Virus record (IMG/VR): IMGVR_UViG_3300010354_000427 | Coordinates: 1-29,195 of that record | Strand: one strand, 5' to 3' | Origin: a virus | Length of the DNA stretch: 29,195 nucleotides | In this document: positions 1 to 29,195 of the stretch, piece by piece | Layout of the letters: each line of letters begins with the position of its first letter | Position numbering within the stretch: position 1 is the stretch's first letter | Program-made: the position numbers and the translations under genes | Notes under the pieces: generated by a model | What the model saw: only the letters and a program-made list of their open reading frames with translations | Databases searched by the model: none | What the model was told of the DNA's origin: nothing

Positions 1-740
1 ATACTATCGAGATCATCGTCTGAACGTATAAGAACACATGAACTAAATTGCTTGGTTGGGGTACCAAGACCAGCAAGAACAGGAGTAGCGAGAGTGAATA
101 AACCATCGCTGGCAGCTTGATAGTAGTCTTTGATGTAGCGCATTCTGGCTGAGTTCGGTTCTTCGGCATGAAAGACAGTAGCGGCCGCGACCATATATCT
201 AATTTGCGGAGTTTCATAAATTTCCTTTGTAGCACGATTACGAACAAGATATTTTTCAATTAGCTGCTCAATAGCGGCATAGCTATATTGCTCGTCCTTT
301 TCATGATCCAACATAGCATTCATCTTGTTCCAGTCATCTTCGCTGTACCACTCTAATAGCTCAGGAGTGTATAGACCGACAGCAACATTCTTCTTTACAA
401 TTTCATAGATGTGAGGGACTTCATAGCTGCCATAAACATCTTTACGCAGCATGCTAAGACGCTGTTTGCCAGCAACGAATTGATAATTTGTATGACCGAT
501 TTCTGGATTGGCTTCTACATCGATCAAATCAACTACGGCACGAAGAGTTACGCCATCGATCTCTCGAGTGGTAATGCCATCATAGAAATGAGGCTGGCTT
601 TTGATTTCAATCATTGATTGACTTACATCAGCAATACCTTTACATATCTTTGCAACCTGAGCTTGCCATTTTTCAATCTGCAGTGGTTCTAATGCGCCGT
701 TGCGTTTTAAGACATTTATAGATTTGCCAGATATTGTCAT
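1..740 (-). CDS. nrdA: Ribonucleoside-diphosphate reductase class I alpha subunit, N-terminal part
   Basis: Reduces ribonucleotides to deoxyribonucleotides in the cytoplasm to feed phage DNA synthesis, working with the NrdB radical subunit. The 246 visible residues start at an ATG preceded by AAAGGAA and run off the left edge, so the C-terminal two thirds are missing. An ATP-cone-like N-terminus (SINVLKRNGALEPL) is followed by the alpha-subunit helical region and then TPTKQFSSCVL, where the Cys matches the redox-active Cys225 of E. coli NrdA. T4-like phages usually carry nrdA. The gene lies downstream of the nuclease and 150-aa genes on the same strand. Family assignment is firm; activity cannot be judged from a fragment. 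Confidence 0.93.
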   Translation of the reverse strand, partial: MTISGKSINVLKRNGALEPLQIEKWQAQVAKICKGIADVSQSMIEIKSQPHFYDGITTREIDGVTLRAVVDLIDVEANPEIGHTNYQFVAGKQRLSMLRKDVYGSYEVPHIYEIVKKNVAVGLYTPELLEWYSEDDWNKMNAMLDHEKDEQYSYAAIEQLIEKYLVRNRATKEIYETPQIRYMVAAATVFHAEEPNSARMRYIKDYYQAASDGLFTLATPVLAGLGTPTKQFSSCVLIRSDDDLDS

Positions 741-808
741 TGATTATTCCTTTGTTATTTGTTGTACTTTAATGATAGTCTATTTAACAGGATCTAATTT
801 AGATTCTA

Positions 809-1261
809 TTATATTTTAATATGATCGATATCAGCTCGACTAAACTGATTTAGAACTTCAAAGTCGCATTGTTCAATGCTTAAAATTTGTCCTAGAGTAT
901 AATTTAGCACAGTTTTCTTTTCAATAACTACTACTAGATGAATATCTTTTTCGCTAAAATTGTTGACTAACCATAGCTCAACTTCTGTGCTAGGACTACA
1001 CATCCACAGTGTATATGCTTGACCTAGTGCGATAGCACTGCGGCAAAATTCGCCGCGGTTAATCATATCCCATGGATTCGGCCATGTGTCTGGTTTATAT
1101 GGGTCAATTGTTTTTTTCACCCAGGGACTAAAAGTCCACCATTCATTAACATGATCAATAACTTTTTCTAAGCTTTGATCAAACAGTTCCTGTCTTAATT
1201 CTCTCCATGCAAGAATTTTTTCACTAGTGTTTTTATACCATATACTGAAATCGTGACTCAT
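809..1261 (-). CDS. Hypothetical protein, 150 aa
   Basis: Not recognised beyond a resemblance in style to small hypothetical proteins of T4-like marine phages. It is a soluble, aromatic-rich protein (WYKN, EWWTFSPW, WPNPWDM) without membrane segments or a signal peptide. It begins four bases after the stop of the 220-aa nuclease gene and precedes nrdA, so it may be co-transcribed with both. There is no Shine-Dalgarno site. Instead TATAAGTA ends five bases before the ATG, the geometry of a T4-type late promoter making a leaderless message. The reading frame is well supported by its length and packing, but the function is unknown. Confidence 0.75.
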   Translation of the reverse strand: MSHDFSIWYKNTSEKILAWRELRQELFDQSLEKVIDHVNEWWTFSPWVKKTIDPYKPDTWPNPWDMINRGEFCRSAIALGQAYTLWMCSPSTEVELWLVNNFSEKDIHLVVVIEKKTVLNYTLGQILSIEQCDFEVLNQFSRADIDHIKI

Positions 1262-1265
1262 GTGT

Positions 1266-1928
1266 TTACTTATAATACTGATCTACTCTCTTGGTCCACT
1301 CTAAGCAGTAGTGGTCAAACTCTGTGCCATCAATTACAAAACTCTGCAACTTGGCATCTCTGTCAATAATATTGATAGCACAGGTCCTAATGTCAGTGCC
1401 ATGTACTTCATTGTGTGCTAGTGCATAAGCACAGCATTGCAGGAAGTAGTCTTCGATCCATTCTTTCTTCTTAGGCTTTTTAGTAGTCTTATGATCAATA
1501 ATAGCAGGCTTACCTTTCCATACACCAATCATATCACTAGTACCAGCGTATAGTCCTGGGTAGTATAAACTGGCTTCGATGCCCCATACTTCGTCGACAT
1601 TAGGAAATGCTTCATTGATCATAGTATCGGCCATGGCACGAGCCATTTCCTGTACAAGATTATTTCCTTTAGGGCGCTCTTGTCCTAGCACATAATATTC
1701 CAAATGCGTATGCATTAATGTGCCTAGACCAGCACTTTCAGTGCTAATGCGATTGGCTTCAGCATCGCCTACTCGTTTACGCCATTCAATCAAATGTGTT
1801 TTATCTTTGGTACTGTCAAGAATGGTAGTGACGCTGGCCACTTTGCCAGATGGAGTGTCATATAAACGAGAACCATTGGATTCTACTCTTTTTAACTTTT
1901 GATATTGGTATATAGGATTGAATAACAT
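1266..1928 (-). CDS. PD-(D/E)XK nuclease, RecB/Cas4-like exonuclease family
   Basis: Predicted DNA exonuclease of the PD-(D/E)XK superfamily, likely acting on recombination intermediates or host DNA in the cytoplasm. Visible motifs in order are GTLMHTHLE (about residues 69-77), GIEAS with Glu118, GTSD with Asp132, IIDHK with Asp145 and Lys147 as the catalytic D-x-K, and QCCAY with Gln164 and Tyr168 as the RecB-type QxxxY motif. A similar stand-alone nuclease is common in T4-like cyanophages and pelagiphages. The start ATG lies in the 3' arm of a nested inverted repeat (1927-1966) that could limit translation. Substrate and direction of digestion cannot be told from the sequence. Confidence 0.85.
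   Translation of the reverse strand: MLFNPIYQYQKLKRVESNGSRLYDTPSGKVASVTTILDSTKDKTHLIEWRKRVGDAEANRISTESAGLGTLMHTHLEYYVLGQERPKGNNLVQEMARAMADTMINEAFPNVDEVWGIEASLYYPGLYAGTSDMIGVWKGKPAIIDHKTTKKPKKKEWIEDYFLQCCAYALAHNEVHGTDIRTCAINIIDRDAKLQSFVIDGTEFDHYCLEWTKRVDQYYK
1267..1274 (-). promoter_or_regulatory. Late-promoter-like octamer abutting the 150-aa start codon
   Basis: TATAAGTA on the minus strand (one mismatch to TATAAATA), then AACAC, then the ATG at 1261. It lies at the end of the nuclease gene. Confidence 0.38.
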
Positions 1929-1966
1929 AGACTCGTATGTTACATGATTGTGTAAGAAAAGTCTAT
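1927..1966 (-). promoter_or_regulatory. Nested stem-loop over the nuclease start codon
   Basis: On the minus strand ATAGACT at 1966-1960 pairs with AGTCTAT at 1933-1927. Inside it TTACA pairs with TGTAA around a 6-base loop. The 3' arm of the outer stem contains the first two bases of the ATG, and the only purine-rich stretch that might bind ribosomes lies just before that arm. Folding would hide the start codon. The pairing is seen directly; regulation is inferred. Confidence 0.4.
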
Positions 1967-1973
1967 CGTAATA

Positions 1974-2315
1974 TTACCAACTAACAATCCACTTAAATGT
2001 ATCACTAGTGGTCGAATTGGTTCTGCGTTCAATAGAATATCCTAGGTTTGTAAAATAACTTAGGATTTGTCCCATTTGAATAAATTTAGCACGATCGTCA
2101 ATTGATCCCTGCCATGTGTTAAAGTATAAAATAGCCGTAGTACGGCCAGGCAAAGCTGTAGCAGTCATTGTAGTGCCTGTTACAGTTGCTTCATACAGGC
2201 CGCTGCTAACTGCTGCCAAAATAGCATCTTCGATATCTCGAATTTCATTAAAAATTACAACATCATTTTGTGCTTTTGCACGAGCTTGGGCAGCAGTTAA
2301 CATTATATTTGTCAT
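1974..2315 (-). CDS. Conserved T4-like phage protein, probable virion-associated, 113 aa
   Basis: Resembles a small conserved protein of marine T4-like phages with an N-terminus of the type TAAQARAKAQNDVVIFNEIR followed by a predicted helix (IEDAILAAVSSGLYEATV) and a beta-rich C-terminus ending FKWIVSW. Such proteins are often listed as structural or hypothetical; the biochemical role is not known. Its ATG overlaps the stop of the 109-aa gene by ATGA, so the two are translationally coupled. No signal peptide or membrane segment is visible. The family impression comes from memory of related phage proteins and was not checked by search. Confidence 0.75.
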   Translation of the reverse strand: MTNIMLTAAQARAKAQNDVVIFNEIRDIEDAILAAVSSGLYEATVTGTTMTATALPGRTTAILYFNTWQGSIDDRAKFIQMGQILSYFTNLGYSIERRTNSTTSDTFKWIVSW

Positions 2316-2641
2316 TTTAATTTATCCATTGCCTGTTTAATAGCTGTTGATTTCATTTTACCGGCTTGCTGATCTGCCTTGGTCATCATCGAACTCTTTA
2401 CGCCTAAATTCAATGCAATTGAATCTAAGTTTGCACTAAGAATAATATCTTTTAACTCATTTCTATGACGAGATAAAATATCAATCAACAGCGGAGCTTT
2501 TACATTGTCTTCGGGGTCTAAATCATTTAGTAATTGCTGTACACTAATTTCTTTAGCCCCTTCAGCTTTTGCTCGTAAGAGAATAGGTTTGATTAGATCC
2601 AGTAACTGACGATCACTGTCAACTAATTCAAATAAACGCAT
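2312..2641 (-). CDS. Hypothetical protein, 109 aa, MRLFEL N-terminus
   Basis: Function not recognised. The protein is mostly helical, with charged N-terminal half (DSDRQLLDLIKPILL) and a lysine-rich C-terminus (KADQQAGKMKSTAIKQAMDKLK region). The first residues MRLFELVD resemble those of two other proteins in this block (MKIAELV and MKIREIV), a pattern compared with T4 capsid-targeting peptides in the findings. It overlaps its upstream neighbour by one base and its downstream neighbour by ATGA, so it sits in a tight late-type operon. Confidence 0.72.
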   Translation of the reverse strand: MRLFELVDSDRQLLDLIKPILLRAKAEGAKEISVQQLLNDLDPEDNVKAPLLIDILSRHRNELKDIILSANLDSIALNLGVKSSMMTKADQQAGKMKSTAIKQAMDKLK

Positions 2642-3300
2642 TACTTTAACTCGCGACCTGTTGGCAATTCTTCTTCGCCACTGGCAGCATCCGCAGCACC
2701 AAACTCGTCGCCAGTAGGCTCAAGTGCTGGCTCTGTTTCCATACCAGCGGCAGGTGCTTCGCCTTTAAGAGCTGCTAGTGCCTGACTTAGTCCGTCTTTG
2801 GCTGCTTTTACTGCATCTAGTAATGTGCCAAAAGTTTGATCTGCACTGTCGCTGAATGCTTGACCCTGCTCTTGACTAAATGTGACTTTCATTTTTTCAG
2901 CCAATGGCATTAGATCGTCTGTTTGCATTTGTGCAACATCTTCGGCCATCTTTTGCAAATCATCGATCATGTTTTGGGCAACAAGGATCAATTCGGCCTG
3001 TGCTAGATCTTCGCCGCTTTGCTCATTAACACGACGAGTTGTACGCATTGGAGCAATTTCCTTAAGAATGTGCTTTAATGCTTCAATGATCATTGTGTTC
3101 TTGACATAACGACTATCATGTTCATAACCACGAACACTGCTGGACAACAGGTGATTTTCATTAATTAATTTAGTAATTAATGTTTGTACTTGTACAGCAT
3201 CGCCGCGAGCTTGAAGCTTTAAGCCAAATTGGCTATTTAAGAAGTTTTCAACTACACGCTTTTTGCGCTGTGATGGGTTAAAAATTTCAGAGGTGTTCAT
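2641..3300 (-). CDS. Hypothetical protein with acidic Ala/Glu-rich tail, 219 aa
   Basis: Function not recognised. The start is placed at the ATG at 3300 because AAAAGGAA precedes it at proper spacing; an in-frame ATG nine codons upstream lacks such a site. The N-terminal half is basic and helical (PSQRKKRVVENFLNSQFG). The middle (QNMIDDLQKMAEDVAQMQ) looks like coiled coil. The last 50 residues are Ala-, Glu- and Pro-rich and acidic, likely disordered. Composition is compatible with a scaffold or head-associated protein, but that is only inference from the late-gene setting. A GATAAATA late-promoter-like octamer lies 17 bases upstream of the start. Confidence 0.75.
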   Translation of the reverse strand: MNTSEIFNPSQRKKRVVENFLNSQFGLKLQARGDAVQVQTLITKLINENHLLSSSVRGYEHDSRYVKNTMIIEALKHILKEIAPMRTTRRVNEQSGEDLAQAELILVAQNMIDDLQKMAEDVAQMQTDDLMPLAEKMKVTFSQEQGQAFSDSADQTFGTLLDAVKAAKDGLSQALAALKGEAPAAGMETEPALEPTGDEFGAADAASGEEELPTGRELK

Positions 3301-3317
3301 AGTAAATTCCTTTTTAT

Positions 3318-3325
3318 TATTTATC
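3318..3325 (-). promoter_or_regulatory. Late-promoter-like octamer GATAAATA
   Basis: On the minus strand GATAAATA ends 17 bases before the ATG at 3300, leaving room for a short leader carrying AAAAGGAA. It matches the T4 late consensus TATAAATA except at base one and lies at the end of the preceding 161-aa gene. Confidence 0.5.
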
Positions 3326-3809
3326 AATATACTTTAGATAATTGGCATTTGATTTCATGTAGTCTATGCTGTTTATCAATTAACTTAATAGCAAAAAGCT
3401 CTATATCGTCGCCTTTATTTTCTTTCAACTTTGTTTGGTAAAATCTTATTTGATCTAAGCAACGATAGTATTCTTGGTCAAGTTTATAAATTATTTGATC
3501 TAGCGGACAGCTACGAGAAATCTTTTTATTAACATTATAAACAATAGCCAATGCACTTGAAAATAATGCTATACCTTCATATAATGTGTCTTTAGTATAT
3601 AAATCCATGACAGCATAGTCATTTCGACCCGAAACTATCAATTCCCAACGATCATAAAACACAATGCTAGACTCTGTTGTTTGGGCTATAGCCAGCATAC
3701 CTAAAATATCCTTAGGTGTTGCGTCTTCTAATAATCTATTTACTTTTTTAAGTACAGACTGGGAATCAACGCTGGAATAATTTATAGGAAACGATTTGCG
3801 ATTCTTCAT
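3324..3809 (-). CDS. Hypothetical protein, 161 aa
   Basis: Not assigned a function. It is a soluble alpha/beta protein. The N-terminal part (SVLKKVNRLLEDATPKDI) and the C-terminal part (LDQEYYRCLDQIRFYQTKLK) appear helical, with the latter a possible coiled coil. It overlaps the upstream 71-aa gene by 44 bases in another frame, an unusually long overlap for this window, so the real start could be a later codon. No Met follows soon after the first, which favours the given start. It is part of the late-type operon of small proteins. Confidence 0.7.
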   Translation of the reverse strand: MKNRKSFPINYSSVDSQSVLKKVNRLLEDATPKDILGMLAIAQTTESSIVFYDRWELIVSGRNDYAVMDLYTKDTLYEGIALFSSALAIVYNVNKKISRSCPLDQIIYKLDQEYYRCLDQIRFYQTKLKENKGDDIELFAIKLIDKQHRLHEIKCQLSKVY

Positions 3810-3981
3810 CGTATATTCTATCTACTAGGCCAGATCTTGACATTTGCTCAAGAACTTCTTGTTGTCTTTCATTAAGACTGTGCCTAGGTAAATTTTCTTG
3901 CTCTTTGACCATATTAAACAATTCACGTTGTTCATTAGTCATCATATAGCGTAGACCAGTAACTAGTTCAGCTATTTTCAT
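3766..3981 (-). CDS. Hypothetical protein, 71 aa, MKIAELV N-terminus
   Basis: Function unknown. A small helical protein beginning MKIAELVTGLRYM, then a charged region (NEQRELFNMVKEQENLPRHS) and a C-terminal part (QEVLEQMSRSGLVDRIYDEE) that could form a small helix-turn unit. The N-terminus follows the same M-(K/R)-(I/L)-x-E-(L/I) pattern as the 109-aa and 133-aa neighbours. Its ATG overlaps the stop of the 133-aa gene by ATGA. It overlaps the next gene by 44 bases; both frames read as proteins, so both are kept. Confidence 0.62.
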   Translation of the reverse strand: MKIAELVTGLRYMMTNEQRELFNMVKEQENLPRHSLNERQQEVLEQMSRSGLVDRIYDEESQIVSYKLFQR

Positions 3982-4379
3982 TTTTTAGCCTTTCGCCAGC
4001 TGGTATTGGCTACTGGACTAGTAGTTCCTGCATCTGGGCGTTCTTGGCTGCCTTTATGGCTGACTTGCACACCTTTGACGCCCATTAGTTTATCGGCGGC
4101 TTGAATGATTTCTATTTCTTCAGGCGTATAGCCAATCATTACCATGTTTTCGGCCCAAACGCTTTCTTGATCAAACTCTGCAGGATCATCGGCGGCCGCC
4201 GCAGCAGCAAGAGCCATACCATAACGCATTTGCATATAGGTATCAGTGTTTCTTAATCTGGGTTCAATAATAGCACTAGGGATAGCTTCGTCAACGCCAC
4301 TGTGTCGAATACTACCGTATTCTTTTCCGCGACCGATAAATCCGTGATAAGCTTCGTTTACGATTTCACGGATTTTCAT
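3978..4379 (-). CDS. Hypothetical protein, 133 aa, MKIREIVNEA N-terminus
   Basis: Function unknown. The protein begins MKIREIVNEAYHG, a short charged helix ending NE|A that resembles the cleavable capsid-targeting peptides of T4 internal head proteins. A run of Ala (ALAAAAAADD) and a helical acidic centre (YTPEEIEIIQAADKLMG) follow, with a basic disordered tail (NTSWRKAKK). Start overlaps the stop of the 139-aa gene by ATGA. The setting is a late-type operon next to other small proteins; an internal head or virion role is possible but not shown. Confidence 0.7.
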   Translation of the reverse strand: MKIREIVNEAYHGFIGRGKEYGSIRHSGVDEAIPSAIIEPRLRNTDTYMQMRYGMALAAAAAADDPAEFDQESVWAENMVMIGYTPEEIEIIQAADKLMGVKGVQVSHKGSQERPDAGTTSPVANTSWRKAKK

Positions 4380-4795
4380 CTTCTCATCCTTTGTAGAAGA
4401 TTTTTAATTTGCCTTACATTAGGGTCATTTTGTTTAGCGGGATCTCGCAAGACTGCGGCCAATTCATCCTCTTCAGTATCGTCTCCAACATCGCCCTGCC
4501 CGCGTGACATAGGAGTAATTGATGACGATCCTCTGGGTTGAATAGGCTTGAACATTGATTGACTTTTGGGAGTAGTGGGGACACTAGTATATTCTTTGGC
4601 AATGGAAAATCTTTGATCGTATTTGGATAAAATCTGTCTAGCACTATCTAAGTCATCTTTACCCACATGAGTGATTAAATCTAATACTTCGGTAAATTTT
4701 AGATCTTTAGTTATACTAGCAATGTCAGCATCGCTTATGTCGCCGCTAGGGTCAACAAATCTAATTACATCTGCTAAACTACGATCATCTGCCAT
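4376..4795 (-). CDS. Hypothetical protein, 139 aa
   Basis: Function not recognised. The N-terminal 65 residues form an acidic, probably helical domain (SLADVIRFVDPSGDISDADI, then FTEVLDLITHVGKDDLDSA). The middle is Pro/Ser-rich and likely unstructured (TPKSQSMFKPIQPRGSSS), followed by an acidic patch and a short basic helix (NLLQRMRR). An AAAGG site precedes the ATG at good spacing, and AGTAAATA-type octamers lie just upstream. It is coupled by ATGA to the 133-aa gene. Confidence 0.7.
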   Translation of the reverse strand: MADDRSLADVIRFVDPSGDISDADIASITKDLKFTEVLDLITHVGKDDLDSARQILSKYDQRFSIAKEYTSVPTTPKSQSMFKPIQPRGSSSITPMSRGQGDVGDDTEEDELAAVLRDPAKQNDPNVRQIKNLLQRMRR

Positions 4796-4804
4796 ATTAT
4801 ACCT

Positions 4805-5101
4805 TTATTTATTTACTGATTTATTCAGTGACTTTAATCGCTTACTTAAAGGATTAAACATTTTTGTTCTGCGAGCTTTTCTAACTATCTTAGCATTGAA
4901 ACGCTTTCTAATACGCTTCATCATAAATCGTTTCTTTATATTAATTGCTTTGCTGCATGCTCCTACATTTGCCACTGTGCGACCTTTTTTCTTGCCGCTT
5001 GTGCATCTAATCATTCGCTTGAGTTTTTTACCACGCTTTGCCCATACTCGCTTGGCTTCGGTGATTTCCTCCCCTTCGATAATTAGTTCAAATTCGTTCA
5101 T
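4805..5101 (-). CDS. Very basic small protein with a candidate prohead-protease site, 98 aa
   Basis: After an acidic first 15 residues (MNEFELIIEGEEITE) the protein is strongly basic, with many Lys and Arg (KRGKKLKRMIRC, GKKKGRT, KKRFMMKRIRKRF) and Cys33/Cys49. The switch occurs at EEITE|AKRVW. This matches the (L/I)-x-E|A cleavage rule of the T4 prohead protease gp21 and the design of T4 internal head proteins, whose acidic leader is removed during head maturation and whose basic remainder is packaged with DNA. Similar proteins occur in marine T4-like phages. A head-internal, DNA-binding role is inference from charge and setting. Its ATG overlaps the stop of the 103-aa gene. Confidence 0.75.
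   Translation of the reverse strand: MNEFELIIEGEEITEAKRVWAKRGKKLKRMIRCTSGKKKGRTVANVGACSKAINIKKRFMMKRIRKRFNAKIVRKARRTKMFNPLSKRLKSLNKSVNK
4806..4817 (-). promoter_or_regulatory. Overlapping late-promoter-like octamers
   Basis: Minus-strand AGTAAATA (4817-4810) and AATAAATA (4813-4806) overlap inside the end of the 98-aa gene, 10-14 bases before the ATG at 4795, with AAAGG between. Two registers of the T4-late-like motif are possible; AT-rich chance occurrence cannot be excluded. Confidence 0.35.
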
Positions 5102-5409
5102 GACATTAATTTAATAATCTTATCAAAATGTGTACCAAATACTGTTATAACAAATACACCACCAAAAATCATAAATGTCCATTTTTCTTTTAGTTTTTCT
5201 AAACTGCTGATTTTTTTAGCTAATTCGGCATGTTGAGTACAACTGGCTTGATACATTTCTTCTAATTTTTCTGTCAAATTGTCGCGAGTCTTGTCAAGAC
5301 AATCATGCATCTCTTTGACATCAACTTTTAATTCATCTAGCTTTTCGGATAAGTTTTCGACTTTAGTCTCGACTATTCCCAGTCTTTCGGCTGCGGAAGG
5401 CATTGGCAA
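5098..5409 (-). CDS. Coiled-coil protein with C-terminal membrane segment, XhlA/holin-like candidate, 103 aa
   Basis: Residues about 10-75 form a long coiled coil (VETKVENLSEKLDELKVDV, then LTEKLEEM and AKKISSLEKLKEK). One hydrophobic segment follows at about 78-93 (WTFMIFGGVFVITVFG) and a short basic tail. This is the plan of the XhlA/hemolysin-type holin partners of phages and prophages: cytoplasmic coiled coil anchored in the inner membrane. No endolysin gene is next to it in this window, so lysis function is only a candidate. An AAGGAG site precedes the ATG well. Confidence 0.72.
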   Translation of the reverse strand: MPMPSAAERLGIVETKVENLSEKLDELKVDVKEMHDCLDKTRDNLTEKLEEMYQASCTQHAELAKKISSLEKLKEKWTFMIFGGVFVITVFGTHFDKIIKLMS

Positions 5410-5492
5410 ATTCTCCTTGTAAAATTTATTTTATTTTATACCTAAGTAAAACCAAAGTAAGTGCCAATGCTTGTGCCAAAAATTTTATATAA

Positions 5493-5500
5493 TATTTATC
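5493..5500 (-). promoter_or_regulatory. Late-promoter-like octamer GATAAATA in a 97-base gap
   Basis: GATAAATA on the minus strand lies in the 5410-5506 gap, about 80 bases before the ATG at 5409. The gap also holds a GTGCCAA direct repeat (5461-5479) and a nearer TATAAAATA. Which of these drives the gene is unclear. Confidence 0.3.
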
Positions 5501-5506
5501 CAAAGC

Positions 5507-5950
5507 TTATAAGTTATCGTTTCTTACAAAGTAAGTATTTTTTTGATCTGCTGCATTAGTTTCAAAAACATCAGTGTCAAAAACAGCAGTTTCGTCTAAA
5601 TCTGCATAAATGGGAAGACCATCTACATCCCTTACTAATGTATTCACAGTAATGCTACCTACTCTTTCACTAGCAAAACGCAAAATCCATAAGTTATGAT
5701 TACCGCCAAAGTCTGTGCCAAATTCAAAATCGTCCATATCGGCTGCTACAATTTTTTCAACACTAGCTAATATTGGCTGACTACCTAGGCTAATCGCCTG
5801 TAATAAAGCATTTAGATTTTGCGCTTGTTCATAAGCTGTGCCTGCAGCTGGATCGTAAATTCCGCTGTCAGTGATATCAACTAGAGTGTAACAAGTAAAA
5901 TATTCAATGTTACCTCCAACTACTTCGCCTGTTCTTGCTGTTGCTGGCAT
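5507..5950 (-). CDS. Probable virion structural protein, 147 aa
   Basis: A soluble, acidic, beta-rich protein with no signal peptide. It carries TDSGIYDP near residue 27, a motif shared in form with TDGGIYSP of the next gene (125 aa), and a C-terminal stretch of DV/DLDETAVFDTDVFETN type. Both neighbours are separate transcription units with strong AAGGAG-type ribosome sites, typical of highly expressed virion components such as decoration or minor capsid proteins. That role is inferred from composition, strong translation signals and setting. GGTAAATA lies 19 bases upstream of the start. Confidence 0.72.
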   Translation of the reverse strand: MPATARTGEVVGGNIEYFTCYTLVDITDSGIYDPAAGTAYEQAQNLNALLQAISLGSQPILASVEKIVAADMDDFEFGTDFGGNHNLWILRFASERVGSITVNTLVRDVDGLPIYADLDETAVFDTDVFETNAADQKNTYFVRNDNL

Positions 5951-5969
5951 AATTAAAACTCCTTTTAAT

Positions 5970-5977
5970 TATTTACC
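5970..5977 (-). promoter_or_regulatory. Late-promoter-like octamer GGTAAATA
   Basis: Minus-strand GGTAAATA ends 19 bases before the ATG at 5950, with AAAAGGAG between. It matches the TAAATA core of other late-type starts in this window. Confidence 0.42.
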
Positions 5978-6000
5978 TGATACAACAAAAGTATAGTCAA

Positions 6001-6034
6001 AAGAAAAACCGCAGATCTTACGATACTGCGGCTT
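6001..6034 (-). terminator. Intrinsic terminator after the 125-aa gene
   Basis: On the minus strand CCGCAG pairs with CTGCGG, with an inner ATC/GAT pairing closing a GTAA (GNRA-type) tetraloop, followed by TTTTT. It lies just downstream of the stop of the 125-aa gene, isolating its transcript from the 147-aa gene. Confidence 0.85.
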
Positions 6035-6056
6035 CCCATCCCGAAACTAGTTAGGA

Positions 6057-6434
6057 TTAAACTGCGCTTGATGTTACTGTGAAGCCAGCACCGTCAGCAA
6101 CTGTTGTGCCACTAACGTCAGCACCGTCGCTACCAACGCTTGTGCCTAAAGCACGAAGAGCTGTTTGTAGGCTAGCTGCGCTAGGAGCAGCGTGACCGTC
6201 AACAACAACGTGGATAACGCCAGTGTTAGCGTTGGCCATGTCATAGGCTAAAATACCTGTTGGGAAAGCGAAGAATAAAGCTTCAACACTTTGACCTGTA
6301 CCGTCTTTAGCACGTAGGTCAACAGCAGCAGCACTGCCGTCTTTAACTGCGATTAGATAAAACTTAACTGATTGTCCTGGGCTGTAAATACCACCGTCTG
6401 TAGTACCAACACTTCCGTTTACGCGATCTACCAT
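6057..6434 (-). CDS. Probable virion structural or decoration protein, 125 aa
   Basis: A small Ala/Gly/Val/Thr-rich beta protein with low charge and few Lys (GTTDGGIYSPGQSVKFYLIA, GVIHVVVDGHAAPSAAS, ADVSGTTVADGAGFTVTSS). An excellent AAGGAG site precedes the ATG, and a strong intrinsic terminator follows the stop. That makes it a monocistronic unit, as expected for an abundant capsid decoration protein. It resembles structural proteins of marine T4-like phages in style. There is no T4 Hoc or Soc similarity I can claim. Codon use is richer in G and C than in neighbouring hypothetical genes, consistent with high expression. Confidence 0.75.
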   Translation of the reverse strand: MVDRVNGSVGTTDGGIYSPGQSVKFYLIAVKDGSAAAVDLRAKDGTGQSVEALFFAFPTGILAYDMANANTGVIHVVVDGHAAPSAASLQTALRALGTSVGSDGADVSGTTVADGAGFTVTSSAV

Positions 6435-6476
6435 AATAGGTCTCCTTGATTGGTTCGAAACATAAGTTTCTTAATT

Positions 6477-7238
6477 TTATTTATCTTCTTTAGGGCCAAA
6501 CATGTGATATCCTAGCTTATATCCGCCATATAATCCAGCCAATGGCGCCAGTGCTTTTAATAAACTAGGCTTTTCATTATAGCCTAAATTCTTTAATTCG
6601 GCGTCAATGGGACCTCGAATTTCATAACCTTTACTCTTGCCAAGATCTTCTAGGAATACAGCTAATTCACTGCGTTTGGCAAATTTATGATAATATTGTA
6701 GCATTTTATCAACAACTAAACTTCTTTGCATTTGATTCAACGCTGGCCAATCTTGTACTAGTCGTCTAATAGATTTTAATTTACTATCTGTAATGTTTAA
6801 CTGCTTTTCTAATCTTAATAAAAGAACAGCAGCATCCGACGATGTGATCTTAGAATCCGCTAATAAGTCTAAGTATCTTTTTACAGTAGGTAAATGAAGT
6901 TTTTGCTTGCTTCGTAATATTGCATCTGCTTCGGGATTTTGTCCAATCCTAGAACTAAAAACACTAACAGGATCACTGAGTATATTCAAACTAACATATA
7001 GATCTGTGCCGCTTAATCTGGCTTTTGAGAAATTTCTAAAGCTCATTGTTTTATCAGCATAACGAGAAGCTATAGGGGCACTTTCGTATTCGTTATTTAA
7101 AATAAACAAACTTAGTAAATCTAAGAAAGCAAAATCACTAACATTCCTGAGATTCATTCCTTTAAGGCCGGAGCCTGAACGATACTGACGACTTTCGATT
7201 AGCAGATCCCAGGATTCTAAATTTTCAAACTGTTCCAT
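6477..7238 (-). CDS. Hypothetical protein, 253 aa, possible head-associated
   Basis: Function not recognised, though similar proteins occur in marine T4-like phages next to the 86-aa gene. Mostly helical, with an N-terminal acidic peptide (MEQFENLESWDLLIE) followed by SRQYRSGSG; LIE|S fits the T4 prohead protease rule, so an N-terminal processing site is possible. The central part is Leu-rich (AVLLLRLEKQLNITDSKLKS). Near the C-terminus a small hydrophobic Gly-rich stretch (ALAPLAGLYGGYKLGYHMFG) might touch membrane or pack in a shell. It overlaps the 86-aa gene by 14 bases. Confidence 0.7.
   Translation of the reverse strand: MEQFENLESWDLLIESRQYRSGSGLKGMNLRNVSDFAFLDLLSLFILNNEYESAPIASRYADKTMSFRNFSKARLSGTDLYVSLNILSDPVSVFSSRIGQNPEADAILRSKQKLHLPTVKRYLDLLADSKITSSDAAVLLLRLEKQLNITDSKLKSIRRLVQDWPALNQMQRSLVVDKMLQYYHKFAKRSELAVFLEDLGKSKGYEIRGPIDAELKNLGYNEKPSLLKALAPLAGLYGGYKLGYHMFGPKEDK
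6478..6485 (-). promoter_or_regulatory. Late-promoter-like octamer GATAAATA
   Basis: GATAAATA on the minus strand overlaps the stop of the 253-aa gene and lies 43 bases before the ATG at 6434. It would give the decoration-like gene its own late transcript with a leader containing AAGGAG. Confidence 0.5.
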
Positions 7239-7485
7239 GTTTTGCTTCTTTAATTGCTTTTATGCCGCGGCGAAATTTATTATCATCACCTGTTTTAAGG
7301 CTGTTGAATAGTCTTTTTAATAAATCGTCTCTTTGTTCGGACGGAAAATTCTCATTAATAAATTCAACAAGATATTTTGTGCTGGCAATGACATTTATAG
7401 CTTTGTTTTCGACAAAACTTTCCTTGTCGCGCTGCGGCACGATATTAGTAATTTCTTCTAGTATTGATCTAGTTTGTTTACGCAC
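7225..7485 (-). CDS. Conserved hypothetical protein of T4-like phages, 86 aa, GTG start
   Basis: Resembles a small helical protein conserved in marine T4-like phages, with the region ENKAINVIASTKYLVEFINE and a C-terminal TGDDNKFRRGIKAIKE motif. Function unknown. The start is GTG at 7485, chosen because AAGGA precedes it by eight bases. A GATAAATA octamer about 20 bases further up is the minus half of a back-to-back palindrome shared with the divergent plus-strand gene. It overlaps the 253-aa gene by 14 bases and probably forms an operon with it. Confidence 0.75.
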   Translation of the reverse strand: MRKQTRSILEEITNIVPQRDKESFVENKAINVIASTKYLVEFINENFPSEQRDDLLKRLFNSLKTGDDNKFRRGIKAIKEAKHGTV

Positions 7486-7504
7486 AATATAAATCCTTAT
7501 GAAA

Positions 7505-7512
7505 TATTTATC
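7505..7512 (-). promoter_or_regulatory. Late-promoter-like octamer, minus half of a divergent pair
   Basis: GATAAATA on the minus strand, 19 bases before the GTG at 7485. It is one arm of a perfect 8-bp inverted repeat with a single central base. Confidence 0.5.
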
Positions 7513-7513
7513 A

Positions 7514-7521
7514 GATAAATA
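7514..7521 (+). promoter_or_regulatory. Late-promoter-like octamer, plus half of a divergent pair
   Basis: GATAAATA on the plus strand, 22 bases before the ATG at 7544, with TTGGAG between. Together with 7505-7512 it makes TATTTATC-A-GATAAATA. Confidence 0.5.
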
Positions 7522-7543
7522 AACTTAACCGTTGGAGATTAAA

Positions 7544-7993
7544 ATGACTTTTGAAAGCAATAAATTTGATATGGGTTCAGTAATGAATAAGCTACGCAAC
7601 ATTGCTGAAAACGGAGCCGAGCGACTCGACGAACTAGATCCAGGCATGGAAACAGGCGGAAAAGAAATTGATACTTCTAGCTTTACCAGAACAATGAGCC
7701 GTTTGCAGGCTATTAAAGATGCAGTCGATGAGGATCACTATAATGCTTTACGAGCAGGCGTGCGTAGCTTATACATGAACCGTCGTCCAAACTTGCAGCA
7801 AATGACTGCACTAATGGACTTGTTAGAAACAGTGCTAGCTTATGTAGCCGAAGACAACAGTCTATTTCAGCGTTTAAAATCAGATTTAGCAAAAGATCAG
7901 CCAGCTAAGGCTGCAGAACCTGACGCCGAAATAGGTGCTCCAACAACTGCTGCGCCGCAGCCTGAGCCCGAAATGAGAGGTATGAAGGCCTAA
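7544..7993 (+). CDS. Hypothetical protein, 149 aa, plus strand
   Basis: One of only two plus-strand genes. The ATG at 7544 is chosen because GGAG lies seven bases before it; a TTG start four codons earlier would overlap that site. The protein has a helical N-terminal two thirds (NKLRNIAENGAERLDELD, TRTMSRLQAIKDAVDE, QQMTALMDLLETVLAYVAED) and a Pro/Ala-rich acidic tail (GAPTTAAPQPEPEMRGMKA). Function is unknown. It ends with a four-base convergent overlap with the gp41 gene. The tail style matches the 219-aa protein. Confidence 0.75.
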   Translation: MTFESNKFDMGSVMNKLRNIAENGAERLDELDPGMETGGKEIDTSSFTRTMSRLQAIKDAVDEDHYNALRAGVRSLYMNRRPNLQQMTALMDLLETVLAYVAEDNSLFQRLKSDLAKDQPAKAAEPDAEIGAPTTAAPQPEPEMRGMKA

Positions 7994-9444
7994 ACCTTTT
8001 TAAGAATACTAGCTAACTTGCTACTAGAGTCCATGGTCCTAATCGGGATAGTGGGCTCTTTTTTATTGTCGCCTTGTACCATCGGCTTTTCCCACGCCGG
8101 AGTTCCTGTTGGTTTTTCCCAAGGCGGAGCGCCTTCAACTTCTGCCTTACGCTTTAGTTTGTCATGTAGAATGTCTACTGTGCTCGGGGCACTGGGACTG
8201 TCTTCTTCTAGGTCTGTAATACGCAGACTTGTGGTATCAAAGAACAGTTCAATTTTAGTACCTACTGCACTACTACTACGAGTTTTCATAAACTGCAACT
8301 GTACTCGTTGACGCTCACGCATAGTAATGCTATTGAAAATACCAATTACATTGTCAGCAGTCTGAATCTTACTCAAACCGCCCGAGATATGACTGTGGTC
8401 GAATTCAACCGATTCTACTGCGCCTCGATTCAACTGCGATGCTGTACAGAATAGATATTGCCCCTGTGTGGCCATTGCTCGCAACTCTTCAGATACGAGC
8501 TTGTCTTTAATAAACAAATCTGCCACGCTGATCTTCTGACTTGCTGGCATCATCAAATCCAAGTAGTCCACAATAACGAAATCAATCTTACGGTTATGTT
8601 GAATTTGGAATTCCTTTAACCAACTCTTCAGATCGTTAACAGTAATACCAGCAGTTAGCTGAACAATCTGTAGTTTACCGGCTTTCTTACCCTTCATACG
8701 AATTTGTAAGTCAACATCGTCCAGATTGCGATAAATTTCTTTAGTTGCAATGCCCATAAGCATAGCATCCATACGCATACTACACAGACCTTCGCTAAGT
8801 TCTAGACTAAAGTAAACACCATTAAGTCCAATCTGACTCCAGTTAAGTGCTAGATTTTGTAAGAATAAGCTCTTACCTGCACCAGATCCGCCGGCAAAGA
8901 TATTAAGTTCGCCGCGATTGAAACCGCCATATAGCTTGTCGTCGATTGTTTTCCAGCCTGTACTTGTGCCGCCGTTTTGATTCTTAAGCCTAGTTAAACG
9001 CTCCATGGGATCAGCATAGTAGTCTGTGCCGAAACTCTTAGGCAAGCCTACGCTACTAGCGTCTTTGATTAGTCGTTCGACTTCACCATAACGCTGTTTG
9101 TCTAGCAAGTCTGCACTTTTGAGAATGGCCTTCTCTAGTGCTTTGTGTCTAGAAAACTGTTCAAATTCACTTAAGAACCATTCTTTATGAGCAGCGGCTT
9201 CTCCTGGGATCGTTTTTAGTTCGGTACCAGTAACTGCTTGTATTTGTTCAGCAGTAGGACAGTCACTGTACTTGTTAGCATAGTCTTTGATAAACTCTGC
9301 TGTCTGTTGCAGACTTCTAGAAAAGTGACTGCTGTCTAAGACATTTTGACAACGACTTAGCAGTTCTTTATCACTGATCAAAAACTCTAAAAATAGTTTT
9401 TGTAGATCAGAACTGTATTCTTTAATTTCTTCGCTCACTGACAA
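7990..9444 (-). CDS. 41: Replicative DNA helicase, T4 gp41 / DnaB family
   Basis: Hexameric 5'-3' helicase that unwinds the replication fork and works with the primase encoded next to it. In 484 residues one sees an N-terminal helical domain (1-130) and a RecA-like domain with Walker A GGSGAGKS at about 185-192 and Walker B IDFVIVDYLDLM near 290. A C-terminal motor part (FLFCTASQLNRG-type, GGLSKIQTADNVIGI) and a Pro-rich tail follow. The length agrees with T4 gp41 (about 475 aa). The start overlaps the primase stop by ten bases, so the two are co-translated as in T4. Assignment is firm. Confidence 0.95.
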   Translation of the reverse strand: MSVSEEIKEYSSDLQKLFLEFLISDKELLSRCQNVLDSSHFSRSLQQTAEFIKDYANKYSDCPTAEQIQAVTGTELKTIPGEAAAHKEWFLSEFEQFSRHKALEKAILKSADLLDKQRYGEVERLIKDASSVGLPKSFGTDYYADPMERLTRLKNQNGGTSTGWKTIDDKLYGGFNRGELNIFAGGSGAGKSLFLQNLALNWSQIGLNGVYFSLELSEGLCSMRMDAMLMGIATKEIYRNLDDVDLQIRMKGKKAGKLQIVQLTAGITVNDLKSWLKEFQIQHNRKIDFVIVDYLDLMMPASQKISVADLFIKDKLVSEELRAMATQGQYLFCTASQLNRGAVESVEFDHSHISGGLSKIQTADNVIGIFNSITMRERQRVQLQFMKTRSSSAVGTKIELFFDTTSLRITDLEEDSPSAPSTVDILHDKLKRKAEVEGAPPWEKPTGTPAWEKPMVQGDNKKEPTIPIRTMDSSSKLASILKKV

Positions 9445-10406
9445 TACCTTTTGGCCATTAATCTAATTTTAGTAGGACTGTGTTCTGCTGCCTGCAGAAT
9501 ACTATAAATTGCAAACAGTCTTCCATATTTCATTACTGCATCACTGACATCTTTGCAGTTTTCCCATTCGGGAAAACTAACACTCCAACCAAAGTCAGCT
9601 GCTCTTTCGACTAATTCCCTTCCTGCCTTATCAGCATCAGGGATTAGTATAGGTTCTATATTTAAGTCTTCAATCAATTGTACTTGACGATCGCTCATAT
9701 TGTTACTGCCCAATGACAGGCCACCTGTTAGTAATGCATCAAATTCTCCTTCGCTGACAATCACATATTGTCTTTGATCGCGCTGATTATCTAATCCATA
9801 AACATAATTAGGTGGTGCCTTTTTATAGTACTTTGGCAGACTATTTGGACATTCGCCTACATAGCGACTTTGCATTCCTACAATTCTATTTTCATGTGTT
9901 AGGGGCAAAATCACTCTTTTGTTAAGTGCAGAATAAGTGTTGTCTGTTTCTAACCACACAGCCAAATCATAAATCTGCCTAGATTTTAGATATTCTATTT
10001 TTTCAGGATCACTAACTGGCTGAACATCAAAGCCAAATTCAAAATCAGGCCAGGACGGTGTCCACACCGGTTCGGGCTCCTTGTAGACAATCGAATCAAT
10101 ATCTGCCTGATTAAGTAGTTCTAAATTTAATCTCTGTACTTCGGCTTCGTCAAACCCCAATTGCCTCATTAGCTTACGCATTTTAAAACTAAGAGTTCGG
10201 CCAGGAACCCAACTTGTTTTAAACTGACAATTGAAACAATGATAGCTAACGCTGCCGTCGGGTCCGTACAGTAGGCCGCCGCGCCGCTTAGTGTCGGGCC
10301 TACTTTGGCCGTTGACTACACACATTGGACAGTTAAAACTAGTCCAACCGTTGGGACTAGCCTTTCCAGTTATTCTGCTGCGTAGTAATGTTTGTAGAGC
10401 CGTCAT
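9435..10406 (-). CDS. 61: DNA primase, T4 gp61 family
   Basis: Makes RNA primers for lagging-strand synthesis in complex with the gp41 helicase. The N-terminal zinc-binding domain shows CPMC (Cys26, Cys29) and CFNC (Cys57, Cys60). The Toprim catalytic core shows VSEGEFDALLTGG with Glu219 and IPDADKAG with Asp257 and Asp259. Length (323 aa) is close to T4 gp61 (342 aa). It sits directly upstream of gp41 with a ten-base overlap. The gap to the upstream 260-aa gene is twelve bases, so it may depend on read-through from that gene. Confidence 0.94.
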   Translation of the reverse strand: MTALQTLLRSRITGKASPNGWTSFNCPMCVVNGQSRPDTKRRGGLLYGPDGSVSYHCFNCQFKTSWVPGRTLSFKMRKLMRQLGFDEAEVQRLNLELLNQADIDSIVYKEPEPVWTPSWPDFEFGFDVQPVSDPEKIEYLKSRQIYDLAVWLETDNTYSALNKRVILPLTHENRIVGMQSRYVGECPNSLPKYYKKAPPNYVYGLDNQRDQRQYVIVSEGEFDALLTGGLSLGSNNMSDRQVQLIEDLNIEPILIPDADKAGRELVERAADFGWSVSFPEWENCKDVSDAVMKYGRLFAIYSILQAAEHSPTKIRLMAKRYCQ

Positions 10407-10418
10407 AGCTCTGCTATA

Positions 10419-11201
10419 TTAACTTCTGTAGAGAATTTTGTCAACAGATCCGGTATTACTATTATCGGGAGTATAAAGAATTTTTACCCAACGAGCATCG
10501 GCAAGGAAATTCCATCCTTGGATATCAGTTGCGCTGTCAAATTCAATTTTATATTTGTCATTAACGAATTTAACTGGATAATAATTGCCCATGCTGTCAT
10601 ATTCCATACTAACTAATGCTTCTATTGTACCAGTAAAGTTAGTGACTTTGATCTGAATGGTATGGAAATTACTGCTGTCGTTCTTTTGTAAGTTACTGGC
10701 TACTGGTTGGCTTACCCAACTATTACCCAATTGGCTAAACTGTAGCTCAACGCTGGGAATAAATTTAGGATATGCGCCGTCGCTTACTTCTAACTCTAAC
10801 GTGACTTTTCTATTATTATCAGTGTAAAGAGCCTGGGCAATGCCATCTGCCTCATATACTACTGCGCTGAGTTGGTATAGACCAGGGTCTAAATCAATAA
10901 TGTCGCTGCTGAACACAGTAAATTCGCAGAATCCAGATTCTGGTTCAATTAATCTAGCTCGGCGCTGTACTACAAGTTCGCCTGTTCGAACTTGCATTAT
11001 ATTAACCATGATGGATTTGCCTAATAGGTTTATTGGCTTTCGATCCTGGTTTTTAACTTCAAACCCCAAGGTGCTATCTACACCTTTATAGATGGTTTTG
11101 CGTGTAGTGTTAAATGGCATGTTGCGTGTCCTGCTTGGTCCTTGTGCGTATACCAACATGGTTCGCTGGGGGTAATGTAATAATGTAAAGGTATCGCTCA
11201 T
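10419..11201 (-). CDS. Beta-rich virion-like protein with BppU-type N-terminal domain, 260 aa
   Basis: The N-terminal part (about 38-125) has the look of a BppU/Ig-like baseplate-upper-protein domain: STLGFEVKNQDRKPINL, then GKSIMVNIMQVRTGELVVQR, ESGFCEFTVF and LDPGLYQLSAVVYEADG. The C-terminal half appears to be another beta domain (FHTIQIKVTNFTGTIEALVS). Such proteins occur in T4-like marine phages as likely tail or baseplate components; the link is by pattern only. The message may be leaderless: AATAAATA ends five bases before the ATG and there is no Shine-Dalgarno site. It lies divergently from the 122-aa gene and ahead of primase. Confidence 0.72.
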   Translation of the reverse strand: MSDTFTLLHYPQRTMLVYAQGPSRTRNMPFNTTRKTIYKGVDSTLGFEVKNQDRKPINLLGKSIMVNIMQVRTGELVVQRRARLIEPESGFCEFTVFSSDIIDLDPGLYQLSAVVYEADGIAQALYTDNNRKVTLELEVSDGAYPKFIPSVELQFSQLGNSWVSQPVASNLQKNDSSNFHTIQIKVTNFTGTIEALVSMEYDSMGNYYPVKFVNDKYKIEFDSATDIQGWNFLADARWVKILYTPDNSNTGSVDKILYRS

Positions 11202-11206
11202 GTGTA

Positions 11207-11214
11207 TATTTATT
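11207..11214 (-). promoter_or_regulatory. Late-promoter-like octamer abutting a start codon
   Basis: AATAAATA on the minus strand, then TACAC, then the ATG at 11201. With T4 late geometry the first transcribed base would be at or next to the ATG. Confidence 0.45.
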
Positions 11215-11226
11215 TGATTATTTGGT

Positions 11227-11234
11227 TATAAATA
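11227..11234 (+). promoter_or_regulatory. Perfect T4-late octamer TATAAATA abutting a start codon
   Basis: TATAAATA on the plus strand is followed by six bases and the ATG at 11241; no Shine-Dalgarno site is present. It matches the T4 late consensus exactly. Confidence 0.55.
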
Positions 11235-11240
11235 TTACCG

Positions 11241-11609
11241 ATGGCCAAACATAATGAAATACTTGAGAAGTTCCCGTTTTTATGTTTATGTAAAGCCGGA
11301 GAAGACGAAATTGTAGGAATTATACAAAATTACACAACGACTCTTGCCAGCATTTATGTTTACAACGTGCTAATTTCTACAGATCACAAGCAGTCTTTTC
11401 TCGAATTTGGAGAGGAATGGTGGTGGAACAGCAATAGACAGTTGCCCATAAATCTATTCATAGGGCCAAAATTTAAAGAATTTAGTTATTGCTTAAGAAC
11501 TTATAATGTAAAAGATTTTGAAATTCTACACGGTGAACCAGTAAGCTTACAAAATATTATCACAAAAAGAATTAAACGCAGACAGATACAGTTAGTTCAA
11601 AAAATGTAA
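11241..11609 (+). CDS. Conserved hypothetical protein of T4-like phages, 122 aa, plus strand
   Basis: Resembles a small conserved protein of cyanophage-type T4-like phages with an N-terminus FPFLCLCKAGEDEIVGIIQN, a beta-rich SH3-like middle and the motif EEWWWNSNRQLPINLFIG, then a basic C-terminal helix (TKRIKRRQIQLVQKM). Function unknown. It is one of two plus-strand genes, transcribed divergently from the 260-aa gene and ending with a 13-base convergent overlap with the DnaE-like gene. The start has no Shine-Dalgarno site but a perfect TATAAATA six bases before the ATG. Confidence 0.78.
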   Translation: MAKHNEILEKFPFLCLCKAGEDEIVGIIQNYTTTLASIYVYNVLISTDHKQSFLEFGEEWWWNSNRQLPINLFIGPKFKEFSYCLRTYNVKDFEILHGEPVSLQNIITKRIKRRQIQLVQKM

Positions 11610-12160
11610 CTTAAACTGTTCATTTGCAATACTATTGCCATAGCATAGCCAATGGCATGACTACGCTTAAAGCTGTAAACATCATCAGTTTTAGTCCAAA
11701 CATCAGCGGCAATTTTATCCCAACTTTGTCCAATCAAATGCTTTTTGCCTGGACGAATCACAGCCAATACCATGGCTAGTTGTTCCACGCTTCGTGGCTT
11801 CATTCTAATTACAGTATCAGCGTGGTTATGAATATGAAACAACTGTTCAATAATTTCTTTGTGCTCTAGAAGTTCCCACTGGGGGTCTTGCAGCAACAAC
11901 TCGTCTATTTGCTCATTACTAGTGAACTGACTGTAGATTCCTACATTTAGCAAGTCGATTTTAAACCAACCTTTTTGCTCGGCCTGTTTATAATCTAAAG
12001 TTGCTAGTCCTGTGAAAGGATTACTAGGAACATGGTGAAAATAAACACCGGTGTTATGCTTCCGTTGTTTATCACCGTCTAATATCATAGCCGGGATATG
12101 ATTTACTAATCCCAGTGCTTGCTCTCTATTTGCAAAATCAATGTCAACATCGGTACTCAA
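11597..12160 (-). CDS. Miniature DnaE-like (C-family polymerase alpha) protein, 187 aa
   Basis: Shows the palm and fingers landmarks of bacterial DNA polymerase III alpha (DnaE) in order but in a sixth of its length. TDVDIDF at residues 3-9 matches PDFDVDF with the first two catalytic Asp. KHNTGVYFHHVP (34-45) matches the KHAGGVVIAP region. GWFKIDLLNV (64-73) holds the third catalytic Asp. QLAMVLAVIRPGK matches the ALFRPGP motif, and SFKRSHAIGYAM (163-174) matches FNKSHSAAYAL. The PHP, thumb, OB and tau-binding parts are absent. The start is TTG with AAGGAA upstream, overlapping the previous stop. It lies in an operon with gp62. Family link is strong; polymerase activity is uncertain. Confidence 0.8.
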   Translation of the reverse strand: MSTDVDIDFANREQALGLVNHIPAMILDGDKQRKHNTGVYFHHVPSNPFTGLATLDYKQAEQKGWFKIDLLNVGIYSQFTSNEQIDELLLQDPQWELLEHKEIIEQLFHIHNHADTVIRMKPRSVEQLAMVLAVIRPGKKHLIGQSWDKIAADVWTKTDDVYSFKRSHAIGYAMAIVLQMNSLSYIF

Positions 12161-12384
12161 TGTGTGTTCCTTGGTGCAAATGATTTAACTAAATCCTTCT
12201 TTTCAACAATTGCTGAAATGATTTTTTCGTAATCCTCATCAGATAGTGCAGTTCTATAGATACTCAGGGCCTGTGACATCATGGCTGCGGCAACTGACAT
12301 AGGATCATAGTCTTCTAACATATCCCTGGTGCAATCTAAAATCGTGTAGTAGACTTCCTCGAAATTTTCATGCGACTCAGACAT
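12157..12384 (-). CDS. Conserved hypothetical protein of T4-like phages, 75 aa
   Basis: A small acidic helical protein (CTRDMLEDYDPMSVAAAMMS, then QALSIYRTALSDEDYEKIIS) of a type that recurs in marine T4-like phages. The function is unknown. Start overlaps the 79-aa gene by eight bases and its stop overlaps the TTG start of the DnaE-like gene, so all are likely translated from one message. A replication-linked role is suggested only by company (gp62 and the DnaE-like protein). Confidence 0.75.
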   Translation of the reverse strand: MSESHENFEEVYYTILDCTRDMLEDYDPMSVAAAMMSQALSIYRTALSDEDYEKIISAIVEKKDLVKSFAPRNTH

Positions 12385-12616
12385 CTCGTTTGATCCTTGA
12401 TGCTCTGGACGCTTTGTTGTCAGTAGACAACAGTCGCTGTTCTAATACTGCTACTTTTTTCATCAGTCGCTGAAATGCATCAGCGGTAGGTACTACTACA
12501 CGCTCACCGTCAATGGTCATTTCTACCATGTTATTAACTATATTGACAGTGGCCTTAGACTGTAGTTTATTTTGAAGTAAAACAGGAACTTGCTTTTTTG
12601 CAGTATATTGACTCAT
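12377..12616 (-). CDS. Hypothetical protein, 79 aa
   Basis: Function unknown. The centre reads as a small beta hairpin (ATVNIVNNMVEMTIDGERVVV), then a helix with coiled-coil character (TADAFQRLMKKVAVLEQRLL) and a basic tail (SRASRIKRDV). Overlaps the upstream 226-aa gene by ATGA. It belongs to the gp62 operon. The protein is too short to assign by eye. Confidence 0.7.
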   Translation of the reverse strand: MSQYTAKKQVPVLLQNKLQSKATVNIVNNMVEMTIDGERVVVPTADAFQRLMKKVAVLEQRLLSTDNKASRASRIKRDV

Positions 12617-13293
12617 TTGATCTCCGCTTGGTTAAAAACTTGTTGCACCCATTCAGCATCCTGCTGATGTCTTTTGACTTTGACTCGCCACTTTTCAGGT
12701 TCTAGATATTCTACTAATTGTTGTATTTGTCCAGGTTCAAGTCTATCTATTAATCGACTACCTTGATCAGTAGCGAATGTACACCACGGACTAATTCTTC
12801 CCATTCTGATATCTTGTACTGCATCAGGTGCGCTTACAGTTTGAAAATAATCTTGCCACGGGTTGTGAGTTTTTTCTGCCCAGGCTTTCATATTTAACAA
12901 TGTACGCTCGATTGCTCGTTCTACTGGTTCTTTTTTAGTTCTATCTTTAATGTAAGTTTCATATACTGCTGCTTTGCGCCAATCTGAAATCTTAACGCTA
13001 TTCATGATGATAAACTTTACAAAGTTCTCGGGATCGTCTAGATTCAAATCAATGATATGCTGCGCTAACTTTATAAAGTCTGTATAGTATTTGTTGACTA
13101 TAAATTCTTCATAAGGCTTGTCGTGCTTAACATTGGCAATGGTCAGCCTGCGAAAGAGCAGCCAGCTTTGATATGCGATACGATTTTGCTTGTCGTCTTT
13201 GGCTAGAAACCTACGCTTGGGTTCGCACAAATGTCCAGTTAAAGTTGATTCTCGAACAAAATCTTTTTTACAATATTTGCACTTATAGGTCAT
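12613..13293 (-). CDS. Zinc-knuckle protein conserved in T4-like phages, 226 aa
   Basis: Starts with a compact metal site YKCKYCKKDFVRES, giving Cys5, Cys8, His21 and Cys23 (C-x2-C-x12-H-x-C), followed by EPKRRFLAKDD. The rest is helical and basic with no known catalytic motif. Proteins with this N-terminal finger and a similar body are common in cyanophage-type T4-like genomes, without known function. A nucleic-acid-binding or transcription role is plausible from the finger. It overlaps gp62 by eleven bases and the 79-aa gene by ATGA, so it is part of a replication-gene operon. Confidence 0.78.
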   Translation of the reverse strand: MTYKCKYCKKDFVRESTLTGHLCEPKRRFLAKDDKQNRIAYQSWLLFRRLTIANVKHDKPYEEFIVNKYYTDFIKLAQHIIDLNLDDPENFVKFIIMNSVKISDWRKAAVYETYIKDRTKKEPVERAIERTLLNMKAWAEKTHNPWQDYFQTVSAPDAVQDIRMGRISPWCTFATDQGSRLIDRLEPGQIQQLVEYLEPEKWRVKVKRHQQDAEWVQQVFNQAEIK

Positions 13294-13765
13294 TTGCGCC
13301 GGCGATAATGTCTTTGTCTTTAATTTGATATTGTTCTAGCAAATCTAATGCCTGTTGCTTAGTCAGCGATTCAAACCATATATCTAGCTCTTGTTCATTT
13401 AAATATGGATATTGATCATGCAACCATTGTTTGAACTTATTAGATTTTTTCTTTCGTCCTTTGCCCGGAGCAACATAAGGATGCTTAACTGATTTTCCAA
13501 TACCAACAATGCTCATCAGCTTCCATAGCATTTCGGGATCTTTAATGTCACTAAAATTAACATTTACAATGTCGTTAGTCATAATTAAGTAATGCTCAAT
13601 GATTTCTGGGCTAGCACTTTCAGCACTGCTAAGATAGCGTTGAACTAACCAAGGGCTAAAACCTTTGCGCTCTTCTTCTGTTAAGCTGTCATAAAACTTC
13701 TTGTTTCGAGTATCGATTGCTGGCAATACTCGTTTGAACATGTCAAGCATTGGTGTTTTACTCAT
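13283..13765 (-). CDS. 62: Sliding-clamp loader small subunit, gp62-like
   Basis: Likely partner of the gp44 ATPase in loading the gp45 clamp during replication. The 160-residue protein shows the pattern of marine T4-like gp62: an N-terminal FSPWLVQRYLSSA helix, a central pair of helices ending MSIVGIGKSVKHPYVAPGK, a basic GRKKKSNKFKQWL segment and a C-terminal helical hairpin (LTKQQALDLLEQYQIKDKD). It is shorter than T4 gp62 (187 aa), as in cyanophages. gp44 is not in this window. A sigma70-type promoter (TTGATT, 16 bp, TATAAT) ends seven bases before the ATG, with no Shine-Dalgarno site. Confidence 0.72.
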   Translation of the reverse strand: MSKTPMLDMFKRVLPAIDTRNKKFYDSLTEEERKGFSPWLVQRYLSSAESASPEIIEHYLIMTNDIVNVNFSDIKDPEMLWKLMSIVGIGKSVKHPYVAPGKGRKKKSNKFKQWLHDQYPYLNEQELDIWFESLTKQQALDLLEQYQIKDKDIIAGANDL

Positions 13766-13768
13766 AGT

Positions 13769-14428
13769 CTATATTATACTATTTTTCTTGAAAAAATCAA
13801 TGGCATAATCTGCCAACCAAGTATGCCCTTGTTCAGAAGGGTGAAAACGATCATTACAAGTCATTTTCTGTTCTAAACAAACAACCTCATATATGGATCT
13901 GTTGTCTAGTAGATAATTGTCTTTGCTTATAAATTTTTCTAAATAATGCTTGTCGTTGGCTACAGCAGGACCGAATGCTGCATCAAAAAATGAATTCATA
14001 TAAAAGTATCGAATACTTTTATTTTTCAAAAACTCTGTTAGCAATAGCTGTTGTTGATAGAAATCGACATAACTTTCGTAATCATTATAGTATTGACGAT
14101 AGTATTCATCGACACGCTGTCTTACTTTTTGGTCTGTATAATAATGACCCAGTTGTACATTTTCCCATGTAGCATTATCAATGTTATAGAAGGTAGTTCT
14201 AACTGGACTAGTCCATGCAAATAGTACTAAATTATTTTGATCAGCGGTAATCTTTTCTAATTGTTCAAAAAACTTAATTATACTTAATTTGTTTGATCCC
14301 CCCGATACTGCGTAGTTATTAACTTTGATGCTCAATTTTCTTTCTACAACCGAAAGCCAATTGTCAGAAAAATTAACTCCGTGTCCTGATAAAAAACTAT
14401 CGCCGAATGCAAAGATGTTATTGATCAT
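13769..14428 (-). CDS. SGNH/GDSL-family hydrolase
   Basis: Predicted esterase or acyl-hydrolase of the SGNH fold. Block I is FAFGDSF with the Ser nucleophile, close to the N-terminus. Block II is YAVSGGSN, and block V is DRFHPSEQGH with the Asp/His pair. Block III (usual GxND) is less clear, near LFAWTSPV. No signal peptide is seen, so it acts in the cytoplasm or on the virion. Such enzymes can deacylate or de-O-acetylate glycans. It follows a glycosyltransferase gene with an 11-base overlap, suggesting a joint glycan job. Start at 14428 (MINNIFAFG) is preferred over an ATG five codons earlier; both are weakly preceded by purines. Confidence 0.82.
   Translation of the reverse strand: MINNIFAFGDSFLSGHGVNFSDNWLSVVERKLSIKVNNYAVSGGSNKLSIIKFFEQLEKITADQNNLVLFAWTSPVRTTFYNIDNATWENVQLGHYYTDQKVRQRVDEYYRQYYNDYESYVDFYQQQLLLTEFLKNKSIRYFYMNSFFDAAFGPAVANDKHYLEKFISKDNYLLDNRSIYEVVCLEQKMTCNDRFHPSEQGHTWLADYAIDFFKKNSII
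13773..13800 (-). promoter_or_regulatory. Sigma70-type promoter for the gp62 operon
   Basis: Minus strand: TTGATT (13800-13795), 16-bp spacer, TATAAT (13778-13773), then seven bases to the ATG at 13765. It lies at the end of the SGNH gene. The message would begin at or within a base of the start codon. Confidence 0.55.
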
Positions 14429-15338
14429 GAAAATTTCTTTCATTGAACTTTTTATTAGCGTAGTCTACGCCAGAGAATTCCATCCACTGCTCTAGTGTTC
14501 GTTCAGTTCCTAATCCGTACATGCCCGTTATGTCTCCGCGCATAATTTTATCTAATTTAGACATTGCACGATGATGCATCGGCGATGCAATCTTTTCATC
14601 AATGACATCCCAGTGATGCGGTGCTGCGGCTGCGCCTATCGTAGATCCGTAATGCCATGCAACTACTTGCTTAGGCAAATAGATATCATATCCTCGAGTC
14701 CAGGACCTAATACCCAATGACATTTCTTCTCCCCAATAATACATATCAGGATCCGACGGGACATCTTTTAACCACTGGGCGCGGGCAAAAATAAAACCTG
14801 CAAACAAAAATGGAACACAGATGTTTTTCATCTTAGTGTCCTGCATATTTTTATATTCGCCAACATGCACGGCCCAATCACCGACAAAATTTATCGGTTT
14901 AGGAACATGAATTATAGTTGGAGTATCTTTATAAAGAAAATTTAAATCAATATTATTTTTCTTGTCTTTGATGTATGAAGGCATCAAATAACTAATAATC
15001 GATCGATTGCCTAATTGATTTAGCTCGTCGACCATAATAGTATCCCAGTTTTTCGTCAGGCGACTATGGCTATCTATCTGTAATACATATTCTTCGTCGG
15101 TGTGCATTTGATTAACAATATTGCGGGCCCAGCCTACACCGCGAGATTCTTTATAATCTATTTTTTTAATCAGAATATCATAAGGTAAATGATCAATTAT
15201 ATTCTCAAGCTGCTCGTTGTGCTGCAAAAAAACTGCAAATCTAATATTTTCAGGATGGGCAGCATTATCAATACAGGATTGTATCGTATAAGGAAGCTCG
15301 TCATCTAGAAAACTAGCTAATAACACTAATATTTTCAT
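14418..15338 (-). CDS. Glycosyltransferase, GlcNAc-transferase (PF11397-like) type
   Basis: Transfers a sugar from a nucleotide donor. The 306-residue protein begins like a GT-A fold enzyme (MKILVLLASFLDDELPYTI) and shows VLQIDSHSRL at about 85-94, in which D-S-H is the metal/donor motif. LFAGFIFARAQWL follows, then YYWGEEMSLGIRSWTRGYDIY (split at 201-220, with GEE) and a His at about 229. These match the Skp1-type GlcNAc-transferase family that also occurs in bacteria and phages. The target could be a virion protein, host surface glycan or modified DNA; the sequence does not say. It overlaps both neighbours by a few bases. Confidence 0.85.
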   Translation of the reverse strand: MKILVLLASFLDDELPYTIQSCIDNAAHPENIRFAVFLQHNEQLENIIDHLPYDILIKKIDYKESRGVGWARNIVNQMHTDEEYVLQIDSHSRLTKNWDTIMVDELNQLGNRSIISYLMPSYIKDKKNNIDLNFLYKDTPTIIHVPKPINFVGDWAVHVGEYKNMQDTKMKNICVPFLFAGFIFARAQWLKDVPSDPDMYYWGEEMSLGIRSWTRGYDIYLPKQVVAWHYGSTIGAAAAPHHWDVIDEKIASPMHHRAMSKLDKIMRGDITGMYGLGTERTLEQWMEFSGVDYANKKFNERNFHDQ

Positions 15339-15835
15339 ATCATTTTTTCAATAGAAAGCACCTCAGGAAGCTTATTTGTTTCTTTAACAAAATATGCACA
15401 CAAAGGTTTCGGTCCGCTCTCCAATGGAACTGCTAAGATATGTCCGTGTTTTAATTTAGGTGTGAACCAACGAATATCCTGAAACACATTGATAATTTCT
15501 AACGGTTGGAAGTCAGGCCTGAAGCTGGTAATCGGATTAAACACAAAAGCACTAAATCCTCTATCGTTAATATTCATAATAGGAACTACTTCGGGATCGC
15601 CAAATTCTTTTTCTCCTATCACAACATACCAATCTAAAGGAACTTGTATGACATGTTCGCCTATCTTTAATACTGCCGCCGGTGCATGAAATGTTTCCAT
15701 AAAGATTAGGGGAACAAAATGATAATCAACATTTTTAGGATCGTTCCAATCCAATACAGCATACCGCAAATCATCAACTTCCTCGGGCAATGAATTTAAT
15801 TCAAATGCTGCATTATCTACTGTTAGTATATTCAT
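15335..15835 (-). CDS. Conserved hypothetical protein of T4-like phages, 166 aa
   Basis: A beta-rich soluble protein with features that recur in marine T4-like phages near uvsW: NAAFELNSLPEEVDDLRYAV, VPLDWYVVIGEKE, and a C-terminal VPLESGPKPLCAYFVKETNK motif. Function unknown. It starts immediately after the uvsW stop with a one-base overlap and its stop overlaps the glycosyltransferase ATG by ATGA. No membrane or signal segment. Confidence 0.8.
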   Translation of the reverse strand: MNILTVDNAAFELNSLPEEVDDLRYAVLDWNDPKNVDYHFVPLIFMETFHAPAAVLKIGEHVIQVPLDWYVVIGEKEFGDPEVVPIMNINDRGFSAFVFNPITSFRPDFQPLEIINVFQDIRWFTPKLKHGHILAVPLESGPKPLCAYFVKETNKLPEVLSIEKMI

Positions 15836-17286
15836 TAGAATTTCACTTTCTCTGTGCGGAATGGATATCCGGCTTCTTCATAATATTTCTTTCTAGTTGC
15901 CATATGGCGTTTGCTAAACTTAGCACTACTGGTAACATCCCAAATCTCTACATGGTCTTTGTCTTCGGCTTTACGAATTCCACGACCGATGCTTTGAATT
16001 ACGCGAACAAAGCTCTTGCCAGGTTCAATAAGAACAAGATTAAAAATGCGAGGAATATTAATACCAACAGCGGCAACTCCATAAGTAGCAACAATGACCT
16101 TATTGAAGGCGGTCTTGACTTCATCATATTGTTCTTTTCTATCATTAGTTTTCATTGCACCACTAACAAAGCTACTGTCGGGCACTCGCTCCACAATCAT
16201 TTCTCCACATTTAACACGATCCACCAATACAAGAGTATTGCCAGTGTCGCTGAGGCGTTTAATAAAGTCAGAGATGTGATCAATTCGTTTCTCGTTAGTA
16301 GTTAGGTATGTTAGCTCTTCTTGATAACTACGATACTCTACAGTATCTTGAAACTGCATTATGTTTACTTGGCAGTTGGCTAACACGCCCAGGTCTTGCA
16401 AGTCTTTGGCTGCAATCTTATTTATGACTGGACCAAGACAAGCAATTAGACCAATTTGCTCAAAATCCTGTTTAGGAATAGTTCCTGTTAGTCCCCAACG
16501 AATGGGAACGCCAGCAAAAGGTCCAGTTAACAGTTGTTTAAGTACATCTGCTTTAGCTTGGTGAACTTCGTCTACGATAATAGCTACTAGGTCCTGCCCG
16601 AACTCTTCTAAACTCAACGGACTGTCGCCTTCCTTGTATCGCTTCTGCAGGCTATTAAGACTTTGCCATGTAACAATAGTATGTGTCTTACCCAGTTCTT
16701 TTTTGTCGCCAAAGTAAACACCAACATCTAGTCCTAGTAGCTCGTAGTCCTCGGCAGTTTGCTTAACTAGGTCTTTGTTAGGTACAACAACTAAGCTACG
16801 ACCATAATCCTGCACACTTCTGCTAAGGGTAGCAGTTAGCACAGTTTTACCTGCACCTGTAGCAATCTCTTGTATGCATTGTGGATTTTCTAAGAACTGA
16901 TTAATTGCATTTACTTGATAGTCACGCAACATCACAGGCTGGCCAGCCATTGGGTGGCCTTTGGGCCAAATTGTTTGACTGTGAAAATCCTCAGTAACTT
17001 TAACAAAGTTAAAATTATGAGTGGGCCTTAAATCATTTATTTCAACTGAATAGCCTTCATCTACAATTGTAGGAAGGATCTTATCTAGCAAATTAAAATA
17101 ACTAGCGCCACCTAAGGTAAAGAAACTAACACAGCCATCCCAGCGACCTAATTTATAAGCAGGCACATGGTAAGCATAAGGCATAAAAAACTTTAATTGT
17201 TTTTCTAAGTTACGCCTTGTGCTGGGATTCAGTCCTTCGATTTTGATATTGACTTCGTCTTTTATATGGATCGTACAAGATGTCAT
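15835..17286 (-). CDS. uvsW: UvsW-type RNA-DNA / DNA-DNA helicase
   Basis: Superfamily 2 helicase that in T4 unwinds R-loops and branched DNA and switches replication from origin to recombination mode. The 483 residues show an N-terminal DNA-binding domain (1-110), Walker A ATGAGKT at about 142-148, IIVDEVHQAK (motif II, 239-242), WGLTGT (motif III) and QSIGRGIRKAEDK (motif VI) in the second RecA fold. Length agrees with T4 UvsW (503 aa). A TTGCTT/TATACT promoter with TGT extension ends six bases before the ATG, leaving no room for a Shine-Dalgarno leader. Assignment is firm. Confidence 0.95.
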   Translation of the reverse strand: MTSCTIHIKDEVNIKIEGLNPSTRRNLEKQLKFFMPYAYHVPAYKLGRWDGCVSFFTLGGASYFNLLDKILPTIVDEGYSVEINDLRPTHNFNFVKVTEDFHSQTIWPKGHPMAGQPVMLRDYQVNAINQFLENPQCIQEIATGAGKTVLTATLSRSVQDYGRSLVVVPNKDLVKQTAEDYELLGLDVGVYFGDKKELGKTHTIVTWQSLNSLQKRYKEGDSPLSLEEFGQDLVAIIVDEVHQAKADVLKQLLTGPFAGVPIRWGLTGTIPKQDFEQIGLIACLGPVINKIAAKDLQDLGVLANCQVNIMQFQDTVEYRSYQEELTYLTTNEKRIDHISDFIKRLSDTGNTLVLVDRVKCGEMIVERVPDSSFVSGAMKTNDRKEQYDEVKTAFNKVIVATYGVAAVGINIPRIFNLVLIEPGKSFVRVIQSIGRGIRKAEDKDHVEIWDVTSSAKFSKRHMATRKKYYEEAGYPFRTEKVKF

Positions 17287-17292
17287 AGACCT

Positions 17293-17322
17293 AGTATAAC
17301 ATCTTTGTCAAAGAAAAAGCAA
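17293..17322 (-). promoter_or_regulatory. Extended -10 promoter for uvsW
   Basis: Minus strand: TTGCTT (17322-17317), 18-bp spacer ending TGT, TATACT (17298-17293), six bases, ATG at 17286. The -10 and TGn extension are clear. TTGCTT is the same -35 as in the promoter at 19205-19233. Confidence 0.6.
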
Positions 17323-17328
17323 GACTTT

Positions 17329-18576
17329 TTACTTTTGAAATAACCACAAATCTTCAAAATTGCCGTCTCTAGTCTTTTTGGCTTGCCTGCTGCCGCCCAT
17401 TGCACTCCACTGTACTCGATAATGGTCAATCAAATTCAAATGCTGTGCAGCTACATCTCTCATATCTTCACTGATAGTAGTCATTCGCTTTTCGGCATTT
17501 CTGTAATTACTGATTACAAAACCAAACTTAGCGCCGGGCTTCATGACTCTTGCACAGAGTTTTACAGTTTCGGACCAGTAGCCGGCGAGCCAATCTTGAT
17601 AGTCAGGAAAATTGGTAAAGCTTTGATCTTCGCTGTTATAAATTTCTAAATCAAAATAAGGAGGGCTTAATAAAACAGCATCCACAGTGTTTTGATATTT
17701 TGCCGCAAACCCATGTTTTGCATCTAGTTGTTCACTAGGACATAGATAAAGGTCAATTTCCTTATCTGCAATTTCAAATAAACTACGATCCCGATAATCT
17801 AGAAACTCTTTGTGTAGCAATTTACCATTGTCTACGACATCGGGTATCACATCTGTAGCAATAAACTTTTTAAACTTGCTACTATAGAATGCTAGCTGAT
17901 AAGCATTCCATCCCATAACAGGAGAGAACAATGTTTCGCCTTCGAACACACTATCGAGTATTCCTTTAAAGGTAGCAGGATTAAATGTGCTGGGACGATT
18001 AGCGCCCATCATAAAGGCCTGCCAGAATGCGCCAGGGTCTCCATCATAGCGACAAATTTGATCGAAGAATGCGGGCCCAACTAAGCTATTACGAAGCTTA
18101 AATTGTTCCATCATGACCTTTAGTAGTCCAAATACATATTCACTGTCATTGGCATACCACTTTTTAGTATTATAGTAATTTAGAAAATTAATATTCTTAC
18201 AGAGCTTTCCATACTTGGCATTAGTTCTGCCGGCGAATACTTTGTTATCTAAAATGTCAGCATTAGGAATTTGAAAGTAAAAGTCTACGGCTTCTGGTAA
18301 ACTGCCTTGACTCTTAAACCACGCCTTAAGAGTTGCTTCAGCATTAGTGACTAATATTTCGTAGAGCTTTTCTTTAAACAAAGGCAATCGTTCCTGCCTA
18401 TTGTCTTTTTTAGCTACTCTGGCAATAAAACTATCTAAGTCTTGTCTTACTTTGAATGTGCCCGACTTATCGGAGATATCTAAGATTTGTATCTGCTGGC
18501 AAAACTCTTCCAAAGTCGGCTTGGATAAATTAAAAAGAGCCAAAAAGTCTTGTTCACTGAACAGTAAATTTTTCAT
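17329..18576 (-). CDS. DNA methyltransferase, SPPY-type amino-methyltransferase
   Basis: Predicted S-adenosylmethionine-dependent N6-adenine or N4-cytosine DNA methyltransferase. Motif IV reads DAVLLSPPYFDLEIY, with SPPY at about residue 304 of 415. The preceding region has ETLFSPVMGWNAYQLAF followed by FIATDV, which occupies the place of motif I but lacks the usual FxGxG. A C-terminal KPGAKFGFVISNYRN strand matches motif V/VI style. The first 200 residues are a helical domain, possibly target recognition. The neighbour upstream (18592-19182) looks like a PD-(D/E)XK nuclease, so the pair may be a restriction-modification unit. Start: ATG at 18576; a GTG two codons earlier is possible. TATAAATA lies seven bases before the ATG. 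Confidence 0.82.
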   Translation of the reverse strand: MKNLLFSEQDFLALFNLSKPTLEEFCQQIQILDISDKSGTFKVRQDLDSFIARVAKKDNRQERLPLFKEKLYEILVTNAEATLKAWFKSQGSLPEAVDFYFQIPNADILDNKVFAGRTNAKYGKLCKNINFLNYYNTKKWYANDSEYVFGLLKVMMEQFKLRNSLVGPAFFDQICRYDGDPGAFWQAFMMGANRPSTFNPATFKGILDSVFEGETLFSPVMGWNAYQLAFYSSKFKKFIATDVIPDVVDNGKLLHKEFLDYRDRSLFEIADKEIDLYLCPSEQLDAKHGFAAKYQNTVDAVLLSPPYFDLEIYNSEDQSFTNFPDYQDWLAGYWSETVKLCARVMKPGAKFGFVISNYRNAEKRMTTISEDMRDVAAQHLNLIDHYRVQWSAMGGSRQAKKTRDGNFEDLWLFQK

Positions 18577-18583
18577 AGTCACG

Positions 18584-18591
18584 TATTTATA
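18584..18591 (-). promoter_or_regulatory. Perfect T4-late octamer before the methyltransferase gene
   Basis: TATAAATA on the minus strand ends seven bases before the ATG at 18576. No Shine-Dalgarno site intervenes. Late expression of the methyltransferase would fit modification of newly made phage DNA. Confidence 0.5.
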
Positions 18592-19182
18592 TCAATCCTT
18601 AAATACTTGACAGTTGTCGATTATAAACTTAGAAGTGAAATTCAACTTTTCTAAAATAATTTTTTCAGGCAACAGAATAATATCTCGTTTCATCTTTGTC
18701 TTGTCTCCGGCGGTACGCTTTAACCAAGCATCGCGTTCAGCCATAAGATAATCTAGCACAATGGTTCTATTTGCTTGATTGCTGATATCATATATACGCA
18801 TTACAGACAAATCTTCTCGATTTCTTGCAACAAGGATATATCGTTGATGATCTAAATCACCCATAGCATGAAATTGAAATGCCGCATCTGTGCCAGCACC
18901 TTTTCTAGGTTTACCTGTAGCAGTGAGGAGACCTGCTACTCGCGTGGCTTTATTCTCAATGAGAATCTCACCACTGCGGGCATCTTCGCCATTCCTGGCA
19001 AAATTTATATTGTAATCGGGATCGTATTGGTTAACAATTTGATATATAGATAATGCACTAAGGGCATCAGTATCTAAGATATCAATCTTGAATTGTTTGT
19101 AGAGCATCGTTCGTATAGCAAAAATTTGCTCGCGAGCCTGATTCATTACACTCAATTCGGGTGCGTTAAAATACTTGGCCAT
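18592..19182 (-). CDS. Putative PD-(D/E)XK restriction-type endonuclease, 196 aa
   Basis: Not a named family, but the core has the layout of a type II restriction enzyme fold: an N-terminal helical part (LSVMNQAREQIFAIRTMLY), DPDYNINFARNGEDARSGE, and ILIENKATRV, where Glu76-x-Lys78 would be the catalytic E-x-K preceded by an acidic residue. A beta strand follows (HQRYILVARN). The start is the ATG at 19182 because GAGG lies six bases before it. It has its own strong promoter (19205-19233) and is followed ten bases later by the octamer of the methyltransferase gene. Restriction activity is inferred from fold hints and the methyltransferase neighbour. Confidence 0.55.
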   Translation of the reverse strand: MAKYFNAPELSVMNQAREQIFAIRTMLYKQFKIDILDTDALSALSIYQIVNQYDPDYNINFARNGEDARSGEILIENKATRVAGLLTATGKPRKGAGTDAAFQFHAMGDLDHQRYILVARNREDLSVMRIYDISNQANRTIVLDYLMAERDAWLKRTAGDKTKMKRDIILLPEKIILEKLNFTSKFIIDNCQVFKD

Positions 19183-19204
19183 AATTACCTCTATTAAAAA
19201 GTAT

Positions 19205-19233
19205 ATTATAGCACAGTAATCAATAAAAAGCAA
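19205..19233 (-). promoter_or_regulatory. Sigma70 extended -10 promoter for the PD-(D/E)XK-like gene
   Basis: Minus strand: TTGCTT (19233-19228), 17-bp spacer ending TGC, TATAAT (19210-19205). The -35 box is made from the 3' arm and first T residues of the preceding terminator hairpin. Leader of about 15 bases with GAGG. Confidence 0.75.
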
Positions 19234-19245
19234 CCAATTGGTTGC
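19224..19245 (-). terminator. Intrinsic terminator after the MutH-like gene
   Basis: Minus strand GCAACC-AATT-GGTTGC, a perfect 16-bp palindrome, followed by TTTTTA. It lies just downstream of the stop at 19251 and overlaps the -35 box of the next gene. Confidence 0.85.
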
Positions 19246-19250
19246 TTATA

Positions 19251-19835
19251 TTATTCGAATAAATTATTAAAATTTTTACGAACTGCTGATATAGTTTCGA
19301 ACTTTTTCATTGTGCCATTTGGGATTCGAAACGCATAAGTGTCCCCTACTTTTCTTTCCCAATAACATTCACAATTGTCTCCGCGAATATAATTCGGAGC
19401 AACTACATCCCTGTCTTTTATCTGACGAAATAATTCTCGACCAGCTTCGTAGGAATTTTCCAAAGATTTCTGTATTGCAGGATCTGTAAAATCATAAATT
19501 TTAGCGTCAGTTACTTCGTAAAATGTTTGATCATGTTTAACCCTAAATTGAGTTTGAAACTTGTCAAAAATCGGAGACTGCTTATAACTGGTTGCGATTA
19601 TGTTAGAAATACTCATTGAAGCAACTGTATGAGCAGACCTTGAGCTAGTGTTGCGAGTTTTAACTTCAACACCAATTTCTTTAAGATCGGGTTCGTTCTC
19701 TTGCGACACTCGATACCCAATGTCTTGCATCACCGACTCGACTTCGGCACCAACATTGCCATATTTTTCTTTTGATACTATCATGCCCTTAAGGGCAGAT
19801 TCTGCCTTAGGCAATTTTACAATTTTTGCTTTCAT
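19251..19835 (-). CDS. MutH/Sau3AI-like DNA endonuclease, 194 aa
   Basis: Predicted DNA nuclease of the MutH/Sau3AI branch of the PD-(D/E)XK superfamily. The active-site stretch EPDLKEIGVEVKTR at about 48-61 places Asp50, Glu57 and Lys59 with the same spacing as Asp70, Glu77 and Lys79 of E. coli MutH, and IGVE(V/L)KT is nearly identical to MutH. Glu31 or Glu33 in GNVGAEVESV may be the upstream Glu. MutH cleaves GATC sites and Sau3AI is a restriction enzyme; specificity here is unknown. It follows the GIY-YIG gene by one base and ends in an intrinsic terminator. AAAAGG precedes the ATG. Confidence 0.75.
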   Translation of the reverse strand: MKAKIVKLPKAESALKGMIVSKEKYGNVGAEVESVMQDIGYRVSQENEPDLKEIGVEVKTRNTSSRSAHTVASMSISNIIATSYKQSPIFDKFQTQFRVKHDQTFYEVTDAKIYDFTDPAIQKSLENSYEAGRELFRQIKDRDVVAPNYIRGDNCECYWERKVGDTYAFRIPNGTMKKFETISAVRKNFNNLFE

Positions 19836-19836
19836 A

Positions 19837-20415
19837 TTAACTTACCTTTTTTCGTTTACGATATGACTCGTCGTTGGCATAAGGCCAGATAGTAGTAATA
19901 ATACTATCTTCGATAGTAGATATCGACTTACTATCTAAGTGTTCGAGATTCCATACTAGTACTGGCAATGAATCTACATTAACTTTATGCTGTACTTTAA
20001 ATTCTAGCACATTAGGAACTACTGTATTACGGTCGGTCTTTTTATAATGGTCAGGAATCGGACCTGTGTCTTCAATAATAAATTTCCTAACTGCTTCTTT
20101 CCAACCTTCGGGAAAAATCCATTTAGGTTCCTTTTTTTCCACAGGAGTTGAATACAATGCAGCCAAATCAACATCCAACTTTGGACGATGTGTTTTGTGT
20201 CGATTGTGTACGGTGTTGGTAGCAGCCTTACCAAAATAGAAATTGACTTCAGGATAGATGTAGTACAGACCTCGGTGCAGGCCTGCTTCTTTACGATTAA
20301 TCGCACCTTCGGTCGTCAAATAAGGCTCAACCCACTGGTGTCCTAAATCAAGAAAGATGCGTTTAATGCTATTAAGGTTTAATTGAAGAGAGCTATTAGC
20401 TGCAAAATCCTGCAT
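19837..20415 (-). CDS. GIY-YIG nuclease-domain protein, 192 aa
   Basis: The segment HRGLYYIYPEVNFYFGKAA at about residues 47-65, followed by VHNRHKTH, matches the GIY-YIG fold: GLY, YI, YFGKA and a catalytic Arg72. The rest contains a basic linker, a WIFPEGW region and a basic end (YRKRKKVS). GIY-YIG enzymes in T4-like phages include homing endonucleases (I-TevI, Seg proteins) and repair or restriction nucleases. The absence of an obvious C-terminal DNA-recognition repeat leaves the type open. The start is ATG at 20415, with TGGAG eight bases upstream; a TTG six codons earlier is less likely. It abuts the MutH-like gene. Confidence 0.7.
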   Translation of the reverse strand: MQDFAANSSLQLNLNSIKRIFLDLGHQWVEPYLTTEGAINRKEAGLHRGLYYIYPEVNFYFGKAATNTVHNRHKTHRPKLDVDLAALYSTPVEKKEPKWIFPEGWKEAVRKFIIEDTGPIPDHYKKTDRNTVVPNVLEFKVQHKVNVDSLPVLVWNLEHLDSKSISTIEDSIITTIWPYANDESYRKRKKVS

Positions 20416-20433
20416 TCGTAATGCTCCAGTCAA

Positions 20434-22587
20434 TTAAAACACATTACGAATCATTACACCAACAGCATTGCCAGTTTGGCCCGAAACGCCACCAACATTA
20501 AACTGACGAGCAACATTAATACCAGCATAAGCACGATTATTGATGCTGACGCTATAGCCGAGGATCATATCAGTCTGTCGCTGTCCTTGTGCAAGATTAA
20601 CTCGCTCGGTGCTCATAATCGGAGTAGCAACTACAGCATCCTCACTGCCATTATAGTTGTAGCCGGTAACCGCAGTTACATCAGCATAGCCACGACGGAT
20701 TGTCACCGGACCATGCACAGACAATGTCAGTTGATCCTTGCTCTTGCCAGTAAAGAAGATTTCCTTTTTAGCAATACCTAGCTTCCAAGTATTGCTAATT
20801 AGCTTAGGACCAACTGCCAAGAAACTGTCAGCAACATTAGAAGTTTTAGTATAGCCAACACCGTAATTACCAACAATGTCCACACTTTCGGCAACAGGAT
20901 AACTTCCGCCAATTACAGCGTAAGCTGTTTGGCTAGCACCGGTGGCAAACAAACCAGTACCTGAGTTATTAAGGAAACCATTTTGTTCCATCATCGAACC
21001 AAACTGGAAGTTGACTCGGCCGGTGCCATATTGGCTGTCATAGGCTACGGCCGAACCCGAATTACTTTGCATTACTGTAAATGAATCTGTCGAACCAACG
21101 GGCACAGTTGTTTCGCGATAGCCTGCACTTTGCATAGCAAGGTACGGGCTAGTGTAAAGACTATTAGCAGGACTGCTAGTGCCAATAGTACGAGTAAAAT
21201 CTGCGGTATAGTTACGATTCAATCCATCTACTACTTGAACATTTTGTAGCACATTACTGACTTTCAGTGCAGGATTAGTCACTGTCAACCCGGTAGTTGT
21301 AATTGCAGTACCGGCTACGGCAGGACCGGCGGTCAACGATAGCTTAGTGTACTTGACATTGGACTGCGGTTGGCTAGCCTTGTCGAAGTTAACAAGACCC
21401 CATCCATAAACTTCGTCTACACCCGGGGCACCGAGATCAGTTGCAGTAGTCTTTACCAATTGAACCAATTGTGCGGCAGTAAGTTGCGGCCAGGCCTGCT
21501 TGAGTACTGCGATGCCACCGGTGACATAAGCAGTAGCCGGACTAGTGCCAGTGGATGGAAATGTCACATTACCAGTTTTAATTTGATTGGGCTGTGACGC
21601 TATAATGGCTTCGCCCGGAGCAACTACAAAGAAGTCCTTGACATAATATTTGTCGTTACATACGGTGCCAGTGAGGTTGTTACAGAAACTGCCTGCGCGA
21701 TTGCTAAATGTGCTAATAACATTTTTAGAATTCACACTTCCGACAATCAGCATGCGACCACCTAATACCAAGTTACCATTCTTGTCAACTTGCGTTGCAA
21801 ACGCACCCGGAAACTGAGCATAAGGAAGACCTTGGTTGCCAGCTGCTGCTACCAATACAATTGTTTTACTAGCATTTGCAAATGCATTTAAATCGCTAAG
21901 GCAATTTCCGTACATACTAGCAAAGCATGGATTAGTTGCACTGGCTCGATTATATGTGCTAGGAGCTTGGTATAGACCTGGAGAAATTAGTTTAACTCCG
22001 CCTTGGAAAGTCTTGTCAAAAGTAGAGCCGAAACTCATATTGGCTGCTACTGCTCGATTAGCTTCGGCCCATGTAAGAGCCGAATAAACCGCAGACATGC
22101 TGATACCTGCATCACTATAGGCCCAGGCCTTAGTGGTAGTATTATAACGAACACCTTCGCCAATTTGTGCCAACAGCAATTGGCTATTATATGCTACCCC
22201 AACAGTGCCGTTATTATCCAATCGGCCGCCAACAATACTGGCCATCATCGTGCCGTGATAACCCCAAGTAATGTCTGTACCTGCTTGAACTTGACTGCGA
22301 ATGTTATTGGTATTAGAAGCAATCTGCGTCAAGCTGGCAGGATTAAAATTTTTGGCTGCTGCTACTTGGCCGCGTAAATCCGTATGAGTTAGATCAAAAC
22401 CCGAATCAAGAACTGCTACTCGAACTCCTTGACCAGTAAAGCCTCGTTGCCATGCAGTAAGAATACCAGTGCGATGAAATTGCAACATAACCTGTTGCTC
22501 GGTTTTGCTGGTAGATGTTTGAGCTTGCACACTTCCGGAAAATGCCGAAATAGCCGCTACTGCAATAAGAGTGAGTTTGAGTTTCAT
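20434..22587 (-). CDS. Secreted subtilisin-like (S8) protease, autotransporter-like, 717 aa
   Basis: An extracytoplasmic serine protease. A Sec signal peptide (MKLKLTLIAVAAISAFSGSVQA) is followed by an S8 catalytic domain with Asp61 (VAVLDSGFDLTHTD), His111 (WGYHGTMMASI), oxyanion Asn251 (VAAAGNQG) and Ser349 (GTSPATAYVTGG). After about residue 410 the chain turns beta-rich, with alternating strands (TAYAVIGGSYPVAE, TDMILGYSVSINNRAYAGIN) and a terminal Phe (GVMIRNVF), the signature of outer-membrane barrels. This resembles S8 autotransporters such as NalP. Highly unusual for a phage; it may alter the infected cell surface. No Shine-Dalgarno site; CTTAAATA ends five bases before the ATG. GC is visibly higher than in most neighbours. 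Confidence 0.9.
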   Translation of the reverse strand: MKLKLTLIAVAAISAFSGSVQAQTSTSKTEQQVMLQFHRTGILTAWQRGFTGQGVRVAVLDSGFDLTHTDLRGQVAAAKNFNPASLTQIASNTNNIRSQVQAGTDITWGYHGTMMASIVGGRLDNNGTVGVAYNSQLLLAQIGEGVRYNTTTKAWAYSDAGISMSAVYSALTWAEANRAVAANMSFGSTFDKTFQGGVKLISPGLYQAPSTYNRASATNPCFASMYGNCLSDLNAFANASKTIVLVAAAGNQGLPYAQFPGAFATQVDKNGNLVLGGRMLIVGSVNSKNVISTFSNRAGSFCNNLTGTVCNDKYYVKDFFVVAPGEAIIASQPNQIKTGNVTFPSTGTSPATAYVTGGIAVLKQAWPQLTAAQLVQLVKTTATDLGAPGVDEVYGWGLVNFDKASQPQSNVKYTKLSLTAGPAVAGTAITTTGLTVTNPALKVSNVLQNVQVVDGLNRNYTADFTRTIGTSSPANSLYTSPYLAMQSAGYRETTVPVGSTDSFTVMQSNSGSAVAYDSQYGTGRVNFQFGSMMEQNGFLNNSGTGLFATGASQTAYAVIGGSYPVAESVDIVGNYGVGYTKTSNVADSFLAVGPKLISNTWKLGIAKKEIFFTGKSKDQLTLSVHGPVTIRRGYADVTAVTGYNYNGSEDAVVATPIMSTERVNLAQGQRQTDMILGYSVSINNRAYAGINVARQFNVGGVSGQTGNAVGVMIRNVF

Positions 22588-22592
22588 ATCAG

Positions 22593-22600
22593 TATTTAAG
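22593..22600 (-). promoter_or_regulatory. Late-promoter-like octamer before the S8 protease gene
   Basis: CTTAAATA on the minus strand, then CTGAT, then the ATG at 22587, just after the terminator of the AAA+ gene. It suggests separate, late expression of the protease. Confidence 0.42.
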
Positions 22601-22602
22601 TT

Positions 22603-22624
22603 AAAAAGGGAGGACTAGCCTCCC
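22603..22624 (-). terminator. Intrinsic terminator after the AAA+ ATPase gene
   Basis: Minus strand GGGAGG-CTAGT-CCTCCC followed by TTTTT. It closes the early AAA+ transcript immediately after its stop and separates it from the protease gene. Confidence 0.9.
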
Positions 22625-22627
22625 GGA

Positions 22628-23710
22628 TTAAACAGCCTCAGCTCGCTTGAGGATAGTCGTTTCTGCAAGACGCTTCCAGTTAGAAGCAGACATCTTACGC
22701 AGATCCGCAATCTTCAGTACAGTACGCAACGACAGTTCGCGCAGACGATTGCGTTGTTCCCACACATAGTTAACAATCTCATCGCTAGCACCATCTTCGA
22801 AGTCATAGCTATCCAGCATGCCGTCACGAACGATCTGCTTGATACGCAGGAACTTGTCACGCATGGTATCTAGTGTAAGGTCCAAATAGTGGCAACGGCT
22901 CTCAAGTGCATCCAAGTGGTCACGCAACTTCTTGCTACGAACATGCTCGAACTTGATGTTCGTAATAAAAATCACACTACCTTTGAAGTCGAACTTATCG
23001 GGCACACCCTCACGACGCAACATGCTAGAGTCAGTGTTCCAAGAAATAGTACGCTTCTTGGAACTGTCAAGAGCAGCCTTGAGAATGTTCAGCGACAGGT
23101 CGTCAAGCAGAATACTGTCGCAGTCGTCGAACACTAGCACATTGTTTTCGTCGCTATACTTGTACAGCATGGCATACAGGCCAATTGCCGACATAGCACC
23201 CTTGACAACTTCGAAACGGTTGCGGCGTTGAGCCATCTTGTCGAACAGAGCGGCTTGCTCAAGCACCTTCTCGACACCGAACGACTTACCGACACCCGGA
23301 GGGCCGCTGACAATCATAGCACGAACTGCACCCGTAGTGCAACCTTCGCTCATTTGATCCAAAATGTCGAAGCGTTCACGAATACGCTCGATAGCGGCAT
23401 CTTCGGTTTCGGTATACACTTCGGGTTCAGCAGGCTTAACAATGCTGAACACACTTCCGTCATCCTTAGCAGCCGTACGGCGCTGGCTATCGGACATGTC
23501 TGCTACAGTAGCACCACTCACAGTAATATCGTTCCTTGTCTTAATCTTAATCTTAACCTCGTCGGGAAAGCCCGGGAAGAAACCATCGTTGGCAACCTTA
23601 ATAAAGAAACCACCCTTGGCACTTTCGCGCACATCGCCCAACAAGCGGAAGGATTGACCCTTGATCTTAGTGTTGCGATACTCGCCGCGCAGAACAGTAA
23701 CTTGAGCCAT
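22628..23710 (-). CDS. AAA+ ATPase of T4-like phages, 360 aa
   Basis: An ATP-driven remodelling or loading protein. The N-terminal 90 residues are a beta-rich domain (VTVLRGEYRNTKIKG, GGFFIKVANDGFFPGFPDE). The AAA+ module has Walker A GPPGVGKS at 136-143, Walker B VLVFDDCD at 191-198, sensor 1 FITN at about 248-251, and LESRC near 270 as a possible arginine finger. It is not gp44, whose order of motifs differs. Homologues occur in marine T4-like phages without a known role. It has a perfect-consensus early promoter, an AGGAG site and its own terminator, so strong early expression is expected. Codon use is richer in G/C. Confidence 0.85.
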   Translation of the reverse strand: MAQVTVLRGEYRNTKIKGQSFRLLGDVRESAKGGFFIKVANDGFFPGFPDEVKIKIKTRNDITVSGATVADMSDSQRRTAAKDDGSVFSIVKPAEPEVYTETEDAAIERIRERFDILDQMSEGCTTGAVRAMIVSGPPGVGKSFGVEKVLEQAALFDKMAQRRNRFEVVKGAMSAIGLYAMLYKYSDENNVLVFDDCDSILLDDLSLNILKAALDSSKKRTISWNTDSSMLRREGVPDKFDFKGSVIFITNIKFEHVRSKKLRDHLDALESRCHYLDLTLDTMRDKFLRIKQIVRDGMLDSYDFEDGASDEIVNYVWEQRNRLRELSLRTVLKIADLRKMSASNWKRLAETTILKRAEAV

Positions 23711-23743
23711 TTGTGAAACTCCTGTTTCGTTTACGATTTATCT

Positions 23744-23772
23744 ATTATAAAGGAATAGCCAATTTGTGTCAA
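23744..23772 (-). promoter_or_regulatory. Perfect sigma70 early promoter for the AAA+ ATPase
   Basis: Minus strand: TTGACA (23772-23767), 17-bp spacer, TATAAT (23749-23744). Six bases later begins ATCGTAAACGAAACAGGAG (23737-23719), an element shared with the promoter at 24266-24294. Confidence 0.92.
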
Positions 23773-23788
23773 TAAACTTGACAACTCG

Positions 23789-23959
23789 TTAGCCGCGGAT
23801 TTCAAGGAAGGTATAAACCCTAAAACCATTGCGGGCCATTTCACGGGCTTCCTTCATTGCCACACTCTTTGCCTTTTCTACCGTTTTGTAATAGCGGCCG
23901 CGCTCGGCCCACAATACAGCGGCAGGGGTCTTAATAAGAGTAACGGTTTGCTTTACCAT
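23789..23959 (-). CDS. Small early protein, 56 aa, possibly leaderless
   Basis: A 56-residue basic protein (MVKQTVTLIKTPAAV, then WAERGRYYKTVEKAKSVAMK, ending GFRVYTFLEIRG). Function unknown. Small early phage proteins of this kind often target host enzymes, but nothing in the sequence shows a partner. It is supported by G/C-rich codon use like its neighbours and by a perfect-consensus promoter (TTGACA, 17 bp, TATAAT) directly before it. The ATG lies six bases after TATAAT, so it would be the first transcribed triplet, and there is no Shine-Dalgarno site. An internal Met at codon 35 is a less likely start. Confidence 0.7.
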   Translation of the reverse strand: MVKQTVTLIKTPAAVLWAERGRYYKTVEKAKSVAMKEAREMARNGFRVYTFLEIRG

Positions 23960-23965
23960 ATTCGT

Positions 23966-23994
23966 ATTATAGTACCAAACCCAATTTGTGTCAA
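23966..23994 (-). promoter_or_regulatory. Perfect sigma70 early promoter for the 56-aa gene
   Basis: Minus strand: TTGACA (23994-23989), 17-bp spacer beginning CAAATTGGG, TATAAT (23971-23966). The -35 box starts one base after the stop of the 80-aa gene. Confidence 0.92.
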
Positions 23995-23995
23995 T

Positions 23996-24235
23996 TTAAC
24001 CGATAACTACGACCCGCGGGCTATCTTCGCGATCCATGAAATGCTTGCCCTGGAGAGGGGCAGTAAAGAAGTCTGCCTTGGCCTTCTTGGCTTCTTGCCC
24101 ATCGAAAACTCGCTTGAGCATTTCGGCACGGAAAAATCCATCGCGTTCGTAAACACCAACTACCTTGCCAACCATGTAGCAAGTGTCAATGCCATTGAAG
24201 TCAAAACTCTTAACAATGTCGCCTACCTTCAGCAT
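23996..24235 (-). CDS. Small conserved early protein, SH3/KOW-like, 79 aa
   Basis: The start MLKVGDIVKSFDF and YMVGKVVGVYERDGFFRAEM suggest a small beta-barrel of SH3 or KOW type. MLKRVFDGQEAKKAKADFFT and a beta C-terminus (SPRVVVIG) follow. Similar small proteins occur in T4-like marine phages next to uvsY; function unknown. Two ATGs are adjacent; the second (24235) is preferred because it stands six bases from GGAG rather than three. Driven by an early promoter with TACAAT. Confidence 0.8.
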   Translation of the reverse strand: MLKVGDIVKSFDFNGIDTCYMVGKVVGVYERDGFFRAEMLKRVFDGQEAKKAKADFFTAPLQGKHFMDREDSPRVVVIG

Positions 24236-24265
24236 CATTTGCTCCGTTTTGTTTACGATAGTTCT

Positions 24266-24294
24266 ATTGTATAGGTTTTGGTATTTTGTGTCAA
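24266..24294 (-). promoter_or_regulatory. Sigma70 early promoter for the SH3-like gene
   Basis: Minus strand: TTGACA (24294-24289), 17-bp spacer, TACAAT (24271-24266), six bases, then ATCGTAAACAAAACGGAG (24259-24242). The -35 box directly follows the uvsY stop codon. Confidence 0.88.
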
Positions 24295-24756
24295 TTAACC
24301 TAGAGTAGTGTCTTCCATACCAGCTACTCGTAGTTTAACAATGTTATTGATTTGAAATTGCTTGCTGTCAATGGCTTTCATCAGGCCAAGGTATTTGTTT
24401 CGAATCATGGCAAACTCATTTACAAGAAGCTGCCATTCAATTACTTCGCTGTCGCCATCTACATACTTTTCAGCATCACGACTACTAAGTGCTCGGTTAT
24501 AATTTTCGATAAACTTTCGAAAAACTTCACTACGCTTTTTTCGTAATTGAATATTCAGCCATTCTAGTATGGCTTCGACTTCTTGTAGTTGATTAAATCT
24601 GTGTTCAACTACACCTGGCATTAATCGGCTGTTGGCTTCTAGATTGCCTTTAATGCTGGTTTCGATCCTAGCTGTTTGTAGCTCGGATTCATAATAGGCG
24701 ATAGCATCGGGCAACCGGCTAATGTCGCCCGATACTTGTCGATACCAATCAGTCAT
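24295..24756 (-). CDS. uvsY: Recombination mediator UvsY
   Basis: Loads UvsX onto ssDNA covered with gp32 in phage recombination and recombination-dependent replication. The 153-residue helical protein shows the family pattern: ISRLPDAIAYYESELQTAR near the N-terminus, a basic central helix (LEWLNIQLRKKRSEVFRKF) and NRALSSRDAEKYVDGDSEV. Length fits T4 UvsY (137 aa) with a short extension. Its ATG overlaps the stop of the acidic 86-aa gene by ATGA, and uvsX and gp32 lie just upstream, so the recombination set is clustered. Confidence 0.9.
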   Translation of the reverse strand: MTDWYRQVSGDISRLPDAIAYYESELQTARIETSIKGNLEANSRLMPGVVEHRFNQLQEVEAILEWLNIQLRKKRSEVFRKFIENYNRALSSRDAEKYVDGDSEVIEWQLLVNEFAMIRNKYLGLMKAIDSKQFQINNIVKLRVAGMEDTTLG

Positions 24757-25013
24757 TCGTCGTCGTAGTCGTAGTTGTCTTCTTCGTAATCGTCTTCTTC
24801 TTCAAGTTCGGCAACTTGATAAAGATCCTTGATCACGGTGTCTAAGACATTGTCTGTTCCTAGCAGTTCTTCGCTGACACTATCCATGTCATAATGATTT
24901 TCTAAACTGCGAAGGAATGCACTAGCAGCATCATAGCGTTCTTTTTTATCAATATAGCTTTTGACACTAGCCCATACATCGGCGATTAGATTAACTTCGT
25001 CGTCATGTAGCAT
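24753..25013 (-). CDS. Acidic-tail protein between uvsX and uvsY, 86 aa
   Basis: Conserved in position in marine T4-like phages (MLHDDEVNLIADVWASVKSY and KKERYDAASAFLRSLENHY). The last 20 residues are almost entirely Asp, Glu and Tyr, like the acidic tails of ssDNA-binding proteins, and could bind UvsX, UvsY or gp32. Function is not known; a regulatory role in recombination is inferred from position and tail. It overlaps uvsX by eleven bases and uvsY by ATGA. Confidence 0.8.
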   Translation of the reverse strand: MLHDDEVNLIADVWASVKSYIDKKERYDAASAFLRSLENHYDMDSVSEELLGTDNVLDTVIKDLYQVAELEEEDDYEEDNYDYDDE

Positions 25014-26073
25014 CCGAAACTTCCTCCTTGCTTTCGTCTGCTTTATTTACTCCGGCTGTCAAATCTCGTAGCATGATGTCTGCCATTACCTTATCTAGAA
25101 GTTCGTTAGTCCATGCTTTACGCATAGCCTTGAAAATTTCTCCATCTTTAGTAGTATAGAGATAACTGTTGCCTTCGCGCTTGAGCATACCCTTTTCTTC
25201 TAGCATATCGAACAAGCCACTATAAGGACTCATTCCTGTTGTATAAGGAATCTTGACATGTACTGACTCAAAAGGTTTGGCATAACGAGTTTTCATGACT
25301 TTACAGCTGGCGCGAATACCATTGACTACTGTAGTCTTATTACCTTCGTCATCTTCTTTGAGTTTGAGTTTTCTCATAGCAACCACAATACTACTAGCGT
25401 AAATAAAGCCTTGTCCTCCTGAAATCTTATCATCGGGATCAAACATATCTTGGCTGGCATAAGTGTGGTTAGTAGCAACTAGACCAACATTATGACTACC
25501 AAACATATTTACGCAGTTACGAACTAGTGCAGTCAATGCTTTGGGCTTACGGCCCATATCGCCTTTAAGGTCACCTGCGTCAAACTGATTAACATCAGTT
25601 GGTGTCAACAACATACCCAAGCTGTCAATTACAAACAAAACCTTAGGACGCTCTTCGCTAGGTAGAGCCTTGTAATCGCTCATGAATGTCGAGATAGTTT
25701 TCGCTACATCGTCAATCATGGCCATATTAAGTTTCAGCAACTTACTTTCGCTAGTGTCTACGCCAAGTGCGTGAAGCCAAGCTTCGTCTAGTGCGTTTTC
25801 ACTATCAACTAGTACTACGAAGATGCCTTGTTCTTGAGCATGGCGTACTAGGTTTCCTGAACAGATATACGATTTACCTGCCCCGGACTCGCCGGCAAAT
25901 ACAGTGACCTTGCCTAGCGGCACACCTTTGAAAAAGTCTCCACTGATAAGATAGTTTAGCGTATAATTGCCTGTGCTAATCCAATCAGTGGGATCGTTAA
26001 AACCAATACTGAGTCCATCGATACTCTTAGTAATTTCTTTTCTAAATTTGCTTACATCAAACGGCTTTACCAT
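25003..26073 (-). CDS. uvsX: RecA-like recombinase UvsX
   Basis: Forms ATP-dependent filaments on ssDNA and drives strand exchange, helped by UvsY and gp32. The RecA core shows Walker A GESGAGKS at 61-68, the Glu-containing VLVDSENALDEAW (about 86-98), Walker B KVLFVIDSLGML and NHTYASQDMFDPDDKISGGQG as the L2-like DNA-binding segment. Length 356 aa is close to T4 UvsX (391 aa). The stop region overlaps the 86-aa acidic gene by eleven bases, and the start overlaps the BPSL0761-like gene by 17 bases. Assignment is firm. Confidence 0.96.
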   Translation of the reverse strand: MVKPFDVSKFRKEITKSIDGLSIGFNDPTDWISTGNYTLNYLISGDFFKGVPLGKVTVFAGESGAGKSYICSGNLVRHAQEQGIFVVLVDSENALDEAWLHALGVDTSESKLLKLNMAMIDDVAKTISTFMSDYKALPSEERPKVLFVIDSLGMLLTPTDVNQFDAGDLKGDMGRKPKALTALVRNCVNMFGSHNVGLVATNHTYASQDMFDPDDKISGGQGFIYASSIVVAMRKLKLKEDDEGNKTTVVNGIRASCKVMKTRYAKPFESVHVKIPYTTGMSPYSGLFDMLEEKGMLKREGNSYLYTTKDGEIFKAMRKAWTNELLDKVMADIMLRDLTAGVNKADESKEEVSDAT

Positions 26074-26329
26074 TTTGTTCTTCCTTTTGTTCTATGTCGT
26101 ATGATTTCATCATACGCACCAAGGGATCCATTTTAGTTTGAAAGATGTCAGGTGCGTCGTGAGCTGCATTTTCCATGTCCCATTGACTTGGATAATGCCT
26201 CAAAATGCTACGAGCTTCATTTCGAACCTTCAATGGAACCCTTGGATAATTTGTTCTGTCGTAGGACAAGGATTCGAGGAATCGCTTGGCCCACATAACC
26301 GCACGATATCGTTCGTCTGGTAGTGTCAT
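26057..26329 (-). CDS. BPSL0761-like small protein, 90 aa
   Basis: The sequence (MTLPDERYRAVMWAKRFLES, PLKVRNEARSILRHYPS, then AAHDAPDIFQ) follows the pattern of BPSL0761-family proteins, small helical proteins known from beta- and gammaproteobacteria, with the typical TxPxERxRA start, RxxARxLLRHYP centre and APxxF end. Their function is unknown. The C-terminal 20 residues are charged and not part of the family core. Lying between gp32 and uvsX with a 17-base overlap into uvsX, it may be a host-derived addition. Family recall was not checked by search. Confidence 0.7.
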   Translation of the reverse strand: MTLPDERYRAVMWAKRFLESLSYDRTNYPRVPLKVRNEARSILRHYPSQWDMENAAHDAPDIFQTKMDPLVRMMKSYDIEQKEEQNGKAV

Positions 26330-26337
26330 AATTTAAG

Positions 26338-26355
26338 CAAGGGCCGAAGCCCTTG
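26338..26355 (-). terminator. UUCG hairpin after gp32
   Basis: Minus strand CAAGGGC-TTCG-GCCCTTG, a 7-bp stem with the very stable UUCG tetraloop, three bases after the gp32 stop. The following bases (CTTAAATT) are only weakly T-rich, so it may act as a partial terminator or as a 3' stabiliser of gp32 mRNA. Confidence 0.75.
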
Positions 26356-26358
26356 TTA

Positions 26359-27348
26359 TTATTGCTTACGGTTGCGAATCATAGCAAGAATGTCGTTGAC
26401 ATTCTTCTTGCCTTCTGGTGCGGCCGCACTGTCAGTTTCAAACGGAGGATCATCGTCCTCGGTTTCTACTACAGCAGGCTTGGCCACTGGAGCGGGACGG
26501 GCGGCCGGAGCACTAGCTTTAACCGGAGCATCGTCGTCGCTAGCAGTGTTTGAAGATCCAATATTCAAACCAGCTGGCTTGAAGTAATTACCCCAACGAC
26601 TAGCATCGTACAGTTCGCCATCGACACTGGCTTTGAACATGTCATAAATGACATCAACTTCTTCCTTAGTAGGCTTCTTAGGCATGAAGTCATTAAGATT
26701 GTACAAGCCAAACTGTTCAATGGCTGCTCGCTCAACTTCATTAAGAGCTCGTTCACGACGAGCAAAACTAGAAGTGCTGTAATCAGCATATTGACCCTTA
26801 GTGGTCTTAGTTAGACGGAAGTCTGTGCCATTTTCGAAATCAGTAAATAGGCTTTCCATTTCCGGGTCCATTAGAGCACTCTTAACTAGCGTAAAGATGC
26901 TGGGATTGATAATCAATCGACGGATAGGATTCTCTGGAACTGCTTCTTCGGCAAGGCTGCTTTGAACAACAAAGCCTTGGAAGATATAGCTCTTCTTCTT
27001 CCAATACTTGCGACCTAGGTCTTCAAGACTCTTATCCTTGAACCAAGGACGAATCTCTGCGTGGATCGGACAAGTTTCGTTCCACATTTCCATGCAAGGA
27101 ACATTAACTGTGACACGCTTGCTTTCGTCGCCGCCCTTAACACCGGCAAACTCCAAACGAATCATTTGGCGCTCACGCCATGGGAAAGTGTTGGTTTCAT
27201 CTCCATCTGGGAGAAAGCGAAGAACTGCTGTGGAATTTTCTGGGATGTTCCAGAAAGGGAAGATAGCATTATCTGCTGTGCGAGTTGTACCGCTCGAACG
27301 GTTTTCTTGCTCCATCAAACGAGCACGAATTTCTGCCAATGTAGCCAT
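26359..27348 (-). CDS. 32: Single-stranded DNA-binding protein gp32
   Basis: Coats ssDNA at replication and recombination sites. The basic N-terminus (MATLAEIRARLMEQENRSSG) fits the cooperative LAST-type region. The core contains FWNIPENSTAVLRFLPDGD and a metal-site stretch PCMEMWNETCPIH (Cys85, Cys93, His96), and KYWKKKSYIFQGFVV, typical of cyanophage-type gp32. The C-terminal 70 residues are Ala/Pro/Asp-rich and acidic, the protein-interaction tail. At 329 aa it is near T4 gp32 (301 aa). It is preceded by a promoter and a structured leader with AAAGGA, and followed by a UUCG hairpin, as expected of an abundant, self-regulated protein. Confidence 0.95.
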   Translation of the reverse strand: MATLAEIRARLMEQENRSSGTTRTADNAIFPFWNIPENSTAVLRFLPDGDETNTFPWRERQMIRLEFAGVKGGDESKRVTVNVPCMEMWNETCPIHAEIRPWFKDKSLEDLGRKYWKKKSYIFQGFVVQSSLAEEAVPENPIRRLIINPSIFTLVKSALMDPEMESLFTDFENGTDFRLTKTTKGQYADYSTSSFARRERALNEVERAAIEQFGLYNLNDFMPKKPTKEEVDVIYDMFKASVDGELYDASRWGNYFKPAGLNIGSSNTASDDDAPVKASAPAARPAPVAKPAVVETEDDDPPFETDSAAAPEGKKNVNDILAMIRNRKQ

Positions 27349-27369
27349 AGTTTTTATCCTTTAAAAAAG

Positions 27370-27395
27370 CCAGGGTTTAGATTTTAGTTGCCTGG
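27370..27395 (-). promoter_or_regulatory. Terminator-like hairpin in the gp32 leader
   Basis: Minus strand CCAGG, 16-base loop, CCTGG, then CTTTTTT, lying between the transcription start and the AAAGGA ribosome site. It could attenuate transcription or form part of a gp32-binding structure. Confidence 0.5.
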
Positions 27396-27397
27396 AA

Positions 27398-27418
27398 CAC
27401 AAGACATCCTATCTTGTG
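27398..27418 (-). promoter_or_regulatory. 5'-terminal hairpin of the gp32 leader
   Basis: Minus strand CACAAGA-TAGGATG-TCTTGTG, a 7-bp stem with a 7-base loop beginning at the predicted first transcribed base. T4 gp32 mRNA also has a 5'-end structure (a pseudoknot) used in autoregulation. Confidence 0.55.
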
Positions 27419-27423
27419 AACAT

Positions 27424-27453
27424 AGTATAATAGCTTACTTGCTATTAAGTCAA
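27424..27453 (-). promoter_or_regulatory. Sigma70-type promoter for gp32
   Basis: Minus strand: TTGACT (27453-27448), 18-bp spacer, TATACT (27429-27424), giving a leader of about 70 bases. The -35 overlaps the 3' arm of the inverted repeat at 27451-27486. Confidence 0.75.
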
Positions 27454-27486
27454 GAGCAATTTTACCAATTGGTTGAACTGCTCTTG
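27451..27486 (-). repeat. 8-bp inverted repeat after the 420-aa gene
   Basis: CAAGAGCA and TGCTCTTG flank a 20-base loop holding ACCAATTGGT. It lies downstream of the 420-aa gene on the minus strand. No T-run follows on that strand, so it is a weak or factor-dependent terminator at best. Confidence 0.5.
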
Positions 27487-27500
27487 AATTTATTTATTCT

Positions 27501-28763
27501 TTATTTCAAAATTTCTTCGAGTGTATATTTGCGTAAAGCACTTTCGAACATTTTACCAATTTCAAATCTACTGTCTTCTTGAACTGGTGCCTGTTGACTG
27601 CTCTTACCAATAATACTGCGTGTTAAGTTTTCAACTTCATTTGGATCTAAATGGCCGGCCTGAACGCCTTCGGCTACACGACTTAATTTAGTTTTGATTG
27701 CTTCGTCTTCCAATACTGGCAATACTAAATTGATTAATTGCGTAGTATTGACAGTTGGGCTTTCGTAAACAACCATGCTGGTAAGATCTAAGTCTGGGAC
27801 GGCACTAACACTGATACTAGTGGCTTCTTCCACTTGTTGTTTTAGATTATCAAATGTTTGATTTGCTTCCATTTTTGCTTGATACTCTTTTAGATAGCCG
27901 TTTAGCTTGGGCAACATAGAACCAATAGTTTCATCAAATACATTCTTGGTTAGTTTCTCTTTTAATGCATCTAAATTTTCTTCATCGGCTTCGTGAATGT
28001 CTTTCATCAAAGATTCTTTGTTATAACGACCAACTAATTCTTTAATTTCATTTAGACGCTGCTGAACAGCAAACTGAACATCATTTGCTTGTTCTTGCAA
28101 TCCATGACCTTTAATATAGCGTGCCACTTGTAATAACTGACTGCGTTCTTCGCTTAATGAAATAATCTTTTGACCAATTTCATCGTACGGGGTTCCGCCT
28201 TCGGCTACATGACGAGTCATAGTGCGAGCAGCACTTAAATGTATGTGTGGATATTTAAATCTTTCACCTTGGCTGTTTTCAATGAATAGCGCACGAATAT
28301 TTCTGCTACGACTGCCATGAACTTCTTCGTTAACAGGTTTGCTGTGACGAATAATCAATTTGGCGCCGTCTGTCTGTTGATAACTAGTTTTCACTGAACC
28401 GGTCACTGCGCTTAAACTTTCTTCTATTTTTGCCATGTTTGCAACATCCTTTAGTTCGATGTCTTTACCTGTATAGGGTAAAAGATCAACTCCTATTATA
28501 AATTTTTTAGCAATACCATTACGTATGGTTTTTTGCAATTTATCTAATTTAGCTTTATCTGTACTTTCACCGTATTTGATTTGAATTATTTTATTTTTTT
28601 CATCAATAAAAATAGTAAACTTATCATCTGTGCTATAAAAGTATCTAGCTTTTTTAGCGTTCATAGTATCCTTACCATCTCTTTCGTTCATAGTGATACT
28701 GTAACCAAAACCTTTAAGTTGGTCAAATACCATGTCAGCTACTGTGTTAAAATCTACGGCCAT
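27501..28763 (-). CDS. Conserved phage protein, possible virion component, 420 aa
   Basis: No certain function. The first 100 residues form an alpha/beta domain (MVFDQLKGFGYSITMNERDG, KFTIFIDEKNKIIQIKYGES). A middle region has RNIRALFIENSQGERFKYPH and HIHLSAARTMTRHVAEGG, a motif that recurs in T4-like marine phage proteins. The C-terminal half is helical and rich in Glu, Gln and Lys with coiled-coil character. It sits between gp17 and gp32. There is no Shine-Dalgarno site at useful distance; GGTAAATA ends five bases before the ATG, suggesting late expression from a leaderless message. Confidence 0.75.
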   Translation of the reverse strand: MAVDFNTVADMVFDQLKGFGYSITMNERDGKDTMNAKKARYFYSTDDKFTIFIDEKNKIIQIKYGESTDKAKLDKLQKTIRNGIAKKFIIGVDLLPYTGKDIELKDVANMAKIEESLSAVTGSVKTSYQQTDGAKLIIRHSKPVNEEVHGSRSRNIRALFIENSQGERFKYPHIHLSAARTMTRHVAEGGTPYDEIGQKIISLSEERSQLLQVARYIKGHGLQEQANDVQFAVQQRLNEIKELVGRYNKESLMKDIHEADEENLDALKEKLTKNVFDETIGSMLPKLNGYLKEYQAKMEANQTFDNLKQQVEEATSISVSAVPDLDLTSMVVYESPTVNTTQLINLVLPVLEDEAIKTKLSRVAEGVQAGHLDPNEVENLTRSIIGKSSQQAPVQEDSRFEIGKMFESALRKYTLEEILK

Positions 28764-28768
28764 GTTAT

Positions 28769-28776
28769 TATTTACC
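28769..28776 (-). promoter_or_regulatory. Late-promoter-like octamer abutting the 420-aa start codon
   Basis: GGTAAATA on the minus strand, then ATAAC, then the ATG at 28763. It lies in the 21-base gap after the gp17 stop. Confidence 0.42.
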
Positions 28777-28784
28777 TATTTTTA

Positions 28785-29195
28785 TTAAATTATACCGATT
28801 GGCATTGGGCGTATAAAATCGTCGCTGTTACGCTCTACTAAACGGCTGTATGTTTTTTCATCGTATTTCATCAGATGTTCTACTAATCGAACAGCTAGTA
28901 GAGTGCCCATAACTAAGTCATCTGTTTCGCCTTCTTTAGCAGCAAAACTGGCGCCATGGGCTACAAAGGTTTTTAATTCTTGTATTAAGTTTTTACTTTT
29001 TGGAATCATTTTGCCGCTTTCGATATAGTACTTTAACTTTGTACATGCGGCCAGTTTACTTTTATTTGTAGTGTTAAAACCGCGACGCTTACTGCCAGGT
29101 TCGCTTAGAAAATAACCTGGAATTCGATCTTCCCCATATTCTGTTACTGCGACTAGTGCAGCTTCGCCTAGTGTGTTATTTTCTACACTCCAATA
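28785..29195 (-). CDS. 17: Terminase large subunit gp17, C-terminal part
   Basis: DNA-packaging motor subunit; the visible 136 residues are the end of its RNase H-like nuclease domain, and the ATPase part lies beyond the right edge. Reading in from the edge one sees YWSVENNTLGEAALVAVTEY, matching the (I/V)ENN-x-(L/I)GEA motif of T4 gp17. KYYIESGKMIPKSKNLIQEL and GASFAAKEGETDDLVMGTLL follow, the latter carrying the conserved EGETDDLVM acidic site. A Met at 29009 is internal and not a start. The protein ends with PMPIGII. Gene 17 next to gp32 differs from the T4 order. Confidence 0.93.
   Translation of the reverse strand, partial: YWSVENNTLGEAALVAVTEYGEDRIPGYFLSEPGSKRRGFNTTNKSKLAACTKLKYYIESGKMIPKSKNLIQELKTFVAHGASFAAKEGETDDLVMGTLLAVRLVEHLMKYDEKTYSRLVERNSDDFIRPMPIGII

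What the first reader, a model, noticed from the sequence alone, without database searches (positions are those of the whole stretch)
17329..20415. Accessory block of three different nuclease folds plus a DNA methyltransferase
Four adjacent genes encode a GIY-YIG nuclease, a MutH/Sau3AI-like nuclease, a PD-(D/E)XK-like protein and an SPPY DNA methyltransferase. They sit between UvsW and an S8 protease in a T4-like genome. This could be a phage-borne restriction-modification or host-DNA-degradation system in which late methylation protects phage DNA, or an inter-phage competition module. The nuclease and methyltransferase units have separate promoters (early-type for the 196-aa protein, late octamer for the methyltransferase), which would give a timing difference.
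Basis: partly seen in the sequence, partly recalled or inferred. Interest (0 to 1): 0.75.

Follow-up and report, generated by a model that had tools for sequence, protein, structure and literature searches.

The report
Phage ACGT restriction enzyme plus methyltransferase
This phage fragment carries a two-gene restriction-modification module whose cutting enzyme almost certainly recognises the four letters ACGT, and phages that carry the cutter protect themselves by erasing ACGT from their own genomes, by methylating it, or both.

Summary
The four ORFs exist, but they are not one system. The real unit is the inner pair, P2 (18592-19182) and MT (17329-18576). P2 is a PvuII-fold PD-(D/E)XK nuclease (AlphaFold pLDDT 89.6; best PDB match PvuII, Z 10.0; invariant D67/E76/K78). 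In about 30 viral contigs P2 directly precedes an MT relative. In others the same MT is paired with unrelated nucleases, and P2 with unrelated methyltransferases.

Specificity can be read from the genomes. The window has 9 ACGT against 55 expected. Contigs with P2 but neither of the two main partner methyltransferases have 0 against 258. P2+MT contigs are at 0.04-0.55, P2 with the DPPY methyltransferase 0.54-0.96, controls 0.88-1.04. A relative of the window phage that lacks the module has 52/50. No other 4-mer behaves this way. One ACGT survives in nearly every MT leader (TAAATACGT, rarely ACGTAAATA), at the spot read as a 'late octamer'; this resembles the methylation-sensing promoter of CfrBI.

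The GIY-YIG-like gene belongs to other neighbourhoods. The MutH-like gene has no relatives found and only weak MutH similarity. Cleavage, methylation and regulation are inferred, not measured.

The parts
18592..19182 (-). P2: PvuII-fold PD-(D/E)XK restriction endonuclease, predicted to recognise ACGT; active site D67, E76, K78
   Evidence: 24-row and 20-row alignments with invariant D67-x8-E76-x-K78; AlphaFold pLDDT 89.6; PvuII best fold match, Foldseek E 6e-5, Z 10.0; ACGT purge in carriers
17329..18576 (-). MT: SPPY-type amino-DNA methyltransferase (motif I then motif IV, about 200-aa N-terminal region), predicted to methylate ACGT
   Evidence: A3 alignment of 23 relatives; PF01555/PADLOC type II MTase matches; pairing with P2 and other nucleases
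18578..18591 (-). Leader element TATAAATACGTGAC: conserved TAAATA joined to the ACGT restriction site, just before the MT start; candidate methylation-sensing promoter/operator
   Evidence: 73 of 74 copies of ATAAATACGT in the loci examined lie at an MT; leader ACGT in 34 of 38 nuclease-linked MTs versus 1 of 7 without a nuclease in view
18581..18584 (.). The ACGT site kept in the MT leader, one of nine in the window
19205..19213 (-). Extended -10 (TGCTATAAT) promoter candidate of P2
   Evidence: coordinates
19228..19247 (-). Intrinsic terminator AAGCAACC AATT GGTTGCTT-TTTATT that separates the MutH-like gene from P2
19251..19835 (-). MH: 194-aa protein with a weak MutH/Sau3AI-like motif; neighbour, not shown to be part of the module
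   Evidence: AlphaFold failed (pLDDT 34)
19837..20433 (-). GY: GIY-YIG-like protein (motif only); neighbour belonging to other phage contexts
15835..17286 (-). UvsW helicase, right-hand anchor of the variable site (relative L088 has GY-UvsW, L102 has HNH-P2-UvsW)

Best explanation
P2 and MT are a phage-encoded type II restriction-modification module for the palindrome ACGT. P2, a PvuII-like nuclease, is made from its own promoter and cuts unmodified ACGT in whatever DNA is in the infected cell: host chromosome, plasmids, competing phages. The phage escapes in two ways: its genome has been almost emptied of ACGT by selection, and MT methylates the few sites that remain. Phages with P2 but no MT-type partner rely on complete absence of ACGT; phages that pair P2 with a DPPY methyltransferase keep nearly normal ACGT numbers because methylation is enough. 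The ACGT kept beside TAAATA in the MT leader probably lets MT sense its own methylation and shut off its promoter. SHOWN: genes, predicted fold, active-site conservation, pairing, partner swapping, ACGT purge, leader site. INFERRED: cleavage and methylation of ACGT, the feedback, and the purpose (host-DNA breakdown and exclusion of rivals).
For: Fold and active site of P2. Pairing. Partner swapping: MTs 92-95% identical with P2, HNH or type C nuclease upstream, in collinear flanks with the break at the 3' end of the nuclease gene; P2 next to DPPY methyltransferases. ACGT counts: window 9/54.6, next lowest palindrome 0.74; P2 without MT or DPPY partner 0/258 over 156 kb; P2+MT 10/274 (159 kb), 29/299, 18/152; P2+DPPY 229/238, 65/89, 26/48; controls 323/338, 116/132; window-group relative without module 52/50 and with P2 only 0/30. 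Single-mismatch neighbours of ACGT are normal and no other 4-mer is comparably depleted. Group tests P 1e-5 to 1e-8. Leader ACGT 8.4 per kb in the 100 nt before MT versus 0-1.6 around it; second form ACGTAAATA occurs six times in the loci, all before a methyltransferase, including the unrelated DPPY type.
Against: No biochemistry. Sequence comparison of P2 with PvuII is not significant. Contigs are fragments, so a methyltransferase may lie outside the 'P2 only' pieces; in one of them (G043) a distant SPPY methyltransferase adjoins P2. Avoidance in phages with MT shows that protection by MT is not complete or that the purge is old. Some P2+MT phages lack the leader ACGT (L024, L059, L126), and some are only mildly depleted (G045 0.55). 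In loci where a sigma-70-like promoter lies between element and MT, the element cannot be the -10 of that promoter.
Confidence: 0.82

Rival explanations
1. ACGT avoidance is caused by an ACGT restriction system of the bacterial hosts; MT is an anti-restriction methyltransferase and P2 a nuclease of other specificity.
For: Avoidance of host restriction sites is a common phage strategy (review PMC12707154 cites it); phages with MT but no nuclease in view are also depleted.
Against: Depletion follows P2 and MT across very different phages; the window-group relative without the module has 52/50 ACGT while relatives with P2 or P2+MT have 0/30 and 9/55; P2 with DPPY partner keeps ACGT.
Confidence: 0.08
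2. The four genes form one nuclease-methyltransferase competition or defence block.
For: Adjacency and common strand in this window.
Against: GY and MH relatives are never seen with P2-MT elsewhere; terminator and new promoter before P2; relatives show the site as variable (L088, L102); no GATC avoidance in the window (1.05).
Confidence: 0.05
3. The retained ACGT at the nuclease/MT junction is a recombination or homing hot spot: a co-infecting phage's nuclease cuts there and the repair swaps the nuclease gene.
For: Swap break points lie at the nuclease 3' end, next to the element; nucleases are exchanged often on the MT tree.
Against: Methylation by MT should protect the site; the site is fused to a TAAATA hexamer and stays upstream of the methyltransferase in two forms and before two unrelated methyltransferases, which fits control of expression better.
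Confidence: 0.1
4. P2 is a modification-dependent nuclease of the BisI/NhoI kind that cuts methylated DNA.
For: NhoI and Eco15I are next after PvuII in the fold search.
Against: P2 has E-x-K where NhoI/Eco15I have Q-x-K (PMC11347163); P2 sits beside methyltransferases, and phages with the DPPY one keep ACGT, so methylated ACGT must be safe.
Confidence: 0.04

Closest known systems
PvuII type II R-M system (R.PvuII fold)
   Same: Best structural match over nearly the whole length (Z 10.0, 141 residues, 14% identity); D..E-x-K active site; nuclease next to an amino-methyltransferase
   Different: PvuII recognises CAGCTG (own knowledge); CAGCTG is not depleted in P2+MT loci (1.25) while ACGT is; no controller gene seen; encoded by phages; sequence similarity not significant
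ACGT-specific type II systems (MaeII, HpyCH4IV, TaiI; from own knowledge)
   Same: Predicted recognition sequence ACGT
   Different: Not compared by sequence here; bacterial or archaeal enzymes
CfrBI R-M system
   Same: A recognition site in the methyltransferase promoter whose methylation blocks that promoter (PMC12707154)
   Different: In CfrBI the genes are divergent; here nuclease and methyltransferase run in one direction, and the feedback is inferred only
Chlorovirus R-M systems
   Same: Virus-encoded adjacent nuclease and methyltransferase with short sites, thought to degrade host DNA (PMC7019647)
   Different: Algal viruses; here bacterial viruses, with carriers that appear to have no partner methyltransferase and no sites at all
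R-M systems noted in jumbo phages
   Same: Review already proposes phage R-M for conflict with other phages (PMC7824862)
   Different: No ACGT system, partner swapping, site purge or leader site in the passages I read

Membership tests
Type II restriction-modification system | Endonuclease with restriction-nuclease fold and intact catalytic residues | tested here: met
Type II restriction-modification system | DNA methyltransferase with motifs I and IV | tested here: met
   FxPxMGWN and PPY conserved in 23 rows; PF01555 below the cut-off, above it
Type II restriction-modification system | Genes linked and inherited as a pair | tested here: met
Type II restriction-modification system | Both enzymes act on the same sequence | tested here: inconclusive
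   Indirect: ACGT purge with P2, relaxed with a partner methyltransferase; no enzyme assay
Type II restriction-modification system | Cleavage of unmodified and sparing of modified DNA | not testable with these tools
   needs assays
PvuII-fold nucleases | PvuII-type fold over the full chain | tested here: met
   Z 10.0, Foldseek E 6e-5 on a predicted model
PvuII-fold nucleases | Detectable sequence homology to PvuII | tested here: inconclusive
   hhalign probability 0.1% with a single PvuII sequence
BisI/NhoI modification-dependent nucleases | Q-x-K catalytic motif | tested here: not met
   E76-x-K78 invariant versus QVK/QIK
MutH/Sau3AI family (for MH) | Family profile above cut-off | tested here: not met
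   13.4 bits against a cut-off of 23
GIY-YIG family (for GY) | PF01541 match | tested here: not met
   motif GLYYIY..FYFGK present
T4-type late promoter (for the leader) | TATAAATA used as a recurrent late promoter in the genome | tested here: not met
   Not above chance in the window or three large relatives

The most novel reading that the evidence does not exclude
P2 began as a restriction nuclease without a methyltransferase, whose phages are immune only because every ACGT has been erased from their genomes (an 'antidote by sequence'). Methyltransferases of at least two unrelated kinds were captured later, let ACGT return, and each independently kept an ACGT in its promoter as a methylation-sensing off switch.
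Probability: 0.5. Interest if true: 0.86.

Novelty: new variant of a known kind. Interest (0 to 1): 0.78.

Why it matters
It gives a predicted specificity to an unannotated phage nuclease family from genome statistics alone, testable with one digest. It shows two routes by which a virus can carry a cutter of a common 4-base site without killing itself: erase the site or methylate it. The families form a natural series (cutter alone, cutter plus either of two methyltransferases, module absent) in which the cost of each route can be read as ACGT frequency. It also suggests that restriction nucleases of different folds are exchanged beside one methyltransferase in phages, and that the methyltransferase leader carries the restriction site as a sensor.

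Tried and rejected
Four-gene block: rejected on co-occurrence. T4 late octamer: rejected. MutH identity of MH: left open; single-sequence AlphaFold failed, no relatives in phages, plasmids, viral contigs or 49 related records, profile tests weak. GIY-YIG by Pfam or PDB profile: negative. Bacillus phage G gp293, next to an MT-like gp294, looked like a P2 partner by size but is unrelated (P-loop type sequence). PvuII by profile alignment: not significant. Bacterial homes of the module: the genome scan gave only distant MT relatives, and none of the nine genomes holding them has a P2 match. Exact scan for ATAAATACGTGACC in viral contigs mostly returned chance hits besides MT loci (25 MT-linked, 93 other). 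Types B and C nucleases are related to each other (hhalign 97.5%) but found no PDB relative. No held paper was found that describes an ACGT module or site purge of this kind; the library is incomplete.

Full report
OBSERVATION. The window is a 29,195-base IMG/VR virus fragment. The four minus-strand ORFs exist as described. I call them MT (17329-18576), P2 (18592-19182), MH (19251-19835) and GY (19837-20433). UvsW and an S8 protease flank them.

WHAT BELONGS TOGETHER. Relatives of P2 in viral contigs (18 with the single sequence, 55 loci with a profile) lie directly upstream of an MT relative in most cases. GY relatives (44-71% identical) lie in other neighbourhoods. MH has none that I could find. 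An intrinsic terminator and an extended -10 promoter stand between MH and P2. Three related phages show that the place before UvsW is a variable site: L088 has GY-UvsW, L102 has HNH-P2-UvsW, and the window has GY-MH-P2-MT-UvsW; the UvsW proteins of the first two are 77-78% identical to the window's. The unit is therefore P2-MT.

P2 IS A PvuII-FOLD NUCLEASE. Twenty relatives down to 28% identity keep D67, E76 and K78, the PD-(D/E)XK spacing, plus F104-H105. AlphaFold with 24 rows gives pLDDT 89.6. PvuII is the best PDB match (Foldseek E 6e-5; Z 10.0 over 141 residues, 14% identity), followed by NhoI/Eco15I, whose published closest canonical relative is PvuII (PMC11347163). I checked the PvuII sequence against PDB; profile alignment to it is not significant, so the kinship rests on fold.

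PARTNERS ARE SWAPPED BOTH WAYS. Upstream of MT lie P2, or a 233-aa (type B) or 246-aa (type C) protein, or an HNH-like protein. B and C are one superfamily (hhalign 97.5%); their nuclease nature, and that of the HNH-like protein of L025, is inferred from motifs and position (Pfam is negative). On the MT tree, near-identical MTs (92-95%) carry P2 (L007), HNH (L025) and type C (L027), in collinear flanks where only the nuclease gene differs and the similarity resumes at its 3' end. Conversely, P2 stands beside DPPY methyltransferases (PF01555 E 1e-33 or better for L117, L141, L149; L123 is 76% identical to L117) that the MT profile does not pick up, and elsewhere with no recognisable methyltransferase. 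This is what type II restriction partners with one shared site would do.

THE SITE IS ACGT. In the window ACGT occurs 9 times against 54.6 expected by a Markov model; the next lowest palindrome is at 0.74. Contigs with P2 and no MT or DPPY partner have 0 against 72, 30, 119, 22 and 15 (G038, G037, G043, G048, G003; 156 kb together, 0/258); G043 has a distant SPPY methyltransferase next to P2. P2+MT contigs have 10/274, 29/299, 18/152, 17/89, 14/57 and so on, up to 61/111. Type B/C+MT contigs 4/68 to 63/106. P2+DPPY contigs 229/238, 65/89, 26/48. Controls 323/338 and 116/132, and the module-free relative of the window phage 52/50. Over all 256 4-mers ACGT is alone in this; its single-mismatch neighbours are normal. 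Rank tests against controls and random viral contigs give P of 1e-5 and 1e-8 for P2+MT. Hence P2 very probably cuts ACGT, the DPPY enzyme very probably protects ACGT, and MT protects it well enough for some sites to survive.

THE LEADER SITE. Just before MT sits TAAATACGT, in the window TATAAATACGTGAC at 18578-18591. In 1.28 Mb of loci 73 of 74 copies of ATAAATACGT are at an MT. ACGT density is 8.4 per kb in the 100 nt before MT and 0-1.6 around it. The leader ACGT is present in 34 of 38 nuclease-linked MTs and in 1 of 7 MTs with no nuclease in view (Fisher P 2e-4). A second form, ACGTAAATA, occurs six times in the loci (four distinct), always before a methyltransferase, including the unrelated DPPY kind. 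A restriction site kept at the methyltransferase promoter has a precedent in CfrBI, where methylation blocks that promoter (PMC12707154). I infer such feedback here with about even confidence.

HOW IT PROBABLY WORKS. P2 is expressed from its own promoter and cuts unmodified ACGT DNA in the cell. The phage genome is nearly free of ACGT, and MT covers the rest. The targets are host DNA and competing phages; the data do not separate these. Virus-encoded restriction enzymes that degrade host DNA are known from chloroviruses (PMC7019647), and R-M in jumbo phages has been proposed for phage-phage conflict (PMC7824862).

LIMITS. No experiment; contigs are fragments without known hosts; the methylated base is unknown; MH and GY remain weakly identified; several leaders lack the site.

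Noticed in passing
G038 contig, loci L285-L287 (P2 carrier L109): Besides ACGT (0/72), AGCT is almost absent (o/e 0.05) and GATC is low (0.38): probably a second site-specific nuclease or host system.
   Followed up: partly
GY control contigs L302, L316-L320, L354-L355: GCAGC/GCTGC depleted to 0.30 of expectation, much less so in other sets; another avoided restriction site.
   Followed up: partly
module-bearing contig sets, e.g. L303-L310: ACGCG/CGCGT is low (0.45-0.53) in P2/MT carriers against 0.68-0.81 elsewhere; relaxed-specificity site or separate cause, unexplained.
   Followed up: partly
window 20434-22587: S8 protease with N-terminal signal sequence and C-terminal ...RNVF, like a bacterial autotransporter barrel; a 49% relative lies in L088. 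Unusual cargo for a phage.
   Followed up: no
window 17287-17301; L088 6587; L102 4646: UvsW start codon lies 6 nt after an extended -10 (TGnTATAnT), conserved in three phages: leaderless mRNA likely; in L088 and L102 a GCAA..TTGC hairpin terminator precedes it.
   Followed up: partly
L145-L147, downstream of P2: 184-aa NPPF methyltransferase-like protein beside a distant P2, in contigs with no ACGT at all; partner or not is unclear.
   Followed up: no
L021-L023: MT without a nuclease in view, with its own sigma-70-like promoter and no leader ACGT, yet ACGT-poor contigs (4/22, 0/13, 0/14).
   Followed up: partly
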